Positions 1 through 64,000 of a stretch of DNA of 64,000 nucleotides are shown here, piece by piece. Source of the stretch: Rubrobacter tropicus (lineage in GTDB: Bacteria > Actinomycetota > Rubrobacteria > Rubrobacterales > Rubrobacteraceae); the NCBI RefSeq assembly GCF_011492945.1, contig NZ_CP045119.1, forward strand, positions 1,116,001 to 1,180,000, in the 5' to 3' direction. Under the pieces are notes generated by a model, which was not told where the DNA came from, did not search any database, and saw only the letters and a program-made list of their open reading frames with translations. The translations under genes and the position numbers were made by a program. Numbering within the stretch: the stretch's first letter is position 1; every line of letters starts with the position of its first letter.

Positions 1-645
1 CGTCTGGGCCCCGAGGGGATGAAGGTCTACGCGGCTCTCGTCTCGGCCGCCAGAGACCTCGGCCTGCCCGTGATCTCGGACGCCAAACGCGGGGACATCG
101 GCCCCGTCGCCGCCGCTTACGCCGAGGCCCACCTACGCCTCTACGGCGCCACGTGCGTAACCGTGAACCCGTACATGGGCTCGGACGCCGTCCTCCCCTT
201 CCTCGAAGAAGCGCGCCGCCGGGACGCGGGCGGGGGCGTCTTCGCCCTCGTCGCCACCTCCAACCCCTCGTCAGGGGAGATCCAACAGGCGACCGACCCG
301 CCACTCCACGAAGTCGCCGCCCGCCTGGTCGCGAACCTCGGCCAGAGGGACGGCGACTACCTCGATTGCGGGGCCGTCGTCGGCGCGACCCGCCCCTCCA
401 TCGGCCGCCGCGTGCGCGAGCTCCTCCCCGACGCGCTCTTTCTCACCCCCGGCTACGGTGCCCAGGGCGGGGGCGCCCCCGAAGTAGTTCCCCTGCTCGA
501 CGCCCGTGGCGCCGGTGTCCTCGTCAACAGCAGCCGAGCCATCCTCTACGCCCACGAAAAGACATCAACGGACTACCGCCACGCCGCCAGCGAAGCGGCC
601 CGCCAGGCCCGCGACGACCTCCGCCACGCCGGCGTACGTTGTTAG
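1..645 (+). CDS. pyrF: orotidine 5'-phosphate decarboxylase, 5'-truncated by window edge
   Basis: Decarboxylates OMP to UMP, the last step of de novo pyrimidine synthesis, in the cytosol. The frame is open from base 1, so the N-terminus lies outside the window; the ATG at 19 is internal. Visible landmarks are the catalytic motif ISDAKRGDIG near the start of the visible part, then NPYMGSD, GAVVGAT and the phosphate-binding LTPGYGAQGG. This pattern matches the longer class 2 PyrF found in actinobacteria. The remaining carbamoyl-phosphate and dihydroorotate genes presumably lie upstream. The gene ends in a repeat-rich spacer. Confidence 0.93.
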   Translation, partial: RLGPEGMKVYAALVSAARDLGLPVISDAKRGDIGPVAAAYAEAHLRLYGATCVTVNPYMGSDAVLPFLEEARRRDAGGGVFALVATSNPSSGEIQQATDPPLHEVAARLVANLGQRDGDYLDCGAVVGATRPSIGRRVRELLPDALFLTPGYGAQGGGAPEVVPLLDARGAGVLVNSSRAILYAHEKTSTDYRHAASEAARQARDDLRHAGVRC

Positions 646-952
646 CACGCCGGCTTCGCCGGCTTTCAGCCCGCTCCGCCCTCCGGGCTCCGCCCTCCGG
701 GCTCCGCCCTCCGGGCTCCGCTCTCAGCACGCTCCGGCTTCGCCTCCGCTTTCAGCTTTCGCCGCGCAAGGCCCGACATGGCCGCGCATCGCGCGGCGGT
801 CGAGGTGTCGCGGAGCGTAGCGTCCACAGACGACTTGCCGAAAGCCGCGAAGCGGCGAGCCGAAAGTCCCCGGAGGGGACGTGCTGACGAGGCGCGAAGC
901 GCCGGGCTGAAAGCTCGCGAAGCGAGCGTGCTGCGGGCCGCTCCGCGGCCCG
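646..952. repeat. repeat-rich intergenic region with 14-bp tandem array
   Basis: No gene is seen here. Positions 674-715 hold three perfect tandem copies of the 14-mer CTCCGCCCTCCGGG plus a partial copy to 720. Around 731-748 is the module GCTCCGGCTTCGCCTCCGC followed by TTTCAGC, which recurs near 14958, 18611, 25055 and 50876. The rest is short GC-rich palindromes (CCGGCTTCGCCGG; CTCGCGAAGCGAG). Frames crossing this stretch are arginine/proline-rich and look non-coding. Confidence 0.8.
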
Positions 953-1045
953 CTAGAACAGGTGTGCTACGGAGACTACGGTCACGAGCACCGTCGCCAG
1001 CGCGACCACCGCGCCTATTAGTTGAACCACCGTCTCTCTGGTCAT
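953..1045 (-). CDS. 30-aa single-span membrane peptide
   Basis: Short ORF that starts MTRETVVQLIGAVVALATVL and ends SVAHLF. Residues 6-27 are almost entirely hydrophobic, so the product would be one membrane-spanning helix with a charged N-terminus. An AAAGGA ribosome-binding site lies at 1052-1057, six bases before the ATG. It sits 19 bases downstream of the TlpA-like gene on the same strand and is probably cotranscribed with it. No family is recognised. The RBS, the neighbour and the coherent hydrophobic stretch support a real gene, but its size keeps confidence moderate. Confidence 0.5.
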   Translation of the reverse strand: MTRETVVQLIGAVVALATVLVTVVSVAHLF

Positions 1046-1064
1046 GTGCGGTCCTTTCGGGTAG

Positions 1065-1616
1065 CTAGTCGTTTCGGAGGGCCGTCTGGCCGCCTTCCCC
1101 GTCTTTCTCTTCGAGGGCTGCTTCGATCTTTGTCTTGAGGGCGTCTTCGTAGCCTTCGCCGTGCTGGTCTTCCCCGAGCACCCACCAGATGACGCCGTCC
1201 CGCACCACGAAGAGCCTGGGCACGCGCTTGACGTTGTAGAGGGAGGCGAGCCTTCCGGTCGGGTCGTAGAGGCGGTCGTATGGGGCGTCCACGTCCTCCC
1301 TGGCGCCGTTGACGTAGACGACGGCGAAGGAGGCTTCGTCGCCGTACTCGCGGGCGACCTCGAGGAAACCGGGGCGGGCCCTGTTCGAGTTCTGGTTGAG
1401 CGGGCTCCAGAAGGCGAGCACGTAGACGCCTTTGTCGGAGAGCTCGAACCGGCTTCCTTCCACGTCCCTGGCCGTAAAGCTCTTGGCCGTCGAGCCCACG
1501 TTCGGCTCGGGCGCCGCGAGCGTCAGGTTGCCGGTCCCCGTCTCCGCGCCGCCAAAGGAGCGATAGAAAAGGGAAAGGGTGAGCACCAGCAGGGCCACGA
1601 GGGCCAGCCGCTTCAC
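1065..1616 (-). CDS. TlpA/thioredoxin-fold protein lacking all cysteines
   Basis: 183 aa, with an N-terminal hydrophobic anchor (residues 1-20) that should place the domain outside the membrane. The body follows the TlpA/ResA layout: a VLAFWSPL strand where the active site should be, a central VVYVNG strand, and the cis-proline segment KRVPRLFVV (P133). The CxxC of redox-active relatives is replaced by SPLNQNS (71-77), and the protein contains no cysteine at all. It therefore cannot do thiol-disulfide exchange; a binding or chaperone-like role is inferred. Start is GTG. It is divergent from the carboxypeptidase gene and followed by a tiny membrane ORF. Confidence 0.75.
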   Translation of the reverse strand: MKRLALVALLVLTLSLFYRSFGGAETGTGNLTLAAPEPNVGSTAKSFTARDVEGSRFELSDKGVYVLAFWSPLNQNSNRARPGFLEVAREYGDEASFAVVYVNGAREDVDAPYDRLYDPTGRLASLYNVKRVPRLFVVRDGVIWWVLGEDQHGEGYEDALKTKIEAALEEKDGEGGQTALRND

Positions 1617-1718
1617 GAGGAGTCCGGACCATAAAATAGGGAACGCACGACACGAGAATTGTATATGCTCGGGTCTCCCTTGTCGTGCGGCCCGAATCGT
1701 CGTAGCCTCTGTACTCCC

Positions 1719-2882
1719 GTGCCGAAACCCATAGACATCCGGCGCGCGGCCCTCACCGCCGCGCTCGCTCTCTTCGTCCTCCCGTGGACGGCGGGCGGCG
1801 CGTGGGCCCAGGACGACGCGGCGAGGGAAGTGCCGGCGCTCGAGGTGTCGGCCGGGGCCTGGGCCGTGACCGACCTCGAGAGCGGCGAGTACCTGGCGGG
1901 GAATAACGCCTCAAAAGAGGTTCCGATGGCCTCTACCACCAAGATCATGGCGGCCCTCGTCGCCCTCGAGGCGGATCTGGACGAGGAGGTGACGGTCTCG
2001 GAGGAGGCCGCCGCCTTCGCCGTCCCCGCCTACAGCAACGTCGGCCTCGCGCCGGGCGACGTGTTGAGCGCGCGGGAGCTGCTGATGGCCTCCATGATCT
2101 CCTCCGGCGACGACGCCGCATACGCCCTGGCCGAACACATCGGAGACGGCAGCGTCGAGAGCTTCGTCGGCATGATGAACGAGAAGGCCGAAGAGATGGG
2201 CCTGCGGGAGACCAGCTTCGAGAACCCGGTGGGTTTCGACGCCCGCGGCCACCACACGAGCGCCGGGGACCTCGCGAAGATGACGCGGGTGGCGATGCAG
2301 AACCCCGCCTTCAGGGAGATGGTCTCGACCCAATACGCGACCATCGCCACGCCCTACCGGGAGATACCCTTGACCAACACCAACGAGCTGCTCTTCGCGT
2401 ACTCGCCCGCCACGGGCGTCAAGACGGGGACCACGCCGGCCGCGGGCGAGAGCCTGGTCTCCTCCGCCGCGAGCGGGGACGAGGCGTACGCCTTCGTGAT
2501 CCTCGACGCCGGCGAGGACAGGTTCGGGGCCTCCGTCCGGGCCTTCGAGCACGCCTTCGCCGCCTACGACCGGACGGACCTCGTCGTCGGGGGAAAGAAG
2601 TACGCGGGGTCCGACGTGCCATACCGCAGGGACGAGCGAATAGAACTCGTCGCGGCCGAGAGCGTGGAGGGTCTCGTGGACGCCAGCCCGAGGGTGGAGC
2701 GGGAGATCACGGTGACCAAAGATTTGCCCCCTTCGGCCCGTCCCGGGACGAGGCTCGGGGAGGTCGTCGTCAAGGTCGACGGGGAGAGGGTTGGGGAGAG
2801 CCCGCTCGTGGCCCGGAGGGGGTACGAGGAGGCCTCGCTGTGGGAGCGGGTGTGGTATACCGTCGAAGGGGTTTTCGCGTAG
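1719..2882 (+). CDS. D-alanyl-D-alanine carboxypeptidase (PBP5-type, S11)
   Basis: Trims the terminal D-Ala from peptidoglycan stem peptides outside the cell. The three penicillin-binding motifs are present: STTK (S72-K75 counted from GTG 1719), SGD in place of SxN (129-131), and KTG (235-237). The N-terminus is a signal peptide with RR, a hydrophobic core and an AWA cleavage site. The C-terminal region is the beta-rich PBP5-C-like domain ending in VWYTVEGVF, a possible amphipathic anchor. GTG 1719 gives a normal signal peptide. Earlier in-frame starts (TTG 1659, ATG 1665) coincide with a possible -10 (TATATG). No clear RBS is visible. Confidence 0.88.
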   Translation: MPKPIDIRRAALTAALALFVLPWTAGGAWAQDDAAREVPALEVSAGAWAVTDLESGEYLAGNNASKEVPMASTTKIMAALVALEADLDEEVTVSEEAAAFAVPAYSNVGLAPGDVLSARELLMASMISSGDDAAYALAEHIGDGSVESFVGMMNEKAEEMGLRETSFENPVGFDARGHHTSAGDLAKMTRVAMQNPAFREMVSTQYATIATPYREIPLTNTNELLFAYSPATGVKTGTTPAAGESLVSSAASGDEAYAFVILDAGEDRFGASVRAFEHAFAAYDRTDLVVGGKKYAGSDVPYRRDERIELVAAESVEGLVDASPRVEREITVTKDLPPSARPGTRLGEVVVKVDGERVGESPLVARRGYEEASLWERVWYTVEGVFA

Positions 2883-2911
2883 AGGGAAACAGTAGGGGAA
2901 GAGGAGAAGGC

Positions 2912-3868
2912 ATGATCCTGACCGTCACCCTAAACGCCGCCGTCGCCCGCACGCTGGTCGTACCGAGCCTGACTCTAGGCCACCGCCACCGCGCGCCCGA
3001 AAGCGTCACGCTCGCCGGCGGAAAAGGCATAAACGTCGCCCGTTCGTTGCGCACCCTGGGCGTGCCTGTGCTCGCCGCCGGGTTCGCCGGCGGGCGCAAC
3101 GGGGACGCGATCCGGGACGGGCTTTCGGAGGCCGCCATACCCTTCGACCTCGTAGAGATAGAGGGCCATTCCAGGACCTCGACGGCCATCGTCGATCCCA
3201 TGTCCGGCGCGCAGACCGAGATCAACGAGTACGGACCCTCCGTCAGCCCCGCCGAGGCGAGGGAGTTCTCCCGCCGCCTCGAGCATCTGATGGAGTACGC
3301 AACTGCCGTCGTCTTCGCCGGCAGCGTCCCGCCGAACATGGAGGAGAGCTTCCTCGTCGGCCTCGTGCGCCGCTCGCGCGAGCGCGGCCTCTACACTGTG
3401 GTCGACTCCCCGCCATCGACGCTCCGGGCCGCGCTCAAGGCCGACCCCTCGCTCGTCAGCCCCAACCAGAACGAGGCCGAGAGCGTCGCCGGCTTCGATT
3501 TCATCGAGGAGTCGGACTTCCCCCTGGGCCTCTCCAGGCTCGTCGAGATGGGCGCCGCCGACGCGTGCATCACCTCCCCCGAGGGCCGCTCCTACCTGTC
3601 TACCGAAGGCGGCATCGTCTCGGCCCTGGCGCCCCGGATAGAGGCCGTCTCGAACATAGGCAGCGGCGACGCCTACCTCGCCGGCCTGCTCGCGGGCCTC
3701 CTGCACCGGGATCTCCCGCCCGTCGAAGCCGTCCGCCTCGCCGCCGGCTGCGCCGCCGCCAACGCCGAAACCCTGGGCGCAGGCCACTTCGAGGCCCGCC
3801 GCGCAGAAGAGCTCGCCGACTCCGTCCAGGTGGAAGTACTCGACCGCAGTCTTCAAGAGAGCTTTTAG
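2912..3868 (+). CDS. PfkB-family sugar kinase (1-phosphofructokinase/tagatose-6-P kinase type)
   Basis: 318 aa, cytosolic, ATP-dependent phosphorylation of a phosphosugar is expected. The N-terminal PfkB signature LAGGKGINVAR is at 34-44 (GGKG 36-39), and the C-terminal catalytic motif is GSGD at 250-253 rather than the usual GAGD. MILTVTLNAAV at the start and SPNQNEAE in the middle are typical of the FruK/LacC branch. The RBS GGAGAAGG precedes ATG 2912; the longer reading frame upstream overlaps the carboxypeptidase and is unlikely. No PTS transporter genes are adjacent, so the substrate remains open. Confidence 0.82.
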   Translation: MILTVTLNAAVARTLVVPSLTLGHRHRAPESVTLAGGKGINVARSLRTLGVPVLAAGFAGGRNGDAIRDGLSEAAIPFDLVEIEGHSRTSTAIVDPMSGAQTEINEYGPSVSPAEAREFSRRLEHLMEYATAVVFAGSVPPNMEESFLVGLVRRSRERGLYTVVDSPPSTLRAALKADPSLVSPNQNEAESVAGFDFIEESDFPLGLSRLVEMGAADACITSPEGRSYLSTEGGIVSALAPRIEAVSNIGSGDAYLAGLLAGLLHRDLPPVEAVRLAAGCAAANAETLGAGHFEARRAEELADSVQVEVLDRSLQESF

Positions 3869-4036
3869 CTGTCAGCGGTCAGCTTTCAGCTTCTTGTGCT
3901 GGTGAGAAGGTTTCTGTTCACCCAAGCCAAGATGCGGGGTTTTCGGCCGGTCTTCGCGGGGTTTTCTGCCTCGAAGTTGCGTCTTCACGGCCCCGGCTGA
4001 CAGCTGGCGGCTGAAAGCTGACCGCTACCAGATAGC
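3868..4036. repeat. heptamer element with long inverted arms
   Basis: The left arm is AGCGGTCAGCTTTCAGC at 3874-3890. The right arm is GCTGAAAGCTGACCGCT at 4010-4026, its perfect 17-bp complement. Both arms extend as degenerate tandem 7-mers of the form AGCTGAC. They flank a unique core of about 120 bp. The element begins at the stop codon of the kinase gene and ends in the trxA promoter. Confidence 0.8.
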
Positions 4037-4045
4037 TGCTAAAAT
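4018..4045 (+). promoter_or_regulatory. probable trxA promoter using repeat-derived -35
   Basis: CTGACC at 4018-4023 (-35-like) lies inside the right arm of the heptamer element. It is followed after 16 bases by TAAAAT at 4040-4045 (-10), 44 bases before the trxA ATG. The same arrangement precedes tRNA-Pro. Confidence 0.5.
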
Positions 4046-4089
4046 GGCGGGGTCGAAAGCCACCTTACACGAGACGGAGGTATGGGATC

Positions 4090-4401
4090 ATGGCGGTTTC
4101 AGAGGTTACGGACGCCTCTTTCGAGAGCGACGTCCTGCGGTCCGAGAGGCCGGTCATAGTAGATTTCTGGGCGCCGTGGTGCGGGCCTTGCAAGAGGATC
4201 TCCCCGATACTCGAGGAGATGAGCGAGGAGCGCGACGACGTGCAGTTCGTAAAGCTGAACGTGGACGACAACCCGCAGACGGCGATGAGCTACAGTATCT
4301 CCAGCATACCTACCATCGCCCGCTTCGAGGGCGGGGAGGTCAAGGAGCAGGCCGTGGGCGCCCTGCCCAAGCCCCAGCTCTCGGCCCGGCTCGGCCTGTA
4401 G
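4090..4401 (+). CDS. trxA: thioredoxin
   Basis: 103-aa cytosolic disulfide reductase, reduced by thioredoxin reductase (not in this window). It has the canonical WCGPCK active site (C31, C34), the buried cis-Pro in SSIPTIARF (P74) and the standard thioredoxin length. A GGAGG RBS lies at 4075-4079 before the ATG. Its position just upstream of groES and a CwlM-like gene recalls the trx-cwlM neighbourhood of mycobacteria, which supports vertical actinobacterial descent. Confidence 0.96.
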   Translation: MAVSEVTDASFESDVLRSERPVIVDFWAPWCGPCKRISPILEEMSEERDDVQFVKLNVDDNPQTAMSYSISSIPTIARFEGGEVKEQAVGALPKPQLSARLGL

Positions 4402-4539
4402 GAACGGGCCTTCCGGTGGGCCCAGCAATTGCCAGGAGGGGCCTTCACGGTTAGAATTCCTGGCGCGTGAGACCCGCGGGCCCCGGCCGAGCCGGGCGTC
4501 TCGCGGGCGTAGTTCACAGAGAGCGAGGAGGTACGAAAG

Positions 4540-4809
4540 ATGAAGTTCAAGCCACTAGGTGAGCGGGCTCTCGTCCGCATCGTGGAGCGCGAAGAGACCA
4601 CGGCCTCGGGCATCGTTCTGCCCGACACGGCCAAGGAGAAGCCGCAGACCGCCGAGGTCGTGGCGGTGGGCCAGTTCGAGGACGGGGTAAAGGTCAGCGA
4701 GGGCGACGTCATAGTGTTCGCCAAGTACTCCGGCACCGAGATCAGCCTCGAAGGCGACGACTACATGATCCTCGACGCCGACGACATCCTCGGCATCGTC
4801 GAGAACTAG
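4540..4809 (+). CDS. groES: co-chaperonin GroES
   Basis: 89 aa, normal length for the 10-kDa chaperonin that caps GroEL. Typical features are the start [20 protein letters not shown], the mobile loop [16 protein letters not shown] and the closing DDILGIVE. A strong RBS (GAGGAGGT) precedes the ATG. No groEL follows; the next gene is an amidase, so groEL must lie elsewhere. No CIRCE (TTAGCACTC) or HAIR element was found upstream in 4402-4539. A clear terminator follows. Confidence 0.96.
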
Positions 4810-4833
4810 CCCAACCGAAGAGCATCGGTAACA

Positions 4834-4875
4834 GGGGCGCCGGGTTCCGAGAGGACGCCCGGCGCCCCGGCTTTA
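4834..4875 (+). terminator. Rho-independent terminator after groES
   Basis: Perfect 11-bp stem GGGGCGCCGGG (4834-4844) / CCCGGCGCCCC (4858-4868), 13-base loop, followed by GGCTTT. Confidence 0.75.
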
Positions 4876-4935
4876 GACGCACTTCGAAACCCGGTCTTCG
4901 AGACGAAAGGCAGAACGGTCCAGTACGCGCGAACG

Positions 4936-5997
4936 CTGAGGAGGGGAGATAGGGGACGGGAGGTCGTCGACCTCCAGACCCGCCTTCAGTCTTTGGGCTT
5001 CGACCTCGGCAACCGCGGCATAGACGGCGTCTTCCGCGAGCGAACGGAGCTCGCCGTGAAGGGTTTCCAGCGGTCGTTGGGGCTTTTGGCCGACGGTCTC
5101 GTCGGCCAGATCACCTGGCGCGAGGTCGTCGAGGCCGGCTACCGCCCGGGCGGGCGCCTCCTCTACCTCCGCCAGCCGCCCTTCCGCGGCACCGACGTCG
5201 TGGAGCTGCAGCGGATGCTAAACGACCTCGGCTTCGACCCGGGCTCCGTCAACGGCCTCTTCGACGCTAGGGCCGCCCGCGCCGTGCGCGACTTCCAGAA
5301 GAACGCGGGCCTCCAGGACGACGGCGTCGTCGACGCCGCCGTCTTCAAGACCCTGAACACCTACGCCGCCCAGACCTTGGGAACCCACCAGCTCCCCGAC
5401 AAAAGCGGCGGCTACTTCCCCGAGGACCTCTTCTCCGGTACCATAGTCGTCGACGCCGCCCACGGCGGAAGAGACACGGGATACGTCGCCAAAGGCGGTC
5501 TTTCGGAGGCGGATCTCAACCTCGCCGTGGCGCACGAGATCGCCCAGATCCTGCCGGCAAAGGAGGTCCTCCTGACCAGGAGCGAGGACGAAGAAGTCTC
5601 CGCGGCCGACAGGGCCTTTCTGGCCAATTCCTCCGGCGCCAAGATGATCGTCTCCATCCACCACGCCGCCCACCACACCCCCTCGGCCTGCGGCACCGCC
5701 TCCTACTACTTCGAGCGCCTCGGCTACCGCTCCCATCGCGGCCAGATGGCCGCGACCTACGTCCAGCGCAGCGTCAGCCGCACCCTGGAGACTTGCGACA
5801 TCGGCGAGTTCGGCCGCTCCTACGAAATACTCCGCGAGACGAACATCCCCGCCGTCGTCCTCGAACCGCTCTACCTGACCAATCCCGAGGAGCTAGACCT
5901 CGCCTCGGACCCCTACTACCCCGCCACCGTGGCAGAGGCCGTCGCAAGCGCCCTCGAGCTCTACGCAGGCCGGGACAAAGCTTTTATAGCTGTTTAG
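4936..5997 (+). CDS. cwlM: CwlM-like N-acetylmuramoyl-L-alanine amidase family protein
   Basis: Two peptidoglycan-binding (PG_binding_1) repeats followed by an Amidase_3 domain with IVVDAAHGGRDTGY, SIHHAAHH and VVLEPLYLTNPEEL. There is no signal peptide, as in mycobacterial CwlM, a cytosolic activator of MurA rather than a secreted hydrolase; the trxA neighbour agrees. The first in-frame standard start is TTG 4993, but it would cut the conserved opening RRGDRGREVVDLQ of the first repeat. Between the groES stop and 4993 no ATG, GTG or TTG occurs in frame; CTG 4936 is the best candidate and is used here. Whether zinc is bound cannot be decided from sequence alone. Confidence 0.75.
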   Translation: MRRGDRGREVVDLQTRLQSLGFDLGNRGIDGVFRERTELAVKGFQRSLGLLADGLVGQITWREVVEAGYRPGGRLLYLRQPPFRGTDVVELQRMLNDLGFDPGSVNGLFDARAARAVRDFQKNAGLQDDGVVDAAVFKTLNTYAAQTLGTHQLPDKSGGYFPEDLFSGTIVVDAAHGGRDTGYVAKGGLSEADLNLAVAHEIAQILPAKEVLLTRSEDEEVSAADRAFLANSSGAKMIVSIHHAAHHTPSACGTASYYFERLGYRSHRGQMAATYVQRSVSRTLETCDIGEFGRSYEILRETNIPAVVLEPLYLTNPEELDLASDPYYPATVAEAVASALELYAGRDKAFIAV

Positions 5998-6002
5998 CTT
6001 TC

Positions 6003-6157
6003 AGCGGTCAGCTATCAGCTTCTGGCAGTTCGATTCGCTGCCGGGGTACGCAGACGGTGATCCGAAATCACATAGAGTTGCGGACGTGGAGAGGTTGTCA
6101 GTGGGCGGGTGCGCCAGAGATGACTTGCTGAAGGCTGACAGCTGATAGCTGACTGCT
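6003..6157. repeat. heptamer element with long inverted arms
   Basis: The left arm AGCGGTCAGCTATCAGC (6003-6019) pairs with GCTGATAGCTGACTGCT (6141-6157), with one G-T wobble in 17. A unique core of about 120 bp lies between. It starts a few bases after the CwlM-like gene and ends at the tRNA-Pro -10 box. Same family as 3868-4036. Confidence 0.78.
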
Positions 6158-6162
6158 ATAAT
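6135..6162 (+). promoter_or_regulatory. tRNA-Pro promoter
   Basis: Perfect -10 TATAAT at 6157-6162 and -35-like CTGACA at 6135-6140 with 16-bp spacing. Predicted transcription starts about 5 bases before the tRNA. The -35 lies within the heptamer repeat arm. Confidence 0.65.
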
Positions 6163-6173
6163 GTCCGCTCAGT

Positions 6174-6247
6174 CGGGACGTAGCGCAGCCTGGTAGCGCG
6201 CCTCGTTCGGGACGAGGAGGTCGGAGGTTCGAATCCTCTCGTCCCGA
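6174..6247 (+). tRNA. tRNA-Pro (anticodon CGG)
   Basis: 74 nt cloverleaf: acceptor CGGGACG (6174-6180) pairs with CGTCCCG (6240-6246), discriminator A. The anticodon arm CCTCG-TTCGGGA-CGAGG gives CGG. The T-arm carries GGTTCGAATCC. CCA is not encoded. Confidence 0.95.
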
Positions 6248-6319
6248 CTCTTTGTAACAGGTGGACATCTCGCCCCTGGTCTCGCGATTCTCTGTGTCAG
6301 GTCCGTCCTTGGCCTGCCT

Positions 6320-6508
6320 TCACCAGGGTATTGGGCTCCGATCCCGAAAGATGCCGCCGTTCGGACCGTCGGAGGGCAGCGTCGCGAGCCAGAGGAGGAT
6401 GTGCACGGCCTCTTCGGTGGAACCGGGGACGCCCGCGCCTCCCATGTTGGTGCGGACCCAGCCGGGGCGCATCGCGTTGGTATCCAAGACGCCTTCGAGC
6501 GCGGGGAT
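6320..6508 (-). pseudogene. C-terminal remnant of a short-chain dehydrogenase
   Basis: The reverse frame reads NAMRPGWVRTNMGG, then EEAVHILLWLATLP and GGIFRDRSPIPW. This is the recognisable C-terminal end of SDR enzymes that close with PGWVRT and FFRDR-PIPW. The nucleotide-binding GxxxGxG and the catalytic YxxxK region are missing, and the frame upstream turns into unrelated sequence. A C-terminal fragment of about 62 codons remains. A decayed gene is inferred; it sits in a 490-bp gap between tRNA-Pro and the P-domain protein. Confidence 0.7.
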
Positions 6509-6676
6509 GCGCAGCGGTGGGCTCGTATTTGAACCGCTCGGCGCCCTCCACGTAGAACCGGACAATACCCCGAGAGGGGGCTGTCTTTCTCGTGGATGAT
6601 AGGGATTCTCGGGTGTCCACCAAGAAAACTACGAAATTAGTCCGTTCGGGGGATGTTCACGTCTCGGATCGAGCAC

Positions 6677-6694
6677 ATGATACTTATGTATCAT
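6677..6694. promoter_or_regulatory. palindromic operator candidate
   Basis: Perfect inverted repeat ATGATAC-TTAT-GTATCAT, AT-rich in a GC-rich genome, 46 bases upstream of the P-domain protein start and overlapping a plausible -10 area. Probably a regulator binding site; the regulator is unknown. Confidence 0.45.
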
Positions 6695-6739
6695 AAAAGT
6701 GTCGGAGGCTCCCCTTAGCCTCAGAAAGGAGCTGTAGGG

Positions 6740-7357
6740 ATGCGGCGCGCGATTCTCTTGCTCGCGATGTTGCTGGCGATGATACTGGTTATCGGGTCGG
6801 CCTTGCCGGCTGCTGCCGCCAATACGAAGGTCGTCAAGAAGACCTTCAGCAGCACGCAGCCGATCACGATCCCCGCTGGGGCCCCAGGTGCTACGAGCGG
6901 TGCAGCGGCACCCTACCCCTCGGAGAAAAGCGCCGGCGGCTTCAACAGGGGCAAGATCCTCGACGTGAACTTGAGATTGAAGAACTACACTCACACCTTT
7001 CCCGACGACGTGGACGTGATGCTCTCGCACCGGGGAGTGAACCGTACGGTATTGTCCGACGTGGGCGGACAACTCGACGTCAGCAACATCACTCTAGCCC
7101 TCGACGACGAGGCGGCGAGCCCGCTGCCCGACAGCACCCAGCTCACCGGCGGCGCGTTCGATCCCACCAACATCGGAGCCACCGACACCTTCCCGGCCCC
7201 GGCGCCAACCCCGAGTGGGCTACCGGCACTCTCCGGGTTCGATGGCAGGAACCCCAACGGCCTCTGGAAGCTGTGGGTTGTGGATGACGCTGGCGGCGAT
7301 GTGGGGCAGTTCGCCGGCGGTTGGAGCATCACGATCAAGGCCAGGGTCAGAACCTAG
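6740..7357 (+). CDS. secreted P/Homo B-domain protein
   Basis: 205 aa. Residues 1-26 form a classical signal peptide (RR, long hydrophobic core, AAA cleavage). The rest resembles the jelly-roll P domain of proprotein convertases and secreted bacterial proteases: KILDVNLRLKNYTHTFPDDV, MLSHRGVNRTVL, NPNGLWKLWVVDDAGGD and the closing GGWSITI. There is no catalytic domain, so it is a stand-alone extracellular domain; a binding or surface function is inferred. AAAGGAG RBS and a palindromic site lie upstream. The downstream gene is convergent. Confidence 0.75.
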   Translation: MRRAILLLAMLLAMILVIGSALPAAAANTKVVKKTFSSTQPITIPAGAPGATSGAAAPYPSEKSAGGFNRGKILDVNLRLKNYTHTFPDDVDVMLSHRGVNRTVLSDVGGQLDVSNITLALDDEAASPLPDSTQLTGGAFDPTNIGATDTFPAPAPTPSGLPALSGFDGRNPNGLWKLWVVDDAGGDVGQFAGGWSITIKARVRT

Positions 7358-7425
7358 AAGCCCAGTCGAGGCGGGCAAAGGGCATTAGGCTCTTGCCCTT
7401 TCCTCGTGCCCACGCAAATCTCCTA

Positions 7426-8511
7426 TTAGCGCTCGTCGGCCCCCTGTTCGGCCCACGTCCGTCGTAGCACCCGCAGCCAGTTCTCGTGCGCGAGCTTCCG
7501 TAGCTCCGCCTCACCGTAGCCGCGCTCCCCCAGGGCGGCGAGCAAATTCGGCAGCCCCGAGACGTCCCCGATGGCCTCCGGCACCCTCGCCCCGTCGAAG
7601 TCAGACCCGAAGCCGACCCGGTCGATGCCGACCCTATCCACGAGATGATCCACGTGGCGTACGACCGTCGAGAGCGGCGTGTCCGCGTCATCCTTGCCAT
7701 CCTCCCTCAAGAACGTGACGGCGAAGTTGACGCCGACCATGCCGTCCGAATCTTTTATGGCGTCGAGCTGGCGGTCCGTGAGGTTGCGGGTCGAGGGGCA
7801 GAGGGCGTGGGCGTTTGAGTGGGTGGCGACGAGCGGGGCCTCTGAGAGGCCGGCGACGTCCCAGAAGCCGTTCTCGTTGAGGTGGGAGAGGTCTACCAGG
7901 ACGCCCAGCCGGTTGCACTCTCGGACGAGCTCCTTTCCGGCGTTGGTCAGACCGGGTCCCGTATCCGGGGAGCCGGGGAATCGGAAAGGGACGCCGCTCG
8001 CGTAGGCGTTCGGCCTGCTCCACACCAGGCCGAGCGAGCGCAAGCCCGCGGCGTAGAACTCTTCGAGTCCTCCCGGTTCCGGCCCGAGGTTCTCGGCGCC
8101 TTCGAAGTGGAGGATGGCCGCGAGCACGCCGTCCCGGAGGCGGTCCTCGACCTCTTTCGCGGTCCTGACCACCTTCAGGCTTCCTTCCGACTCCGCTTCG
8201 AGCCGGAACAGGAGCTTCGTCATCGCGTCGGCGAACCCGCTGGCGTAGTCGGGGTCCAGCGGGGGAGAGCCGGCGACCTCGTAGCCACTCTCCGTAATCT
8301 TCAGCGCCGATTCCTCGTCCCAACCGGCCTTCGGGTCCGGGGGCGCGAAGCAGGCGAAGAACCCGCCGCCGAAGCCGCCTTCGAGGGCGCGGGGCAGGTC
8401 GATATGACCCGTCTTGCTCCGTTCGAAGAAGCCGCGTCCCTGGCCGCGTTTGCGGAGCAGGAGGTTCAGCAGCGTGTCGTTGTGGCCGTCGAGGACGGGT
8501 ATGAGATCCAT
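7426..8511 (-). CDS. membrane dipeptidase family (M19) metallopeptidase
   Basis: 361 aa, the usual length of renal-dipeptidase-like zinc enzymes. Metal-site motifs are in order: DGHNDTLL near residue 9 (HxD), ILHFEGAENLG, VDLSHLNENGFWD, ATHSNAHALCPSTRNL and GFGSDFDG near the C-terminus. It is likely to hydrolyse dipeptides, including D-amino-acid peptides, or a related amide. No signal peptide is visible despite the family name, so it is probably cytosolic. It is downstream of the cysteine operon on the same strand but separated by about 190 bp. Confidence 0.9.
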   Translation of the reverse strand: MDLIPVLDGHNDTLLNLLLRKRGQGRGFFERSKTGHIDLPRALEGGFGGGFFACFAPPDPKAGWDEESALKITESGYEVAGSPPLDPDYASGFADAMTKLLFRLEAESEGSLKVVRTAKEVEDRLRDGVLAAILHFEGAENLGPEPGGLEEFYAAGLRSLGLVWSRPNAYASGVPFRFPGSPDTGPGLTNAGKELVRECNRLGVLVDLSHLNENGFWDVAGLSEAPLVATHSNAHALCPSTRNLTDRQLDAIKDSDGMVGVNFAVTFLREDGKDDADTPLSTVVRHVDHLVDRVGIDRVGFGSDFDGARVPEAIGDVSGLPNLLAALGERGYGEAELRKLAHENWLRVLRRTWAEQGADER

Positions 8512-8704
8512 CCGGCCGATGATACAGGCCTATCCGGCCCCCGGCACAAAAAAGCGGGACCGCGCGAAGCGGCCCCGCCCTGGAGGCTACAGGAGGTCGC
8601 CTCCCTCGGAGGCTCTCAGGTCTTTAGGCATCGAGGGGTACGAAGTCGAAACTCTGCCGCGCACACGCACCCCTGAAGCCCAAAACCCGTGGCCTGACAC
8701 CTCC

Positions 8705-9889
8705 CTAGTACTTGGGTACGCTGGGGTCGATCTCCTCGCTCCAGGCGGTGATGCCGCCCTTGACGTTGTAGACGTTCTGAAAACCGGCGTCCTGCAAAAG
8801 TTTGACGGCCTTGGCGCTCCGCCCGCCGGTCTTGCAGTGGATGGCAAAGTTCTCGTTCTGGTCGAACTCCGCGAGGCGTTGCGGCAGCTCGCCGAGCGGC
8901 ACGAGCTTCACGCCGATGTTGGCGACCTCGTACTCGTGCGGCTCGCGCACGTCGAGCACGTTGATGTCCTCGCCGTTGTCGAGCTTGCTCTTGAGGTCCT
9001 GCACCGTGATCTCCGGCACGCCGTTCTTCTCTTCGGTGGCGTTCGCCTGCGGGATGCCGCAGAATTCCTCGTAGTCGATGAGCTCCGTGACGGTCGGGTT
9101 CTCGCCGCAGACGGGGCAGCCCGGGTCCTTACGCAGCTTCATCTCGCGGAAGCTCATGCCGAGGGCGTCGTAGAGCATCAGGCGCCCGATGAGCGGCTCG
9201 CCGATGCCGAGCAGGAGTTTGACGGTCTCGGTTGCCTGCACGACGCCTATGGCGCCGGGGAGGATGCCGAGGACGCCGCCCTCGGCGCACGAGGGGACGA
9301 GGCCCGGCGGCGGGGGCTCGGGGTAGAGGCAGCGGTAGCAGGGGCCTTCCTCGGCCCAGAAGACGCTCGCTTGGCCCTCGAAGCGGAAGATCGAGCCGTA
9401 GACGTTCGGCTTGCCGAGCAGCACGCAGGCGTCGTTTACGAGGTAGCGGGTCGGGAAGTTGTCCGTGCCGTCCACGATCACGTCGTAGTCGGCGAAGATC
9501 TCCAAAGCGTTCTCGCTCGTAAGCGCCTCTTCGTGAACCCTGACCTCGACGTTGGGGTTGATGTCTTTGATCTTGTCGTAGGCGCTCTCGACCTTCGGAC
9601 GCCCGACGTCGGAGGTGCCGTGGATGATCTGGCGCTGCAGGTTCGACTCGTCGACCACGTCGAAATCGACGATGCCGATGGTCCCGACCCCCGCCGCCGC
9701 GAGGTACAAGGCGAGCGGGCTCCCAAGCCCGCCCGTGCCAACGGTGAGCACCTTGGCGGCCTTGAGCTTCTTCTGCCCGTCGAGGGCGACCTCGGGCATG
9801 ATGAGGTGGCGGCTGTAACGGGCTATCTCGTCGTTGGAGAGCTCGACAGCCCCGTTGGGCGACTGCACTAACGGTTCGCGCGTCTGCAT
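8705..9889 (-). CDS. moeZ: MoeZ-type adenylyltransferase/sulfurtransferase
   Basis: 394 aa, E1-like ThiF domain plus C-terminal rhodanese. It activates the C-terminal glycine of a ubiquitin-like sulfur carrier as an acyl-adenylate and then transfers sulfur to form the thiocarboxylate. The nucleotide motif GTGGLG is at 51-56. Two CxxC pairs (CYRC, CPVC) bind structural zinc. The rhodanese loop HCKTGGRS carries C352. It is the last gene of the operon cysM-mec-cysO-moeZ, 54 bp after cysO, so CysO is the obvious partner; MoaD-type carriers may share it. Confidence 0.93.
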   Translation of the reverse strand: MQTREPLVQSPNGAVELSNDEIARYSRHLIMPEVALDGQKKLKAAKVLTVGTGGLGSPLALYLAAAGVGTIGIVDFDVVDESNLQRQIIHGTSDVGRPKVESAYDKIKDINPNVEVRVHEEALTSENALEIFADYDVIVDGTDNFPTRYLVNDACVLLGKPNVYGSIFRFEGQASVFWAEEGPCYRCLYPEPPPPGLVPSCAEGGVLGILPGAIGVVQATETVKLLLGIGEPLIGRLMLYDALGMSFREMKLRKDPGCPVCGENPTVTELIDYEEFCGIPQANATEEKNGVPEITVQDLKSKLDNGEDINVLDVREPHEYEVANIGVKLVPLGELPQRLAEFDQNENFAIHCKTGGRSAKAVKLLQDAGFQNVYNVKGGITAWSEEIDPSVPKY

Positions 9890-9943
9890 GATCTTAGAAC
9901 CTCTTTGTAGAAAGTTAGTCTTCGGTGGCTCGGGGGCTGCTGC

Positions 9944-10237
9944 CTAGAGACATCGCCCTTCGGCGACGCCCCCGGCGATGGAGGGGATTATGGAGAGCTC
10001 GTCCCCGTCGGCGACCTCGGTCTCGGGGCCGTCGAGGTAACGGATGTCCTCGTCGCCCTTGTACACGTTGACGAACGAGCGCAGCTTGCCGTCGCCGGTG
10101 TAGAGGTGCTGCTTGAGGTCCGGGTACTCGGTGGCGAGGTTGCCGAGGGCGTCGCCGGCGGTGCCGCCGCCGACCTCGACCTGGGACTCCCCGCCGGTGT
10201 ACTGCCTCAAGGGCGTTGGGATCTTGACCTTCGGCAT
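9944..10237 (-). CDS. cysO: CysO-type sulfur carrier protein with C-terminal extension
   Basis: 97 aa, beta-grasp carrier of the MoaD/ThiS/CysO family. As a thiocarboxylate it delivers sulfide to O-phosphoserine-derived aminoacrylate on CysM. The fold is recognisable by KVKIPTPLRQYTGG, LRSFVNVYKGDEDIRYLDG and DGDELSIIPSIAGG. In characterised CysO the chain ends at GG; here GG is followed by VAEGRCL, so activity should require removal of seven residues, most simply by the adjacent Mec peptidase. ATG 10237 has a GGAG RBS; longer frames overlap mec and are discarded. Confidence 0.9.
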   Translation of the reverse strand: MPKVKIPTPLRQYTGGESQVEVGGGTAGDALGNLATEYPDLKQHLYTGDGKLRSFVNVYKGDEDIRYLDGPETEVADGDELSIIPSIAGGVAEGRCL

Positions 10238-10257
10238 ACTATTCTCCTTCTCTCTTC

Positions 10258-10677
10258 TTAACCTACTATTGGCTCTTCGTCGTACCCGGAACGGTCGTTC
10301 TTGAGCAGCCACGACCGCATATCCTGGACGCTCTCCCGGCCGACGGAGGCTATCACGTAGGAGTAGCCGGGCCAGGCGTGGTCCCTGTCGTACTCCGAAG
10401 GCTCGGCCGGGTGGTCCGGGTGGGAGTGGTAGAAGCCGAGCACGCCCATCTCCCGCTCCTCGGCCCGCTCCTCGAACTCCTTGATCTTCAACGGTTCGAT
10501 CAGGAACCGCCTGGACCGCTCCTCCTCGTGCGTGTTTTCGGCCCGCCACACGTCGACGACGACCTTCGTCCCGCCGGCGTCGATGCCGACGAGCGCCCCC
10601 GCGCATTCCTCGGGGTACGCCTCAACGGCGTGCTCGTGGATGCGCTCGACGTCCCCCGCGCCTATCTTGAGGGCCAC
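10258..10677 (-). CDS. mec: CysO-cysteine peptidase (JAMM/MPN+)
   Basis: 139-aa zinc metallopeptidase that releases cysteine from the CysO-cysteine adduct. The JAMM motif is complete: catalytic E24 in YPEECAGAL, then HSHPDHPAEPSEYD giving H84, H86, S94 and D97. It lies directly after cysM (1-bp gap) and 20 bp before cysO, the same functional set as the mycobacterial mec-cysO-cysM operon, though in a different order. A second role trimming the CysO tail is an inference from the carrier's sequence. Confidence 0.93.
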   Translation of the reverse strand: MALKIGAGDVERIHEHAVEAYPEECAGALVGIDAGGTKVVVDVWRAENTHEEERSRRFLIEPLKIKEFEERAEEREMGVLGFYHSHPDHPAEPSEYDRDHAWPGYSYVIASVGRESVQDMRSWLLKNDRSGYDEEPIVG

Positions 10678-10678
10678 G

Positions 10679-11614
10679 CTAGTCTTCCCAGAAGTTGTCC
10701 GAGAGGTACTTGTCGGCCCCGTCGCACAGGATGGTGACGACCGTGCCGGACTCGCCGGCGGCCTCCATCTCCCTGGCCACTTCGAGCGCCGTCGCGACGG
10801 CGGCCCCGGCGGAGATGCCGATGAGGATGCCCTCCTCGCGGGCGACGCGCTTGACCATGTCGTAGGCGTCCTCGGTCGCGGTGGCCCGGTTCTCGTCCGC
10901 GATGGTGGGGTCGTAGATGGGGGGCACGATCGCGCTCCCCATGTGCTTCATCCCCTCCAACCCGTGAAACGCCCCGTCGGGCTCGAACGAGACCACCCGT
11001 ACCTCCGGGTTGAGCTCTTTCAGGCGCGTCGCCGTTCCGACGAACGTCCCGCTCGTGCCAAGGCCCGCCACGAAGTGCGTGACCTCGCCCTCGGTCTGCT
11101 CCCAGATCTCGGGCGCCGTGCTCTCGTAGTGGGACTTCGGGTTCGCGGGGTTGGAGTACTGGTCGGGGTAGAAGTACCGCTCCGGGTCCTCAGCGTAGAG
11201 CCGCCTGGCCTCCCTGATCGCCCCGTCGGAACCCTCGCCGGGATCTGTCAGGACAAAGTCCACGCCGTAGGCCCTCAGGATCTTCTTGCGCTCCTCGCTG
11301 GCGTTCTTGGGCATGCAGAGCTTTACCTTGTAGCCGAGGGCAGCCCCGATCCAGGCGTAGGCGATGCCCGTGTTCCCGCTCGTCGCGTCGAGGATGGTCT
11401 TCTCCGGCGTGAGCGTGCCCCGCATCTCGCCGTCCCGGATCATCCACAAAGCCGGCCGGTCCTTTACGGAACCGCCGGGGTTGTGCCACTCCGCCTTGCC
11501 CAGGATCCTCACCCCTGGCGTCTCTGCCGAGATGGACGGCAACTCCAGAAGCGGCGTGCCCCCGACGAGTTCCGTTACGTTCGTTCCGGTCCGTTTATTA
11601 ATCCGAGTAATCAT
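10679..11614 (-). CDS. cysM: CysM-type cysteine synthase (CysO-dependent)
   Basis: 311 aa, PLP enzyme of the beta-substituted alanine synthase family. PLP lysine K51 sits in NPGGSVKDRP; the substrate loop TSGNTGIA and the PLP-phosphate loop GLGTSGTF are present. The mec and cysO neighbours indicate the O-phosphoserine/CysO-thiocarboxylate route rather than the O-acetylserine/sulfide route. It is first gene of the operon. The ATG lies only about 4 bases after the expected start site of the TATAAT at 11625-11630, so the message may be leaderless. Confidence 0.92.
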   Translation of the reverse strand: MITRINKRTGTNVTELVGGTPLLELPSISAETPGVRILGKAEWHNPGGSVKDRPALWMIRDGEMRGTLTPEKTILDATSGNTGIAYAWIGAALGYKVKLCMPKNASEERKKILRAYGVDFVLTDPGEGSDGAIREARRLYAEDPERYFYPDQYSNPANPKSHYESTAPEIWEQTEGEVTHFVAGLGTSGTFVGTATRLKELNPEVRVVSFEPDGAFHGLEGMKHMGSAIVPPIYDPTIADENRATATEDAYDMVKRVAREEGILIGISAGAAVATALEVAREMEAAGESGTVVTILCDGADKYLSDNFWED

Positions 11615-11624
11615 GTCGGGATTG

Positions 11625-11630
11625 ATTATA
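11625..11630 (-). promoter_or_regulatory. -10 box of the cysM-mec-cysO-moeZ operon
   Basis: The minus strand reads TGTATAAT, an extended -10, ending 11 bases before the cysM ATG. No strong -35 is visible. No RBS lies between it and the start codon. Confidence 0.55.
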
Positions 11631-11671
11631 CAGGGTGATGATTCAGCGTCCAGAGAAGACGGGTCTTCGCC

Positions 11672-11714
11672 AAGAAAAGTAGCCGGGCGGTCGAAATAGT
11701 GACCTGCCCGGCTA
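11672..11714 (-). terminator. Rho-independent terminator after hemQ
   Basis: On the minus strand the stem TAGCCGGGC-(T)-GGTC / GACC-GCCCGGCTA is followed by CTTTTCTT. It lies 65 bp downstream of the hemQ stop and isolates it from the cysteine operon. Confidence 0.7.
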
Positions 11715-11778
11715 TGGTTGGTGCGTTGGGCGGCATTATACGGAAGCCCGTGTTACGAATCTATAGCGAAACGACGAA

Positions 11779-12501
11779 TTATCCTAAAGCGTCGAGAATT
11801 TCGGCCAGGTTTCGGCGACGGCAGGTAAAGATGGGGGTGTCGAGCTCGGTGTAGGAGCTCGCCTCGCTCTCGCGGAGCTCCATCATCAGATCCTGGAACT
11901 TTTCCGGGGACTCGGCCTCGAAGGAGAGTATGAACTCGTAGTCGTCGATGCCGAAGCAGTAGGCCGTGTTGTTCTTTACCGGGTAGTGCTTGCGGCCTAC
12001 GTGCATGTGCTCGTTCATCATCCGCTGGCGCTCCTCCAGCGGCAGCCGGTACCACTCGCGGGTCTTCACGAACGGGTAGACGAAGATGAACTCCCCCTCG
12101 CCCGGGACGATGTAGCGGCGGTTCTCCCAGCCGGGCGTGTGCTCGCCGACGTAGATCGAGCGCCTGGAGAGGCCGAAGTACGAGTACGAGACCGTCAGGT
12201 ACTTGCCGAGCCCGCTCCGCATCAGGGCCGACTGCAGACCTTCGAAAGCGTCGAGGTCGTAGCCGATCTTCCACAGCATGAAGTCGGCGTCGGACCTGAG
12301 CCCCATAAGCGAGAAGGACCGCAAGAGCATCTCTCCGCCGTGCTCCTCGAAGGCCGCGAGGAACTCCTTCTTGCCCGCCTCCCGCTCCTCTTCGGGTAGC
12401 CGGCGCCAGAGCGGGTCGAGCTTGAAGAAGACGTAGTTGACGTACTGGGCTGGGAGCTTCTCTTCGTGAGCCTCCTGCTGGCGTGGCGTTGTCTCGGTCA
12501 T
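11779..12501 (-). CDS. hemQ: HemQ/ChdC coproheme decarboxylase (chlorite-dismutase family)
   Basis: 240 aa. Converts coproheme III to heme b in the Gram-positive heme pathway. Diagnostic segments are the dimer-core motif YPFVKTREWYRLPLEERQR and the proximal-ligand region MMNEHMHVGRKHYPVKNNT, followed by DDYEFILSFEAESPEKF. The length and lack of a signal peptide fit HemQ rather than periplasmic chlorite dismutases. No other heme gene is adjacent, although a protoporphyrinogen-oxidase-like FAD protein lies at 26.5 kb. A good terminator follows. Confidence 0.92.
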   Translation of the reverse strand: MTETTPRQQEAHEEKLPAQYVNYVFFKLDPLWRRLPEEEREAGKKEFLAAFEEHGGEMLLRSFSLMGLRSDADFMLWKIGYDLDAFEGLQSALMRSGLGKYLTVSYSYFGLSRRSIYVGEHTPGWENRRYIVPGEGEFIFVYPFVKTREWYRLPLEERQRMMNEHMHVGRKHYPVKNNTAYCFGIDDYEFILSFEAESPEKFQDLMMELRESEASSYTELDTPIFTCRRRNLAEILDALG

Positions 12502-12518
12502 CGGTACTCCCTTTCGAA

Positions 12519-12664
12519 GCTTCAGGTTTCAGGCTTCAGGTGTGCTGACGGACGCGTTGTGCGCTCGTGCCGCTCTCTGCTCGGGCGCCGGTTCCAGCCC
12601 CGCGTATTCGCCGCAGGACACGACTTACCCTTTTCCTGAAGCCTGAAGCCTGCCGCCTGAAGCC
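12519..12664. repeat. heptamer element, TTCAGGC type
   Basis: The left arm at 12519-12540 is built of TTCAGGT/TTCAGGC heptamers. The right arm at 12635-12664 is built of CTGAAGC heptamers; CCTGAAGCCTGAA is shared in inverted orientation. The core is about 95 bp. It is a sequence variant of the AGCTGAC family and it runs into the 3' end of the aldo/keto reductase gene. Confidence 0.7.
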
Positions 12665-13635
12665 TCCAAACCAAAGTTGTTCTCGTACAACTCGGCCACC
12701 CGGCGAAGTTCCTCGTCTGTGAGATCCGGCGTCTCGCTCGTGGCGGCGAACTCTTCTATCTGCTCCTCGTCGTAGATGTTCGGAAGTGTGGAGGCGACCT
12801 CGGGGGAGGCGAGGACGAACTTGAGGGCGGCCTGGCCGAGGGTGCGTTCGCCGGAGTCGGTCAGGAAAGAGAGTCGTTCGACCTTTTTGAGGCCCGTTGT
12901 CAGCCATTCCTTTGGGCGGTGGCGGCGGTGGTCGTTGGGGCCGAAGGTGGTGTTCTCGTCGTAGTTGCCTTCGAGCATACCGGAGGAGTGGGGGACGCGG
13001 ACCACGAGGGAGGTGTCCGTGTCACGGGCGGTCTCTATGAGGTCGCGGCCGGGGTCCTGTTCGAGGATGTTGTAGATCATCTGCACGCAGGCGAGGTCCC
13101 GTTCGCGCATCATCTTTACGCCCTCGTCGCGCCAGCCGATCTTCGGGCCGAGGGCGGCGCCGTAGGCCCGGATCTTGCCCTCCTCCTTGAAGGTCTCCAT
13201 GAGCGCGAAGAGGTCGTCGTTCTGCGCGGCGTCCATCTTGGTGTTGTGGAGCTGGAGGAGGTCTATGTATTCCGTGTCGAGCCTCTTCAGGCTCTGCTCA
13301 AGGGCGAAGCGGAGAAAGTCTTCGGACCAGTCCTGGGGGCGCTCCTGCTGGCCGCGGCGGGCCGTGTGGTTGTAGAAATCGTAGCCTATCTTGGTCGAGA
13401 TCACGACCTCGTCGCGCATGTGGCCGAAGGCTTCGGCGAGCAGCGTCTCGCCCTTGCCGGAGCCGTACGTGTCGGCCGTGTCGAAGTAGTTGATGCCCCG
13501 CTCGTGGGCCTGGCGCAGGAGCCGGACGGAGCGGTCGTCGACGACCTCGCCCCACCAGCCGGTCGAGACCGTCCACACCCCGAACCCGACCTCCGAAACG
13601 GATATGTCGGTGCCGCCAAGGTTACGGTATTTCAT
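12625..13635 (-). CDS. aldo/keto reductase
   Basis: NAD(P)H-dependent (beta/alpha)8 oxidoreductase, 336 aa. The catalytic tetrad can be followed: D52 (YFDTADTYG), Y57, K82 (VISTKIG) and H130 (DLLQLHNT). The start at ATG 13635 has a GGGAGG RBS; the frame continues upstream without one. The substrate is unknown. The last dozen residues (EASGGRLQASGKG) are encoded by the CTGAAGC repeat rather than by family sequence, so the repeat appears to have replaced or extended the natural C-terminus. Confidence 0.9.
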   Translation of the reverse strand: MKYRNLGGTDISVSEVGFGVWTVSTGWWGEVVDDRSVRLLRQAHERGINYFDTADTYGSGKGETLLAEAFGHMRDEVVISTKIGYDFYNHTARRGQQERPQDWSEDFLRFALEQSLKRLDTEYIDLLQLHNTKMDAAQNDDLFALMETFKEEGKIRAYGAALGPKIGWRDEGVKMMRERDLACVQMIYNILEQDPGRDLIETARDTDTSLVVRVPHSSGMLEGNYDENTTFGPNDHRRHRPKEWLTTGLKKVERLSFLTDSGERTLGQAALKFVLASPEVASTLPNIYDEEQIEEFAATSETPDLTDEELRRVAELYENNFGLEASGGRLQASGKG

Positions 13636-13770
13636 CTCTGCCTCCCGTGCTTTTGCCACGCTACGCGGTTGCCTATATAAACCACATTCTATCCGGCTAT
13701 ACCGTGGCCTTTTTCTCAACCGTCCGGTCTATAATCGCCGCGTGTCCGCCGGGCTTCCATCTTCGTCTTC

Positions 13771-14454
13771 TTGATCGCGCGCTACGCGGGCGGGGAGACG
13801 GGCGCGCGGGCGGCGGCCAGGGCCGGGTCAGTGGTGGTCGTCGTCGACGCTTTCCGGGCGAGCACCACGATCGCGGTCCTCGTCTCAAGGGGCGCCCGCG
13901 TGATCCCGGTCGCCTCCATCGAAGAGGCGGCCGCGGCACCCGCCGACCTGCGCATCGGGGAGCGGGGCAGCGCGAAGGTCGCCGGCTTCGACTTCGGAAA
14001 CTCGCCGACGGAGATTCTGGCTGCGAGAGTGCCACTGGGCGCCACCGTCGCCCTCTCTACCACGAACGGAACCAGGGTGGTGGAGGCCGCCGCGGGCTCT
14101 CCCGCCGTCTACGCCGCCGCTTTCGTGAACGCCGGAACGATGGCCGAGGAGCTGGCCGAAATCGAAGACGTGACGGTGGTCGGTTGCGGCTGGGAGGGGG
14201 GCCGGGCTTCGGAAGACGAAGACGCGGCAGGGGCGATCCTGCACCGCCTGGAAGGAAGGGGCGCCACGCTGGACGCGCGGGCCCGGCGCGTGGTAGATGG
14301 GTACCTGCGCCGTCCAGCGGGGTCCTTGCGTTCCAACAGCGCGGCCAGGCGTCTCAAGCGCCTGGCGTACGAGAAAGACCTGGAATTCTGCCTCTCGGAG
14401 GACACGGTGCCGGTCGCGCCGCGGCTCGTGGACGGCGCGTTCGCAAAAGGATAA
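13771..14454 (+). CDS. ComB-like 2-phosphosulfolactate phosphatase family protein
   Basis: 227 aa. Family landmarks are VVVVDAFRASTTIAVL, IGERGSAKVAGFDFGNSP, LSTTNGTRVV and FVNAGTMAEEL. ComB dephosphorylates 2-phosphosulfolactate in coenzyme M synthesis; many bacteria without coenzyme M keep a homologue of unclear substrate, and no coenzyme M gene is visible here. Start TTG 13771 has no obvious RBS. A perfect TATAAT at 13730-13735 would place transcription about 30 bases upstream. The divergent neighbour is the aldo/keto reductase. Confidence 0.8.
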   Translation: MIARYAGGETGARAAARAGSVVVVVDAFRASTTIAVLVSRGARVIPVASIEEAAAAPADLRIGERGSAKVAGFDFGNSPTEILAARVPLGATVALSTTNGTRVVEAAAGSPAVYAAAFVNAGTMAEELAEIEDVTVVGCGWEGGRASEDEDAAGAILHRLEGRGATLDARARRVVDGYLRRPAGSLRSNSAARRLKRLAYEKDLEFCLSEDTVPVAPRLVDGAFAKG

Positions 14455-14507
14455 ACGGGGCGCGCAATCTCTGGCCGGGGGGCCAACCGAAAAGGCGAAA
14501 TTCATCC

Positions 14508-14536
14508 TTGACACGGAAGTGGTGCGGCTTTACTCT
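14508..14536 (+). promoter_or_regulatory. sigma-A-type promoter of the 66-aa protein gene
   Basis: TTGACA (14508-14513), 17-bp spacer, TACTCT (14531-14536). The predicted start leaves a leader of about 60 bases carrying AGGAGG at 14591-14596. Confidence 0.7.
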
Positions 14537-14604
14537 GCAGTTAGCCAGGGCGGATCAAATGTTACAAGCTCCGCCCAACCTGGGAAGAGAAGGAGGTGAA
14601 ACGA

Positions 14605-14805
14605 ATGACGATGATGATCTCTCACGAGAAGACCCGCGAGGTCACCCGCGAGGACGTGGACCGGGCTATCGACGTGATCGAGCGCCACCTGGAGAAGGAG
14701 GCGAGGACCCGCAACCTGCTCGACGAGCAGGCGATCATGCGCCCCAAGGACCTGTGCAAGCAGCAGGGCCTCGACATGGTCGCGGAGCTGCGCGGCATGA
14801 TGTAG
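14605..14805 (+). CDS. 66-aa charged small protein, unknown function
   Basis: Starts MTMMISHEKTREVTRED and ends MVAELRGMM. It is rich in Glu, Arg and Lys and predicted largely helical, with one Cys in KDLCKQQG. No family is recognised. Gene status is well supported: consensus promoter, AGGAGG RBS eight bases before ATG 14605, and a strong terminator after the stop. The GTG at 14596 would overlap the RBS and is not the start. The dedicated transcription unit suggests an abundant small protein, possibly DNA- or RNA-binding. Confidence 0.75.
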   Translation: MTMMISHEKTREVTREDVDRAIDVIERHLEKEARTRNLLDEQAIMRPKDLCKQQGLDMVAELRGMM

Positions 14806-14898
14806 GACGCTTCATCCAAAAGCTTATGAACGGGAATGCACAGTAAGGTTCCTGGTCGAAAGACATCCAGGGGCTGTCCATCCCCCTTCACGAGGCTG

Positions 14899-14931
14899 AG
14901 AGAGGGTCGGGTCTTCCCGGCCCTCTTTTGT
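14899..14931 (+). terminator. Rho-independent terminator
   Basis: AGAGGGTCGGG-tctt-CCCGGCCCTCT followed by TTTG, about 95 bp after the 66-aa protein gene. Confidence 0.8.
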
Positions 14932-14939
14932 TGCTCCTC

Positions 14940-15066
14940 CCTTCGGTCGTCGCGCACGCTCCGGCTTCGCCTACGCTTTCAGCACGCTGCGCCCTTCGGG
15001 CTTCGCTTTCGGCACGTTCCGGCTTCGCCTCCACTTTCGGCACGCAGCCTTCGGCTGCTTTCAGCT
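14940..15066. repeat. GC-rich repeat modules
   Basis: Contains variants of the GCTCCGGCTTCGCCTCCGC module (from 14958 and again near 15017), separated by TTTCAGCACG and TTTCGGCACG spacers, and ends CTTCGGCTGCTTTCAGC. No gene is supported here; reading frames through it are compositional artefacts. Confidence 0.7.
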
Positions 15067-15123
15067 TTTGTGGGGCTTAGCCGGCTGCGTGGCGCTATAC
15101 TTCTGGCTCGGAGAGGAGAGACG

Positions 15124-15558
15124 ATGGCTTCGGGCGCGGCTGGTCGGCTTCAGGTGGTGGGGCGTTTGATCGCGGTGACGGGGGCGGTAGTAACGTTTGC
15201 CGTCACGGTGTGGTACGCGCAATACCTGATCCAGTATGCGCTCTCCCACGGGGCGTGGGGTGGGGCAGGGTTGTATCCTGTAGTTTTCGCCCTGCGGCTC
15301 GCTGTCGCGGGCTGGGTGGTGTGGGCAGCTCTCGGATCCGACAGGTTCGTCCTCTTGCGGGTCTTGCTCGCGGCCTTTGGGGTCTCTTTCATCTTCCTGT
15401 ACGGTTGGTATTACATGCTGATGGGGATGGACGACGCGATCTTCTACCTGGCCGTCTCCGCCGACCTCCTGTATCTGATCGGCACGCTCCCCATCGGCGG
15501 CGCCATCGTCCTATCCAGGATAGGTTCAAATCCCCGAAACAACCGCCTCGAAGCGTAG
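15124..15558 (+). CDS. four-helix integral membrane protein, unknown function
   Basis: 144 aa with about four hydrophobic segments (roughly 12-40, 50-72, 78-100 and 105-130) and little outside the membrane. RBS GGAGAGGAG precedes ATG 15124, and a -10-like TATACT lies about 25 bases upstream. The much longer frame reaching back to 14836 runs through repeat DNA and is not accepted. No family is recognised. It stands alone between the repeat block and tRNA-Ser. Confidence 0.7.
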   Translation: MASGAAGRLQVVGRLIAVTGAVVTFAVTVWYAQYLIQYALSHGAWGGAGLYPVVFALRLAVAGWVVWAALGSDRFVLLRVLLAAFGVSFIFLYGWYYMLMGMDDAIFYLAVSADLLYLIGTLPIGGAIVLSRIGSNPRNNRLEA

Positions 15559-15636
15559 CCACCCCAAACAACCAGGCTGACAGGCTGAAAGCGGAAGCCG
15601 GAGGCTGGAGCGTGCTGCGACGACCGAAGGGAGGAG

Positions 15637-15727
15637 CGGAGGAGGAGGGATTCGAACCCTCGATACCCCGTTAGAGAGGTATAACACCTTAGCAGGGTGC
15701 CGCCTTCAACCACTCGGCCACTCCTCC
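15637..15727 (-). tRNA. tRNA-Ser (anticodon GCT)
   Basis: 91 nt with a long variable arm. Acceptor GGAGGAG pairs with CTCCTCC, discriminator G. Anticodon loop CTGCTAA gives GCT. The T-arm is GAGGG-TTCGAAT-CCCTC. CCA is not encoded. Confidence 0.95.
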
Positions 15728-15768
15728 GAACGGCGCAAGTATACCAAAGACGTTCCGCGCGTTCGATG

Positions 15769-16794
15769 CTACTTCTCGGGGTCTTGTATCTCTTCGAGGG
15801 CCTCCTCGTCGAGGATGTCGGGTTTCTCGTTGGCCGGTTGGGCGTCCAGGATCTGCTGGCCGGAGATCTCCTCTTTGATCCTGACGAGCGTCGCGTTGAG
15901 GGTCGCACCGAAAAGGATGGTCAGTGACGAGATGTAGAGGTAGAGCAGCAGGACTATGACCGTGCCTATCGAGCCGTAGGTCTTGTCGTAGGTGTTGAAG
16001 TCGCTGCTGAGGTAGAGGTTGAAGGCGAGGCTCGCCAGCACCCAGAGGGCTATGCCGACGAAGCCGCCCGGCGTGATCCAGCGAAACGGCTGCCCGGCGT
16101 CCGGCGCGAAGTAGAAGAGTAGGGCGACGGTGACCATCATGAACAACAGGGCCGCGGGCCACCGCGCGATGCTCCAGACAAGAATGAACTCGTCGTCCAG
16201 GGTGAACACCTCGGCTATAGCCTCCCCGATGGAGGGACCGGCGATGAGGAGCAGGGCCCCGACGAAGACCAGCGCGGAGAGGCCGAAGGTCATGAGTATC
16301 GCGATACCCTTGACCTTCCAGAAAGGCCTGGTCTCCTGCACGTCGTAGGCGCGGTTCAGGGCGTTAATGAGGGCCGAGAAGGCGCCCGAGGCGGCCCAGA
16401 TCGTGCCGAGGATGCCCGCCGAGAGCAGGCCCGGCGCCGTGTCCTCGTTGCGCAGGGTTCTCTCAGTGTAGGTCTGTATGAGGTCGAAGACCTGCGGCGG
16501 CATGACGCGGCGCAGGTAGTCGAAAAGCTCGTTCACGAACTGGGGGCTCGAACTGGAGAAGGCGTCGAGGACCGCCACGAGAAAGAGGATGAAGGGGAAG
16601 AGGGCCAGGATCAGGTAGTAGGCCAACTGCGCCGCGAGCCCGAGCGCGTCGTCGCGCTGGCACTCTTGCAAGGTCGCTTTCAGCGTCTGAAAGCGCACCA
16701 GATCCCTCAAGTCGCCGAAAAAGTTCTTCAGCGAACCCCGGGCGGGCCGCCTCGCCACCGACCGGAGCTCCGCCTGCGGCATGCCTGGTTCCAT
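15769..16794 (-). CDS. YihY/BrkB-family (UPF0761) membrane protein
   Basis: 341 aa from ATG 16794, chosen because AGGAGG lies nine bases before it; the GTG at 16815 sits upstream of that RBS. The family signature AAQLAYYLILALFPFILFL opens a six-helix core, followed by GTIWAASGAFSALINALNRAY and YGSIGTVIVLLLYLYISSL. The C-terminal tail is acidic and cytosolic. The former ribonuclease BN label for this family is obsolete and its role is unknown. It is next to tRNA-Ser but that is probably incidental. Confidence 0.88.
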   Translation of the reverse strand: MEPGMPQAELRSVARRPARGSLKNFFGDLRDLVRFQTLKATLQECQRDDALGLAAQLAYYLILALFPFILFLVAVLDAFSSSSPQFVNELFDYLRRVMPPQVFDLIQTYTERTLRNEDTAPGLLSAGILGTIWAASGAFSALINALNRAYDVQETRPFWKVKGIAILMTFGLSALVFVGALLLIAGPSIGEAIAEVFTLDDEFILVWSIARWPAALLFMMVTVALLFYFAPDAGQPFRWITPGGFVGIALWVLASLAFNLYLSSDFNTYDKTYGSIGTVIVLLLYLYISSLTILFGATLNATLVRIKEEISGQQILDAQPANEKPDILDEEALEEIQDPEK

Positions 16795-17054
16795 GAGGCC
16801 ACACCTCCTCTCCACTAAATGCTTTATTCTAGCGCTTTCGCGAAGACGCCGGCATCAGAAGGGCCGGACAGGCCCGCGGGATAATCCGCCTGGGTGGCCC
16901 GGTCGTATAAACCTCTAGATGGAAAGAGCAAAACACACCAACAGTAGTAGTCATGAGCCGCGTGTTCGGTATCCCGGGCGGGAACGGGCTATTATCCTTT
17001 GCGTGAAGGGCGGGGCCGGAAGGTGCGTTCCCGCCGGCGAGCGGAAGGGTCCGG

Positions 17055-17609
17055 ATGGTCGATGTGGAGGACGAGATCCTGGTCCGGCGGGTGGCGGCCG
17101 GGGACGAGCGGGCGCTCGGCGTGCTCTACGACCGTTACTCCGGGCTCGTCTACGGGGCCGGGAACCGTTTTCTGGGGGACCGGGGGCTCGCCGAGGACCT
17201 GGTGCAGGACGTCTTCGTGTCCATATGGAGAAACGCCGACGGCTTCGATCCGTCGCGGGCCAGCTTCGCGACCTGGGTCTACCGCATAACCCGCAACCGG
17301 GCGACGGATCTGATCCGGCGCCGCAAGGCCCGCGTTCGGACGGTCAACGGGGACGCCCTTCCGGAGCCTGGGGAGCCCGACCCGTCTGGCGAGATCTCGC
17401 GCGGCTTCGACGTAGCTTCGGCGCTCTCGCGGCTCACCCCGGCGCACCGGGAGCTGCTCGTCCTCGCGTACTTCGACGGCCTCTCGCAGAGCGAGATCTC
17501 CCGCCGCACCGACACGCCGCTTGGCACCGTAAAGAGCCGCACCACCGCCGCCATGCGGACCCTGCGCGATCTCATGTCCGACCCGAACGAAGGCCCCACC
17601 GATGAGTGA
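17055..17609 (+). CDS. ECF RNA polymerase sigma factor (SigK-like)
   Basis: 184 aa. Region 2 includes LGVLYDRYSGLVYG, DLVQDVFVSIWRNADGFDP and FATWVYRITRNRATDLIRR. Region 4 includes LTPAHRELLVLAYFDGLSQSE and PLGTVKSRTTAAMRTLRD. It is overlapped by 8 bp at its 3' end by an anti-sigma gene with an RskA domain, so it should be held inactive at the membrane until a signal releases it. ATG 17055 is preceded by GGAAGG. Confidence 0.93.
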   Translation: MVDVEDEILVRRVAAGDERALGVLYDRYSGLVYGAGNRFLGDRGLAEDLVQDVFVSIWRNADGFDPSRASFATWVYRITRNRATDLIRRRKARVRTVNGDALPEPGEPDPSGEISRGFDVASALSRLTPAHRELLVLAYFDGLSQSEISRRTDTPLGTVKSRTTAAMRTLRDLMSDPNEGPTDE

Positions 17610-18276
17610 CCACCCGCAGACACGCGACCTCCTGGGCCCGTACGTCATGGGCGACCTCTCCGCCGACGAAGAACGGGCCGTCGAGGACCATCTGGAGAAC
17701 TGCGCCGCCTGCGGGCAAGAGGCGGATTCCCTGCGGATCGTCCACGAGAGCCTGGCCGAGCTCGCGGCCGTGGCCGAGACCCCCCCGCCACGCCTCAAGG
17801 ACCGGGCCGTGGGCGGGATGTCCGGACCGGTATCGCGTCCTGCGGCGCGCAGAATTCCGTCCTGGTTGGCCGTCGCGGCGGCCGCGCTGATCGTGGCGCT
17901 CGGCGTTGCCTACGGGACGTCACTCTTCGGAAGCGGGGAGGTCGCCGCGGCAACGCTGGAGCCGACGCGCGAGGCGCCCGGGGCCGGCGGGGAGGTCGAG
18001 ATCGTGGGCGGCGGCGAGAACATGGAGGTGCGCCTGGAAGCCTGGGGCCTTCCCCCGTGCGAGCGCGAGGAATACTACGAACTCTGGCTCGTCGAGGGTG
18101 AGGAGCGCGTCAGCGCGGGCAGCTTCTCGGTTGGCGAGAGCGGCGATGTCGAGGTCACCCTAAACGCCCCCAAGTTCGCCGACTCCTACCCCCAGGTCGG
18201 CATCACCGCCGAGAAGGACAGGGACCCGAACCCCGGGGCCGCGAAGATGCTCGGCGGGAAACTGCGCCAGTCTTGA
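17602..18276 (+). CDS. RskA-type anti-sigma factor
   Basis: 224 aa. The N-terminal zinc anti-sigma domain has H30, C34 and C37 in DHLENCAACGQ. A single transmembrane helix runs about 86-104. The extracytoplasmic part is the anti-sigma-K domain, with LEAWGLPPCEREEYYELWLV and SFSVGESGDVEVTL. It should bind the upstream ECF sigma factor and release it on regulated proteolysis. The overlapping start indicates translational coupling. Whether redox or another cue is sensed cannot be read from the sequence. Confidence 0.9.
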   Translation: MSDHPQTRDLLGPYVMGDLSADEERAVEDHLENCAACGQEADSLRIVHESLAELAAVAETPPPRLKDRAVGGMSGPVSRPAARRIPSWLAVAAAALIVALGVAYGTSLFGSGEVAAATLEPTREAPGAGGEVEIVGGGENMEVRLEAWGLPPCEREEYYELWLVEGEERVSAGSFSVGESGDVEVTLNAPKFADSYPQVGITAEKDRDPNPGAAKMLGGKLRQS

Positions 18277-18304
18277 GAGCCGGTTCGGACGGGAAGGCGG
18301 AGAT

Positions 18305-18547
18305 ATGTCCAGGCCCGTGATCTTCAGCACGTCGACGTGTTCGTGGTGTAGACGCGCCAAGCGCTACTTCCGCGAGAGGGGTGTTGCGTTCAAGGAGATC
18401 AACGTAGAGAGGGACCCGGCCGCCGCTCGCGACCTCGTAAGAAAGACCGGGCAGAGCGGGGTGCCGGTCATCAAGATCGGGGGCGCCTGGATCGTCGGCT
18501 TCGACAAGGAGCGGATAGACAAGGAACTGGCCCGCAGAACTTCTTGA
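18305..18547 (+). CDS. glutaredoxin-like protein (NrdH/mycoredoxin type)
   Basis: 80-aa cytosolic thiol-disulfide protein. Active site CSWC (C12, C15), cis-Pro P54 in SGVPVIKIGG and the C-terminal GFDKERIDKEL fit the small glutaredoxin/mycoredoxin group that uses mycothiol or thioredoxin reductase in actinobacteria. It lies 28 bp after the anti-sigma gene with its own GGCGGAG RBS and may be cotranscribed, which hints at a redox theme for this sigma/anti-sigma unit. Confidence 0.85.
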   Translation: MSRPVIFSTSTCSWCRRAKRYFRERGVAFKEINVERDPAAARDLVRKTGQSGVPVIKIGGAWIVGFDKERIDKELARRTS

Positions 18548-18556
18548 CCCCCTAAA

Positions 18557-18591
18557 GCGGATCGCGGTGGCTCAATGCCACCGCGATCCGC
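18557..18591 (+). terminator. perfect 15-bp hairpin after the glutaredoxin gene
   Basis: GCGGATCGCGGTGGC (18557-18571), loop TCAAT, then the perfect complement (18577-18591). No U tract follows, so termination is likely but unproven; it could work in both directions. Confidence 0.55.
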
Positions 18592-18721
18592 GCGGTCAGC
18601 TTGTCAGCCCGCTGCGGCTTCGCCTCCGCTCTCAGCCATCAGCTCTATTGTTCTTGGCTGAAAGCTAGTGGCTGAAAGCTGACGGCTTCGCAAAGAGGTC
18701 GAACCTCTTTGCGAACCGCTC
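18592..18721. repeat. composite ~130-bp intergenic repeat, copy 1
   Basis: Order: GGTCAGC, a GCGGCTTCGCCTCCGCTCTCAGC module, TTGTTCTTGGCTGAAAGC, heptamers, then the hairpin TTCGCAAAGAGGT-cga-ACCTCTTTGCGAA (18687-18715) and CCGCTCTAA. Copies with the same order lie at 25035-25168 and, shortened, at 50858-50955. Confidence 0.75.
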
Positions 18722-21426
18722 TAATCGGGCGCGGTTAGCAGGGGCAGGGATACGCAGACCTGCGTTCCTTGCCCCGTCTTGCTCTCCACCTCTATCCGGC
18801 CCCCGTGGGCCTGCACGATGGTTCGCGCTATGGAGAGGCCAAGGCCGTTGCCCGGTTCCCCCACGTCGGAGGCCCTGTAGAAGCGCTCGAAGACGTGCGG
18901 CAGGTCCGCCTCGGGGATGCCGGGACCCCGGTCTCTTACCTGCACGCGCAGCTCCCCGCCCTCGATGGCCGAGTCGAGGGTTATGGTCTGGCCTTCCGGC
19001 CCGTACTTCCCGGCGTTTTCGACGAGGGCGAGGACCGCCTGCTCCACCCTGGTCGGATCCGCGCGCACGATGCCGTCCCCGAAGGGCGAGACGGCGAGCG
19101 TGGCGCCGTGGCCGGCGGCCACGCTCGCGGCGCGCTTCGCGAGGCTGTTGAGCAGGGCCTTCACGGGGACGGGCTCCATCCTGAACGGTGGCGCGGAAGA
19201 TTCGGAGCGGGCCAGGAAGAGCAACTCCTCCACCATCCGGGACATCGTGGACGACTCCTTGACTATCTCGGCGAGGATCTCCCCGTGCTCGCAGTCGCGG
19301 CCGAGGTCGAGCCCGACCTCGGCGTTGCCCCGGATCACGGTGAGGGGAGTCCGCAACTCGTGGGAGACCTCGGCGAGGAACTCCGTCTTGGCGCGGGCGG
19401 CTTCGGCCAGGGCCTCCTCGGCGCGCTTGCGCTCGGTGATGTCTGAGAAGGTCACCACCGCCCCGACGACCTCGCCCCCCTCCACGATGGGGGTGCTCAC
19501 GAACTCGACCGGGAAGCTGGTGCCGTCCTTGCGCCAGAAGACCTCGTCGCTCGAGACGTGAACCTCCCCGTCGCGCAGGGCCGCGTAGACCGGGCATTCC
19601 TCGGGAGGGTAGGGGGCGGCGCCGGGCGTCGAATGCCTGATTATGACGTGCTGGTGGCGGCCCACGAGCTCTCCGGCCTCGTAGCCGAGCATCTTCTCGG
19701 CGGCGGGATTTGCGAACGTGGTCATCTCGCGGATGTCGAGGCCATAGATCCCCTCCCCGGCTGAAGCCAGGATCATCTCGTTCTGACGGCTCAACTTCTG
19801 GAGGATCTCCTTGTCCCTCTTGCTCCCCGTGATGTCCTGCACCTGGGCCACGAAGTACAGCGGCTCCCCGGCGGCGTCGCGCACCAGGGAGGCGCTCAGG
19901 AAGACCCATACGGGATGCCCGTCCTTGTGCAGGAAGCGTTTCTCGCCGTAGTGGTAACGAGCTTCGCCGCTCAAGAGCCGGCCCATGCCTTCGAGATCCT
20001 CCCGGAGATCTTCCGGGTGGGTGATGCTCTGGAAGTCGGTGCCGATCAGTTCCTCTTCGGCGTAGCCGGTGATCTCGCACATCGAGCGGTTTACCTGCAG
20101 CCAACGCCCCTCCGGGGAGGTGAGGGCCATCCCCGCCGCCGCCGAGTCGAAAGCGGCCCGGAATCTCTCTTCGCTCTCGCGCAGGGCCTGCTCGGCCTGC
20201 TTGCGCCGGGTGATGTCGGTCGAGATGCCCACGATGCCGCGTGGCTTGCCCGCGGCGTCGAACAGCGGGGCTTTTATGGAGGAGTAGACGTGCATGCCGT
20301 CCGAGTGAGGGGCGAACTCTTCGAACTCGACGGGCGCGCTCTCCGCGAGCACCCGCCGGTTGTTGGACTCGAAGGAGGCGGCGACCTCGGCCGGAAAGAC
20401 GTCGTAGACGGACTTGCCGCGGACCTCGAAGTTGTTCAGGCCGAACAACTCTTCGAAGCATCGGTTGATGTGGACGAAACGGCTCTCGGGGCTCATCAGG
20501 TAGACGACGGCGCTTGTGTTCTGCAGGATGGCGTCGAGGCGCTCCTCGCTCTCGCGGATGGCCTCCTCGGCCAGCTTGCGCTCTGTGGTGTCCTCGTGGG
20601 CCACCACCACCCTGGGTTCGCCCGCGCCGGGGAAGGGCGTGACCCTTCCCACGAACCAGCGGCGGCCCTCCGGAGTGTGGCACGGGTACTCCATCTCGAA
20701 GTACGTCTCCCGACCGGAGATCACACCCCGTATACCCCCGGCGAAGCGCGCGGCTTCCCCGCAGCCCCGGGCCGTCGCCGAATCGCAGACCCTCAGGTAG
20801 TTGGCGCCCACGCCGCGGGAGTCGGCGCCGGGGGCGTCCCCGGCGAAGTCCGTCCAGGCGCGGTTGACCGCGACGATGCCGCCGGATGAATCCAGTATCG
20901 CTATGTGCGCGGAGAGGCTGTCTATGGTGAAGCGGGCGAGCGCCTCCGACTCGCGGAGCGCGGCCTCGACCCGCCTGGACTCGGTAACGTCGCGCGCCAC
21001 GCCCTCGACGGCCACGACGTCGCCGGCCCGGTCGTAGACGGGCTTGTTGCGCTGCTCGACCCAGATCAGGGCACCATCCTTGCGCCGCCACCGCATCACC
21101 AGAGGCTCCTTGGGGGATCTCGCCGAGGCCTCGATGGGGTGCCTGCCCTCGGGATAGACCAGCTTTGTGACCAACCCGGGATCGGCGTAGTGCTCCTCTG
21201 GGGTGTAGCCGGTCATGGCGGTACAAGAGGGGCTCACGTAATCGTAGCCGGGCTCCGGGACGAAACGGTAGCGGTAGACCACGTCCCGCGAGTTTTCCGC
21301 CAGAAGCCGGAGGCGCTCTTCTTCCAGGCGCTGCCGGGCCAGGGTTTTCCAGATGACGCCCGGCCCACCCCGTAAGGCCCGCGTGCCCTCCGCCGCCAGC
21401 CGGCGGAGTGCGGTGGGGATCCTCAC
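18721..21426 (-). CDS. multi-PAS sensor histidine kinase
   Basis: 901 aa from GTG 21426, which has GGAGGG seven bases upstream. Five successive PAS/PAC units, each ending in DxTER/DITRRK-type linkers (for example VARDVTESRR, HEDTTERKLAEE, STDITRRKQAEQ, VQDITGSKRDKE, FSDITERKRAEE), precede a HisKA domain with phospho-acceptor H689 in EVSHELRTPL and a HATPase_c domain with N-box VENAGKYGPEG and G-boxes DRGPGIPE and GNGLGLS. No membrane segment is evident, so it is a cytosolic sensor. It is divergent from its probable partner response regulator. Confidence 0.92.
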   Translation of the reverse strand: MRIPTALRRLAAEGTRALRGGPGVIWKTLARQRLEEERLRLLAENSRDVVYRYRFVPEPGYDYVSPSCTAMTGYTPEEHYADPGLVTKLVYPEGRHPIEASARSPKEPLVMRWRRKDGALIWVEQRNKPVYDRAGDVVAVEGVARDVTESRRVEAALRESEALARFTIDSLSAHIAILDSSGGIVAVNRAWTDFAGDAPGADSRGVGANYLRVCDSATARGCGEAARFAGGIRGVISGRETYFEMEYPCHTPEGRRWFVGRVTPFPGAGEPRVVVAHEDTTERKLAEEAIRESEERLDAILQNTSAVVYLMSPESRFVHINRCFEELFGLNNFEVRGKSVYDVFPAEVAASFESNNRRVLAESAPVEFEEFAPHSDGMHVYSSIKAPLFDAAGKPRGIVGISTDITRRKQAEQALRESEERFRAAFDSAAAGMALTSPEGRWLQVNRSMCEITGYAEEELIGTDFQSITHPEDLREDLEGMGRLLSGEARYHYGEKRFLHKDGHPVWVFLSASLVRDAAGEPLYFVAQVQDITGSKRDKEILQKLSRQNEMILASAGEGIYGLDIREMTTFANPAAEKMLGYEAGELVGRHQHVIIRHSTPGAAPYPPEECPVYAALRDGEVHVSSDEVFWRKDGTSFPVEFVSTPIVEGGEVVGAVVTFSDITERKRAEEALAEAARAKTEFLAEVSHELRTPLTVIRGNAEVGLDLGRDCEHGEILAEIVKESSTMSRMVEELLFLARSESSAPPFRMEPVPVKALLNSLAKRAASVAAGHGATLAVSPFGDGIVRADPTRVEQAVLALVENAGKYGPEGQTITLDSAIEGGELRVQVRDRGPGIPEADLPHVFERFYRASDVGEPGNGLGLSIARTIVQAHGGRIEVESKTGQGTQVCVSLPLLTAPD

Positions 21427-21444
21427 GAGGCGGCCCTCCAAAGG

Positions 21445-21475
21445 TTGAACCTCCAGTATCGAGATGGATTATACT
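21445..21475 (+). promoter_or_regulatory. promoter of the response regulator gene
   Basis: TTGAAC (21445-21450) and TATACT (21470-21475) with 19-bp spacing, in the short divergent space between kinase and regulator genes. Coordinated control of both is likely. Confidence 0.45.
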
Positions 21476-21501
21476 TGGCCCGGGTTAGAGAGGTGGAAAA
21501 G

Positions 21502-22182
21502 ATGTTGATCCTTATCGTCGAGGATGAGGCCGGGATCTCACGCTTCTTGGAGCGTGGTCTGAACGCCCACGGACACGGCGTTCTCTGCGCTTACGATGGT
21601 GAGGAGGGCGCCCGGTTGGCCGTGCAGGAGCCGGTGGACCTGGTCCTTCTGGACATCTCCCTGCCCCGACTCGACGGCCGGGAGGTGCTCCGGCGCATCC
21701 GGTTCCGGCGCCCGAACCTCCCCGTCCTGATGCTGACGGCCAAGGACGATACCCAGAGCAAGGTGGGGGCCCTGGACGCCGGGGCCGACGACTACCTGAC
21801 AAAGCCCTTCGTGTTCGATGAACTCCTGGCGCGCGTCCGGGCCCTCACGCGCCGAACCGACCAGCCGGAGTCTTCGCAGATAAAATCGGAGGGCCTCAGG
21901 ATAGACCTCCTCTCCCGCCACGCCTGGCTCGGAGAGCGGAGGATAGACCTCTCCGGCCGCGAGTTCGCCTTGCTCGAGTACTTCATGCGCCACTCCGGTC
22001 AGGTCCTCAGCCGGCAGCAGATCCTCTCCGCCATCTGGGAGTACGATTTCGAGCCGAACTCCAACGTGGTGGACGTGTACGTGCGCCACCTGCGCAACAA
22101 GGTCGATACCCCGGAAAGGCCGTCCCTGATCCAGACCGTCAGGGGCGCCGGATACCGCTTCGACCCCGCGTGCAGCCGATGA
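21502..22182 (+). CDS. OmpR/PhoB-family response regulator
   Basis: 226 aa from ATG 21502 (GAGAGGTGG upstream). Receiver domain with acidic pocket EDE, phospho-acceptor D51 in LVLLDISLPRLDG and conserved K101 in LTKPF. The C-terminal winged helix includes LSGREFALLEYFMRHSGQVL and NVVDVYVRHLRNKVD. It should be phosphorylated by the divergent multi-PAS kinase and bind direct repeats at target promoters. The nearby structured intergenic region downstream is not obviously its target. Confidence 0.92.
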   Translation: MLILIVEDEAGISRFLERGLNAHGHGVLCAYDGEEGARLAVQEPVDLVLLDISLPRLDGREVLRRIRFRRPNLPVLMLTAKDDTQSKVGALDAGADDYLTKPFVFDELLARVRALTRRTDQPESSQIKSEGLRIDLLSRHAWLGERRIDLSGREFALLEYFMRHSGQVLSRQQILSAIWEYDFEPNSNVVDVYVRHLRNKVDTPERPSLIQTVRGAGYRFDPACSR

Positions 22183-22437
22183 CGACCCGGCATTGCACAC
22201 AAAATACGAAGATGAAAGGGATTTAATCCCACTTTCATCGCAATTTCACGCGGGTCGTACACAATGTGCACATGTTGATCGCGGGCAGTGATTTAAACCC
22301 TACTGTAGTGTCGCCGCTGCCCGCGGTTCACAATTTTAGGATCCGGGCGCGGGCATCTTCTCTTTTCCATCTCTTCCCCCATCACCCACTCGCCCCCCCG
22401 GATTCCTGTCTGAGGGTCGATTTGGAGGTAGACGGTC
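22183..22437. other. structured non-coding region
   Basis: Several inverted repeats are stacked here. GATGAAAGGGATT / AATCC-CA-CTTTCATC forms a hairpin at 22211-22239. ACGACCCG just after the regulator stop can pair with CGGGTCGT (22251-22258) and enclose that hairpin. CGCGGGCAG (22280-22288) pairs with CTGCCCGCG (22317-22325). The first hairpin may terminate the regulator mRNA; the others could be a leader RNA for the 71-aa gene. No known riboswitch class is recognised. Confidence 0.55.
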
Positions 22438-22653
22438 GTGGTGAAGGTTTCTTTCGAAGTGTGCAGCGAGGGCGGTGCCTTCGAGGTGCTGGTAAGGGCT
22501 AGCAGCATCAGGCGCGCGGAAGAACTGGCGGCCGCCCGGTTCCCCAACAGCGTGTTGTGCGTGAACTTCCCGATAGACGGCGGGGAGTTCTTCTCGGACG
22601 CCGGTAGCGCCGAAGGGATCGACGTAGTCTTGCCTGAGGCCGCGGCGGGTTGA
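22438..22653 (+). CDS. 71-aa small protein, unknown function
   Basis: GTG start with TTGGAGGT RBS ten bases upstream. The sequence opens VKVSFEVCSEGGAFEVLVRA, continues with a helix SIRRAEELAAARFP and then VLCVNFPIDGGEFFSD, giving a compact alpha/beta pattern with two cysteines. No membrane segment or signal is seen. The protein is not recognised; the arrangement beta-beta-helix-beta resembles small DUF-type domains that bind ligands, but this is only shape-based. It has a long structured leader and its own terminator. Confidence 0.6.
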   Translation: MVKVSFEVCSEGGAFEVLVRASSIRRAEELAAARFPNSVLCVNFPIDGGEFFSDAGSAEGIDVVLPEAAAG

Positions 22654-22811
22654 GCGCGCGCCGGACGTCTGGCGGGAGGCCAGGTCCGGGCGCGACCCCG
22701 AGCCGGGGCGCAGGCCGGGAGACGATAGGTTGGAGGGGCGTCGTCTCCGGCTTCGCGGTCGCCGGGTGGCCCCCGCCTGGATGGTTCGGCGGGTCCGGGC
22801 GGCGTAAAGAG

Positions 22812-22850
22812 GAGGGGCGGGGTTCCTAGAGACGACCCCGCCCCTCTTGC
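22812..22850 (+). terminator. strong hairpin terminator
   Basis: GAGGGGCGGGGT (22812-22823) / ACCCCGCCCCTC (22835-22846), perfect 12-bp stem with 11-base loop, followed by TTGCTT. The 150 bp before it hold no gene. Confidence 0.75.
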
Positions 22851-22892
22851 TTCCCCCTGGCGACGCCCCGTCCGCCACGTATACTCCCATTT

Positions 22893-25001
22893 ATGAGGCT
22901 CATAGTCGCGGAGAAGCCGTCCGTCGGGCGGGACATAGCCGGCGCTTTAGGCGGGGGACGCAAGGGCAAGGGCTCGGTTACGGGAAACGGGTGGACGGTC
23001 ACGTGGGCGCTCGGGCACCTGGCCGAGCTCGCGCCGCCCGACGCCTACGGCGAGGTGTACAAGAGGTGGCGGCTCGAGACGTTGCCGATCCTGCCGGAGA
23101 AGTTCAAGGTAAGGGTCACGCCCAAGACGCGGGATCAGTTCGGCGTCGTCAAGGGGCTCATGCAGGACCCTGTCGTCACCGAGGTCGTCAACGCCTGCGA
23201 CGCCGGGCGGGAGGGCGAGCTCATCTTCGCGTACCTGTACGGGCTCTCCGGGTGCAAAAAGCCCGTCCTCAGGCTCTGGATCTCCTCGCTCACCCACGAG
23301 GCGATCCGCTCTGGCTTCGACTCGCTTAGAGACGGGGCCCGCATGAAACCGTTGGAGGACGCGGCCCGCAGCCGCGGCGAGGCCGACTGGGTGGTCGGCA
23401 TGAACGCCACCCGCGCCTACTCCGTCCGCTTCGGCCGCCCGGGCAACGTCCTCTCCGTAGGCCGCGTCCAGACCCCCACCCTGAAGCTCCTCGTCGACCG
23501 CGAGGGGGAGATAGAGGCCTTCAAGCCCGAGAAGTTCTGGACCGTACACGCCCGCTTCGGCCGCGAGGGCGACACCTACGACGGCGCCTGGTTCAAGGGC
23601 AAGCAGAACCGCCTCGACAACCGCGAGGCCGCCGAAAAGATCTCCGAGAAGGTCCGCGGCGGCACGGGCGTCGTAAAGAAGGCCGAGAAAAAGACCGCAA
23701 CCGAGAAGCCGCCGCTCCTCTACGACCTGACCGAGCTCCAGCGCCACGCCAACTCCCGCTTCGGCTTCACCGCCGAGCGGACCTTGAAGGCCGCCCAGTC
23801 GCTCTACGAGGGGAAGAAGCTGATAACGTACCCGCGGACCTCCAGCCGCTACCTCTCGGGGGACATGATCGGGGGCCTCAAAAAACGCGTCGAGGCCGCC
23901 GGCGGCCTACCCGAGCTCTCGCCCTTCGCTGAGAGGCTGCTCGATAAGCCGAAACTCCCCATCACCCCGCGCATCGTGAACGACTCGAAGGTTACCGACC
24001 ACCACGCCATCGTCCCTACCAACAAGAAGTCCTCTGGGAACCTCCCATCCGACGAGGCGAAGGTCTACGACCTCGTCGCGCGGCGCTTTCTCGCGGTCTT
24101 CCTACCGGCTGCCCGCTTCGAGAACACCACAGTAGTGACGGAGGTTCGGGAAGAGACGTTCCTGAGCAAGGGGCGGGTCGTGCTGGAGGCCGGTTGGCGG
24201 GCCCTCTACCCCGGCGGCGTCGGCGGGAAGAAGGAGCAGGAGCCGCCCGTCCTGCCCCCCATAGAGGCCGGGCAGGAGTGGGACGTCAAGAAGACCGGCG
24301 TCAAGGAGGGGGAGACGAAGCCCCCGCCCCGCTACTCCGAATCGGCCTTGCTCGGGGCCATGGAGACGGCGGGCAAGCTCGTCGAGGACGAAGAGCTCCG
24401 CCAGCAGATGAAGGACTCGGGGCTCGGGACGCCGGCCACGCGGGCCGCCACCATCGAGCGGCTCATAAGGGTGGGCTACGTCGAGCGGGAGAAGAAGTCC
24501 CTGGTGCCCACTCAGAAGGGAAGGTCCCTAATCTCCCTTCTCGGAGACAGCCCGCTCGGCTCGCCCGAGCTCACCGCCCGCTGGGAGGAGCGGCTGGCGA
24601 GGATGGAGAAGGGGGCCGAGGGGCGACCGGACTTCATGGCCGACATAACCCGTTTCGCAACCTCCCTCGTCGACGAGGTCCGCGGGATGCAGGGCGAGCG
24701 TGTGGCGGCGCCAACTCGTGCCACCCGGGAGCCGCTCGGGACCTGCCCGAAGTGCGGCTCGCCCGTGATCGAGACGAAAAAATCCTACGGTTGCTCGGCC
24801 TGGAAAAAGAACCGCTGCGATTTCGCCATCTGGAAGCAGGTCTCGGGCAAACGCCTCAGCCAATCCCAGGCAAAGCAACTCCTGACCAACCGCCGCACCC
24901 CGCAGCTAAAGGGCTTCAGGAGCAAGGCCGGAAAGCCCTACTCCGCGGCGCTCAAGCTCGACGAGGACAACAAGGTAAGGCTCGACTTCGAGAGGCGCTG
25001 A
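22893..25001 (+). CDS. topB: DNA topoisomerase III (type IA)
   Basis: 702 aa. Toprim domain opens RLIVAEKPSVGRDIA with metal-binding DAGREGE (103-109). The catalytic tyrosine is Y313 in LITYPRTSSRYL, and the helicase-like clamp region includes LGTPATRAATIERL. The C-terminus carries a zinc ribbon (CPKCGSPVIE, then CSAWKKNRC) and a TopB tail. It decatenates and relaxes single-strand-containing DNA. A TATACT -10 at 22880-22885 ends seven bases before the ATG, so translation may start on a leaderless mRNA. Common on both chromosomes and mobile elements; the composition here is chromosomal. Confidence 0.94.
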   Translation: MRLIVAEKPSVGRDIAGALGGGRKGKGSVTGNGWTVTWALGHLAELAPPDAYGEVYKRWRLETLPILPEKFKVRVTPKTRDQFGVVKGLMQDPVVTEVVNACDAGREGELIFAYLYGLSGCKKPVLRLWISSLTHEAIRSGFDSLRDGARMKPLEDAARSRGEADWVVGMNATRAYSVRFGRPGNVLSVGRVQTPTLKLLVDREGEIEAFKPEKFWTVHARFGREGDTYDGAWFKGKQNRLDNREAAEKISEKVRGGTGVVKKAEKKTATEKPPLLYDLTELQRHANSRFGFTAERTLKAAQSLYEGKKLITYPRTSSRYLSGDMIGGLKKRVEAAGGLPELSPFAERLLDKPKLPITPRIVNDSKVTDHHAIVPTNKKSSGNLPSDEAKVYDLVARRFLAVFLPAARFENTTVVTEVREETFLSKGRVVLEAGWRALYPGGVGGKKEQEPPVLPPIEAGQEWDVKKTGVKEGETKPPPRYSESALLGAMETAGKLVEDEELRQQMKDSGLGTPATRAATIERLIRVGYVEREKKSLVPTQKGRSLISLLGDSPLGSPELTARWEERLARMEKGAEGRPDFMADITRFATSLVDEVRGMQGERVAAPTRATREPLGTCPKCGSPVIETKKSYGCSAWKKNRCDFAIWKQVSGKRLSQSQAKQLLTNRRTPQLKGFRSKAGKPYSAALKLDEDNKVRLDFERR

Positions 25002-25034
25002 TCGCATCAAGACCTCAACGGGACTCCGGGATCC

Positions 25035-25168
25035 GCGCGGTCGGCTATCGGCCCGCTCCGGCTTCGCCTCCGCTCTCAGCGGTCGGCTTTTTTGTTCTTG
25101 CTGAAAGCCGACCGCTGATGGCTGAAAGCTTTGCGGAGAGGTTCTACCTCTCTGCAAACCGCTTTAGT
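25035..25168. repeat. composite ~130-bp intergenic repeat, copy 2
   Basis: Same order of parts as 18592-18721. The central part folds as CAGCGGTCGGCTTT (25077-25090) / AAAGCCGACCGCTG (25104-25117), a perfect 14-bp stem that begins its loop with a T run, so it could terminate topB transcription. It ends in TTTGCGGAGAGGT-tct-ACCTCTCTGCAAA and CCGCTTTAG. Confidence 0.8.
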
Positions 25169-25174
25169 GCATAC

Positions 25175-25453
25175 TCACCATTCCGTTAGCGGGGCGAGTC
25201 GGTCCGTCGTGGCCTGCGACTTCTCTGCCTTGCGCGGGCGAGTGGTCTGCAACTGTCGCACGTCTTCGGCCCATGCGGTCAACGCCTCGCTAGCGGTGGC
25301 GTGTTCTTCGAGATAAAGAACGCCGGCGATTCCGTGTCGATTGGTCAAGGGGTTCTTCCGACGCTTCAAGGCGTTCCGGCGCACGCCCTTAGATTTCCCG
25401 CACCCGACGTTGCCTCTTCCTTCCAACTCATAGTTCACATCGGCATCCAGCAC
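25175..25453 (-). CDS. hypothetical basic protein (about 92 aa)
   Basis: Reads GRGNVGCGKSKGVRRNALKR, then NRHGIAGVLYLEEHATASEA and a charged helix to the end. Basic N-terminal half, acidic middle; no family recognised. No convincing RBS; GTG or CTG starts are possible near 25450. It lies in a stretch whose GC and codon use differ from the flanks, which makes a transferred or decaying gene plausible. It could also be a chance frame. Confidence 0.35.
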   Translation of the reverse strand: MLDADVNYELEGRGNVGCGKSKGVRRNALKRRKNPLTNRHGIAGVLYLEEHATASEALTAWAEDVRQLQTTRPRKAEKSQATTDRLAPLTEW

Positions 25454-25652
25454 GGGTACCCCGACGTGGCGCGGCGATGGAGGAACTTGGTGCCCGCCTT
25501 TAGGGGTGAAAAGTGGGGAAAGGGAAAGGAGGAGTGGACACCAAGTGACTTACATTCGTACCGCACATAGTCCGGATGTTCAATCTTAGAAGTCGCTGAT
25601 CGGGCGAGATTGGCCCGAAGTATGCATCACAACGGCGCGGCTGGTTGCTACG

Positions 25653-25883
25653 ATGGTTATATTGGCACTTGGGCTGGGAGAGCGCTTGACAGTGACGATA
25701 ACTGCGGACGATCGTATTGCCACGCTGACGTGGTTGGCCGAGGCGTTGGAGGGCGCCCGCGCGCAGGGTGAGACGGGCGTCTTCAGGTATCTGGAAGCGG
25801 TCTTTGAGGATGTGGTGTTCGAGATGGAGTCTGCTTCACGCAGCGCTCGACGTATTGCCGCCAACGCGAGGCAAGCGGTCTAG
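25653..25883 (+). CDS. hypothetical small protein (76 aa)
   Basis: The product includes LTWLAEALEGARAQGETGVF and ends SARRIAANARQAV, a mostly helical acidic/amphipathic protein without cysteines. The start is uncertain (ATG 25653 or TTG 25686) and no clear RBS is visible. Located in the lower-GC island and overlapping the 3' end of the convergent Excalibur-domain gene by four bases. No function is proposed. Confidence 0.4.
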   Translation: MVILALGLGERLTVTITADDRIATLTWLAEALEGARAQGETGVFRYLEAVFEDVVFEMESASRSARRIAANARQAV

Positions 25884-26350
25884 CGATAACAGTAGCCGTT
25901 GCGCTTGACGGGGTACTCCGGCAAGCAACTACCGTCCGGCATGGCGAGTACCGGTCCGTGTGCCGGACCGCCCGACTGTAACAGATCGCTGTTGCGGCGC
26001 GGTGTGCGTTGCGCGTTGCCGTCTTCGGTGTCGTCCCTTCCGGTTCCGATGGCTGCGGCGACGGGTGTTTCGTCTCTTGCGCGGTTGTCGTAGTCCGTGC
26101 TTTCGCACGCCACGCCGTCGTCCGGCCCTTCGTCCTCGTCTAGTACGTCGGGGTCTGACGGGTTCTGCCTCAACGCGGCCTGTGCTTCTGCCTGTGAGCG
26201 GAAGTCGCCGCAGTCTCGACCGATGGTGGGGTCTTCGTCCTGCGCGTATGCGGGCGTGGCGGTGTTGAGCGTACGCTCGTAGGTGATGCGACCCACGACG
26301 CCGACCACGAGCACCAACACGGCGGCGACGATGAATAGCCTGCTTCCCAT
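25880..26350 (-). CDS. membrane-anchored Excalibur-domain protein
   Basis: 156 aa. Residues 5-22 form a hydrophobic anchor or uncleaved signal. An Excalibur calcium-binding module runs about 45-84: DCGDFRSQAEAQAAL, then the Asp-rich loop DPDVLDEDEGPDDGVACES with C47 and C82 as the expected disulfide pair. The C-terminal region has a second Cys pair (SCLPEY, NGYCYR). Extracellular calcium- or wall-associated role is inferred. The loop is longer than the standard DxDxDGxxCE. Confidence 0.7.
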   Translation of the reverse strand: MGSRLFIVAAVLVLVVGVVGRITYERTLNTATPAYAQDEDPTIGRDCGDFRSQAEAQAALRQNPSDPDVLDEDEGPDDGVACESTDYDNRARDETPVAAAIGTGRDDTEDGNAQRTPRRNSDLLQSGGPAHGPVLAMPDGSCLPEYPVKRNGYCYR

Positions 26351-26398
26351 CCCGACGGCATTGTACGTCAGAAGTGCATCAGCGATGCTGGGGCATCC

Positions 26399-26417
26399 CG
26401 CCGACGGTCCGTCGGCG
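26399..26417. promoter_or_regulatory. perfect palindrome between divergent genes
   Basis: CGCCGACGG-T-CCGTCGGCG, 9-bp arms, between the Excalibur gene (minus) and the FAD oxidase operon (plus). Suitable for a dimeric repressor; the binder is unknown. Confidence 0.4.
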
Positions 26418-26468
26418 TGAGAAAGACTTAACGGTCGTTCCGGATCGGTGCGTTACACTCTTGCCTCT

Positions 26469-27710
26469 ATGAAGGTTATCGTCGTCGGGGCCGGGCTTGC
26501 CGGCCTTACTTGCGCAAAGGTGTTGAGAGAGAGTGGCGCCGAGGTCGTCGTCTTCGAGGCTTCGGACGGCGTCGGCGGTCGCGTGCGCACGGACGAGAAG
26601 GACGGGTTCCTGCTCGACCGGGGCTTTCAGGTGTACTTCACGTCTTATCCGGTCTCGAAGAGGCACCTGGACTATGCGGCGCTCGACTTCCGCGTCTTCG
26701 ACCCGGGGGCCATCGTTCACCGGGGCGAAGAGCGGAGCGTGCTCTCGGACCCCGTCCGCGACCCGAAGGCGTTCTTGCCGACGCTGCTCTCGGGTGACGC
26801 CACCTTCGGGGACAAGCTCCGCACCGTCGGGGTGGCGGCGAAGACGTTGCCCGGGACGGCCACGAGCGCGGGGCGCGAGAACGGGGGGGCCGACGTCTCG
26901 ACGCTCGAGTATCTGAGATCGTCCGGGTTGTCCGAGCGGTACATAGACTCGTTTTTCAGGCCGTTTTATGGTGGGATCACGCTCAACCGGACCCTGACGA
27001 CGAGCTCCCGCGTCCTGCGCTTCACCTTCAGGATGCTCGCCACCGGCCGGACCGTCGTTCCGGCGCTGGGGATGGGTGAGATCCCCAAACATCTGGCTTC
27101 CCACTTGCCGGAGGAGGACGTTCATCTGGGCAGCCCGGTCGGCTCGCTCCTGCGCGAGAACGGGCGGGTACGTGGTGTTGCGGTAAACGGTCGGGAGCAC
27201 GAGGCCGACGCCGTCGTCGTCGCCACCGACGCGCCGACCGCCGGCGACCTCACCGGAGAGAGGACCCCCGAGGGTTCGGTCGGGGAGGTCTGCCTGTACT
27301 ACGAGACGAGCGGGCTCGACGACGGGAGGAAGATCCTGCTGAACGCCGACGAGGTCCCCTTCGTCAACAACGCCTCCGAGATGAGCAACGTCTCCGAAAA
27401 GTACGCCCCGCCGGGGCGACACCTCCTCTACGCCGTCGCCCTGACCGGGCTCGACAGGCCCGACGACGAGCTCCTGCGGCGGGGTGTGGAGGACGTGAGC
27501 CGGTGGTACCCGGACGCCGAGTTCCGGCCGCTGGGCCTGAGGCGCATCCCCTACGGCCAGTTCGCCCAGCCGCCTGGCGTCCACGAGGGGTTGCCGGGCA
27601 ACCGGACGCGGACGCCGGGGCTCTTCCTGGCGGGCGAGTACACGGAAGATTCCTCCATCAACGGGTCCATGTTGTCCGGGGAGAAGGCCGCTGCGGAGGC
27701 GCTGCGATGA
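26469..27710 (+). CDS. FAD-dependent amine oxidase/protoporphyrinogen-oxidase-like protein
   Basis: 413 aa. N-terminal Rossmann motif VVGAGLAGLTCAKVL (GAGLAG 7-12) with FEASDGVGGRVRT, and a C-terminal FAD loop GLFLAGEYTEDSSINGSMLSG-type segment. It belongs to the flavin amine oxidase superfamily, near carotenoid/phytoene and protoporphyrinogen oxidases; the exact substrate is open. The stop overlaps the ATG of the ABC ATPase (ATGA), so it is in an operon with an ABC-2 exporter. A -10-like TACACT at 26454-26459 lies 10 bases before the ATG, suggesting a very short or absent leader. Confidence 0.87.
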   Translation: MKVIVVGAGLAGLTCAKVLRESGAEVVVFEASDGVGGRVRTDEKDGFLLDRGFQVYFTSYPVSKRHLDYAALDFRVFDPGAIVHRGEERSVLSDPVRDPKAFLPTLLSGDATFGDKLRTVGVAAKTLPGTATSAGRENGGADVSTLEYLRSSGLSERYIDSFFRPFYGGITLNRTLTTSSRVLRFTFRMLATGRTVVPALGMGEIPKHLASHLPEEDVHLGSPVGSLLRENGRVRGVAVNGREHEADAVVVATDAPTAGDLTGERTPEGSVGEVCLYYETSGLDDGRKILLNADEVPFVNNASEMSNVSEKYAPPGRHLLYAVALTGLDRPDDELLRRGVEDVSRWYPDAEFRPLGLRRIPYGQFAQPPGVHEGLPGNRTRTPGLFLAGEYTEDSSINGSMLSGEKAAAEALR

Positions 27711-28462
27711 GCGTCTCCAAGAAAGGCGTTCCCGCCCTCAAGGTCGAAAAGCTCAAGAAGACCTACAAGAACGGGTTCCGGGCGCTCGACGGTGTCTCTC
27801 TCGAGGTCGATGGCGGGAGGTTTTTCGGGCTGCTCGGGCCGAACGGGGCCGGGAAGACCACGCTCATAAACAGCATAGTGAGCCTTGCGCGGCCGGACTC
27901 GGGGACCGTCGAGGTCTACGGGAAGGACGCGTTCAAGGAGTTTCGGGAGGCGCGGCGCATGATCGGGGTCTCGCCGCAGGAGATCAACCTCGACAAGTTC
28001 CTCACCGTCCAGGAGGTCCTCACTTTCCACGCCGGCTATTACGGCGTTCCGAAGAAGAAGGCGAAGGACAAGGCCGAGGAGCTGCTCGAACGCTTCGGCC
28101 TCGTCGAGAAGCGCGACCAGAGGACGAACACGCTCTCTGGCGGGATGAAGCGGCGGGTGATGTTCGCCCGCGCCCTCATGCACGACCCGAAGGTGCTCTT
28201 CCTGGACGAGCCGACCGCGGGCGTCGACGTGGAGCTGCGTTACAGCCTCTGGGGCTACGTTCGCGAGCTCAACCGCGGCGGCATGACGATACTGCTTACG
28301 ACGCACTACCTCGAGGAGGCGGAGGCGCTTTGCGAGGAGATAGCGCTCATAGACGGCGGCAGGATCTCCGCCCAGGGCACGAGCGCGGAGCTGAAGGAGC
28401 GCTACGACGCGGCGAACGTCGAAGAGGTCTACATGAAGGTGATAGGCGATGCTTCTAACTGA
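27707..28462 (+). CDS. ABC-2 exporter ATP-binding protein
   Basis: 251 aa. Walker A GPNGAGKTT (44-52), Q-loop near SPQEIN, signature LSGGMKRRVMFARALMHDP, Walker B KVLFLDEPT and switch His in TTHYLEEAE. It belongs to the DrrA/NodI-like group that pairs with ABC-2 permeases. Start overlaps the FAD oxidase stop by ATGA, and its 3' end overlaps the permease start by 14 bp, so all three are translationally coupled. The exported substrate is unknown. Confidence 0.94.
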   Translation: MSVSKKGVPALKVEKLKKTYKNGFRALDGVSLEVDGGRFFGLLGPNGAGKTTLINSIVSLARPDSGTVEVYGKDAFKEFREARRMIGVSPQEINLDKFLTVQEVLTFHAGYYGVPKKKAKDKAEELLERFGLVEKRDQRTNTLSGGMKRRVMFARALMHDPKVLFLDEPTAGVDVELRYSLWGYVRELNRGGMTILLTTHYLEEAEALCEEIALIDGGRISAQGTSAELKERYDAANVEEVYMKVIGDASN

Positions 28463-29216
28463 CCGGACCTTCAGGACACTACTCTCGCGCGAGGTCCTGC
28501 GCTTCACGCGCGTCTGGATGCAGACGATACTGCCCCAGATCCTGACCTCCCTGCTCTACCTCGTCGTCTTCGGCATAGCCCTCGGCACCCGCATCAAAGA
28601 GATAGAGGGCGTCCCTTACCTGGAGTACATCCTCCCCGGCATAGCCCTGATGAGCCTCGTCACGAACTCGCAGATGAACTCGTCTTGGTCGGTCTTCGAC
28701 GCCAAGCGCGAGCGCTACATAGACGAGGTGCTCATAAGCCCGATGAGCAATTTGCAGATAGCGCTCGCGTACTCTTTGGGCGGGACCCTGCGGGGCGTGG
28801 TGATGGGTGCCTGCACGTTTCTCGTCGGCATCCCGTTCGTGGGTGTCGGCGTCCAGCACCCGGTGCTGCTCGTCGTCATCGGGCTCTTCGCCGCCTTCGC
28901 CTTCTCCTCCTTGGGGACGATGGTGGGCGCCCTGGCTACGAAGATAGAGCACATCTCGTTCTTGACCAGCATCGTGATCCAGCCGCTCACTTTCCTCGGC
29001 GGGGTCTTCTACTCCGTCGGGATGTTGCCGGACACGCTCAGGGTGGCCACGTTCTTCAACCCCATCTTCTACACCGTCGACGCGGCCCGCTTCGCCACCC
29101 TTGGCATCTCCGATTTGAACCCGTACCCCACGCTCGGGATGGTCTTCCTGATCTCCGTTCTGGCCTTCTGCGGCGCCTGGTGGGCCATAAGCCGCGGCCC
29201 GAACCTTCGCTACTGA
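28449..29216 (+). CDS. ABC-2 type permease
   Basis: 255 aa with six predicted membrane helices. The ABC-2 family signature region is LGGVFYSVGMLPDTLRVATF followed by NPIFYTVDAARFATLGI. It pairs with the upstream ATPase. The group includes DrrB/NodJ drug and lipo-oligosaccharide exporters. It is the last gene of the three-gene unit; the next gene is convergent, three bases away. Confidence 0.93.
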   Translation: MLLTDRTFRTLLSREVLRFTRVWMQTILPQILTSLLYLVVFGIALGTRIKEIEGVPYLEYILPGIALMSLVTNSQMNSSWSVFDAKRERYIDEVLISPMSNLQIALAYSLGGTLRGVVMGACTFLVGIPFVGVGVQHPVLLVVIGLFAAFAFSSLGTMVGALATKIEHISFLTSIVIQPLTFLGGVFYSVGMLPDTLRVATFFNPIFYTVDAARFATLGISDLNPYPTLGMVFLISVLAFCGAWWAISRGPNLRY

Positions 29217-29219
29217 GGT

Positions 29220-29537
29220 TTACCGGGCGTAGCTGGGGGTGACGCGGCGCCAGAGCCTGTCCAGGACTTCCGGGACGGGGCTCGAGGGGTCTTCGACCGC
29301 CCGAAGGGCCTCCAGAAGTGCCCCGAACTCGTCGCGGCACTCGCCGCAGATGTAGAGGTGTTCGTGGACAAGCGGCATGGCCTCCGAGGCGTTGAGGCCG
29401 GAGAGTTCCGCCTCTATAAAGCCGTCCACCCGCTCGAAGCAGTCGTCGCAGCCGAGCTTCTCCACCTCGCGGGTGTCGTCTATCTCTCCGACCACTGCTT
29501 TGAATATCTCTCTGTCGAACATATCTCTCTTTGACAT
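29220..29537 (-). CDS. zinc-finger anti-sigma-like protein
   Basis: 105 aa, soluble. Cysteine/histidine arrangement GCDDCFERVDGFIEAELSG followed by MPLVHEHLYICGECRDEF matches zf-HC2-type anti-sigma domains (HxxxCxxC), here H, C, C in HEHLYICGEC. No membrane helix follows, unlike RskA. It lies 24 bp downstream of a sigma-factor gene on the same strand, so it is its probable cytosolic antagonist, perhaps responding to thiol oxidation in the ZAS style. Function is inferred from motif and neighbour. Confidence 0.75.
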   Translation of the reverse strand: MSKRDMFDREIFKAVVGEIDDTREVEKLGCDDCFERVDGFIEAELSGLNASEAMPLVHEHLYICGECRDEFGALLEALRAVEDPSSPVPEVLDRLWRRVTPSYAR

Positions 29538-29561
29538 TAGATGCGCTTTGCCGGCATGGTC

Positions 29562-30167
29562 TTACCTACCGGCGAACGCCGCGAGCACGTCTTGCGGCGA
29601 GAGCATATCCTCCGCCATCCTCCGTTTCAGCCTCTTGCGGGCGTCGTGCAGCAGCTTGTAGACGGCGTTCCGGTTGCTGCCCATGCGGATGGCCACGATC
29701 TCCATCGGCATCCCGCCCATCGCGGCCAGCAGGGCCGTTCGTTGTCTCTCGGTCAACTCTTCGTCGATATACCGCCGCATCTGCGACATCAGCATCCCGC
29801 AGGTAGCCTCCCTCTCGGGGTCGGCCAGGGCGTCGGCGGGCTCGGCCTGAACGTGGCGCTCGACCGCGTCTTCGAGCGACACGTCGCGCCACCTCAGACG
29901 GCGCATCTCCGCGAAGGCGACCCTTACGGCGATCTTCTGCGACCAGACGGTGAAGCGCGAATCGCCCCTGAAAGAATCCAGGTTATCGAGGATCTTGATG
30001 AGCGCCTCCTGGGCGAAGTCTTCGACGGAAGGGTCCGCGTATCCCAACCTCCCGCGCAGGCCGGCCCTCAGGCCGCGTACCAGAACGCGACGGAGGTCAG
30101 CGATTGCCTCGTCTCTTCGGGAGCCTCGTAGCTCGGCGAGCCACTGATCGTTGCTGCGCTCGTTCAC
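29562..30167 (-). CDS. ECF-like RNA polymerase sigma factor
   Basis: 201 aa from GTG 30167; the frame stays open upstream to 30548 but that part is low-complexity and overlaps the zinc-ribbon gene. Region 2: DPSVEDFAQEALIKILDNLD and FTVWSQKIAVRVAFAEMRRL. Region 4: LTERQRTALLAAMGGMPME and MGSNRNAVYKLLHDARKRLK. It forms a unit with the downstream zinc-finger protein. The start lacks a strong RBS. Confidence 0.87.
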   Translation of the reverse strand: MNERSNDQWLAELRGSRRDEAIADLRRVLVRGLRAGLRGRLGYADPSVEDFAQEALIKILDNLDSFRGDSRFTVWSQKIAVRVAFAEMRRLRWRDVSLEDAVERHVQAEPADALADPEREATCGMLMSQMRRYIDEELTERQRTALLAAMGGMPMEIVAIRMGSNRNAVYKLLHDARKRLKRRMAEDMLSPQDVLAAFAGR

Positions 30168-30390
30168 AGGAAACCGTCCCTGCCGCCCACGCCGGCCATC
30201 ACCACGCCCATTGTACAAGAGCTGGCGCCCGGGCTCGCCCCCCGAACGGTCTTCCTCGCCGCGCCCCCCACCGGCCTTGCTTGGGGAGCAAGAAAAAAGC
30301 CAGGACCGGAAGGTAAGAGCCCGGTCTCCAACGCGCTCAATAAAAGTGATGGGTGTTACTTGATGGTGTAGGGCGAAGAAAGGATTGGAG

Positions 30391-30687
30391 ATGGAACGGA
30401 GGGAGTCCGGAGCCCGGGTTTGCCCGTTCTGCGAGGCGCGCGGGTTGCGGCCACGCGGTTTGCTGGCGCGTTGCGATTCCTGCGGTCGCGTCGTGGAAGC
30501 GGACGTTCTCGAGACCATGGACGAGATAGCCGCGCTGCCGGACGCCATCGGCGGTCACGCCTGCGAGTGCGGCCACCCCGAGATGCGGCGCCTCCCGGAT
30601 GGGGTGTATCACTGCCCGGCCTGCGGCTCGGAGGTCACGCCCGCCGCGACCGTATCCGGTCTCGAGAGAGGCGCAAGAAACGATTGA
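30391..30687 (+). CDS. double zinc-ribbon protein
   Basis: 98 aa. Two zinc ribbons: CPFC...CDSC in the N-terminal half and CECG...CPAC in the C-terminal half, separated by an acidic helix ADVLETMDEIAALPDA. GAAAGGA RBS precedes ATG 30391 (TTG 30385 is also possible). Such proteins usually bind nucleic acid or protein partners; no specific family is recognised. Divergent from the sigma factor gene. Confidence 0.65.
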   Translation: MERRESGARVCPFCEARGLRPRGLLARCDSCGRVVEADVLETMDEIAALPDAIGGHACECGHPEMRRLPDGVYHCPACGSEVTPAATVSGLERGARND

Positions 30688-30758
30688 TCGTGGCGTAAGG
30701 GTGGCGGTCCAACTTTTGCGTCACGCGGGTTGGCGGCCGAGAGAGAGGAGCAAGTCGT

Positions 30759-31793
30759 ATGAAACGCGCAGCAACTATTTTGTCGGGGGCGATCTTCGCC
30801 CTGTTGCTGGTCGCCGGGGGTAGCGCCGCTACCGCGAAGGCCGCCGCCGGGGTGCTGCCTGGCGCCATCGAGATAGACCGGGCGGGGAAGACGGCGACGT
30901 TCCCGCTGTTCGAGGGGAAGACCGCGACCGGGCAGGCGACGTGGTACGTGGTCACGGAGTCTTCCAACCGCGCCGACGCGGCCAGGCGCGGGGTCAACCA
31001 CGCGCCGAAGCTCGCCAACGCCCTCGGCACGAAGGCCGTCCAGCGGGTGACGGTGGCAGGTGGCCTCGTCAAGTTCCCAGGCACCGTGGACTTCCGGCCC
31101 GTTCACAGGGTGGTCGCCGGCCCCACCGGGTTCCCGCCGAGCGTGGCGACGCCTGGATCGGCCGGGGACGCGAGATACAGTCCCCTGATCTCGACGAACG
31201 GGCGCACCGTCCTCAACGCCGAGCAGATCGCCAACAACACGGGCCGCCACGACAAGGTCGTGCGCATAAACTTCAGGGCGAAGCAGGTCACCCTGGAGCT
31301 CACGGAGGGTCGACAGGGCGGGAAGAAGGTCCTCTACCTGAGCACCGATGCCTCCGACACGGGCGCGGCGGCGCTCGAAGCCTCGACCTTTGCCCCGAAC
31401 CTAGACGCGGCCCCCGGCGTCGCCTCCGACGAGGCGGACACCTCGGCCCGAACCGGGCTCGTCGCCGTGGTCAACGGCGCCACGGGCGCCAACAACCCGC
31501 AGCGCCAGGGACTCTCCTCGGCGCTCCTCGACGGGCAAGACCCGCTGAACATCCTGCAATGGCCGGCCACGCATCCCCGCTACAGCCCGCTCTGGGACGT
31601 GCATCCCGCGGTGTGGACCGCCGCGGCCACAAGCGCCGGAGAGCGCGCGCGGTTGGCCAGTTTCTCCGAGGTCGCCGGCGCCGTCGGGGACGGGCAGGTG
31701 GTCAGCGGCGGGGACGGACCGGCCAACGAGAGGCTGAACGGCCTCAAGGCCGGCGGCTTCGTCGTCAACTGCCCCATCATCGCGGAGTTCTAA
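30759..31793 (+). CDS. secreted conserved protein, unknown function
   Basis: 344 aa with a signal peptide (residues 1-29, KR then hydrophobic core, AKA). The mature part has paired segments GVNHAPKLANALGTKAVQRV, YSPLISTNGRTVLNA and, near the C-terminus, HPRYSPLWDVHPAVWT and GGFVVNCPIIAEF. The YSPLWDVH motif recurs in a group of secreted bacterial proteins without assigned function. No catalytic motif is recognised. GAGAGAGGAG RBS. It stands between the zinc-ribbon gene and the GH15 gene. Confidence 0.75.
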   Translation: MKRAATILSGAIFALLLVAGGSAATAKAAAGVLPGAIEIDRAGKTATFPLFEGKTATGQATWYVVTESSNRADAARRGVNHAPKLANALGTKAVQRVTVAGGLVKFPGTVDFRPVHRVVAGPTGFPPSVATPGSAGDARYSPLISTNGRTVLNAEQIANNTGRHDKVVRINFRAKQVTLELTEGRQGGKKVLYLSTDASDTGAAALEASTFAPNLDAAPGVASDEADTSARTGLVAVVNGATGANNPQRQGLSSALLDGQDPLNILQWPATHPRYSPLWDVHPAVWTAAATSAGERARLASFSEVAGAVGDGQVVSGGDGPANERLNGLKAGGFVVNCPIIAEF

Positions 31794-31806
31794 CCGCGCG
31801 GTATGC

Positions 31807-31830
31807 CCGGGGAGGTGGTCACCTCCCCGG
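31807..31830 (+). terminator. GC-rich hairpin
   Basis: CCGGGGAGGTG-gt-CACCTCCCCGG, perfect 11-bp stem 14 bases after the secreted-protein stop, without U tract. Could attenuate read-through into the GH15 gene. Confidence 0.45.
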
Positions 31831-31862
31831 CCCGCAACACGCAAAGAAGCAAGGAGAGAGGC

Positions 31863-33752
31863 ATGAAGATCGAAGAGACGCACCAGAGGCCGGAGCAGAC
31901 CAGCCCCGAGGGCAGGACGGGAGACGGCGCCGCGGGCTACCAGCCGATAGAGGATTATGGGATCATCGGCGATTTGCACGCGACGGCGCTGGTCGGGATA
32001 GACGGCTCGATAGACTGGCTGTGCCTGCCGCGCCACGACTCCCCGAGCGTCTTCGCCGCCATCCTCGACAGTGAGAAGGGCGGGCGATTCAAGATCTCAC
32101 CCGCCACGGGAGGCGCGAGCCACAAGCAGCTCTACTGGCCCGACACAAACGTGCTCGTCACGCGCTTCTTCACCCCGGACGGCGTGGGAGAGGTGACGGA
32201 CTACATGCCGATAGGTCTCTCGGGCGAAGGCCAGGGGCGGCACCAGATCGTGCGCCGCGTCGAGGTGGTGCGCGGCACCATGGACTTCCGGATGGAATGC
32301 ACCCCGGCCTTCGACTACGCCCGGGCGGAGCACCGGACGGAGATCGTGCCAGGCGGCGCCACCTTCCGCTCCCCCGACCTCGGCCTCGGCCTGGCGTCTT
32401 TGTTCCCCCTGAAGCAACGGGGAGACGGGGCCGTCGCCGAGTTCACGCTGCGGGAGGAGCAGTCCGCCGTCTTCGTGCTGCGCCAGATAGAGGCCTCCGA
32501 TGACTGCGGGGTCTGCTTCTCAAAGGCGGAAGAAGAGGCGCTATTCGTGCAGACCGTCGAGTACTGGCGCCGCTGGCTCTCCAAGTGCACCTACAAAGGG
32601 CGCTGGCGCGAGATGGTCCGCCGGTCCGCGCTGACGCTCAAGCTGCTCACCTACGAGCCCACGGGCGCGATAGTGGCGGCCCCGACCAGCAGCCTGCCGG
32701 AGGGGATCGGGGGCGAGAGGAACTGGGACTACCGCTACACCTGGATCCGGGACGCCGCCTTCACCCTCTACGGCCTGCTCCGCATCGGCTTCACCGAGGA
32801 GGCCGCGGGGTTTATGGGCTGGCTCGGGTCGCGCTGCCAGCATTCGAACGCCGACGGCTCCCTGCAGCTCATGTACGGCATAGACGGCCGGAGCGACCTG
32901 ACCGAGGAGACCCTAGATCACCTCGAAGGCTACAAGGGGTCCAGCCCGGTCAGGATCGGCAACGGCGCCTACGACCAGCTTCAGCTCGACATCTACGGCG
33001 AGCTGATGGACGCCGTCTACCTCTACAACAAGCACGGCGACCCCATCTCGCACGAGCTGTGGACCCACCTGCGGGGTCTGATCAACTGGGTCTGCGACAA
33101 CTGGCAGAACGAGGACGAGGGGATCTGGGAGACCCGCGGCGGGCGCAGGAACTTCGTGTACTCGCGCCTGATGTGCTGGGTCGCCGTGGACCGGGGCCTC
33201 AGGCTCGCGGACAAGCGATCCTTCCCGGCCGACCGCGAGCGGTGGCTGAAGGTGCGCGACGAGATCTACGAGGAGATCATGGACAAGGGCTGGAACCCGA
33301 AGCGCAACGCTTTCGTTCAGTCCTACGGCGACGACACCCTCGACGCCTCCAACCTGATGATGCCCCTCGTCTTCTTCCTCTCCCCCAAAGACCCGAGGAT
33401 GCTAAAAACCCTCGACGCCATCAACCGCCCACCCAAAGACGATGGCCTCGTCTCGAACAGCCTCGTCTACCGCTACGACGTCGAGAAGTCGTCCGACGGG
33501 CTAACCGGAGAAGAAGGAACCTTCAGCCTCTGTACTTTCTGGCTGGTCGAGGCGTTGACGCGGGCAGGCCGGCTCGAAGAGGCCAGGCTCATTTTCGAGC
33601 AGATGCTCGGATACTCCAACCACTTGGGTCTCTACGCCGAGGAGATCGGGGCCAGCGGCGAGGCCCTGGGCAACTTCCCCCAGGCCTTCACCCACCTGAC
33701 CCTCATAAGCGCCGCCTACAACCTCGACCGGGCGCTCGGGACCGGGGGATAG
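31863..33752 (+). CDS. GH15 glycoside hydrolase (trehalase/glucoamylase-like)
   Basis: 629 aa from ATG 31863 (AAGGAGAG RBS). The N-terminal beta-sandwich domain begins [20 protein letters not shown] and [15 protein letters not shown]; the (alpha/alpha)6 catalytic domain has [33 protein letters not shown] and the base region [20 protein letters not shown]. In actinobacteria this subgroup includes GH15 trehalases, which would fit an organism using trehalose; glucan hydrolysis is the alternative. No signal peptide, so intracellular. Followed by gnd and glucose dehydrogenase genes, which could process the glucose released. Confidence 0.9.
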
Positions 33753-33799
33753 CAGGATGCGTACGGAACGAAAACGGCTGACCGGGGGTTGGATCGACC

Positions 33800-33919
33800 A
33801 TCGAGGGCCTGGATCTCTCGGAGATAGCGCCGGGAGAGTACGAGCTCGCGTGCCTGCCGATCGAGGTGGAGCATAGCGACGGCGCCCCGGCTCGGGCGAT
33901 CCTGAAAAGGCTGTGGTAG
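33800..33919 (+). pseudogene. C-terminal remnant of a cyclase/kynurenine-formamidase-like gene
   Basis: In frame to TAG 33919 the sequence reads IEGLDLSEIAPGEYELACLP, then a short strand and DGAPARAILKRLW. This matches the C-terminal end of the cyclase (PF04199) family, where a GDGAPAR-type segment precedes the stop. Only about 39 codons are left; no HxGTHxD motif remains. A decayed gene is inferred. It lies between the GH15 and gnd genes. Confidence 0.5.
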
Positions 33920-33940
33920 AGAGACGAAAGGAGCGAGGCG

Positions 33941-34900
33941 ATGACGGAAGCGAAGAGGGAGTACGGTGTAGTTGGTCTGGGCCGGATGGGCGGCAACCTC
34001 GCCAGGCAGGCCATGGACAAGGGGATGCGCGTGGTCGGTTTTACGCGCCACAGCGCGCCGGAGGACATGGTCGAGGCCGGGCTCGTCGAGATCCACACCC
34101 TGGCAGAGTTCAAGGAGCAGCTCGCCCCCCCGCGGGTGGTCTTTCTCTACATCCCGGCCGGCCCTGTGGTCGACACGCTACTCGACGACCTGGCCGCCGA
34201 GCTCGAAGGCGGGGATATCCTCGTGGATGGCGGCAACTCATACTGGGGGGACTCGATCCGGCGCCACCGGCGCCTGTCGGAGCGGGGCATTCAATTCGTC
34301 GACCTCGGGACGAGCGGTGGCGTGGACGGCGCCCGCAACGGCGCCTGCTTTATGGCGGGCGGCGAGCCCGAGGCCATGGCGCGGGTCGAGCCCATGCTGC
34401 TCGACCTCGCCATAGATGACGGCTACGTCCACGCCGGGCCTCCGGGAGCCGGGCACTTCACCAAGCTCGTCCACAACGGCATAGAGTTCGGGATGCTCCA
34501 GGCCATCGGCGAGGGGGTCGACCTGCTCACGCACTACCGCGACGACCTCGACATCGCCGAAGTCCTGCGTTGCTGGCGGCACGGTTCGGTCGTCAGGTCG
34601 TGGCTTATAGACCTTCTGGAAGAAGCCTACCGCTCGAACGGCGTCAAGGACATCCCCTCCTACGTCGACGACACGGGCGAGGTGAACTGGCTCGTCGACG
34701 ACGCGCTCCACATGGAGGTGCCGGTTCCCGTCATCTCGCAGGCCGTGATGCAACTCTTCGCCTCGCGCGACGACGAGAAGAACTGGGCAAGGGCCATCGC
34801 CATGATGCGCCACGGCTTCGGCGGCCACGCCTACGGCCACAGCGACGCCGTGGTCCAGGAGCGCAGGACGGGACGCATCGGCGGCTTCCCGGCAAGCTAG
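33941..34900 (+). CDS. gnd: 6-phosphogluconate dehydrogenase, decarboxylating (short type)
   Basis: 319 aa. Oxidatively decarboxylates 6-phosphogluconate to ribulose 5-phosphate. NAD(P) motif VVGLGRMGGNLA, substrate segment TSGGVDGARNG and catalytic lysine in GHFTKLVHNGIEFGMLQ. The short length and lack of the C-terminal clamp identify the YqeC/GndA-like group that often prefers NAD+. RBS AAAGGAG. Clustered with a flavin reductase and a glucose dehydrogenase, suggesting an oxidative glucose route that feeds pentose phosphates and reducing power. Confidence 0.93.
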   Translation: MTEAKREYGVVGLGRMGGNLARQAMDKGMRVVGFTRHSAPEDMVEAGLVEIHTLAEFKEQLAPPRVVFLYIPAGPVVDTLLDDLAAELEGGDILVDGGNSYWGDSIRRHRRLSERGIQFVDLGTSGGVDGARNGACFMAGGEPEAMARVEPMLLDLAIDDGYVHAGPPGAGHFTKLVHNGIEFGMLQAIGEGVDLLTHYRDDLDIAEVLRCWRHGSVVRSWLIDLLEEAYRSNGVKDIPSYVDDTGEVNWLVDDALHMEVPVPVISQAVMQLFASRDDEKNWARAIAMMRHGFGGHAYGHSDAVVQERRTGRIGGFPAS

Positions 34901-34915
34901 GCCCATACAGGATGA

Positions 34916-34942
34916 CCTCAGCCCGCGCTTTTCGGGCTGAGG
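34916..34942 (+). terminator. hairpin between gnd and the flavin reductase gene
   Basis: CCTCAGCCCG-cgctttt-CGGGCTGAGG, perfect 10-bp stem whose loop contains TTTT; 16 bases after the gnd stop. Confidence 0.55.
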
Positions 34943-34963
34943 TTCGAGAGGAAGGACCCCTTC

Positions 34964-36370
34964 ATGGCAGCACAGCACTACGACGCCGTGGTGATCGGCT
35001 CGGGCCAGGGCGGGACCCCGCTGGCCCGGGAGCTCGCCGGGTCGGGGCGCAAGACGGCCCTGATCGAACGCGAGCACGTCGGCGGCACCTGCATAAACGA
35101 GGGCTGCACCCCCACCAAGACGATGGTAGCCAGCGCGAAGACCGCCTACGTGGACCGGCGCTCGGGCGAGTTCGGCGTCCGAAACGGCCTCGTGGGCGTG
35201 GACCTGGCCGCCGTGCGCCGGCGCAAGCAGAGCATCGTCGACAGCTTTCGCGACGGCAACCAGAACCGGCTCGAAGAGACGAGAAACCTGGATCTGATAT
35301 TCGGCGAAGCCAGCTTCACCGGCCCGAAGACGCTGATGGTGCGGACAGACGGCGGATCGCTTGAGTTGGACGCCGATACCATCTTCATCAACGCCGGAGC
35401 CCGGCCCGCCAACCCGCCGATAGACGGGTTGGACGCCGTGCCAGCCCTGAACTCCACCTCGATCATGGAGCTCGACGAGCTCCCGGAGCACCTGCTGGTC
35501 CTCGGCGGCAGCTACGTCGGGATCGAGTTCGCCCAGATGTTCCGCCGCTTCGGAAGCGGGGTAACCGTCGTGCAGCGCAGCGGCCAGTTGATGGGCCGCG
35601 AGGATGCCGACGTGGCCGAGAAGGTAGCGGAGATCCTGCGCGAGGACGGAATCGAGGTCCTCCTCAACACCCAAACCCGGCTCGTAGAGCAGGATAGCGG
35701 GGGCAGGGTCCACCTGAGAGTAGACACGCCCGAGGGGGAGCGCGCGCTGGAAGGCACGCACCTCCTCGTAGCCGCCGGCCGCCCGCCGAACACCGAGAAG
35801 CTCAGCCTCGACGCCGCCGGCATCGAGACGGACCGGCGCGGGTTTATCAAGGTGAACGGGCGCCTGGAGACGAACGTGGAGGGCGTCTACGCCCTGGGGG
35901 ACATAAAGGGAGGTCCGGCCTTTACCCACATCTCCTACGACGACTTCCGCGTCATTAGAGCGAACCTGCTCGATGGGGGAGATGCCACTATCGCGGATCG
36001 CCTGGTTCCCTACACCATGTTCATCGATCCGCAGCTCGGCCGGATCGGGTTGAGCGAGCGGGAGGCCAGGGACAGGGACCTCGAGTTCTACGTGGCGAAG
36101 ATACCGATGACCTACGTGGCCCGCGCCATAGAGATGGGCGAGACGCGGGGCTTCATGAAGGCCATCGTAGATGCGGAGAATGGTCAGATACTCGGCTGCG
36201 CGGTCCTCGGGGTCGAGGGGGGCGAGATCATGGCGATGATCCAGATAGCCATGATGGGCAAAATCCCTTACACGACCCTGCGGGACGGCGTCTTCTCCCA
36301 TCCGACCCTCGCCGAGTCGCTCAACACCCTTTTCTCCAACGTCGGGCAGCGGCAGGGAGCCGCGGTGTAG
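34964..36370 (+). CDS. FAD-dependent pyridine nucleotide-disulfide oxidoreductase
   Basis: 468 aa. FAD motif [12 protein letters not shown], redox-active pair C43/C48 in [18 protein letters not shown](P) motif [15 protein letters not shown], second FAD motif [16 protein letters not shown] and a C-terminal dimerisation domain. The C-terminal catalytic His-Glu pair seen in dihydrolipoamide dehydrogenase (HPT-x-E) appears as [11 protein letters not shown]. It is related to mercuric reductase and lipoamide dehydrogenases, but without merR or 2-oxoacid dehydrogenase genes nearby a specific substrate cannot be given. Confidence 0.9.
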
Positions 36371-36413
36371 AGGCTATTCGAAGACGTTGGAACAGATCGC
36401 AAAGGAGCTACCC

Positions 36414-37520
36414 ATGAAAGCAGTGGCGGTCTTCCCCGGAAAGAAGGACACCATCCACCTCGCCGACCTGCCGGAGCCGAACGTCGAGGACGTTCCCGGT
36501 GGTCGGGGCGTGCTCGTCGAGGTCTTGCGCGTCGGCGTGGACGGTACGGACAAGGAGATCAACGCCGCAGAGTACGGCGCGGCCCCCGAGGGCTACGACG
36601 TGCTGGTAACCGGACACGAGTCCTTCGGACGCGTGCTGGAGGTGGGTCCTAACGTGCGCGACATCGCGCCCGGCGACTACGTGGTGGCGACCGTCAGGCG
36701 GCCCGGCGGCAGCATCTACGACCGTATAGGCACCTACGACATGACGACAGACGACACGTACTACGAGCGCGGCATCAACCTGCGCCACGGCTACCTGACC
36801 GAACGCTACGTCGACGACCCGGAGTACATAGTCAAGGTCCCCGACGCCCTCGAGGACGTGGGCGTTTTGCTTGAGCCGACCAGCGTCGTCGAGAAGGGGA
36901 TAGAGCAGGCCTACGAGATACAGCGCCGCCTCAAGGTCTGGAGGCCGGCCAGGGCGGCGGTCGTCGGCGCCGGAACCCTCGGGCTGCTCGCGACCCTGGC
37001 GTTGAGGTTGCGGGGCCTGGAGGTGACGACGCTCGCCCGGACCGCGCCGCCCACGCTCAACAGCGACCTGGTGGAGGCCGTCGGCGCGCGCTACCTCAGC
37101 ACCCGCGAGACGCCGCTCCTAGAGGCCGCAGGGGAGCACGGGCCATTCGACATAATCTTCGAGGCGACGGGCGTGAGCGGCGTCGTGTTCGAGAGCATGG
37201 AGGCTCTCGGCAAGAACGGCGTGCTGGTGCTGACCGGCATCAGCGGCGGGGATCGCACCGTCGAGGTGCCGGGCGACAGGATCATGCTCGGCTTCGTGCT
37301 CGGCAACAAGGTCGCGGTGGGTTCCGTAAACGCCAACCGCGCGTACTTCGAGCGCGGCGTCTCGGACATGGCTCTTGCGGAGGCGCAGTACCCGGGCTGG
37401 CTGGGCCGACTGCTCACCCATCGCGTGCGGGGTCTCGGCAACTACGAGGAGATGATCCGCCTGCTCACCGAAGAGAAGAGCGCTATCAAGGTGTTTGTCG
37501 AAGTGAACGGCCAACACTGA
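36414..37520 (+). CDS. glucose 1-dehydrogenase-like medium-chain dehydrogenase
   Basis: 368 aa from ATG 36414 (AAAGGAG RBS). Zinc-dependent MDR of the glucose dehydrogenase group: GHESFGRV supplies His/Glu ligands, [17 protein letters not shown] is the nucleotide-binding motif, and [20 protein letters not shown] follows. At the first zinc-ligand position the sequence reads GVDGTDKE instead of GxCGTDxE, so Asp replaces Cys, as described for a haloarchaeal glucose dehydrogenase. Probable reaction: glucose to gluconolactone. Context with GH15 and gnd agrees. Confidence 0.85.
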
Positions 37521-37629
37521 ACGCGGGGAGGGAGGCCGAGTCCCGGCCTTCCCGACGCTTCACGAACGGGAACTGCGGCGCCGTCGCCGGCACGGAGACC
37601 CGTGACACGTTCCAGACTGCGAGTTGATC

Positions 37630-38877
37630 ATGATGCCAGAGATAACCCTTACAGGAGTTTTCATAGTCGCGGCCATCGCCTTCGCGGTGCCGCTCGGCCT
37701 CGGGCTCTTGCCCGCCGTGCGCGTTCCCTCGGTCGTGCTCGAGATCGGGGCCGGCATCCTGGTCGGCCCCGCGGTCTTCGGGCTGGTAGAGGTGGACCTG
37801 CCGCTGCGGGTTCTGGCCCTTCTCGGGCTCGCGTTCTTGCTGCTGTTGGCGGGGCTTGAGATCGATATAGACCATCTGCGGGGCCCGAGGCTTCGCAGCG
37901 CCGCCGCCGGCTTCGTGATCTCCCTGGCCGTCGCGCTCGGTATCGGTTTCGGGCTCTACGCCGCGGGCCTCGTTGAGGCTCCGCTGCTCGTGGCGATTAT
38001 CCTGTCCGCGACCTCTCTGGGCATCGTGATCCCGGTGCTGACCGACGCCGGTCGGGCCGGGACCACGCTCGGCCAGCTCGTCATAGCCGCGTCGTCCATA
38101 GCCGATTTCGGCGCGATCATACTTCTCAGCCTTTTCTTCTCGGGCGATTCCAGCGGCGTCGGGTCCACCCTGTTCCTGATCGGGGCTTTCGTCGCGCTGG
38201 TCGTCGTCACGGGTGTCGCGCTTGGCGGGGTCGAACACTCGCGGCGTCTGAGCTCCGCCCTGCGGAGGCTACAGGATACGAGCGCCCAGATCCGGGTCCG
38301 GGGAGCCTTCTTGTTGCTCGTCGGCCTCGTCGTGGTCGCGCAGCTCTTCGGGCTGGAGGTGATCCTGGGCGCCTTCTTCGCCGGGGCGATGCTCAGGTTG
38401 CTCGACCGCGACGAGATGATGACCCACGCAGGCTTCCACACCAAGCTCCAGGCGGTCGGCTTCGGCATCTTTATCCCGTTCTTCTTCGTCACCAGTGGCA
38501 TACAACTCGACGTGCGCGCCCTGTTTTCCGGCGGTTCGGCGCTCGCGCTGGTGCCCGTGTTCCTCATCGCCCTGTTGCTGGCCCGCGGGGTTCCGGCGAT
38601 CCTCTACAGGCCGATGGTCGGCAACAGGGACTCCCTGGCGGCCGGGCTGCTGCAGGCGACCTCGCTACCGTTCATCGTGGCAGCCACGGGGATTGGGATG
38701 GGTCTCGGAATCATGAGCCCCGCGGTCGGGGCGGCCATGGTTGTGGCCGGGCTCCTGTCCGTGGTCCTGTTCCCGCTCGGCGCCCTCATGCTCCTGCGGG
38801 CCGGTCCGAAACCGGCGGCGACGCGGGACACGGACCAGGGACGGCCCGCCCCGATTATCCGCCAGGAGCGTCCGTGA
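37630..38877 (+). CDS. CPA2-type cation:proton antiporter (KefB/NapA-like)
   Basis: 415 aa, 12-13 hydrophobic helices. The family core is visible: VVLEIGAGILVGPAVFGLVE in the first third and ATSLGIVIPVLTDAGRAGTT with downstream SSIADFGAIILLSLFF, the conserved aspartate helix. The C-terminal RCK domain of Kef channels is absent, so this is the transport domain only. Start ATG 37630 (or 37633) lacks a strong RBS. It probably exchanges Na+ or K+ for protons. A terminator follows. Confidence 0.88.
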   Translation: MMPEITLTGVFIVAAIAFAVPLGLGLLPAVRVPSVVLEIGAGILVGPAVFGLVEVDLPLRVLALLGLAFLLLLAGLEIDIDHLRGPRLRSAAAGFVISLAVALGIGFGLYAAGLVEAPLLVAIILSATSLGIVIPVLTDAGRAGTTLGQLVIAASSIADFGAIILLSLFFSGDSSGVGSTLFLIGAFVALVVVTGVALGGVEHSRRLSSALRRLQDTSAQIRVRGAFLLLVGLVVVAQLFGLEVILGAFFAGAMLRLLDRDEMMTHAGFHTKLQAVGFGIFIPFFFVTSGIQLDVRALFSGGSALALVPVFLIALLLARGVPAILYRPMVGNRDSLAAGLLQATSLPFIVAATGIGMGLGIMSPAVGAAMVVAGLLSVVLFPLGALMLLRAGPKPAATRDTDQGRPAPIIRQERP

Positions 38878-38915
38878 GATCGTACCCTCAGGGGGCCTCG
38901 TCTGCGTGAGGTCTG

Positions 38916-38962
38916 ACGGCCCTGCCCCGAATGGCCCTGTCAGGCGCATTCGGCAGGGCCGT
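38916..38962 (+). terminator. long hairpin terminator after the antiporter gene
   Basis: ACGGCCCTGCC(c)CGAATG pairs with CATTCG(g)CAGGGCCGT, 16 or more pairs, loop 13 bases, followed by GGTCTT. The remaining gap to 39138 holds no recognisable gene. Confidence 0.7.
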
Positions 38963-39138
38963 GGTCTTACGTCCCCGCGGAAAGAGAAGATCCCGGTGAG
39001 AAGCTACAATCGGACGTATGCGGGCCGTCTTGCGTCAGGATTTGGTTCGGTGCGGTATCGGGCCACGCAACCACGCGCCTGGCTTCTGCGGCGCGCTCCC
39101 CGGGCGGGCGCTTTTCTCTGTCCCCGGATGCCGGTTTT

Positions 39139-40332
39139 ATGGCCCGAACTTCCGACGCTAAACGCCCCCGGGGCCGGGACGCGTGGGTTTTCGTCTTCGC
39201 GGCGTTTGTCTTGTCGAGGCTTTTGTTCATGGGCGTCGGCGCCTTCGCCGCGGCAACTCTTCCCCAGGCCGACCCGGCCGGAGACCCCCTGGGACCATCC
39301 GGATTCTGGGACTACTGGGCGCTTTGGGACGGGGCCTGGTACTCGGAGATAGCCACGGAAGGCTACGGGGGGCGCGAACCGGCCTCCACGGCGTTCTTTC
39401 CGCTCTACCCGATGCTGGTCAAAGTCGGGACCGTTATCGGGGGTGGGCCCGCGTTGTGGGGGGTCCTGATCTCCCTCGTATCGGCCCTCCTCGCGCTGTT
39501 CTTCGTTTACCGGATCTCGGAGCACCTGTTCGACGCGCGGGCCGCCCGCGCCGCCACGCTCTGCCTGGCCTTCTTCCCGACCGCGTTCTTCCTGAACGCG
39601 GTCTATACGGAGTCGCTCTTTCTGGCGCTGACCACGGGCACCCTGTGGGCCGCCCTCGTGCGGCGGGACTTTCTTGTTGCCGGGCTTCTGGGGGCGCTCG
39701 CCGCGGCGACGCGCAACCTCGGCGTCTTGTTGCTGGTGCCGCTCTTTTTCGAGTGGGTGCGGCACCGGCGGGAGCTGGGCGCGCGCGGCGTGCTTGGCAT
39801 GACCATCGTTCCGTCGGGCCTGGCGGCGTACGCGGCCTACCTGTGGGCGAGGTTCGGGGAGCCGTTCGTCTTCGTCCGGCAACAGGGCGATTACTGGAAC
39901 AGGGAGGCCTCCGGGCCCCTCGCGACGCTCCGTGACGCCTGGACGGCGGCCGGGGTCGGGATGGAGTACGTGCTGGACCCGGCGGCGCTCTTTCTCGGCG
40001 CCGATGCCACGCCGGCGCTCGAAGCCTCTAACGTGCTCAACCTGGGGTTCCTGGTCTTCTTTCTGGTAGTGGCGCTCCTGGGGCTCTTCGTGCTGCCGCC
40101 GGGGCTCTCGGTGTACGCCGCCATTCTCGTGCTGTTGCCCGTGCTTACGCCCTCGGACCGGTTCCCGCTTATGAGCCTGCCGCGCTTCGTGCTAGGGGCT
40201 TTCCCCGTCTTTCTCGTGCTCGGATATTTTCTGTCGCGGTCCAGGTGGACGCTCACGGCCTGGCTGGTGTTCTCGGGCGGCCTGGGCGTGGCGTTGACGG
40301 CGCTCTTCGTCACCTGGCGGTGGGTGGCGTAA
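39139..40332 (+). CDS. PIG-V-like mannosyltransferase (GT-C fold)
   Basis: 397 aa, 8-10 membrane helices. Shared with the PIG-V/GPI mannosyltransferase II family: FWDYWALWDGAWYSEIATEG (aspartates in the first loop), STAFFPLYPMLVKVG and AFFPTAFFLNAVYTESLFLA. It would transfer mannose from a polyprenyl-phosphate donor to an extracytoplasmic glycolipid or glycoprotein. In bacteria the acceptor is generally unknown. It is transcribed alone, with no clear RBS. Confidence 0.85.
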   Translation: MARTSDAKRPRGRDAWVFVFAAFVLSRLLFMGVGAFAAATLPQADPAGDPLGPSGFWDYWALWDGAWYSEIATEGYGGREPASTAFFPLYPMLVKVGTVIGGGPALWGVLISLVSALLALFFVYRISEHLFDARAARAATLCLAFFPTAFFLNAVYTESLFLALTTGTLWAALVRRDFLVAGLLGALAAATRNLGVLLLVPLFFEWVRHRRELGARGVLGMTIVPSGLAAYAAYLWARFGEPFVFVRQQGDYWNREASGPLATLRDAWTAAGVGMEYVLDPAALFLGADATPALEASNVLNLGFLVFFLVVALLGLFVLPPGLSVYAAILVLLPVLTPSDRFPLMSLPRFVLGAFPVFLVLGYFLSRSRWTLTAWLVFSGGLGVALTALFVTWRWVA

Positions 40333-40367
40333 GGGCTCTGCGGGCTTCGGTCGCCCTGGATAGTGTC

Positions 40368-40712
40368 TTACCTGTCGGCCCGGGCTTCCGTTACGAGCAG
40401 GGCGATCAGGAGCAGTTCGACCACCTTGTCGATGTAGCCCGTGACGGTGCTGGCCCCGCCCGTTATGACGAGCCACAGGACGATCGTGAGGGCCGTGTAG
40501 CCGACGAGGACCCATCTTATGGTCTTCCGGTACGGTGCGAGGGGTGGGATGGGCAGGTAGAGAGCGGCCAGAAGCGCGAGGTAGCCTATGCCGTTCAGGA
40601 CGAAGAGCGGGAGGCCCTGGAAGCCCAGGTACAGGTGGACTATCGCGGTCACCAGCGTCAGCACGATTATGCCGATCCTGAGCGTCAAGGTCGAAGAGGC
40701 CGCCGTGGTCAT
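40368..40712 (-). CDS. four-helix membrane protein, unknown function
   Basis: 114 aa from ATG 40712 with AAAGGAG RBS. Predicted helices at about 9-30, 33-52, 62-82 and 88-108; short loops. The sequence GIIVLTLVTAIVHLYLGFQG opens the first helix. Similar small proteins occur in actinobacteria without assigned function. It lies 19 bp downstream of the MFS gene on the same strand and may belong to the same transcript. Confidence 0.75.
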   Translation of the reverse strand: MTTAASSTLTLRIGIIVLTLVTAIVHLYLGFQGLPLFVLNGIGYLALLAALYLPIPPLAPYRKTIRWVLVGYTALTIVLWLVITGGASTVTGYIDKVVELLLIALLVTEARADR

Positions 40713-40731
40713 GGTGCAGCTCCTTTCTGGA

Positions 40732-41961
40732 TCATGTTCTCCCGGAGACACGCCCGGTCTCGGGCACGCCTACGTCCGTATCGAGGGCGGGTGCCGTGCG
40801 CCCTTTCGGCAGGGACAACGCCACGGCCGGCAGGGCGAGGGCAGCCAGAACGGCGCCGATGAAGTACGGCGCCGGGACGCCGAGGTCGTCGAAGGCGGCC
40901 CCGGCCATTAGCGGGCCTGAGATGAGGGCGAGGCTCAGGACCGCCTGGACGCCCCCCATGAGCCGGCCCTGCTCTTCCGCCGGCGCCCGCCGCGAGAGGA
41001 GCGCCGTGAGGGCCGGTATGGCGAGCCCCGCGCCCACGGCCAGGGCGCCGACGACCGGGTAGAGCAACCACCCGGTTGGCGAGGCGCCGACGAGCGCGAG
41101 GGAGAGCGCCGTGAGAGCGAGCCCGCCGAAGGCGAGCCTCGTCTCGCCGAAAAGTTTCTGCAACCGCCCGACGAGCCCGCCCTGCGTCAGCACGGCGCAC
41201 GCGCCGACGAAGGCGAAGAAGAACGCGTTCTCCGCAGCCCCCCACCCGAAGCGCGCGCCGGAGAAGAGCGGGAAGTTGGTGAGGAGGCCGGCGAAGGAGA
41301 GGTTCAGGAGGAAGACGGCGAGGAGGAGCGGGCCCGTGCCGCCCATCCTTACCGTCCTGACGAGCCCGGAGAACGGGTCGAGGCGGAGGAGCGCCGTGCG
41401 GGTGCGGCGGCCTTCGGGCAAGGACTCCGGCAGGACGAAGAGGCCGAAGGCCGCGTTCAGGAGCGCGAGGGCGGAGGCGGCGAAGGCCGGGGCCTGGAGG
41501 GACTGGAGGCTCAGGAGGCCGCCGAGCAGGGGGCCCGCCATCAGGCCGAGCCCGAAGGCCGCCCCGAGGAGGCCGAGGCCCTTTGCCCGATCCTCTGGTG
41601 CGGTGCTGTCCGCCATGAAAGCCTGGGCCGTCGCCTGCGTCCCGGCCGCGGCCCCGGCGAGCGCCACGGCGACCACGACCATGGCGAAGGTCCCGGCCAG
41701 CCCGAGCAGCGCGTACGCGAGGGAGGCGCCGAGGAGGCAGGTCACCAGGACGGGCCGGCGTCCGACGCGGTCGGAGAGGCCGGCGAGGAAGGGCCCGCCG
41801 AAGAACTGCATCGCCGCGTAGAGAGACCCGAGTATCCCGACCAGGAACGCGCCGTTCGCGAGCCCGCCCGCGTAGAAAGGCAGGAGCGGGACCACGAGGC
41901 CGTAGCCCAGCATGTCCACGAAGACCGTCACGAACAGGAAGGTCGTCGCGGGGCGGCGCAT
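40732..41961 (-). CDS. major facilitator superfamily efflux transporter
   Basis: 409 aa, 12 helices. The MFS loop 2-3 signature GLSDRVGRRPVLV and the antiporter-type motif GLLGAAFGLGLMAGPLLGG in helix 5 place it near the TetA/drug:H+ antiporter-1 family. Substrate unknown. Its ATG is two bases beyond the stop of the upstream acyltransferase gene, so the two are coupled. No regulator is adjacent. Confidence 0.9.
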   Translation of the reverse strand: MRRPATTFLFVTVFVDMLGYGLVVPLLPFYAGGLANGAFLVGILGSLYAAMQFFGGPFLAGLSDRVGRRPVLVTCLLGASLAYALLGLAGTFAMVVVAVALAGAAAGTQATAQAFMADSTAPEDRAKGLGLLGAAFGLGLMAGPLLGGLLSLQSLQAPAFAASALALLNAAFGLFVLPESLPEGRRTRTALLRLDPFSGLVRTVRMGGTGPLLLAVFLLNLSFAGLLTNFPLFSGARFGWGAAENAFFFAFVGACAVLTQGGLVGRLQKLFGETRLAFGGLALTALSLALVGASPTGWLLYPVVGALAVGAGLAIPALTALLSRRAPAEEQGRLMGGVQAVLSLALISGPLMAGAAFDDLGVPAPYFIGAVLAALALPAVALSLPKGRTAPALDTDVGVPETGRVSGRT

Positions 41962-41963
41962 CG

Positions 41964-42932
41964 CTAGCTTGCCCCCAGCCGTTCTATGATGCGTCGGGCC
42001 TCCTCGATCGTCCTGCGGCTCACGGGGCCGCCTTCACCGGCGCGCAGCGGTGGGCCGAACTCGACGCGGGTGGTTACGTTCCTGAGGGCCGGCACGAGCA
42101 TCTGGAGCGTGGCCGAAAGCCAAGCGCGGTCGCTCGGGGCGCGGCGGAGAAGGGCGATGGGGTTGCGGAGCGCGGAGGCCGAGATCACGCCGCTCACGAC
42201 GGCCGGGACGACCGTGAGGCCCGGGACGAGCCGGGCGAACACGTCCACGCTCCCCGACCAGGCTTCGAGCGCCTCGGACGCCCCCGGCAACACCGCCGGG
42301 TCGGGCTCTATCCTGCCGCCGGGGAACGTGATGACGGAGCCGCCGCTTCGCAGGTGGCGGGCCGCCGTTCTGGCTGCGCCCGGACGGCCGTTCGGGGTGT
42401 CGGGGACCGGGATCAGGGCCCGCGTGGTGTTCGGGAGGGCTGAGAGGAAGGGCCGTTCGGCGGCGATCACCCTCAGGTCGTTCCTCGGCATCGCGGCGAA
42501 GAGGGCCACGGCGTCGGCGAGGCCCGGATGGTTCGACACGACGAGCAGCGGTCCTTCGCGCGGAATGCGGTCCGCGCCCTCGACCACGACGCCGCGGGAC
42601 ATCTGATCCAGGGCCCAGGCACCGCCCGCCGGAAGGCCCGATTCCCCGACGATGTCGTCGTAGGTCGAGATCTGGCCCGCCAGCCGCCGCGCCGGGACGG
42701 AAGAGAGGAACTCGAGAAACGACCGGACGGCGCCCGGTCCAAGATTCCCCAGCCCGAAAGCGGAGATCAGGTCCTCCACGCAGACCTCCGCCAGCGCCCG
42801 GATGCGCTCTTCGCGGGCCGGTGTCCGCGCCGGGGCCGCGATGGGCAGCGTGTGCGTGTTTTCCAGAGCGTTTCTCCCTGTTGTGTGATCCACCGGCAGC
42901 CCAAGTATGGAACCGAACGGGCGAAGGCTCAT
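41964..42932 (-). CDS. PlsC-type acyltransferase
   Basis: 322 aa. Acyltransferase block I VVSNHPGLADAVALF carries the catalytic HxxxxD, with block III-like VITFPGGRIEPDP downstream. The N-terminal 100 residues contain helices rather than a signal peptide. It is likely to acylate a glycerophosphate- or lyso-lipid-type acceptor. It sits directly upstream of an MFS gene, an arrangement reminiscent of lysophospholipid transporter/acyltransferase pairs, though the MFS here is drug-exporter-like. Confidence 0.82.
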   Translation of the reverse strand: MSLRPFGSILGLPVDHTTGRNALENTHTLPIAAPARTPAREERIRALAEVCVEDLISAFGLGNLGPGAVRSFLEFLSSVPARRLAGQISTYDDIVGESGLPAGGAWALDQMSRGVVVEGADRIPREGPLLVVSNHPGLADAVALFAAMPRNDLRVIAAERPFLSALPNTTRALIPVPDTPNGRPGAARTAARHLRSGGSVITFPGGRIEPDPAVLPGASEALEAWSGSVDVFARLVPGLTVVPAVVSGVISASALRNPIALLRRAPSDRAWLSATLQMLVPALRNVTTRVEFGPPLRAGEGGPVSRRTIEEARRIIERLGAS

Positions 42933-43034
42933 CCCGCAAATGGGCCATCTTTGCGCCGCGCGGGCCTCTTCTCCTCTCTCAGGGGTAGATACGCAACGGT
43001 GTCGCGGTCGGTTGTGAGGCCGGGGCCCGAGGGG

Positions 43035-43415
43035 TCAGGGCCTGCGGCGCAGGATCTCGACGGCCGAGCCGTCTAGCACGGTGTCGCCGAGCCTCACGTT
43101 CGGTTTTTTTACCTTTACCCGCACGGCTTCGACGAGCGGGTGCTCTTCCAGGGTCGCGTTCGCTATGCGCTCCGCGACGGTCTCGGTGAGGCCGACGGGC
43201 TCGCCTTCGACCACTTGCTTCGCGAGGCCGTGGACCTCGCCGTAATCCACGGTCTTGGTCAGGTCGTCCGAGAGGCCCGCGGGCCTGAGGTCCAGGCTGA
43301 GCTCGACGTCGACGACGAAGGGTTGTCCGAGCTCGCGCTCGGCCGCCAGGGTGCCGTGACGGCCGTGGAAGATCATGCCTTCCAGGAGAATGCGGTCGTG
43401 GGTCTCACCGTTCAT
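43035..43415 (-). CDS. folB: dihydroneopterin aldolase
   Basis: 126 aa from ATG 43415. Family features: RILLEGMIFHGRHGTLAAER at the N-terminus, the substrate-binding segment TKTVDYGEVHGLAKQVVEGE and the catalytic lysine in VRVKVKKPN. Converts 7,8-dihydroneopterin to 6-hydroxymethyl-dihydropterin and glycolaldehyde in folate synthesis. No folP or folK is adjacent. It is divergent, about 95 bp apart, from an operon with RibD_C-like and PTPS-like genes, so a role in a dedicated pterin pathway is possible. The longer upstream frame has no support. Confidence 0.88.
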   Translation of the reverse strand: MNGETHDRILLEGMIFHGRHGTLAAERELGQPFVVDVELSLDLRPAGLSDDLTKTVDYGEVHGLAKQVVEGEPVGLTETVAERIANATLEEHPLVEAVRVKVKKPNVRLGDTVLDGSAVEILRRRP

Positions 43416-43509
43416 CCGGCGCAGTATAGGGCCCGGTGGCACCCCCGCGCCAGCGGGTCTCAGGTCGCCCGTGCTAACCTTCCGTGTGGTGGAGTGAGAG
43501 GAGAAGCCC

Positions 43510-44202
43510 ATCGAACGCCCGGCCATCACCGTTAGCTACGCCCAGACCCTCGACGGCCGCCTGGCGACCCTGGACGGGAGCTCGCAGTGGATCAGCGCCC
43601 CCGACTCGCTCTGCTTCTCCCACGAGCTGCGCGCCTCGCACGACGCCGTCATGGTCGGCGTGGGAACGGTGATACGGGACGACCCGCGCCTGACCGTCCG
43701 CCTGGCCCGGGGCGAGAACCCCCTCCGGATCGTCGTGGACAGCTCCCTGCGGACCCCGACGAGCGCGGCGGTTCTGGCCGGAGGCGCGGCCAAGGGAACC
43801 GTTCTGGCCGTAACCGGCCGCGCCGCAGTAGCACGCTGCGGGGAGGCGGAGTCGCTGGGAGCCACGGTCCTGCGGCTTCCCCCCGGCCCCGGTGGCGGGG
43901 TGGATCTCGGGGCGCTACTGCGCCGTCTGGACGGCCTCGGGGTACGCTCCGTGATGGTCGAGGGAGGCGCGACCCTGATAACAGCCCTCCTGCGCGAAGA
44001 GCTCGTGGATCGCCTGGCGGTCTGCGTGGCGCCGAAGATTCTCGGCGCCGGGATAGAGGCCGTCGGCGACCTCGGCATCAGGGACCTCGCGAGGTCCATC
44101 TCCCTGACGGACGTAACCTTCACGCCGCGCGGCGGGGACCTGCTCCTCGACGGGCGCGTCGAGTACCCGGCGGATCGGGATGAGGTCAGCCGCGCGGGAT
44201 AG
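43510..44202 (+). CDS. RibD C-terminal domain reductase
   Basis: 230 aa. Matches the stand-alone RibD_C/DHFR-like reductase: RPAITVSYAQTLDGRLAT, SQWISAPDSL, ASHDAVMVGVGTVIRDDPRL and SVMVEGGATLITALL. It reduces a pyrimidine or pterin intermediate with NADPH. The conserved start of the domain lies upstream of every ATG, GTG or TTG in frame (the first is 43651, 47 residues in). An in-frame TGA at 43495 limits the start; AGAGGAG at 43497-43503 is followed six bases later by ATC 43510, which is the likely initiator. Its 3' end overlaps the next gene by 23 bp. Confidence 0.8.
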   Translation: MERPAITVSYAQTLDGRLATLDGSSQWISAPDSLCFSHELRASHDAVMVGVGTVIRDDPRLTVRLARGENPLRIVVDSSLRTPTSAAVLAGGAAKGTVLAVTGRAAVARCGEAESLGATVLRLPPGPGGGVDLGALLRRLDGLGVRSVMVEGGATLITALLREELVDRLAVCVAPKILGAGIEAVGDLGIRDLARSISLTDVTFTPRGGDLLLDGRVEYPADRDEVSRAG

Positions 44203-45220
44203 CCTGAAAGCGACGGCCCTCTGGTTCCCCGCCAGGCGCGTCGCACAGCTGCGCCCGGAGACCGTCCCGGTCCCCGGACAGGGCGAGGTGCGCGTCAGGG
44301 CGGTCCTCTCGGCGGTGAGCCACGGCACCGAGATGCTCGTCTACCGGGGCGAGGTTCCGGAAGACCTGTCGCTCGACCTGCCCACCTTCGCCGGGGGCTT
44401 TTCGTTCCCGATAAAGCACGGCTACGCCTCGGCCGGCCGCGTCCTGGACACGGGGCCGGGCGTCGAGAACCTCGCGCCCGGCGACCCCGTCTTCGTCCAC
44501 CACCCGCACCAGGACGTCTTCACCGTTCCGGCGGACCTCCCGGTGCGCCTGCCCGGGGACCTGGATCTCTCGCGGGCCGTCTTCTTCGCGAACATGGAGA
44601 CCGCCCTCAACGTGGTCCACGATTCCCCGGCGCGCCTCGGGGAGACTGCCCTGGTCTTCGGTCAGGGCGTGGTCGGGTTGCTCGTAACCCGGCTCCTCAA
44701 GATGTCCGGCACCTCTGTCCTAGCCGTCGAGCCCGTACCCGAACGCCGAGAGCTCGCCCTGAAGATGGGCGCGGACGCGGTTTTCGGGCCGGACGAGGAC
44801 CCGAAGGGGCGCGTATTCGCGGCGACGGGCGGGCGCGGGGCCGACGTCGCGGTCGAGGCCAGCGGGTCGGGCGCCGCGCTGGCGGCGGCCGTGGAGTGCG
44901 TGGCGGTCGAGGGGACGGTTGTGGCGGCGTCCTGGTACGGGAAGAAGGAGGTCGGGCTCCCGTTGGGCGGACGGTTTCACCGGGGAAGGGTGAAGATAAA
45001 GTCGTCGCAGGTCGGACGGATGACCCCGGAGCTTGGGGCGCGTTGGGACCGCGGGCGGAGGGCCGAGGCCGTGATCTCGTTGCTCCAAGACCCGCTGCTC
45101 CCGCTCGATTCGTTCGTCTCCCACCGGGTACCGTTCGGGGAGGCGCCCGGCGTCTACGGGATGCTCGACCGGGGCGACGTCGGGGCCGTGCAGGTGGTCT
45201 TTGATTACGGGGAGGCTTGA
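44180..45220 (+). CDS. zinc-site-deficient medium-chain dehydrogenase (MDR)
   Basis: 346 aa. MDR fold with the nucleotide motif TALVFGQGVVGLLVTRLLKM and FPIKHGYASAGRVLDTGPGV. At the catalytic zinc position the usual CGTD is SHGTEMLVYRG, and the His-Glu of GHE is replaced (HGYASAG), so classical alcohol-dehydrogenase zinc chemistry is unlikely; the SHGTE variant is shared with BchC-like enzymes. Overlaps RibD_C upstream and the PTPS-like gene downstream. A reduction step on the cluster product is inferred. Confidence 0.82.
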   Translation: MRSAARDSLKATALWFPARRVAQLRPETVPVPGQGEVRVRAVLSAVSHGTEMLVYRGEVPEDLSLDLPTFAGGFSFPIKHGYASAGRVLDTGPGVENLAPGDPVFVHHPHQDVFTVPADLPVRLPGDLDLSRAVFFANMETALNVVHDSPARLGETALVFGQGVVGLLVTRLLKMSGTSVLAVEPVPERRELALKMGADAVFGPDEDPKGRVFAATGGRGADVAVEASGSGAALAAAVECVAVEGTVVAASWYGKKEVGLPLGGRFHRGRVKIKSSQVGRMTPELGARWDRGRRAEAVISLLQDPLLPLDSFVSHRVPFGEAPGVYGMLDRGDVGAVQVVFDYGEA

Positions 45221-45600
45221 TGTACGAGGTATACGTCGCGGCGTCTTTCGAGGCGGCCCATCGCCTCAGAGGCGAGCATTTCGGGCCCGCGGCCCGCACC
45301 CACGGCCACACGTACAGGCTGGAAGCGGTGGTGCGCGGGGAAAATCTGGCTGAAGACGGCACCCTGTTCGACATAGGTGTGCTCCGCGAGACGGTCGACG
45401 GCGTCGCCGCCTCCCTGCACTACCGGGATCTCGACGAGGTTCCGGGGCTCGCCGGCAAGAACACCACGGCCGAGGTCGTGGCGGGTTTCTGTTGGGATGG
45501 GATTTCGCCCTCCCTCCGAGGCCGCGGCCTCGCCTCGCTTGCGGTCCGCGTCTGGGAGTCGCCGCAGGTCTACGCCGCCCGCGAAGGGGCCCTCGACTGA
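45220..45600 (+). CDS. 6-pyruvoyltetrahydropterin synthase/QueD-family protein without catalytic Cys
   Basis: 126 aa from ATG 45220, whose A is the last base of the previous stop (TGATG). The zinc triad is intact: H14 in FEAAHRL, H28 and H30 in THGHTYRLE; E85 lies in KNTTAEVVAGF. The catalytic cysteine four residues before HGH (CxxxHGH) is Ala24 here, so normal PTPS or QueD chemistry should be impaired or altered. It may perform a lyase or isomerase step on a dihydroneopterin-type substrate. Part of the RibD_C-MDR-PTPS-GT-MT operon. Confidence 0.85.
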   Translation: MYEVYVAASFEAAHRLRGEHFGPAARTHGHTYRLEAVVRGENLAEDGTLFDIGVLRETVDGVAASLHYRDLDEVPGLAGKNTTAEVVAGFCWDGISPSLRGRGLASLAVRVWESPQVYAAREGALD

Positions 45601-45602
45601 CC

Positions 45603-46646
45603 GTGCGCCTCGCGTTCGTCACGGTCGGGGACGCGGCCCGTCTCACGGGGGGCTACCTGTACAACAGGCGCCTTCTCGAAGGGCTAAAGGAGAACGGTGC
45701 GAAGGTAGAGGTCTTCGTCCCCTGCGGTGCGGACCCGCGGGCCCAGGCCGCGGCAGCACCTGCTTTCGGAAACGTGTTCGACCCCGCCCCCTTCGACGCG
45801 GTCGTGGTCGACGCCCTGGCCCGCGTCGTCGTCGCCCCACACCTCGATCGCTGGCGGTCGGGCCGCCCGGTCGTCGCGCTGGTACACGAACTGCCAGGTG
45901 TCGCGGACCCTGCCGCGTCCGACCGGGAGCGCCCGTTCGAGGCGCCCATCCTCCGGTCCGACCGGATCGTCGCCGTGAGCGACCACGGAAAAGAGGTTCT
46001 GCTAAAGAGGGGCGCCCCCGCCGCCCGCGTCCGCGTGGTACCGCCCGGTTTCGACGGGTTGGGGCGCGGTCTCGAAAGGGGGCTTCTTCGTGAAGGGCCC
46101 CCGCGCGTCCTGTGCGTGGCGCAGTGGATCCCACGCAAAGGCGTCCTCGACCTGGTCCGGGCCTGGGGTACGAAAGATACGCCCGGGGCCATGCTCGACC
46201 TCGTGGGCGAGACGGACGCCGACGCCCCTTACGCGACAAAGGTGCGCGAGGCCGCGTCCTACGACCCTTCCATCCTCGTACACGGCCCCGTAGACGATGA
46301 CACCCTGGCCGGTCTCTATGCCTCGGCCTACATCTTCGCGCTGCCATCCCGTTACGAGGGCTACGGCATCGTCTACGCAGAGGCGCTCTCCTTTGGGCTT
46401 CCCGTCGTCGCCTGCACCGTCGGGCCCGTCCCCGAGGTCGTCGGCGATGGGACAGGCCTGCTCGTCCCGGCCGGCGATCCGGAAGCCCTCTCCGACGCGC
46501 TGGACCGGCTCCTCTCCGACGCCGGCCTCAGGGAGAAGATGTCCGCCGCCGCGCTCCAGAGGGCCGCCGGCCTTCCGCGCTGGAGGGACACGGTGGACGG
46601 GTTCCTCGCCGCGTTGGGGGAAATCGTAGAGGAGCGGGGGAGGTGA
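45603..46646 (+). CDS. family 4 glycosyltransferase
   Basis: 347 aa from GTG 45603, two bases after the PTPS-like stop. GT-B fold: TGGYLYNRRLLEGLKENG at the acceptor side, VLCVAQWIPRKGVLDLVRAW opening the donor domain, and the EX7E-type motif in PSRYEGYGIVYAEALSFGLP. It would add a sugar from a nucleotide donor to the cluster product or to a lipid acceptor. The following methyltransferase overlaps by GTGA. No lipid- or wall-polymer genes adjoin, which favours a small-molecule acceptor. Confidence 0.87.
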   Translation: MRLAFVTVGDAARLTGGYLYNRRLLEGLKENGAKVEVFVPCGADPRAQAAAAPAFGNVFDPAPFDAVVVDALARVVVAPHLDRWRSGRPVVALVHELPGVADPAASDRERPFEAPILRSDRIVAVSDHGKEVLLKRGAPAARVRVVPPGFDGLGRGLERGLLREGPPRVLCVAQWIPRKGVLDLVRAWGTKDTPGAMLDLVGETDADAPYATKVREAASYDPSILVHGPVDDDTLAGLYASAYIFALPSRYEGYGIVYAEALSFGLPVVACTVGPVPEVVGDGTGLLVPAGDPEALSDALDRLLSDAGLREKMSAAALQRAAGLPRWRDTVDGFLAALGEIVEERGR

Positions 46647-47545
46647 GCGTCCCGCATCCGGACGGGAGGCTCGACCAGAACCGCCGTTCGTGGAACGCGG
46701 TAGTCGGGGCGCACGACAGCCACCGCGGGGACCTCGCGGGCTTCCTGAAGAACGGTGGTTCCACACTCTTTCCCGAAGAACTCGGGCTTCTGGGGGAACT
46801 GTCGGGACGGGCCGTGGCGCACCTGCAATGCAACTCAGGCGGCGACTCCTTGAGCCTCGCCCTACTCGGAGCAGACGTGACCGGCGTAGACCTCAGCGAC
46901 GGGGCGGTACGCTCCGCCCGGCGCCTCTCCGAAGAGAGCGGCGTGCCGGCCCGGTTCGTCCGGGCCGACGTGTACGAGTGGCTGGCGGAGAACGCGAAGG
47001 GCGAAGAACGATTTGACGCCGTCTTCGCCTCCTACGGCGTCGTCTGCTGGCTTCCCGACCTGAAAACCTGGGCCTGCGGAATAGCCGGCGTCCTGGCGCC
47101 CGGCGGACGCCTGGTGCTCGTGGACTTCCACCCCGCCGCCGACGTTTTCGACGAGGACTGGAACCCGTCGCGCGGTTATCCCGGCGGAGGGGAAAAGACA
47201 ATTCTCGAAGAAGGCGTGGGCGACTACGTGGCCGAATCCGGAGGCGGGCTCACGCCCGCCGGCTTCTCCGACGGTGTCGGCGGGTTCCGGAACCCGGAGC
47301 CGGCGCACCTGTTCCGGTGGGGGCTCGGCGAGGTCGTCAGCGCGCTCGCCGGGGCGGGGCTAAAGATCACGTCCTTCGAAGAGTACCCGTACTCAAACGG
47401 CGAGCGCCACTTCGCCCGAATGCGCGAGGGGTCCGGGCGCCGCATGTTCCCGCCCGAGGATGTTCCCGCCGTCCCCCTGATGTACGGGTTGAGGGCACAC
47501 AAAAACAAAGCCCCGCCCGCGCGACGTCCCCCCACGAACCCGTAG
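46643..47545 (+). CDS. class I SAM-dependent methyltransferase
   Basis: 300 aa, GTG start overlapping the glycosyltransferase stop. SAM motif HLQCNSGGDSLSLALLGADV, acidic loop DLSDGAV, then FDAVFASYGVVCWLPDLKTW and the post-motif GGRLVLVDFHP. The conserved N-terminal WNAVVGAHDSHRGDLAGF is a substrate-lid motif seen in small-molecule methyltransferases. The last residues (APPARRPPTNP) run into a GGGCGGGTT palindrome repeat and look acquired. Terminal step of the pterin-type cluster is inferred. Confidence 0.87.
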   Translation: MSVPHPDGRLDQNRRSWNAVVGAHDSHRGDLAGFLKNGGSTLFPEELGLLGELSGRAVAHLQCNSGGDSLSLALLGADVTGVDLSDGAVRSARRLSEESGVPARFVRADVYEWLAENAKGEERFDAVFASYGVVCWLPDLKTWACGIAGVLAPGGRLVLVDFHPAADVFDEDWNPSRGYPGGGEKTILEEGVGDYVAESGGGLTPAGFSDGVGGFRNPEPAHLFRWGLGEVVSALAGAGLKITSFEEYPYSNGERHFARMREGSGRRMFPPEDVPAVPLMYGLRAHKNKAPPARRPPTNP

Positions 47546-47566
47546 GGGCGGGTTTCGAACCCGCCC
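47546..47566. repeat. palindromic REP-like unit
   Basis: GGGCGGGTT-tcg-AACCCGCCC, perfect 9-bp arms, preceded by GTA. The motif resembles a T-arm and the widespread GTAGGGGCGGGTT repeat that produces spurious FETRPYG-type peptides. It overlaps the spacer between two convergent genes and could terminate both. Confidence 0.65.
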
Positions 47567-47594
47567 GCTGCGCCAACCACCGAACCGTTAGACG

Positions 47595-48629
47595 CTACGG
47601 CGTAAAAAAGAACGCCAGGGCCGAGATCACGTACACGCCCAGGAGCATGGCGCCTTCGAGCCAGTTGGACCTGCCGTCCAGGGCCACGAAGCCCGTGATG
47701 ATGACGGAGGCCGCCAGGGCGCCGAGCTCCAGGGGGGTGAAGACGAGCCGGAGGGGATGGCCGAGGAGGGGGCCCAGGAAGACCAGGATCGGGGTGACGA
47801 GCAGGGCCACCTGGATCGAGGAGCCGAGCGAGATGCCCATAGAAAAGTCCATCTGGTTCTTGTAGGCGATCTGGACGCCGACTATGTGCTCGGCGATGTT
47901 GCCGACCACGGGCACGATTATGATGCCGACGAACAGCTCCGAGAGCCCGACATCTTCCGTCAGAGGCCCGAGGGCTCCAACGAACGCCTCGGAGACGTAG
48001 GCGACCGCCGCGGTAGCGCCGAGCAGCACCACGAACGAGGCGATCCTGCCGAACTGGGGCTCGTGCTCGGGCCCGGCCGGCTGGCCTTCCGGGGAGCGGA
48101 AGATGAAGACCAGGTACAGCAGGTAGATGACGAACATCACAACGGCCACCTCGATGCTCAAGGAGGTCGGGGGGGTCCCGGGGGTCGTGGCGGCGAAGAT
48201 CGTGGGCAGGGCGAGGGCGACGGCGACGATGGCCAGCATGGAGGCGTTGACGCCGGCGATGGTGGCCGAGAAGGTCTGGGTGCCGTTCTTCAGGCCGCCG
48301 AGTAGCAGGCTCGCGCCGAGCACGAAGAGGACGTTGCCTATGATGGAGCCGATGATCGAGGCCTTGACCACGGTCGTCAGGCCCGCCGAGAGGGCGAAGA
48401 TGGTGATTATCAGCTCCGCGGCGTTGCCGAAGGTCGCGTTCAGGATGCCGCCGATTCGGGGTCCCGAGTGGGCGCCGAGGCTCTCCGTCGCCTGGCCGAG
48501 CACCCAGGCGAGCCCGATCAGGGCGAGCGCCGTGATCGCGAATATGACTAGCACCGGCGCGTGCAGCAACTCCGCGACGACGACCGCCGCCGCCAGCGCC
48601 GCCGTCACCCCGTAAGCGATCCTCCGCAA
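47595..48629 (-). CDS. Ca2+/H+ antiporter (CaCA/Cax family)
   Basis: 344 aa, about 11 helices. The two alpha repeats are clear: GGILNATFGNAAELIITIFA and VGIIIVPVVGNIAEHIVGVQ, each with the conserved GNxxE. Exports Ca2+ against protons. Start TTG 48629 is chosen because GGGGAG lies about seven bases upstream and it begins just before the first helix; the frame continues to 49019 but overlaps the divergent PHP gene. Convergent with the methyltransferase gene. Confidence 0.92.
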   Translation of the reverse strand: MRRIAYGVTAALAAAVVVAELLHAPVLVIFAITALALIGLAWVLGQATESLGAHSGPRIGGILNATFGNAAELIITIFALSAGLTTVVKASIIGSIIGNVLFVLGASLLLGGLKNGTQTFSATIAGVNASMLAIVAVALALPTIFAATTPGTPPTSLSIEVAVVMFVIYLLYLVFIFRSPEGQPAGPEHEPQFGRIASFVVLLGATAAVAYVSEAFVGALGPLTEDVGLSELFVGIIIVPVVGNIAEHIVGVQIAYKNQMDFSMGISLGSSIQVALLVTPILVFLGPLLGHPLRLVFTPLELGALAASVIITGFVALDGRSNWLEGAMLLGVYVISALAFFFTP

Positions 48630-48725
48630 AGCAAGCTCCCCTCGTCCGCCGGTCAAAACGCCCGGCCCATCATATAAGATAGGGCCGAACGTTCTTGTAC
48701 CCTTATATTCCTGGAGTGAGACCCC

Positions 48726-49484
48726 TTGATCGACTACCACCTCCACGTCATAGCCCACGACGACCGCCCGATGACGGTCGGGAACATCCTGAGCTACTGT
48801 GAGGTGGCCCACTCCAGGGGCATACGCCAGATGGGCATAACCGAACACGACCGCTACCTGGACAAGATAGACGTGGCGGCCTTCCAGGAGGCAAGGGAGA
48901 AGAGCAAAGACGTCGGGTTGCGGCTCGGCATAGAGATAGACTTCGTCCCGGGCCAGGAGGAGCGGATGGACGCCGACTCGACGGCGCTCCCCTACGACTA
49001 CGTGATAGGCTCCGTCCACCGCGTAGACGGCGACGAGGTCGACCGGGCCACCGACCAGAGCATCTACGAGCGCTACGACACATACGACCTCTACGCGGCC
49101 TACTACCGCAACGTCCGCGAGGCCGCCCTATCGGGGCGCTTCGAGGTCATAGGCCACCCCGACCTCATCAAGATCTTCCGCCACTACCCCGAAAGAGACG
49201 TTACCCCGCTCCTCGAAGAGACCGCGGACGCCGTCGCCGAATCCGGCGTGGTCGTCGACGTGAACGCCGCGGGCCTCCGCAAGCCGGTGGGCGAGATCTA
49301 CCCTTCCCAGAAGTTCCTGGAGATGTTCCACCGCCGCGGCGTCCCCATAATCCTCTCCTCCGACGCCCACGCCCCCGGCGAGGTGGCCGCCGGCTACGAC
49401 AGGAGCCTCAAGCTCGTCCACGAAGTAGGCTACCGCGAAGTAGCGACCTTCGAAAACCACGAACGCGGCACGCTGGCGCTGTGA
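48726..49484 (+). CDS. PHP-domain histidinol-phosphatase-like phosphoesterase
   Basis: 252 aa. Metal ligands across the TIM-like barrel: DYHLHVIAHDD, GITEHDRY, LGIEIDFVPG, YVIGSVH, VIGHPDLIKIF, LSSDAHAPGE. Length and motifs fit HisK-type histidinol phosphatases and related PHP phosphoesterases. Start TTG with GGAG upstream. No his genes nearby, so histidine synthesis is likely but not proven by context. It ends at a heptamer repeat. Confidence 0.88.
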   Translation: MIDYHLHVIAHDDRPMTVGNILSYCEVAHSRGIRQMGITEHDRYLDKIDVAAFQEAREKSKDVGLRLGIEIDFVPGQEERMDADSTALPYDYVIGSVHRVDGDEVDRATDQSIYERYDTYDLYAAYYRNVREAALSGRFEVIGHPDLIKIFRHYPERDVTPLLEETADAVAESGVVVDVNAAGLRKPVGEIYPSQKFLEMFHRRGVPIILSSDAHAPGEVAAGYDRSLKLVHEVGYREVATFENHERGTLAL

Positions 49485-49486
49485 AA

Positions 49487-49641
49487 GCTGGTCAGCTAGT
49501 CAGCATTTCAGCCTGTCAGCCACGATGCGGACGGCGCGAGGTGGCGCCCCAGACGAACGGACGATGCGAACGTGGCAGGTTTGTGGACGTGAAGACGAGC
49601 CCAAACCAAAAAGCTGAAATGCTGACCAGCTGAAATGACCG
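49487..49641. repeat. heptamer element with inverted arms
   Basis: The left arm GTCAGCATTTCAGC (49499-49512) pairs perfectly with GCTGAAATGCTGAC (49613-49626). The core is 100 bp. It fills the whole space between the PHP and AlaX genes, and the AlaX ATG (49635) is formed by the repeat text AGCTGAAATGACC. Confidence 0.78.
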
Positions 49642-50345
49642 AAGAGCTTTTCCTCAGAGATTCCTACCTCAAGGAGTTCCGAACCGGCGTGAAGAAGGTG
49701 GATGGCCGGGAGGTGGTCCTGTCAGAGACCGCCTTTTTCCCAGGCGGCGGGGGGCAGCCGGCGGACAAGGGGTCTCTGGGCATAGGCCCCGTGAACGCCG
49801 CCGTCGTGGACGCGCGGCGGGAGGGGGGACGTATCGTCCACGTCCTCGACCGGGCCATTCCGGACACGGTGAAAGAGCTGATAGGCGTGCTGGACTGGGA
49901 GAGGCGGTACGCGCACATGCGCTACCACACGGCGCTGCACGTCCTCTCGGGCGTGATCTGGAGAGCGTTCGACGCGAAGGTGACGGGGGGCCAGATGCGC
50001 GCCGACCGGGCGAGGATGGACTTCTCTTTTCCGGGTGAGTGGACGGCGGAGGTCGTCGGAGAGATAGAACGCCTGACCAACGAGGCGCTCGCCGGGAACC
50101 GCTCCGTAAAGGTCTACGAGTTGCCCCGCGAGGAGGCGCTCGGGAACCCGGATCTGATCCGGACCCAGGTAAACCTCGTACCCGAACGCGTAAAGACCAT
50201 CAGGATAGTCGAGATCGAGGGCCTGGACACCCAGGCCGACGGCGGCACCCACGTCGCCGAGACGAGGGAGGTGGGGGAGATCGAGCTTACGGGCCACAAG
50301 AGCAAGGGCCGCCAGAACAAGCGCGTAGAGTTCGTGCTGCGATGA
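49635..50345 (+). CDS. AlaX-type alanyl-tRNA editing protein
   Basis: 236 aa, free-standing homologue of the AlaRS editing domain that hydrolyses Ser- or Gly-tRNA(Ala). Zinc ligands H98 and H102 (HTALH) and H205 (DGGTHVAET) are present; the cysteine of the usual CxGTH motif is D201 here. FFPGGGGQPADKG opens the N-terminal beta barrel that marks the AlaX-M group. ATG 49635 lies in a heptamer repeat and has no RBS, so the start is uncertain. The stop overlaps the ATG of the DUF192 gene. Confidence 0.87.
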   Translation: MTEELFLRDSYLKEFRTGVKKVDGREVVLSETAFFPGGGGQPADKGSLGIGPVNAAVVDARREGGRIVHVLDRAIPDTVKELIGVLDWERRYAHMRYHTALHVLSGVIWRAFDAKVTGGQMRADRARMDFSFPGEWTAEVVGEIERLTNEALAGNRSVKVYELPREEALGNPDLIRTQVNLVPERVKTIRIVEIEGLDTQADGGTHVAETREVGEIELTGHKSKGRQNKRVEFVLR

Positions 50346-50857
50346 GAGCTTCGAAGATAGCCCTGGTGGCGCTCTCGCTGTTGCTGGCCGGCTGCGGCGG
50401 GGATTCCGGCGCGCAGTCCCCCGGCGCGGGGTCGGACGGCGAGGCTTCCGAGCCCGCCGGGCAGACTAGCGGTGTCACCTCCGGGCAAGAGACCGTGACG
50501 ATCGAGGCGTCGGGCGGTGAGAGCGTCGAGGTGCGGGTCGAGATCGCGGACGACGAGGGGGAGATGGCGCGGGGGCTCATGGGTCGCACGGCGCTCGCCG
50601 AGGACGCCGGGATGCTCTTCGTCTACCCTGAGGAGCGGGAGCTGTCGTTCTGGATGAAGGACACCCTGATCCCGCTCTCCATAGCCTTCATGGACGCCGA
50701 GGGGCGCATCGTGGATATCCAGGAGATGAAGGCCCTGGACGACAGGCCGCCCCACTACACCTCCGCCGAACCCGCCCGCTACGCCCTTGAGGCGAACGAG
50801 GGCTTCTTCGACGAGCGGGGCGTAAATGTGGGGGACAGGGCCCGGTTGCCGGTCTAG
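50342..50857 (+). CDS. DUF192 lipoprotein
   Basis: 171 aa. Lipobox LLLAGC (Cys at about 18) after a short charged N-terminus predicts a lipid-anchored extracellular protein, followed by a Ser/Gly-rich linker. The DUF192 domain runs from about 48: ARGLMGRTALAEDAGMLFVY, LSFWMKDTLIPLSIAFMDAE and the closing ANEGFFDERGVNVGDRARL. Function of the family is unknown; extracellular ligand binding has been suggested by its fold. ATGA overlap with alaX implies coupling. Confidence 0.87.
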   Translation: MRASKIALVALSLLLAGCGGDSGAQSPGAGSDGEASEPAGQTSGVTSGQETVTIEASGGESVEVRVEIADDEGEMARGLMGRTALAEDAGMLFVYPEERELSFWMKDTLIPLSIAFMDAEGRIVDIQEMKALDDRPPHYTSAEPARYALEANEGFFDERGVNVGDRARLPV

Positions 50858-50955
50858 AGCGGTTAGCGATCAGCCCGCTCCGCCTCCGCTCTCAGCGATC
50901 GGCTTTTTTGCTCTTGCTGAAAGCTGACGGCTGAAAGCTGATAGCTTTGCGGCCC
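50858..50955. repeat. composite intergenic repeat, copy 3 (shortened)
   Basis: AGCGGTTAGCGATCAGC, a CGCTCCGCCTCCGCTCTCAGC module, GATCGGCTTTTTTGCTCTTGC and heptamers TGAAAGC/TGACGGC/TGAAAGC, ending AGCTTTGCGG. It lacks the terminal TTTGC hairpin of the copies at 18.6 and 25.1 kb. Confidence 0.72.
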
Positions 50956-51031
50956 GTTCCGAGCCTCATGTTCCGCCTTCCTAGGGTAACCTTTGGGTGT
51001 TGGCCCGGAGTTTGTTGGGAGGGTGGTGCGG

Positions 51032-51997
51032 TTGGCTGAGGTCGGGCGGAGGGCGCTCGTGACGGGAGGTGCCGGCTTTCTCGGCAGCCACCTCTGTGGG
51101 CGTCTGCTCGCGGAGGGATACCGCGTAGTCTGCGTGGACAACCTGAGGACGGGCTCGATCGAGAACGTCGCCCACCTTCTCGACGAACCGGGCTTCGAGT
51201 ACCTGGACCACGACGTCACGTTGCCCATCGAGATTCGGGGAAAGCTCGACGAGATCTACCACCTCGCCTCCCCCGCGAGCCCCACGGACTTCGAGCGTAT
51301 CCCCATCCCGATCTTGAAGGCCGGCGCCCTCGGCACCTACAACGCCCTCGGGCTCGCGAAGGCCCGCAACGCCCGCCTCCTGCTCGCTTCTTCCTCCGAG
51401 GTCTACGGCGACCCGCTCGTTCACCCGCAGCACGAGGAGTACAGGGGAAACGTGGACCAGGTCGGTATCCGCGGTGTCTACGACGAGGCCAAACGCTACG
51501 CGGAGGCGATCACGATGGCCTACCACCGACACCACAAGGTCGAGACCCGCATCGCCCGCATCTTCAATACCTATGGTCCCTTTATGCGTCCCGACGATGG
51601 TCGCGTCATCCCCAGCTTTGTCTGCCGGGCGCTGGCGGGCGAGCCCCTCGTCGTCCACGGCGACGGCTCCCAGACCAGGAGCGTCCAGTACGTGGACGAT
51701 TTGATCGAAGGCTTCTTCAGGCTGATGAACAGCGCCGAAACCCGCCCCGTGAACCTCGGCAACCCCACCGAGATGGCCGTCCTCCAGATCGCCAAAACGG
51801 TTATAGACCTCTCCGGCAGCGGGAGCGACATCTCCTTCGGCCCACTGCCGCCGGGCGACCCCAAACGCCGCTGCCCCGACATAACCCGGGCGCGTGAGTC
51901 GTTGGGCTGGGAGCCCCGGATCCCGGCCCGCGAAGGTCTCCAGATGACCCTGGCCTGGTTCGCCGGCCGTCTCGAACGGTCCGCACCGAAGCAGTAG
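51032..51997 (+). CDS. UDP-glucuronate decarboxylase-like SDR epimerase
   Basis: 321 aa. Extended [35 protein letters not shown], catalytic YDEAK, and [20 protein letters not shown] with [19 protein letters not shown]. The DHDVTLPI and NTYGPRM-type segments match UXS enzymes that convert UDP-glucuronate to UDP-xylose; a 4,6-dehydratase or other epimerase is less likely. TTG 51032 has GGGAGG nine bases upstream; GTG 51023/51026 are alternatives. No other sugar-nucleotide gene adjoins. Confidence 0.85.
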
Positions 51998-52059
51998 CCC
52001 CCCGGAACACGGAATCCGGGTGGGGACTTCGCTTCGCTCCGTCAGGGAGATGGGGAGTG

Positions 52060-52087
52060 GGGAGTAGTACTGCTTTTCCCTACTCCC
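52060..52087 (+). terminator. hairpin terminator after the epimerase gene
   Basis: GGGAGTAG (52060-52067) / CTACTCCC (52080-52087) with a loop containing TTTT. It separates convergent genes. Confidence 0.55.
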
Positions 52088-52126
52088 GGCTAACGGAAAT
52101 GGCGTACCATTCGTCCGGATTCGGTC

Positions 52127-52627
52127 TTACTCCTCGACCGGGAACGAGAGCCCGTGCTCCTCGCAGAGGCGCGGGATGCTTTCGGGGTCAACCTCCAGGC
52201 TGTAGCGGGCGTCGAGCGCGGCGCCGGCCTCACCCTCCATCGTCTCGGGGTCGTCGGCCATCTCGCGGAACAGGTGTTCGAAGCCCGCCGGGGAGATGAT
52301 CTCGAGTATCCGGCACGGTCCGTCGCCGGCGTTCCAGAACGTGTGCCACTGGCCGCGGGGCTTGAAGACGAGCGTTCCGGCGTCCGCGTAGGCGACCTCC
52401 TCGCCGAGCCGCGCCCCCATACGGCCCTCTACGACGTAGCTGTACTCGTCCTCGTTCGCGTGCCGGTGCATCGGGGCGACGAGCGTTTTTGGGGGGATCG
52501 GGTGCTCGACGAGCGAGAACCCGCCCCCGGTCTCCTCGCCCCAGACCATGAACCTGACGCCGAAAGATCCGAAGTCCGCGAACCTCCCGTCCTCGGGCCC
52601 GACTATGCGCGGGGGTGCACTCTCCAC
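52127..52627 (-). CDS. cupin-domain protein A
   Basis: 166 aa, single cupin. Motif 1 APMHRHANEDEYSYVVEGRM holds HxH...E, and motif 2 GTLVFKPRGQWHTFWNAG supplies the last His. Metal-binding is therefore likely. The reaction is unknown; such proteins may be dioxygenases, isomerases or sensors. Preceded at 34 bp by a second cupin on the same strand, so both are probably one operon. Confidence 0.8.
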   Translation of the reverse strand: MESAPPRIVGPEDGRFADFGSFGVRFMVWGEETGGGFSLVEHPIPPKTLVAPMHRHANEDEYSYVVEGRMGARLGEEVAYADAGTLVFKPRGQWHTFWNAGDGPCRILEIISPAGFEHLFREMADDPETMEGEAGAALDARYSLEVDPESIPRLCEEHGLSFPVEE

Positions 52628-52661
52628 GATCTTTCTCCTCTCTACGCGACCGCCGCGGTCA

Positions 52662-53141
52662 TCAGGATGGCAGGATTTCGACGCCGTACCCCGGGGCGAC
52701 GGTCAGGAGCTTCTCGACGTCTTCTTCTCCGAAAGGCGGCGGCGAAGCGGGGTTCGTCGCGGGCTTGCCGACCTCTTCGAAGAGGCCTTCCAAACCTGCC
52801 GGGACCATGAGCGTCAGGAACCGGGCGGGGGCGGACGCGGCGTTTATGTAGGAGTGCGGGACGTCCCTGGGGAGTCGCACGAAGGAGCCGGGGGACGCCG
52901 TCACCGTGTCGTCGCCCACCGTCACCTCGAGTTCCCCCTCCAGCATCCAGAAAGCCTCGTCCTCCCGGTGGTGAACGTGGGGCGGCGCTTCGCCCCCAGG
53001 GGGCACCGTCGAGTCGGTGAGCGCGTACGTCCCGCGTGTCTCTCCGCCCGAAACCACAAAGGTCATCAGCTCGTCTACGATCCACAGCTTCTTGCCCTCA
53101 CCCGGCGCGACGTGGACGACGCCGTGATCCCTCCTCCCCAC
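52662..53141 (-). CDS. cupin-domain protein B
   Basis: 159 aa, single cupin. Motif 1 PPHVHHREDEAFWMLEGELE with HxHH...E, motif 2 GSFVRLPRDVPHSYIN with the final His. The C-terminal half resembles that of cupin A (FLTLMVPAGLEGLFEEV against ILEIISPAGFEHLFREM), so the pair probably arose by duplication. Quercetin-dioxygenase-like enzymes share this layout; function unproven. Confidence 0.8.
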   Translation of the reverse strand: MGRRDHGVVHVAPGEGKKLWIVDELMTFVVSGGETRGTYALTDSTVPPGGEAPPHVHHREDEAFWMLEGELEVTVGDDTVTASPGSFVRLPRDVPHSYINAASAPARFLTLMVPAGLEGLFEEVGKPATNPASPPPFGEEDVEKLLTVAPGYGVEILPS

Positions 53142-53222
53142 TGCCGCTCTCCTTTCCTAGAACGCTTGCTCACCCCAATATTGGCCTCCGGTGGAACCCC
53201 GCGTATCCTTCAAATGAGCGAT

Positions 53223-54308
53223 TTATGAACCGTTTCGCAAGGCCTCGGCCACCCGGAACGGGTCGGACGCAACCACCGATGCCGCGTATAGCTCCATCGC
53301 CCCGATGTCCGAGGTGCGGTTGGCCGGGTCGCCCCGGTCAACGATGTAGACCACGGTCGGAAAGCCGGACCAGTCCTCGTCTGTGGGTGCGAGCGGGGGC
53401 ATGTAGAAGGCTACGTTGAAGGCCCGGGCGCCGAGGTCGTGTACGTAAGCCCGGAGCAGGGCGCCAACGGTGCGGTGGAGCGCCGGGTCTTCCGGACTGC
53501 CCCCGATCACGACGAGTTCCTTCTCTTTGACCGGCGTGAGGCTCGCGAACGCCCTTACGCCGTCTTCCGCCGGAACGCCGAGACCCAGAGAATCGTGGAC
53601 CCGGTGGAGGTCCCCAAAGTAGTCCGAGCCGTGTTCGGCGCGGTAGGCGGCGGCGTCCCTGCGGAGGCGCTCGACCTTCGGGTAGTGGGCGTCGCGGGTG
53701 GCCGTAACCTGGGCGTGGCCGTGGATGATGGAGCCGCCAGCCCGCCACAGGCAGTTCCACATCAGGAACGGGTGCCTGGCCGCAGGGTCGGCTTCGAGCG
53801 CCTTGCGGCCCCATTCGAGGCCGACGGAGACGTAGTCGGAGACCTTCTCGGGGGTGAGGTGCAGGGGGTTGTGGTCGTCGAAGACGACCACGCCGTGGAA
53901 GCCGTCGTACTTGGCGATGTTGGAGGCCGTCGTCGCGTGCTCGCCCTTTACCCGGCCGAAGACGTCGGCGGGGGTCCCCTCCCCGGGTCGGCAGAAAGGG
54001 TCGCCCTCGGTGGCGGCTATCTCGCGGTCGAGGTCGAGGCTTACGCCCGTGTCGAGGGGGCGGGAGGCGCGGAGCTCGTTGAAGAGGGTGCCCATCTGTG
54101 TGACCCTGTCGGTCACCTTGACTATGCGCTGCTCCGTCACCGCGCCGACGGAGCCGAAGGACTTCTCGATCCAGGCCCTCATGCCGTCGGGTGGGTCCAG
54201 GCGGCCCGTCGTGGCAGAGACGTGGAGGATACGGTCGGCGAGGGCGCGGTCTTTGGGGGAGAGGCCGTCGATCAGGGCCGGAAGCTCGGTTATCTTGCGC
54301 TCTGGCAT
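53223..54308 (-). CDS. galactose-1-phosphate uridylyltransferase-like HIT-superfamily protein
   Basis: 361 aa from ATG 54308 (AAGGAGCG RBS). The nucleotidyl-transfer motif is HGHAQ (H196-Q200) in GGSIIHGHAQVTATRDAHY, corresponding to HxHxQ of GalT and ADP-glucose phosphorylases. Upstream are VVVFDDHNPLHLTPEKV and other GalT-like segments; the structural-zinc cysteines of E. coli GalT are not evident. It likely transfers NMP between sugar phosphates. Close to the sucrose-phosphate-synthase-like/PfkB genes, a link to sugar-nucleotide supply is possible. Confidence 0.75.
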   Translation of the reverse strand: MPERKITELPALIDGLSPKDRALADRILHVSATTGRLDPPDGMRAWIEKSFGSVGAVTEQRIVKVTDRVTQMGTLFNELRASRPLDTGVSLDLDREIAATEGDPFCRPGEGTPADVFGRVKGEHATTASNIAKYDGFHGVVVFDDHNPLHLTPEKVSDYVSVGLEWGRKALEADPAARHPFLMWNCLWRAGGSIIHGHAQVTATRDAHYPKVERLRRDAAAYRAEHGSDYFGDLHRVHDSLGLGVPAEDGVRAFASLTPVKEKELVVIGGSPEDPALHRTVGALLRAYVHDLGARAFNVAFYMPPLAPTDEDWSGFPTVVYIVDRGDPANRTSDIGAMELYAASVVASDPFRVAEALRNGS

Positions 54309-54715
54309 CTCGCTCCTTGCAAATGTTGTCTCAGGACGCAGCATATTATGCAGGCTCGATGGCGCGGCCGTGCGCCCGGGGCAAACCGTCCCCATCCTCG
54401 CCAACGCAGCTGACGAAGATGGCGCTCCAGGCCCGGTGTGAGATCGCCCATATACGATCGGCCCCGCGGTCACCCTAATAGAGTCTTCTGCACGATTCCT
54501 GCTTGCCGTACGGGCAAGACCATCCGCGGAACGGCGAAAACAATGTCCCGAGAGTCGCCCCCGGCTATCGGGCCCAACGAACCCATGTTCTCGTGGTCCG
54601 TCGAACGAAATCGGGGACTAGTACATCCGGGGGATGCGCCCGTGCCGCAAGCCTGATACCTTGGTATCTAACCCTGCCGGGGTGACGTGAGGAATTTGCG
54701 AGGAGGCGAACGAGT
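54309..54715. other. intergenic region without recognised gene
   Basis: Divergent spacer. GCATATTATGC (54341-54351) is a short AT-rich palindrome that also offers a CATAAT -10 for the GalT-like gene on the minus strand. Nothing else is recognised between 54352 and 54690; GAGGAGG at 54699-54705 is the RBS of the next ORF. Confidence 0.5.
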
Positions 54716-55081
54716 ATGGCGGGCCCGGCTGTCGTCACGCTGACGGGTTCGGACGCCGAGATCGAGGATACGTTCGTCGAGTGGTTCGGGACCGGGTTGT
54801 GGGGTGGGACGATCCAACCCCGCGACGCCGGATACGAGGGAACGCGGCGGGTCTGGGTCGGCTTGATAGACAAAAGGCCCGCGCTCGTAGCCTGTCGTAC
54901 CGGTGTGGCCGAGGCCGTCGATTCTGTCGACTTCGCTCGTGGCAATGACATTCTTCTGGCGGCTCTCGGCGGTCATAGCTTCGACGGCAATGCCGGCGCG
55001 TACATCCTGCTTGGCATCGAGGCGAACTGGGAAGGGCCGAGCGAACGCCGCTTCTACCAGAACAGCAAACCGGCTGCGTGA
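54716..55081 (+). pseudogene. truncated FAD-binding (berberine-bridge-type) oxidase
   Basis: 121 codons with good RBS and ATG. The N-terminus matches the start of FAD/FMN-linked oxidases: GYEGTRRVWVGLIDKRPALV, CRTGVAEAVDSVDFARGNDI and a damaged FAD loop [11 protein letters not shown] where family members have GGGHNxxG. After that the sequence becomes unrelated ([18 protein letters not shown]) and stops. The rest of the FAD-binding domain and the BBE domain are absent. It may still be translated but cannot be an oxidase. Confidence 0.7.
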
Positions 55082-55131
55082 ACGCGGAACGGCGTCCGCA
55101 ACTGGGAGGAAAGTCCAGGAAAGGAAAGACC

Positions 55132-56205
55132 ATGATCGATCACGAGTTCGACCAGGCGAGGGCCGAGAGGTTCGCCGAACGTCTGGTGGACGACCTTAAC
55201 CGCGGCGGAGTGGCGCTCATGACAAGCATCGGCCACAGGACCGGCCTCTTCGATGCGATGGCGGGGATACGGCCATCGACCACGGAGCAGATAGCCGACG
55301 CGGCCAGCCTCAACGAGCGTTACGTGCGCGAGTGGCTCGGCGCCATGGTGACGGGTGGGATCGTAGAGCACGACCCGCAGGAAGGGACGTACCACCTGCC
55401 CAGAGAGCACGCCGCCTTCTTGACCAGGGCCGCCTCGCCCGACAACATCGCCGTCACCGCCCAGTTGATACCCTTGCTCGGGTCCGTGGAGGACGGGGTC
55501 GTCGACAGCTTCAGGCACGGCGGTGGGGTACCCTATTCGGCCTTCCCCCGCTTCCACGAGGTGATGGCCGAGGACAGCGGCCAGACGGTGGTAGCGGCCC
55601 TTGAGGATCACATCCTGCCGCTCGTTCCCGGTTTGACCGGGCGTCTCAAGACCGGTATCGACGTCTTGGACGTCGGCTGCGGTAGCGGGCGGGCATTGAA
55701 CCTCATGGCGCGTGCGTTCCCCAACAGCCGCTTCGTCGGCTACGACTTCTCCGAGGAGGCGATCACCCGCGCCCGCGACGAGGCCGAAGAGAACGGCACG
55801 ACCAACGCACGCTTCGAGGTCAAGGACGTGGCGGAGCTCGAGGATGAGTCTCGCTACGACCTGATCACGACCTTCGATGCGATCCACGACCAGGCAAAGC
55901 CCGCGCAGGTGCTCGAAGGGATAGCCCGCGCCCTGAAATACGATGGCGTCTACCTGATGCAGGACATAGCGGGCTCCAGCTACCTCCACAACAATATGGA
56001 TCACCCCCTCGGGCCGCTTCTGTATACGATCTCCACCATGCACTGCATGACCGTCTCGCTGGCGCAGGATGGCGAGGGCTTGGGCACGATGTGGGGCGAG
56101 GAGAAGGCGAAGGCGATGCTACGGGAGGCCGGCTTCAGTAGGGTAGAGGTCAAGCAACTCCCGCACGACATCTTCAACAACTACTTCGTAGTCACGAAGG
56201 GTTAG
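55132..56205 (+). CDS. class I SAM-dependent methyltransferase with N-terminal winged helix
   Basis: 357 aa from ATG 55132 (GGAAAGG RBS). The N-terminal winged-helix segment includes [20 protein letters not shown] and [20 protein letters not shown]. The methyltransferase domain has motif [32 protein letters not shown], and post-motif [19 protein letters not shown]. This layout is like RebM/UbiE-related O- or C-methyltransferases. Substrate unknown. It follows the oxidase remnant and is closed by a 22-bp hairpin. Confidence 0.86.
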
Positions 56206-56285
56206 TGATTGGGTAGCGCAGCGGAAGGAACGCCGATGGCGCTGGTCCGACCGGCCACACGCCGCGCCGGGCGATTCGTTCGAGA

Positions 56286-56461
56286 TCTAAAGCGGTTTGC
56301 GAAAGGATCGCGCTACGGTGGGAGGAGGCTTTTGGGCGTCGAGGTTTCGGGGGGTGCTGATACGGGAGCCCGCGCCGCACGCCACCCCTCCAGGCCCGAG
56401 AACCCGTCGACCCCATCCCAAAGACCTTTCGCCGGCCCATCCTCCCCGCAAACCGCCTTAG
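56286..56461. repeat. inverted CTAAAGCGGTTTGCG motif pair
   Basis: CTAAAGCGGTTTGCG near 56286-56300 and CGCAAACCGCCTTAG near 56447-56461 are inverted with one mismatch, about 145 bp apart. The same GCAAACCGCTTTAG string ends the composite repeats at 18.7 and 25.2 kb. The enclosed DNA has no recognised gene. Confidence 0.55.
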
Positions 56462-56479
56462 AAACCTTCATAAGAGATC

Positions 56480-56532
56480 AACACCCTGTATGGCACCCTG
56501 CACGTTCCGGGCAGGGTGCCATACAGGGTGTT
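56480..56532. terminator. 22-bp perfect hairpin between convergent genes
   Basis: AACACCCTGTATGGCACCCT plus GC (56480-56501) pairs perfectly with 56511-56532 around a nine-base loop. Located between the methyltransferase (plus) and the GT-PfkB gene (minus), so it can serve as a bidirectional terminator. Confidence 0.75.
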
Positions 56533-56600
56533 CCCTGAGAACGAAGAACCTGCCACCCGTCTCTCCGCTTTTCGAGGAAGTCTTTCTCCTCCACTACGGG

Positions 56601-59066
56601 TTAGGCCCTCTGGCCGGCGCCCTCTTCGAGCCTCTCGTAGATGGCCTCGCGGTCGATCATGCGCCCGACGTGGCCCTCAACTCCGAGCTTGAGCGCCGCT
56701 ACCTCGTGGGCGAAGCGCACGCCCGTCGTCCAGTCCTTGCCATCGAGGTGCGAGACGAGCAGCGCCGACCAGAAGGCGTCGCGGGCGCCCGTTACGCTCT
56801 GCACGTGTACCTTGGGCAGGGGGCCGACCCGCTCGACCGACGAGCCTTCCGAGACCGTAACGGCGCCGCCGCTGCGGGTCATCACGACGACATTTGCCCC
56901 GAGGTCGTGGAAGGCGTCGAGGCAGGCCTCTTCGAGCGCGTCGTCGTCCATGTTCGGGTCGAAGAGGCGCCTCGCGTCTTCCAGGGAGGGCTTGACGACG
57001 GTGACGTACGGGAGCACCTCGGCGAGCACCTCCCAGGCCTCCTCGCGGTCGGGCCAGACGCGCGGGTCGTAGTTCGGGTCGAGCGAGACGACCTTGCCGA
57101 GCCTGGCCCCGAGGCGCATGGCCCGTCTCACCGCGAGCCGTTGCGGGTCGCTGGAGAGGGCGAAGGCGGAGGTGTGGATAGCCCGCGCCCGCTCGATCAA
57201 CTCGTCCGGGACCTCCCTTATGCTCAGCAGGGCGTCCGCGCCCCGATTGACCTGGAAGTCGGGGACGTTGACGGTCCTGGTGACGAAGGCGTTGGTGGTG
57301 GCTGCCCGCGGCGTGCGGTGTAGGCCCTCCGTCGAGACGCCGTGGCGGCCCAACTGATCCTCCACGAACTCGCCGAAGTAGTCGGTGCCCACCTTCGTGA
57401 TGACGGCCGAGCGGCCGCCGAGCTTGGCGACGTAGACGGCGACGTTCGCGGGCTGGCCGCCGAGGTAGCGCGAGAACCTTTCGGCGGTCCTCAAAGAGAT
57501 CCTGAACTCGTGCGAGATAAAGTCGACGAGCGACTCCCCGACCGCGAGCACGTCGAGCCCGAAGTACAAGGCGTCGAGCGTCTCGAGCGAGGCCCCGTCG
57601 TCCGAGCCGGGGTCCGTGAAGTACGCCGGGACCTCCAACCGCCCCGAGGGAGTGGGAAAGCCGTCGGGTAGGACCTCCTCGTCCCGCTCCCTCCCCGCTA
57701 TGGCTCGCAGGTAACCTTCGGCCGTGCGCTCCCAGGTGTACTTGGCGAGCACCCGCCCGTAGCCTGCCTCCGCGTAGCGGCGCCAGCGGTCGGCGTTGCC
57801 GACGACCGCGTAGAGGCCCGCCGCGACCTCCTCGGGGTCCCCCGGGTCGACGAGGACGCCGTATTCTTCGTCGCCCTCGCGCAGAGATTCGCTGGGCCCG
57901 CCGTTCTTGGTCACGACCGCGGGCAGGCCGGCCGCCATAGCCTCCAGCGGCGCGAGGCCGAAAGGCTCGTAGTTGGCCGTCAGGGCGAAGACCGAGCGCC
58001 GCGCCGAGAGGGAGCGGTAGGCGGCCGCCAGGCGCCGCTGCCCCCTGATGGCGAACATCGAGACCATGCCGCGCATCCTGGCCCGTTCTATCGTCGCCAG
58101 GATGCCGTCGAGCACGGTCCGCTCGCCTTCGTCGGCGTCCCTGTAGTCCTCAAGCGGGTTCTCCATGTTGCCCGTGAGGATCACCAGGTTCGCGCTCTCC
58201 CGCAGGGTCGGGCTGCTGGCGAAGGCCTCGACGAGGGAGAGGTGGTTCTTCTTCGGGTCGAGCCTGCTGGAGGCGACCACGCACGGCAGGTCCAGCCTCT
58301 CCGGGGCGAGGTCGCGCGCCAGGCAGGACCGGACGTGCTCCCGCACGGCCTCCTCGTCTTCCGTGCGGGAGTTCCTGTCGAAGATGTGCATGGCCACGCC
58401 GGGGGGCACGGCCGCGAAGCGGGCGCCGTCCGTCGGGTCGACGGCGCCGCGGTAGGCGTTGTGGGTGTACTGGACGAAGCGCTCCTGGCCCGTGCTCGTT
58501 ACGTTTACCCGCGAGCGGTTCATCGCGAGCCGTTCGGCCACTATGCGCCTGGAGAAGTGGTACTTCTCGTCTATCTGGGCGACGTCGCGGCGCCGCACGC
58601 CCATCTTGTCCATCTTCTGGGCGCCCAAAGAGTGGGCCGTGAAGCTGAACGGGACGCCCGTCCTCTCTTCGATGAGCGCCGCGCACAGGCCGCCGTCCCC
58701 GTAGTGGGAGGTGATGGCGTCCGGCATGGAGCCTTCGTCCTCGTAGAAGGAGAGCAGGTTCGGGACGAACTCGGTGCCGAGGTAGGGCCACAGCTCTTCC
58801 TTGGGCAAGAAACGGTCGGGGCCGCAGGGGATGCGGAGTATCCTGACGTTCGGGGCTTCGGGGTAGGCGTCGGTGGGGGATTCGAACTCGGGCCAGTTTG
58901 GGTCTACGACGCGGCGGGTGACGATGTCCACCCTGTGGCCGAGGTTGCCCATGGCGAGCGCCAGCTCCTTGACGTAGACGAGCTGGCCGCCGAAGTCCGG
59001 GTGGGCCGTCCAGTAGGAGTCCTCCGGGTCGAAGTTGCCCTGTGGGTTGATAAACGCTACGTGCAT
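56601..59066 (-). CDS. sucrose-phosphate-synthase-like glycosyltransferase fused to PfkB kinase
   Basis: 821 aa. Residues 1-460 are a GT4/SPS-type GT-B domain: FGGQLVYVKELALAMG, TAHSLGAQKM, VVASSRLDPKKNHLSLVEAF and the EX7E motif in NYEPFGLAPLEAMAAG (E367, E375). A linker leads to a PfkB domain from about 503: LDVLAVGESLVDFIS, RYLGGQPANVAVYVAKLGG, VVSLDPNYDPRVWP. The catalytic GAGD is GARD (760-763). It would couple sugar-phosphate supply and disaccharide synthesis, or use a dead kinase as a sensor. An intact kinase paralogue lies 24 bp upstream in the same operon. Confidence 0.88.
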   Translation of the reverse strand: MHVAFINPQGNFDPEDSYWTAHPDFGGQLVYVKELALAMGNLGHRVDIVTRRVVDPNWPEFESPTDAYPEAPNVRILRIPCGPDRFLPKEELWPYLGTEFVPNLLSFYEDEGSMPDAITSHYGDGGLCAALIEERTGVPFSFTAHSLGAQKMDKMGVRRRDVAQIDEKYHFSRRIVAERLAMNRSRVNVTSTGQERFVQYTHNAYRGAVDPTDGARFAAVPPGVAMHIFDRNSRTEDEEAVREHVRSCLARDLAPERLDLPCVVASSRLDPKKNHLSLVEAFASSPTLRESANLVILTGNMENPLEDYRDADEGERTVLDGILATIERARMRGMVSMFAIRGQRRLAAAYRSLSARRSVFALTANYEPFGLAPLEAMAAGLPAVVTKNGGPSESLREGDEEYGVLVDPGDPEEVAAGLYAVVGNADRWRRYAEAGYGRVLAKYTWERTAEGYLRAIAGRERDEEVLPDGFPTPSGRLEVPAYFTDPGSDDGASLETLDALYFGLDVLAVGESLVDFISHEFRISLRTAERFSRYLGGQPANVAVYVAKLGGRSAVITKVGTDYFGEFVEDQLGRHGVSTEGLHRTPRAATTNAFVTRTVNVPDFQVNRGADALLSIREVPDELIERARAIHTSAFALSSDPQRLAVRRAMRLGARLGKVVSLDPNYDPRVWPDREEAWEVLAEVLPYVTVVKPSLEDARRLFDPNMDDDALEEACLDAFHDLGANVVVMTRSGGAVTVSEGSSVERVGPLPKVHVQSVTGARDAFWSALLVSHLDGKDWTTGVRFAHEVAALKLGVEGHVGRMIDREAIYERLEEGAGQRA

Positions 59067-59090
59067 CCGGTTCTCCTCGACTCTGCGCTG

Positions 59091-60062
59091 TTACTTTCCG
59101 TCTTCTGCGTTCGCCCCTTCGTCCAGGCGGGCGTAGATCTCCCCGCGGTCGATGTCCGCGGGGAGGGGGCCCTTGGTGGTCAGCTTGCGCTCGACGATCT
59201 CGCGGGCGAAGAGGACCGAGCGTTCGACGGGGTTGTCGTCAAGGAGCGCCGTCAGGAATCCCGCCCAGAACGAGTCGCCCGCGCCGGTCGCGTCGACGAC
59301 GTCCACCGGGCGGGTCGGGACGTGGGCCGTGATCTTGCCGTTCTCCGAGATCAGGTTCCCCTCGCCGCCCATCGTGAATACGACGGTCTCGGGGCCGAGG
59401 TCGTGGAACATTTCTATGTACTGCTCGGGCTCGTAGTCGGGGCCGAAGACCCGGCGGGCGTCGTCGGCGGAGGGCTTGGTCAGGTTGACGTGCCTGTAGG
59501 CCTCCCGGATAACGCCCTGCGCCTCCTTGTAGTCGGGCCAGACCCTGCGGCTGTAGTTCGGGTCGAGCGAGACGATCTTGCCCATCTCCTGCGCCCGGCG
59601 GAAAGCCCCTATCACGGCCGAGCGGCAGGGCTCGCGCGAGAGGGCGAAGGTCGAGGAATGTACGACCTTCGCCCGGTCTATCGCCTCGTCCGGTATCTCA
59701 TTCGGTTCGAGCAGGTAGTCGCCGATGCGGAACTCCTCGAAGTCGGGGGTGGTGGCCGTTGAGGAGACGAAGATGACGGTGGTGTTGGTCCTGTGGTCCA
59801 TCTGGAGGTAATCGGTGACGACGCCGTGACGCTGCAGCTCGCTCTTGAGGAACTTCCCGAAAGCCCCTATGCCCGTCTTGGCGATCACGGCCGACCGGCC
59901 CCCGAGCTTCGAGACGTACACGGCGATGTTGGCCGGCGACCCACCGAGATACCGCTTGAAGGTGGTGGCGTTGCTCAAGGTGTCCGTCTTCTCGGCCGAG
60001 ATGAAGTCGACCACCATCTCCCCGATGGTGAGGACGTCGAGTTGCTGTCTGGAGGAAACCAT
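59091..60062 (-). CDS. PfkB-family carbohydrate kinase (fructokinase-like)
   Basis: 323 aa. N-terminal signature RYLGGSPANIAVYVSKLGGR and C-terminal ATP/catalytic motif DATGAGDSFWAGF (GAGD 260-263) are complete. It is a close paralogue of the kinase half of the following fusion gene: both share RYLGGxPANxAVYVxKLGGRSAV, RHGV and SLDPNY-RVWPD. Fructose or a related ketose or keto-gluconate is the probable substrate. First gene of a two-gene operon with the SPS-like fusion, suggesting it makes the phosphosugar acceptor. Confidence 0.9.
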   Translation of the reverse strand: MVSSRQQLDVLTIGEMVVDFISAEKTDTLSNATTFKRYLGGSPANIAVYVSKLGGRSAVIAKTGIGAFGKFLKSELQRHGVVTDYLQMDHRTNTTVIFVSSTATTPDFEEFRIGDYLLEPNEIPDEAIDRAKVVHSSTFALSREPCRSAVIGAFRRAQEMGKIVSLDPNYSRRVWPDYKEAQGVIREAYRHVNLTKPSADDARRVFGPDYEPEQYIEMFHDLGPETVVFTMGGEGNLISENGKITAHVPTRPVDVVDATGAGDSFWAGFLTALLDDNPVERSVLFAREIVERKLTTKGPLPADIDRGEIYARLDEGANAEDGK

Positions 60063-60212
60063 GACGCGTAGGTTACTCTACATGCCCCATCCGTACATAG
60101 AGCGCCAGGAAGAGCGAAACCTCTTACCCCGCGCACGCCTCGAACGCGGTAACGTATACGGAGTTGCGGGTATCTGATTCCGGAGTCGGGTCTTACGAGG
60201 CGGGGGCTTTTT

Positions 60213-60878
60213 GTGAAGCGAGTTTGGGTTTTGTTCGCGGTTGGGGCTTTGCAGGTGTTCTTGATCTCCGGCGTCGCCCAGGCGCAGGGCGCGGGCTTTT
60301 TCGACGGCTTCGGCACTTTCGAGGCCGCCCGCTGGACTAAAGAGAACCACGCCCTGGGCCGCGGCTACCTGGACGCCGACAACGTGAGCGTCGCCAACGG
60401 CCATCTGCGCCTCAAGATGCCGGCAAACACCGTGCAGGGGGCGGAGATCCGATCCAACAACCTCTACTACCACGGTTCCTACGCAGCGCGCCTGAAGCTG
60501 CCGAACACCCCGGGCTCCGTCACAGGCTTCTTCGTCTACCGCCCGCCGGACTTCGCCCGCGAGATAGACATAGAGATCCCGAACGACTCTTCGCGCAGGA
60601 TCTGGTTCACCACCCACGCCGGCGGCCGGACGACGAACCACGTCACCATGCGCCTGCCCTTCGATCCCACGGCCAGTTTCCACGACTACGCCTTTACTTA
60701 CGGGCCTGGGGCCGTGCGCTTCTACGTGGACGGCAAGCTCATGAAGACCTTCAACACGGGCCTGCCGCAGAACACGATGTACCTCTACACGAACACCTGG
60801 TTCCCGACCTGGCTCGACGGCAAGAAACCACGCCGAGACTCCTACGTTCTGGTCGACTGGATCCGGCACACCCGGTAG
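60213..60878 (+). CDS. secreted GH16 glycoside hydrolase A
   Basis: 221 aa with signal peptide (1-25, AQA). GH16 jelly roll: FFDGFGTFEAARWTKENHA, the catalytic motif EIDIE (nucleophile E117, D119, acid/base E121) in FAREIDIEIPND, and the closing TNTWFPTWLDGKKP. It hydrolyses or remodels beta-1,3/1,4-glucans outside the cell. GTG start with GGCGGGGG upstream. Paralogue of the next gene, but without the riboswitch in its leader. Confidence 0.88.
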   Translation: MKRVWVLFAVGALQVFLISGVAQAQGAGFFDGFGTFEAARWTKENHALGRGYLDADNVSVANGHLRLKMPANTVQGAEIRSNNLYYHGSYAARLKLPNTPGSVTGFFVYRPPDFAREIDIEIPNDSSRRIWFTTHAGGRTTNHVTMRLPFDPTASFHDYAFTYGPGAVRFYVDGKLMKTFNTGLPQNTMYLYTNTWFPTWLDGKKPRRDSYVLVDWIRHTR

Positions 60879-60954
60879 AATACGTTGCTGGGGAGTCCTC
60901 TTCCGGGGGCCATCGCGGACCAGAGTACGACCGTCGGGCCGGAGCGCCGGACGT

Positions 60955-61034
60955 TCACGATAAGGGCAAACCCGCCGCGAGGCGGGGACGCAAAACCACG
61001 GGCCTCCAGCGCGGGAGGCGGCCGGGTTACCGAA
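60955..61034 (+). ncRNA. cyclic di-GMP-I (GEMM) riboswitch
   Basis: The conserved GEMM core is present in order: AAGGGCAAACC, a GNRA-capped stem CCCGCC-GCGA-GGCGGG (60971-60986), GACGCAAA (60987-60994), CCACGGGCC, a second stem GCCTCC/GGAGGC (61002-61019) and GGGTTACCG (61024-61032). The RBS AAAGGAG starts one base after the aptamer, and TTG 61045 follows, so ligand binding could control translation of GH16 protein B directly. The class binds c-di-GMP through these conserved bases. Confidence 0.88.
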
Positions 61035-61044
61035 AGGAGCGCGC

Positions 61045-61728
61045 TTGCGACGGGTACTCTCACTCCTGTTTGCCGGGTTGGCCTTCACGATCGTCTTCGC
61101 CGGGACCGCCGGGGCGCAGGAAGCCACGAGCTTCTACGACCCCTTCGACTCGTTCGATACCGCCCGCTGGTCGACCGGCGACCACAACCTCGGGCGCAGC
61201 TACCTCGACCCGACCAACGTGGACGCGAGCGGGGGCAACCTGAGGATCAAACACCCCGCCCGCTCCTACGAGGGGGGCGAGGCCCTCACGAACGCCCTCC
61301 ACGGCTACGGTTCCTACTCCGCCCGCGTGAAACCCGCGTACGCCCCGGGCTCCATCACGGGCTTCTTCCTCTACAAGAGCCCGGACTTCGAGAGCGAGAT
61401 CGACATAGAGATCTACAACGATCGCTCGGGCCGCGTCATGTTCACGACTTACGCCGGCGGCCAGCAGACCCACACCGAGACCGCGCAACTCGGCTTCGAC
61501 CCGACCGCCGCCTACCACGAATACGCCTTCGACTACGCCTCGGACTCCATGACCTTCTACGTGGACGGCCGCCCGATGCGCACCTGGGACACCGGCATCC
61601 CCCAGACGTCCATGCACCTGATGGTCAACTCCTGGTTCCCGGCCTGGCTGAACGGCAACAGGCCCAAGAAGACCGTCTACACCCAGATCGACTGGATCCG
61701 CCACACGGCAACCGCCGCGACCCCCTGA
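61045..61728 (+). CDS. secreted GH16 glycoside hydrolase B, riboswitch-controlled
   Basis: 227 aa, TTG start with AGGAG five bases upstream. Signal peptide 1-24 (GAQ). Catalytic EIDIE (E118, D120, E122) in FESEIDIEIYND, plus FYDPFDSFDTARWSTGDHNL and the closing NSWFPAWLNGNRP. Clearly a tandem paralogue of protein A. The c-di-GMP riboswitch in its leader suggests expression changes with the motile/biofilm state; the enzyme may cut or modify a matrix glucan. No diguanylate cyclase is in the window. Confidence 0.9.
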   Translation: MRRVLSLLFAGLAFTIVFAGTAGAQEATSFYDPFDSFDTARWSTGDHNLGRSYLDPTNVDASGGNLRIKHPARSYEGGEALTNALHGYGSYSARVKPAYAPGSITGFFLYKSPDFESEIDIEIYNDRSGRVMFTTYAGGQQTHTETAQLGFDPTAAYHEYAFDYASDSMTFYVDGRPMRTWDTGIPQTSMHLMVNSWFPAWLNGNRPKKTVYTQIDWIRHTATAATP

Positions 61729-61769
61729 CGGACGGCGAGGGGCTCGCGAGTGGGCCAGACTGGTGGGTT

Positions 61770-61860
61770 CTGAAGCTTCAGGTTTCGGGTCGCCTGCTTC
61801 GCAGGCTCTCAGGATTCAGGGGTTGTTTTCGGCACCCCGCCTCGCTTACCGCCCCTGATG
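61770..61860. repeat. degenerate TTCAGG heptamer element
   Basis: GAAGCTTCAGGTTTCGGG, then CTCAGGATTCAGGGG, with CCCCTGATGCCTG in inverted sense near 61853. Weak member of the family at 12519-12664, between the GH16 B and MarR genes. Confidence 0.45.
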
Positions 61861-61953
61861 CCTGTGGTCTGTGCCCCTTTTGGGTCGTTACTTCCGCAAG
61901 GCGCCGTAAAACTTCAATGCTCTCGTACTTCTCAAAGATGCTGAAAGCCGCTT

Positions 61954-62421
61954 TCAGGCCTGGCAGCCGCCCTCTTCCCGCAACCTCTCTCGCAAGAGGC
62001 CCAGGAGCCTGACGAGCTCACGCCGGTCTTCCTCGGAGAGCCCTACGAAGAGCTCCGCCACGTCCTTGCGGTGCTCTTCGTACTGGGTTTCCATGGTCCT
62101 TCCGCCCTCGTCGGTCAGCTCTATGACGATCGCGCGCCGGTCGGTGGGGTGGGGCAGACGCCTGACCAGGCCCTCCTGCTCCAGCCCGTCGACCAGCGCC
62201 GTCACGTTGCGGCGCGTCACCCCGAGCTCGTCGCTGATGCCGCTCATGATCTTGGGCCCCCCGCAATGCAAGGCCCCGAGCAACCGCATCCGCGCGTAAC
62301 TGACGCCCGGCTCCCGCATCCGCGAACGTACCCACTTCATGTACGCCGGCCCAAACGCGGCGAACTCGTCGACCAAACGCAGGGAGAGATCCCCGACAGC
62401 CCCCGAACTTACCGTGTCCAT
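61954..62421 (-). CDS. MarR-family transcriptional regulator
   Basis: 155 aa from ATG 62421 (GGGGAG RBS). Winged-helix core: MRLLGALHCGGPKIMSGISD, then ELGVTRRNVTALVDGLEQEG (recognition helix) and wing RLPHPTDRRAIVIELTDEG, with flanking dimerisation helices. It is likely to repress itself and the divergent membrane protein by binding the inverted repeats at 62484-62510. The effector is unknown, perhaps a lipophilic compound as usual for the family. Confidence 0.9.
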   Translation of the reverse strand: MDTVSSGAVGDLSLRLVDEFAAFGPAYMKWVRSRMREPGVSYARMRLLGALHCGGPKIMSGISDELGVTRRNVTALVDGLEQEGLVRRLPHPTDRRAIVIELTDEGGRTMETQYEEHRKDVAELFVGLSEEDRRELVRLLGLLRERLREEGGCQA

Positions 62422-62466
62422 GCCGCTCCCCACACGAAACCCATACTACCAACTCCTTTGATCGCA

Positions 62467-62517
62467 TCTTAACCGTTGACGTTCATTGTTGTCAATGTTA
62501 TTGTGAATAACTACATT
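62467..62517. promoter_or_regulatory. divergent overlapping promoters with MarR operator candidates
   Basis: Plus strand: TTGTCA (62489-62494), 17 bp, TACATT (62512-62517). Minus strand: TTGACA (62490-62495), 17 bp, TTAAGA (62467-62472). The two -35 boxes overlap. Inverted repeats CATTG-TTGT-CAATG (62484-62497) and TTATT-GTG-AATAA (62498-62510) cover them, so one bound dimer could block both directions. Confidence 0.65.
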
Positions 62518-62534
62518 ATAGTCGGAGGCGCAGG

Positions 62535-63005
62535 GTGTCCGGCGGGATGGGAGAGGAGGCGGGCGTGGCTGCTGTATCGGGTGGGGCCGAGGGTCGGGGT
62601 GTTCCGTTGGGGCGGCTGGCGATGGTCGGGGCGCTCACGGTGGTGGTTGCGGTGGTGGTGAACGTCGTGATCCGGACGGTCGCGGTCTCCGTGTTTGGGA
62701 TCGGGGAGGGGTTTCAGCCGCTCGGCGTGGGGCCGACGGTGTTCTTCACCGTGGTTGGGGTAACGGGCGCCGTGGTGGTGTTCGGCCTGATCCTGCGCTT
62801 CGCGCGGCGTCCGGTGCGTTTGTTCCGGAGGGTCGCTCTGGTGGTGCTGGTGGTCTCGCTGGTGCCCGACGTCTTGCTCCTGTTCGCGGGTTCCATGCCC
62901 GGCGTGACCGCCGCCGGGGTCGGCACGTTGATGATCGAGCACGTCGCCACGTGGGCGGTGGCCGTCGGGATGCTCACCACGCTTGCCGGGGGGAGAAGGT
63001 CGTAG
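62535..63005 (+). CDS. four-helix membrane protein (DUF6069-like)
   Basis: 156 aa, GTG start with GGAGG about eight bases upstream. After a short Gly-rich cytosolic segment come four hydrophobic helices (about 28-52, 68-88, 98-118 and 130-150). The pattern and the motif PDVLLLFAG after the third helix resemble small actinobacterial membrane proteins annotated DUF6069. No transport motif is recognised. Probably regulated by the divergent MarR protein. Confidence 0.75.
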   Translation: MSGGMGEEAGVAAVSGGAEGRGVPLGRLAMVGALTVVVAVVVNVVIRTVAVSVFGIGEGFQPLGVGPTVFFTVVGVTGAVVVFGLILRFARRPVRLFRRVALVVLVVSLVPDVLLLFAGSMPGVTAAGVGTLMIEHVATWAVAVGMLTTLAGGRRS

Positions 63006-63167
63006 GGCCTACCACGCGGGTGAGGAGGCCGACCCGCGATCCGATGGGCGGAAGGTGGCCCCGGTTACGGACGGCCGGGGCGAAGGGGACGAGACTGCGG
63101 GTTGGCCTGGATCTTCAAGGTATAGACTCAGGGCGCTCGCGAAGTTCAGAGACCAAGAGGAGCAGGT

Positions 63168-64000
63168 TTGAGTAACACTGGCATGGGTGGGAAGGTGGCG
63201 CTCGTCACGGGCGGGACCTCCGGCATAGGCAAGGCGGCGGCGACGGCGCTGGCCGCGATGGGGGCCGACGTCGTCCTGGTAGGGCGCAACCCCGAGCGCG
63301 GGGAGGAGGCGGCGGCCGAGATCCGGGCCCGGACCGGCGGACGCGTGGACCTGGCGCTCGCCGACCTCTCCTCGCAGGCCGAGGTGCGCGCGCTGGCCGA
63401 CGAGTTCAAGAAGCGCTACGACAGGCTCGACGTGCTCGTCAACAACGCGGGGCTCGTTCAGAGCACGAGGAGCGAGACCGTGGACGGCCTGGAGACCACG
63501 TTCGCCATAAACCACCTGGCGCCGTTCCTGCTCACGAACCTGCTTATGGATCTGCTCAAAGAGAGCGCCCCTAGCAGGGTCGTCACCGTCTCCTCGGAGG
63601 CCGAACGGTGGGGGAACATCGACTTCGACGACTTGCAGTCCAGGAAGAAGTACAGGGGTTTCCCCGTCTACGGGATGACCAAGCTCGCCAACATCATGTT
63701 CACCTACGAGCTAGCGGGGCGGCTGAAAGGGACTGGCGTAACGGCCACCTGCATGCACCCGGGGGCCGTCAATACCAGGTTCGGGAGCGACAACTCGGGG
63801 CTGTTCACGATCTTTTTCCGGCTCTTCAAGCCGTTCATGAGGACGCCGGAGCAGGGGGCCGACACCCTGATCTGGCTGGCCTCCTCGCCCGAGGTGGAGG
63901 GCGTCAGCGGCCGGTACTACTCGGACCGCAAGGTCATCGAGCCGAAGAAGGTCGCCGATGATCCGCAGGCCCGGCGCAGGCTGTGGGAGGAGAGCGAGAG
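63168..64000 (+). CDS. short-chain dehydrogenase (retinol-dehydrogenase-like), 3'-truncated by window edge
   Basis: 277 codons visible. Classical SDR: VALVTGGTSGIGKAAA (TGxxxGIG), LDVLVNNAGLVQSTR (NNAG), VVTVSSEAERWG and catalytic YGMTK. The HPGAVNTRFG and SPEVEGVSGRYY segments match the retinol dehydrogenase/WW-domain-oxidoreductase-like branch common in actinobacteria. TTG 63168 has GAGGAG upstream; ATG 63183 is the alternative. The 160 bp before it hold nothing recognisable. Confidence 0.9.
   Translation, partial: MSNTGMGGKVALVTGGTSGIGKAAATALAAMGADVVLVGRNPERGEEAAAEIRARTGGRVDLALADLSSQAEVRALADEFKKRYDRLDVLVNNAGLVQSTRSETVDGLETTFAINHLAPFLLTNLLMDLLKESAPSRVVTVSSEAERWGNIDFDDLQSRKKYRGFPVYGMTKLANIMFTYELAGRLKGTGVTATCMHPGAVNTRFGSDNSGLFTIFFRLFKPFMRTPEQGADTLIWLASSPEVEGVSGRYYSDRKVIEPKKVADDPQARRRLWEESE

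Follow-up and report, generated by a model that had tools for sequence, protein, structure and literature searches.

The closest described counterpart of the gene cluster considered here is the SCO6650-SCO6655 locus of Streptomyces coelicolor (AGeNNT cluster-node 62), in which SCO6650, a protein of the PTPS-IV (FGPA) group, has a solved structure (pdb:3d7j). SCO6655, near SCO6650, is presumably a GTP cyclohydrolase II (GCH II), and we take its type to be FAPy-forming, with Met in place of the catalytic Tyr (E. coli 105) and accompanied by a deformylase. The 2017 AGeNNT paper (PMC5445326) reports GCH II (PF00925) and RibD_C (PF01872) as neighbours around PTPS-IV. The archaeal and fungal riboflavin branch supplies the closest relatives (ArfC/RIB7) of the RibD_C reductase described below; neither has the Lys of the bacterial enzymes. 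Toxoflavin biosynthesis (ToxA/B/E) re-uses a GCH II, a RibD-like enzyme and a methyltransferase for a secondary, pteridine-like product, and to our knowledge involves no PTPS, GT4 or MDR. Glycosylation of a pterin by a glycosyltransferase is exemplified by the cyanobacterial BH4 glucosides (UDP-glucose:tetrahydrobiopterin glucosyltransferase; 5ze7).

The window, a stretch of 64,000 nucleotides of the Rubrobacter tropicus genome, carries a PTPS of the same subfamily as SCO6650 within the following set of features.

41964..42932, minus strand: PlsC-type acyltransferase adjoining FolB, membership uncertain (PF01553)
43035..43412, minus strand: FolB, dihydroneopterin aldolase, divergent (PF02152, E 1.6e-33)
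43472..43481, plus strand: TGCTAACCTT, the operon's conserved, extended -10-like element (found 6 times across 22 related loci)
43510..44202, plus strand: RibD_C-type reductase, archaeal ArfC/RIB7-like, probable ATC start (PF01872, E 1.9e-48)
44180..45220, plus strand: zinc-less MDR dehydrogenase with SHGTE and KHGY motifs (PF00107, ADH_zinc_N, E 2.2e-21)
45220..45600, plus strand: PTPS-IV T-fold protein, FGPA-HGH (PF01242, PTPS, E 2.7e-28)
45603..46646, plus strand: GT4 glycosyltransferase (PF00534/PF13692; Glycos_transf_1 E 3.4e-28)
46643..47545, plus strand: class I SAM-dependent methyltransferase, MTr type (PF13649; Methyltransf_25 E 3.2e-12)

The six genes named by an earlier sequence-only reading are all present and fall in the Pfam families it gave them. 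That reading had all five plus-strand genes overlapping, which holds for three junctions (RibD_C/MDR, 23 bp; MDR/PTPS, 1 bp, with ATG at 45220; GT4/methyltransferase, 4 bp) but not for PTPS/GT4, as the likeliest start of GT4 is GTG 45603, 2 bases past the PTPS stop. The RibD_C frame opens past a TGA at 43495-43497; because AGGAG precedes ATC 43510 and no ATG, GTG or TTG occurs before 43651, already within the domain, ATC is probably the start. FolB most likely begins at ATG 43412, leaving a divergent spacer of about 97 bp that contains TGCTAACCTT, and all six occurrences of this element in the related loci lie upstream of RibD_C. It came from the comparison of loci; a scan with the sigma-70 consensus detected no promoter.

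The MDR-PTPS-GT4-methyltransferase order recurs in a Streptomyces-like locus (L048). Compared with SCO6650-type loci, the window methyltransferase is unrelated, FolB is divergent and no creatininase, CDP-OH_P or LPG-TM gene is linked; its PTPS has FGPAA-HGH and all three zinc His, whereas Streptomyces and proteobacterial PTPS-IV have FGPAQ-HGA. A bound zinc would be expected of the window protein from its three His, the SCO6650 type being free of zinc. The pathway had been called undescribed. This stands for the wider architecture, which was not found in the papers covered, and not for the neighbourhood of PF00925 and PF01872 around PTPS-IV, already in print, nor for SCO6650, whose structure is solved. 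A full-text search, with most subscription papers outside its coverage, gave no paper on the whole cluster or its product.

The window PTPS is the sole PTPS of the genome. Its model is confident (pLDDT 96.3), and its best structure match by both sequence and fold is 3d7j, with QueD the next fold. The signature is FGPAARTHGH, with A in place of the Q of the published FGPAQ form; FGPA itself is present in 100 of the 102 PTPS ORFs of the loci examined. Among 32 aligned sequences the catalytic Cys is Ala and His71 is Tyr or Phe in every one; two zinc His are invariant, and the third is kept in 19. Also invariant (32/32) is a Glu, E113 in A4, which we take to be the pterin anchor. The CxxxHGH motif and Asp-His catalytic residues of QueD/PTPS-I are missing from the window protein, which scores 54 bits against TIGR03367 (cut-off 89). 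By these sequence features it is assigned to the PTPS-IV group of SCO6650 and not to QueD, and the earlier description ‘QueD-like’ fails as a statement of function, the catalytic triad being gone. Of the two reported neighbours, which are associations rather than strict requirements, RibD_C adjoins in the window and PF00925 is not found at the locus.

The best solved matches of RibD_C are 6p8c (1.5e-33) and 2azn (2.1e-32), both 2,5-diamino-6-ribosylaminopyrimidinone phosphate (DAROPP) reductases, with RibD/RibG behind (8e-20), and like ArfC/RIB7 it is a single-domain protein with no deaminase domain. The NADPH and catalytic motifs G-x-G-T-x3-D and E-G-G, as defined in PMC3631187, are intact; the TIGR01508 score of 145 bits is below the equivalog cut-off of 186. 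The same source reports that T35K in ScRIB7 shifts preference from DAROPP to AROPP. Lys occurs at this position in none of 77 cluster RibD_C proteins, drawn from loci that include the best 80 of 550 relatives; the window protein has Ser, in contrast to the Lys of the housekeeping RibD encoded in this genome. Without the Lys that selects for the deaminated intermediate of riboflavin synthesis, the cluster enzymes probably act on the diamino intermediate, reducing it and so diverting it from riboflavin, and DAROPP is the likely substrate. This residue test supports the proposed origin from GTP-derived pyrimidines. Unlike in the ArfC/RIB7 branch, a bacterial rib operon is already present in the window genome, and the neighbours of the reductase are GT4, methyltransferase and PTPS-IV. 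The MDR was rightly called zinc-less: of 92 related ORFs, 88 have ‘S.GTE’ in place of the CGxD of zinc MDRs and one has GHE.

Conservation was assessed over 96 distinct PTPS-IV loci from several phyla, made up of 20 fetched regions, 80 scan loci and the window, less four duplicates (L053, L056, L058, L061) and a Cys-type control (L050). The scan loci are the best 80 of 550 relatives, so the sample is biased towards sequences near the window. Among these 96, so composed, GT4 is present in 93, zinc-less MDR in 89, RibD_C in 78, the methyltransferase in 75, GCH II in 43 and FolB nearby in 29. RibD_C was not found in 18, some cut by contig ends and others not (e.g. L048, L130). Control loci with a Cys-type PTPS had MDR, GT4 and RibD_C nearby in 0/5, all being short (about 3.3 kb at most) and four judged on a short stretch alone; PTPS-IV loci from the same search had MDR and GT4 in 25/25. 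Of 36 family genomes, 21 have both PTPS-IV and the methyltransferase and 13 have neither; PTPS-IV is found without the methyltransferase in two and the reverse in none, an association beyond chance (Fisher 4.5e-8). The five genes are a real, conserved unit, as had been proposed, and one that extends far beyond Actinobacteria: Rubrobacteraceae, Chloroflexota, Halomonadaceae, Streptomyces, Micromonospora, Gemmatimonadota and others have it, among them isolates of Streptomyces, Halomonas/Vreelandella and Methyloversatilis. We assigned the group labels on the basis of identity and record titles; the titles of L059, L074 and L076 name other phyla.

A single ORF encodes both GT4 and methyltransferase in 22 distinct loci, six from Rubrobacteraceae and 16 of Halomonas type, and these fusions support the idea that the two act together. 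The two kinds of methyltransferase are unrelated; a common origin was considered and not seen (profile probability 0.3%). The window type is kept in Rubrobacteraceae and Chloroflexota. A search for recurrent neighbours in 43 representative loci, selected by us from those collected, found an MFS transporter in four Rubrobacteraceae and two Chloroflexota-like loci, and no further trusted cross-phylum family beyond those named here. Several unlabelled ORF groups also recurred in it, many of them shadow frames.

A linked GTP cyclohydrolase had been suggested as something to look for, and GCH II answers to it in the 43 loci counted above. L064 and L076 have it in an operon shared with RibD_C-MDR-PTPS-GT4, L132 has it fused to RibD_C, and in L042, of the same genus as the window, it is near the cluster. 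At the window locus neither GCH II nor creatininase was found; the genome has no creatininase, and its single GCH II copy (RibBA) is elsewhere. The 46 GCH II ORFs in loci that include the best 80 of 550 relatives comprise 40 with Tyr, two with Met, one with Leu and three fragments or misaligned sequences. The Met forms are confined, among these ORFs, to L048 and L130, both with creatininase; RibBA and the L042 enzyme have Tyr, and no FAPy-forming GCH II of the SCO6655 type is present at the window locus. A strict rule that creatininase accompanies the Met form is unsupported, as 26 of the 40 Tyr ORFs are also in loci with creatininase, and any link between the Tyr/Met difference and creatininase is weak.

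FolB, which had been counted as a member, is separable from the cluster, because L051 has the cluster with no adjoining FolB and G009 keeps FolB with no cluster; its presence near 29 of the 96 loci likewise argues against a necessary role. It is the genome's sole FolB and probably a housekeeping gene. The statement that no folate genes lie alongside is not quite right, given this sole FolB; FolE, FolK and the rib operon are elsewhere in the genome.

What the sequences demonstrate is the basis of the proposal that follows: the genes, their conservation as a set and their fusions, the loss of catalytic residues and the residue that sets RibD_C specificity. GCH II would convert GTP to DAROPP (2,5-diamino-6-ribosylamino-4(3H)-pyrimidinone 5'-phosphate), supplied here by RibBA from the rib operon and in many relatives by a dedicated copy; this supply is assumed for the window operon because its locus has no GCH II. 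RibD_C would reduce DAROPP to the ribityl compound DARIPP with no deamination. The MDR might then oxidise a side-chain hydroxyl, which at C2' would give a 1-amino-pentulose such as GTP cyclohydrolase I forms by Amadori rearrangement, and N5 might close on the C2' ketone to a 7,8-dihydroneopterin-type ring inside the pterin pocket of the T-fold protein PTPS-IV, which lacks the PTPS/QueD nucleophile. Glycosylation by GT4 and methylation by the methyltransferase would complete the route. Toxoflavin biosynthesis works like this route, and ToxA is a fold match of the window methyltransferase; membership is not claimed. The window GT4 matches the cyanobacterial BH4 glucosyltransferase weakly (E 4e-4), many other GT4 enzymes match it better, and the window has no canonical PTPS-II.

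We think it rather likely that the product is a diaminopyrimidine or pteridine that derives from GTP and is glycosylated and methylated, and on balance credible, with a little less assurance, that the operon branches off the riboflavin route to make a decorated small molecule from GTP. A ‘glycosylated, methylated pterin’ is what we infer from the gene set. The position of MDR action and the ring closure are speculative, and the splitting of the Amadori step at C2' is doubtful. Several points run against the route. RibD_C was not found in some of the loci, as given above, and the substrate supply is assumed; were the product plain dihydroneopterin phosphate, the genome's FolE would make the route redundant; and PTPS-IV may catalyse another reaction or only bind.

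Three other readings take the PTPS or FolB into known pathways. The least probable of all, a QueD serving queuosine or preQ0, follows the public annotation of relatives as 6-carboxytetrahydropterin synthase in the queuosine process, and is refuted in this form by the loss of Cys and His71 in all 32 sequences, together with the low TIGR03367 score. A role in coenzyme F420 is mentioned as unpublished in PMC5041015. CofE is found in seven of 17 tested cluster genomes, the window genome included, but has no match in the other 10, all Proteobacteria, so co-occurrence with F420 genes fails and the reading is weakened to very improbable. Equally improbable is a product that serves aromatic amino acid hydroxylases as a biopterin-like cofactor, or a folate backup with FolB: FolB adjoins in the minority of loci counted above, yet PF00351 is present in 0/60 relatives, FolE and FolK are present in the genome and FolB is separable, so that both forms are rejected or strongly lowered.

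Two readings of the product deserve more weight, each being unlikely in our judgement yet well ahead of those three. The ribityl group may stay on N8, giving an 8-ribityl pteridine, azapteridine or lumazine analogue, with PTPS-IV and MDR building or reducing a second ring instead of closing it from the ribityl chain. GCH II and RibD_C are indeed the first two riboflavin-type steps, toxoflavin and F420 likewise branch from riboflavin intermediates, and the fold neighbours of the methyltransferase include ToxA (the toxoflavin N-methyltransferase) and CcbJ; that match is generic, however (TM about 0.5, with comparable E values for many families), and the 43 representative loci show no recurrent gene that would supply the second ring's two additional atoms. 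Alternatively, a pteridine or pyrimidine head group may be placed on a lipid and exported, with a CDP-alcohol phosphatidyltransferase and LPG-synthase-TM flippase in Proteobacteria and Streptomyces doing jobs analogous to PlsC and MFS in Rubrobacteraceae. By Pfam, CDP-OH_P occurs in 43 and LPG_synthase_TM in 31 of the 96 loci (best 80 of 550 relatives included), in other phyla than the window's, and a soluble product leaves them unexplained; annotated plasmid-borne examples of the CDP-alcohol gene exist. PlsC is linked in 24 loci of the same sample (21/23 Rubrobacteraceae, 3/15 Chloroflexota-like). Against this, 53 of the 96 have no CDP-OH_P gene, some being cut by contig ends, and PlsC adjoins FolB on the strand opposite to the operon and may be a bystander.

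Because the gene set is kept in such distant lineages, the product of the cluster is likely to be generally useful. In its boldest form, which we hold to be improbable and a shade more so than the C2' step alone, the preferred route would be a pterin pathway independent of GTP cyclohydrolase I and spread across phyla, in which RibD_C and MDR replace the Amadori step and PTPS-IV performs the ring closure. Its product would be an envelope-associated pterin cofactor or pigment that is glycosylated and methylated and, in many lineages, attached to lipid and exported. If the preferred reading is true, a class of cofactor or pigment is still to be isolated, and PTPS-IV, with a solved structure (3d7j) and no function, and with a queuosine-enzyme label on the cluster's PTPS in public records, would gain a substrate. 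The RibD_C and GCH II anchors make the first two steps of the route directly assayable.

All five genes (RibD_C, the zinc-less MDR dehydrogenase, PTPS, the GT4 glycosyltransferase and the SAM-dependent methyltransferase, MT) and the divergent FolB were found as the sequence-only reading described them, bar corrections to starts and junctions. GT4 most likely starts at GTG 45603, downstream of the PTPS stop, so overlaps stand at three of the four junctions and PTPS/GT4 has none. At 43495-43515, the RibD_C frame has an in-frame TGA with no ATG, GTG or TTG start after it, and carries AGGAG followed by ATC; this ATC at 43510, a rare start codon, is probably the start. In some relatives this position is likewise ATC or ATA, though other candidate starts are available there. 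FolB starts at ~43412, leaving a divergent spacer of ~97 bp. Features beside the operon are as follows.

43472, FolB/RibD_C spacer: TGCTAACCTT, resembling an extended -10 element
40732-42932, minus strand, after FolB: MFS transporter and PlsC acyltransferase

The genome is of 4.58 Mb, and its close relatives by operon locus are Rubrobacter and uncultured Rubrobacteraceae. TGCTAACCTT occurs exactly six times in 22 related loci (both strands), always just upstream of RibD_C; several others of the 22 have looser forms and some have no form. A related MFS is present in four Rubrobacteraceae and two Chloroflexota-like loci of 43 representative loci. Further along, a 236-aa protein (49635-50345) has the second additional domain of alanyl-tRNA synthetase (tRNA_SAD) but hardly any other part of that enzyme, and is probably a trans-editing protein.

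The cluster genes are kept together in related genomes. FolB and the five genes all occur together in 15 of 20 fetched regions; two others (L037 and L051) hold part of the set at a contig end, and in three distant regions (L048-L050) it is incomplete. Of 36 family genomes, 21 encode both PTPS-IV and the MT ortholog, two encode PTPS-IV alone, none MT alone and 13 neither; two of these 13 (G005 and G014) are probably positive, as FolB-RibD_C lies near a contig end. A genome collection was scanned with the PTPS alignment and the best 80 of 550 relatives, from many phyla, were added; once duplicates were removed, 96 distinct PTPS-IV loci, window included, had GT4 in 93, MDR in 89, RibD_C in 78, any methyltransferase in 75, CDP-OH_P transferase in 43, LPG_synthase_TM in 31, creatininase in 29, FolB in 29 and PlsC in 24. 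The linked GTP cyclohydrolase that the sequence-only reading had proposed looking for is GTP cyclohydrolase II (GCH II), near 43 of the 96. Within one search, MDR and GT4 stood beside PTPS-IV in 25/25 loci, and MDR, GT4 and RibD_C beside ordinary Cys-type PTPS in 0/5. On a Thiodictyon plasmid (L179, 6960-12876), transposase genes flank a compact set in the order MDR-PTPS-GT4-MT-cytochrome b-RibD-CDP-OH_P, which may be a minimal, mobile form of the pathway.

FolB is single copy in the window genome. It is not beside RibD_C in L051, and it is kept in a genome where the cluster is absent (G009). Because it is co-directional within the operon of several Chloroflexota-like loci, FolB may have a role in the pathway; in most lineages it is not required.

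The window PTPS is closest to SCO6650 (3d7j) of the PTPS-IV group, both by sequence (1.3e-18 versus 1.5e-9 for QueD) and by predicted fold (TM 0.93 versus ~0.82; model pLDDT 96.3). An alignment of 32 relatives shows Ala in place of the catalytic Cys, Tyr/Phe in place of His71 and two conserved zinc His in every sequence; the third zinc His is kept in 19, the window among these, and Asp70 in four. Of 102 PTPS ORFs, duplicates counted, 42 carry FGPA-HGH and 58 carry FGPA-HGA. PMC5445326 gives FGPAQ as the PTPS-IV signature, with PF00925 and PF01872 as neighbours, and PMC5041015 ties PTPS-IV to F420, as unpublished. As a general rule this link fails: of 17 cluster genomes tested for CofE, 10 lack it.

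RibD_C is most similar to archaeal 2,5-diamino-6-ribosylaminopyrimidinone phosphate reductases. According to PMC3631187, the substrate-selecting position is Lys in bacteria, Asn in archaea and Thr in fungi, and T35K in yeast RIB7 shifts a preference for the diamino substrate towards the deaminated one. At the equivalent position, 77 cluster RibD_C proteins (loci including the best 80 of 550) have Q (35), S (30), H (7), A (4) or C (1) and never Lys. The genome's own RibD has Lys, and its rib operon (RibD, riboflavin synthase, RibBA, RibH; names other than RibD and the GCH II domain were assigned by reading the sequence) sits elsewhere. Given these differences, the simplest route would be for RibBA to make 2,5-diamino-6-ribosylamino-4(3H)-pyrimidinone 5'-phosphate (DAROPP) and for RibD_C to divert it by reduction without deamination. 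GCH II lies immediately upstream of RibD_C-MDR-PTPS-GT4 in L064 and L076, and is fused to RibD_C in one frame in one locus; its linkage in relatives agrees with the DAROPP route. Elsewhere in the genome (C1:2469493-2496372), seven of 14 RibD_C-family matches fall within 27 kb, an unexplained concentration of DHFR/RibD_C-like reductases.

The creatininase-family proteins could, by analogy with the archaeal deformylase ArfB, be deformylases. SCO6655 reportedly has Met in place of Tyr and for that reason makes a product that is formylated (Spoonamore and Bandarian). Among loci including the best 80 of 550, GCH II has Met in the two Streptomyces-type loci, both with creatininase, and Tyr in 26 ORFs also accompanied by creatininase; the switch alone therefore cannot explain creatininase.

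Once ribosylamine is reduced to ribitylamine, MDR would oxidize C2', giving an amino-ketose identical to the internal intermediate of GTP cyclohydrolase I, and this could close onto N5 to a dihydropterin, for which the T-fold pocket is a reasonable place. We infer this route; FolE is present in the genome, and not using it would need a reason, such as a difference in stereochemistry, in phosphate state or in the site of oxidation. Nearly as likely, the ribityl chain would stay on N8. GT4 and MT would act late, in an order we infer, and together, since they form one open frame in six distinct Rubrobacteraceae loci, as do GT4 and an unrelated methyltransferase in 16 Halomonas-type loci. The predicted MT fold resembles many small-molecule methyltransferases, ToxA and CcbJ among them, and leaves the methylation site unfixed. 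A lipid-linked product is a further possibility, to which the CDP-alcohol phosphatidyltransferase and flippase-like membrane protein in Proteobacteria and Streptomyces point, as does PlsC beside FolB in Rubrobacteraceae.

The gene cluster was rightly observed, and its general interpretation as a dedicated route to a decorated pterin-like metabolite is supported in part. The pathway is widely conserved, with single pieces already in print; the Rubrobacterales variant of this PTPS-IV pathway is set apart by keeping all three zinc ligands and by a different methyltransferase.

Follow-up and report, generated by a model that had tools for sequence, protein, structure and literature searches.

The gh16A-gh16B locus

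We have analysed a stretch of 64,000 nt of Rubrobacter tropicus DNA (contig NZ_CP045119.1, positions 1,116,001 to 1,180,000), hereafter called the window. Two genes, gh16A and gh16B, follow each other on its forward strand, with an RNA element in the leader of the second (Table 1). Both products scored above the PF00722 cut-off of 22 bits and kept the E-x-D-x-E catalytic motif as EIDIE. This agreed with a preliminary description that, from the sequence alone, had proposed two tandem GH16 genes and had rightly taken the host to be Rubrobacter-like. The two proteins are 49% identical and the duplication should therefore be old. The solved structures nearest to the gh16B product were 1,3-1,4-beta-glucanases. 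Against the NCBIfam equivalog for BglS it scored 126.8 bits (cut-off 300), so that it was not assigned as a licheninase/BglS and, because the score lay well below the equivalog cut-offs, its substrate was left unnamed. Upstream of the pair, positions 56601-59066 encode a fusion of a sucrose-synthase-like glycosyltransferase with a PfkB kinase domain, adjoined by a separate PfkB kinase at 59091-60062.

Table 1. Features of the gh16A-gh16B locus, in window coordinates
Feature	Position	Strand	Basis or remark
Weak SigB-like promoter candidate upstream of gh16A, GGTAAC ... GCGGGTA	60148..60172	+	Loosened pattern only; speculative
gh16A, secreted GH16 beta-glucanase-like, 221 aa, GTG start, without riboswitch	60213..60878	+	PF00722 88.3 bits, EIDIE
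Candidate sigma-70 promoter for gh16B, TCGACT-N17-TAGAAT, overlapping the gh16A stop	60853..60881	+	9/12 matches; 0.1 expected per 1 kb of shuffled sequence
c-di-GMP-I (GEMM-I) riboswitch aptamer	60956..61035	+	RF03167, RF01051, covariation in 86 relatives
G14, P1 pair with C93 (61031)	60959	+	Rfam alignment and PMC9049102 numbering
G20, ligand contact	60965	+	Mapped via Rfam alignment; column corresponds to reference residue G12
P2 hairpin CCCGCC-GCGA-GGCGGG, GNRA tetraloop GCGA at 60977-60980	60971..60986	+	Structure line; 98.6% of cells paired in 86 relatives
A47, stacked between the two ligand guanines	60992	+	A in 86/86 relatives
P3 helix and variable loop	60994..61028	+	93.6% of cells paired
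C92, Watson-Crick partner of one ligand guanine	61030	+	C in 84/86 relatives
Shine-Dalgarno (SD) AAAGGAG of gh16B	61033..61039	+	Directly after G94; sequence
gh16B, secreted GH16 beta-glucanase-like, 227 aa, TTG start, predicted to be riboswitch-controlled	61045..61728	+	PF00722 89.6 bits, EIDIE

The leader of gh16B contains a c-di-GMP-I aptamer

Scanning of the whole window against Rfam 15 (cmscan) returned one riboswitch and no other, a forward-strand match to RF03167 (c-di-GMP-I-GGC) with 72.0 bits (gathering cut-off 59) and an E value of 4.3e-15, or 1.2e-16 when the scan was restricted to 60000-61800. The parent family RF01051 (c-di-GMP-I) matched the same positions with 73.1 bits in a whole-genome search (cut-off 35), on the sense strand and in the 5' leader directly upstream of gh16B. 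A GEMM-I aptamer in the leader of the second GH16 gene, as proposed in the preliminary description, was thereby recovered with both models. The motifs quoted there were likewise all found, namely GGGCAAACC at 60964-60972, the P2 stem with its GCGA cap, GACGCAAA and GGGTTACCG. The placement of its 3' end had to be corrected: the aptamer had been said to stop one base before the ribosome-binding site, and the SD begins directly after G94 (61032), the end of the aptamer core, with the Rfam match overlapping it by three A. The P1 and junction pairs of the class (G14-C93 and G21-C46) were both present.

The fold, with the helices of a three-way junction, was supported by covariation. In an alignment of 86 related aptamers, the model's 20 pairs were 91.9% standard, and 14 of them had changes on both sides, compared with 5.8 +/- 1.2 in shuffled alignments (0 of 500 shuffles as high). 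Sliding the partners by 1-3 columns lowered the pairing to 18-45%. The weak score of P1 was due to the MAFFT alignment, in which about half of the sequences have this helix displaced by one column. At the level of sequence and covariation, the element is confirmed as a genuine c-di-GMP-I riboswitch aptamer.

That only the second paralogue carries the aptamer was also borne out, since a scan of 60000-61800 gave nothing before gh16A even at E <= 10, its only match being the one at 60956. In a GH16 tree, gh16B grouped with GH16 genes of other genera, including the aptamer-bearing ones of the survey genomes G005 and G001 (94/90 support), and gh16A was placed on a separate branch. The same pairing of aptamer leader and GH16 gene thus occurs in other genera. 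Genome G028 has a tandem GH16 pair of its own, in which the aptamer is on the first gene and not on the second. It is a fair reading of these data that gh16A and gh16B are differentially controlled.

A regulon of c-di-GMP-I aptamers

The proposed link between c-di-GMP and a beta-glucanase holds, but as part of a larger set and not as an isolated case. The genome contains eight c-di-GMP-I aptamers, all over the RF01051 cut-off and seven at or over that of RF03167; six of the seven lying elsewhere in the genome were, like the window copy, over the latter. The genes downstream encode a sigma factor beside prepilin-like genes, gh16B, an S8 protease, a response regulator followed by a GGDEF gene, an RTX-repeat protein, a hybrid histidine kinase, a secreted beta-helix protein and a GH5-like cellulase; the family search individually assigned only gh16A, gh16B and the sigma factor, the other names coming from reading of the sequences and from the pooled tally. 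The best NCBIfam match of the riboswitch-bearing sigma factor was SigB/F/G, below the cut-off.

At the level of the class, 28 of the 39 genomes had aptamer matches, about 119 in all. Pfam domains were tallied in the first downstream proteins (n = 108, from automatic gene calls and with many relatives being fragmented MAGs): S8 was found 18 times, GH16 10, sigma-70 region 4 10, beta-helix 7, GAF 6, RTX 5, response regulator 5, HisKA 4 and cellulase 3. At least 10 aptamers had GH16 as the nearest downstream gene, a number that only S8 surpassed and the sigma factors matched. A c-di-GMP-I match was present in 155 of 396 genomes drawn from the phylum, and the occurrence of this riboswitch in actinobacteria is therefore not new in itself. 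Judged by the neighbouring genes, the gh16B switch would be one output of a riboswitch regulon of secreted hydrolases, surface proteins and regulators.

Three further arrangements were observed. Locus L028 (G000:C1:2060000-2075000), with aptamers at 2064072 and 2069334, is a cluster of dprA, a FliA/WhiG-type sigma gene, a prepilin-peptidase-like gene, a riboswitch with the SigB/F-like sigma gene, several prepilin-like genes and then a second riboswitch with the response regulator and GGDEF gene. At about 4145-4240 of this locus, after the sigma-factor riboswitch, an ORF of about 27 codons, equipped with an SD of its own, overlaps the sigma start out of frame, an arrangement that may reflect translational coupling. 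Six of the eleven GGDEF matches of the genome fall within about 16 kb (G000:C1 3669706-3685765) and form a dense group of c-di-GMP enzyme genes, at a distance of some 12 kb from the riboswitch of the beta-helix gene. At locus L071 (G021:C432), two aptamers at 5604 and 5947 share a strand and are separated by 343 nt; a single histidine-kinase-like gene follows them, and the two may form a tandem.

Promoters upstream of the aptamers

We have searched for two promoter patterns, TAAA / CCGATAA and GTTT / GGGTA, with at most one mismatch and within 90 nt of G20. The latter is a promoter of the SigB/F type. The former is the sigma-28/WhiG consensus (PMC8325347). Outside the genus of the window, a sigma-28/WhiG-type promoter preceded 34 of 53 aptamers, against none in 40 resamplings of control windows taken from the same loci and including non-intergenic sequence. 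Within the genus this type was found before one aptamer in 63, and the SigB/F type before 21 of the 63 (control about 1). The aptamers with a sigma-28/WhiG-type promoter came from G001, G012, G013, G025-G029, G031, G032 and G034-G036, with one in G024; all six in G028 had it. Their -10 elements were mostly located ~17-38 nt from G20, and transcription should therefore start about where the aptamer starts. The strict WhiG pattern occurred 46 times in G001 (control 7), 31 times in G028 (control 1) and 4 times in the genome of the window (control 5). Some GH16 genes had a WhiG-type promoter and no aptamer (G016, G025, G026 and G027).

The genome of the window encodes a FliA/WhiG-type sigma factor (211 bits, cut-off 189.6), the best solved relative of which is a chain named WhiG (7lq4). 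No ORF near its two best FliA/WhiG-type genes contained the RsiG motif E(X)3S(X)2R(X)3Q(X)3D, and a relaxed scan of the 400 nt before the window aptamer found neither a sigma-28 nor a SigB promoter. The aptamer may be intercistronic on a shared gh16A-gh16B mRNA or may lie behind a promoter of its own, for which the sigma-70 match at the gh16A stop is the candidate.

In R. radiotolerans, WhiG is held by RsiG-c-di-GMP (PMC8325347). Taken together with the WhiG promoters before aptamers, this leads us to predict two c-di-GMP gates per mRNA in the genera outside that of the window. A layered regulon, to which we give even odds as a whole, would comprise the following: outside the genus of the window, Rubrobacterales transcripts would be gated at a WhiG-type promoter through RsiG-c-di-GMP and again, on the nascent leader, by the riboswitch; within the genus, the promoter layer would have been rewired to the SigB/F type, with the riboswitches and target classes kept; the SigB/F-like sigma factor next to the type IV pilus-like genes would itself be under a riboswitch; and gh16B would be a member. 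In the literature searched, some of it represented by titles and abstracts, we found no paper joining WhiG promoters with c-di-GMP riboswitches in Rubrobacter.

Ligand, level and direction of control

The key residues of the c-di-GMP-I riboswitch are G14, G21, C46, A47 and C92 (PMC9049102), and we have mapped the Vc2 contacts onto the window aptamer through the model structure and published residues (PMC9049102, PMC4744006). Among the 86 related aptamers the G20 column was invariant, the G columns at that site being invariant or nearly so, and all three A at the A47 site were invariant. A different cyclic dinucleotide, either 3',3'-cGAMP or the ligand of a GGC variant, is nevertheless worth weighing, given that the GGC variant family was the best Rfam match by E value and that the GEMM fold also covers c-AMP-GMP riboswitches (PMC7266159). 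Several observations make such a ligand highly improbable. RF01051 scored slightly higher in bits than RF03167 (73.1 vs 72.0), and the contacts with the ligand are conserved (G20 invariant, A47 in 86 of 86 and C92 in 84 of 86). At the site of A47, the window aptamer and each of its 86 relatives carry an A where the RF03167 consensus calls for G; by score (72.0 vs 59) the aptamer resembles this family, and at that residue it departs from it. The "GGC" of the family name presumably denotes residues 20/47/92. Since the canonical contacts G20/A47/C92 are kept, with A and not G at A47, the label is probably nominal for the window aptamer. The signature of cGAMP (GEMM-Ib) riboswitches is A instead of G at position 20. 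It was absent, the window having G (60965) at this site and the 86 relatives likewise. The diguanylate cyclases that the preliminary description had suggested looking for were found: of eleven GGDEF matches in the genome, nine had the GGDEF/GGEEF signature intact, eight of these with a matching inhibitory-site motif, and the encoded enzymes look active by their sequences. We infer that the window copy binds c-di-GMP.

The TTG start of gh16B lies 12 nt past G94, the gap between aptamer and start being 9-12 nt. Such an architecture recurred in the relatives, of which 87 of 113 included an SD-like core in the first 15 nt after G94 (9% in the background) and 48 of 113 had a called start 9-25 nt after G94. 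Because the SD directly follows the aptamer core and no terminator intervenes, control at translation initiation is most likely. Premature transcription termination between the aptamer and gh16B would be an alternative, as in many c-di-GMP-I riboswitches (e.g. Bc1 with its rho-independent terminators, PMC11218506), and the aptamer leader upstream of a GH16 relative in a Bacillota MAG (UBA2203, L180, positions 2696-2780) does contain a terminator-like hairpin and T-run 3' of the aptamer. We regard it as very unlikely for gh16B, where the gap is so short and the + strand between the aptamer and the start is devoid of terminator-like sites; a Rho-dependent effect at this leader is conceivable. 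The direction of control is less certain. An ON switch, in which c-di-GMP would stabilise P1-P3, free the SD from alternative pairings and raise gh16B translation, is a possibility of some weight, compatible with the slightly more open SD of the window leader in the aptamer-constrained fold (0.50 vs 0.39 free) and with the in vivo behaviour of Vc1/gbpA of V. cholerae (PMC4744006). Folding of 42 leaders gave no consistent change, with an SD accessibility of 0.52 free vs 0.46 aptamer-constrained; more leaders fell (17) than rose (10), neither trend being strong. A matrix-cutting enzyme would be less expected to rise in sessile cells. The RsiG-WhiG system is OFF at high c-di-GMP (PMC8325347). As the folded aptamer abuts the SD and the RsiG-WhiG layer would also be OFF at high c-di-GMP, we lean towards an OFF switch, which we consider somewhat favoured.

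Sequestration of the SD by an extended P1 was not supported as a general rule, the leaders' own 5' and 3' flanks pairing only a little better, at -7.29 kcal/mol, than permuted ones at -6.92 kcal/mol, with 233 of 2000 permutations as good.

We estimate a probability of about 0.85 that a c-di-GMP-I riboswitch sets gh16B translation as one output of an eight-member regulon. In the mechanism that we propose, the 80-nt riboswitch would act on translation initiation of gh16B, a secreted beta-glucanase, and closure of the aptamer around c-di-GMP, or its absence, would determine how easily ribosomes load; with an OFF sign, the folded aptamer abutting the SD would hinder 30S loading. The riboswitch itself is textbook; the surrounding regulon is not described in the literature searched. 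It would place secreted proteases, glucanases, cellulases, surface proteins and sigma factors of a family of non-model actinobacteria under one c-di-GMP RNA sensor. Outside the genus of the window, most copies of this sensor are preceded by promoters for a sigma factor that is in turn kept in check by an anti-sigma armed with c-di-GMP. If true, one second messenger would gate one transcript twice, and the two layers may agree (a double lock) or oppose each other (a pulse).

Comparison with known systems

The bacterial 1,3-1,4-beta-glucanases of GH16 (BglS, ExoK) provided the nearest solved structures and NCBIfam models and share EIDIE with gh16B, but gh16B remained well below the BglS equivalog cut-off (126.8 vs 300 bits). 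The window aptamer resembles RF03167 in scoring over its cut-off, but differs in having A47 where the model has G. The RsiG-WhiG system of R. radiotolerans (PMC8325347) likewise places gene sets of Rubrobacter under c-di-GMP, and its promoters (TAAA / GCCGATAA) resemble the ones preceding related riboswitches; the system acts on a sigma factor and not on RNA, and the paper does not mention riboswitches.

Vc2 of Vibrio cholerae, the type example of RF01051, has in common with the window aptamer the P1/P2/P3 architecture, the GNRA-capped P2, the GCAAA(R)CC core and G20/A47/C92. In contrast to Vc2, GCGA and GUGA predominate in the P2 loop of the related aptamers and CCUC in their 5' strand of P3, and the leader consists of almost the aptamer alone, with the SD touching it. 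Vc1-gbpA (PMC4744006) also joins a c-di-GMP-I aptamer to a secreted carbohydrate-binding protein and, as here, no terminator or anti-SD was recognised. Although Vc1 retains the ligand contacts, it is a weak binder of c-di-GMP, and lowering c-di-GMP reduces the signal of its reporter, as expected of an ON switch (PMC4744006). It lies at the 5' side of a long leader (225-244 nt), far from the start codon, whereas the aptamer of gh16B touches the SD.
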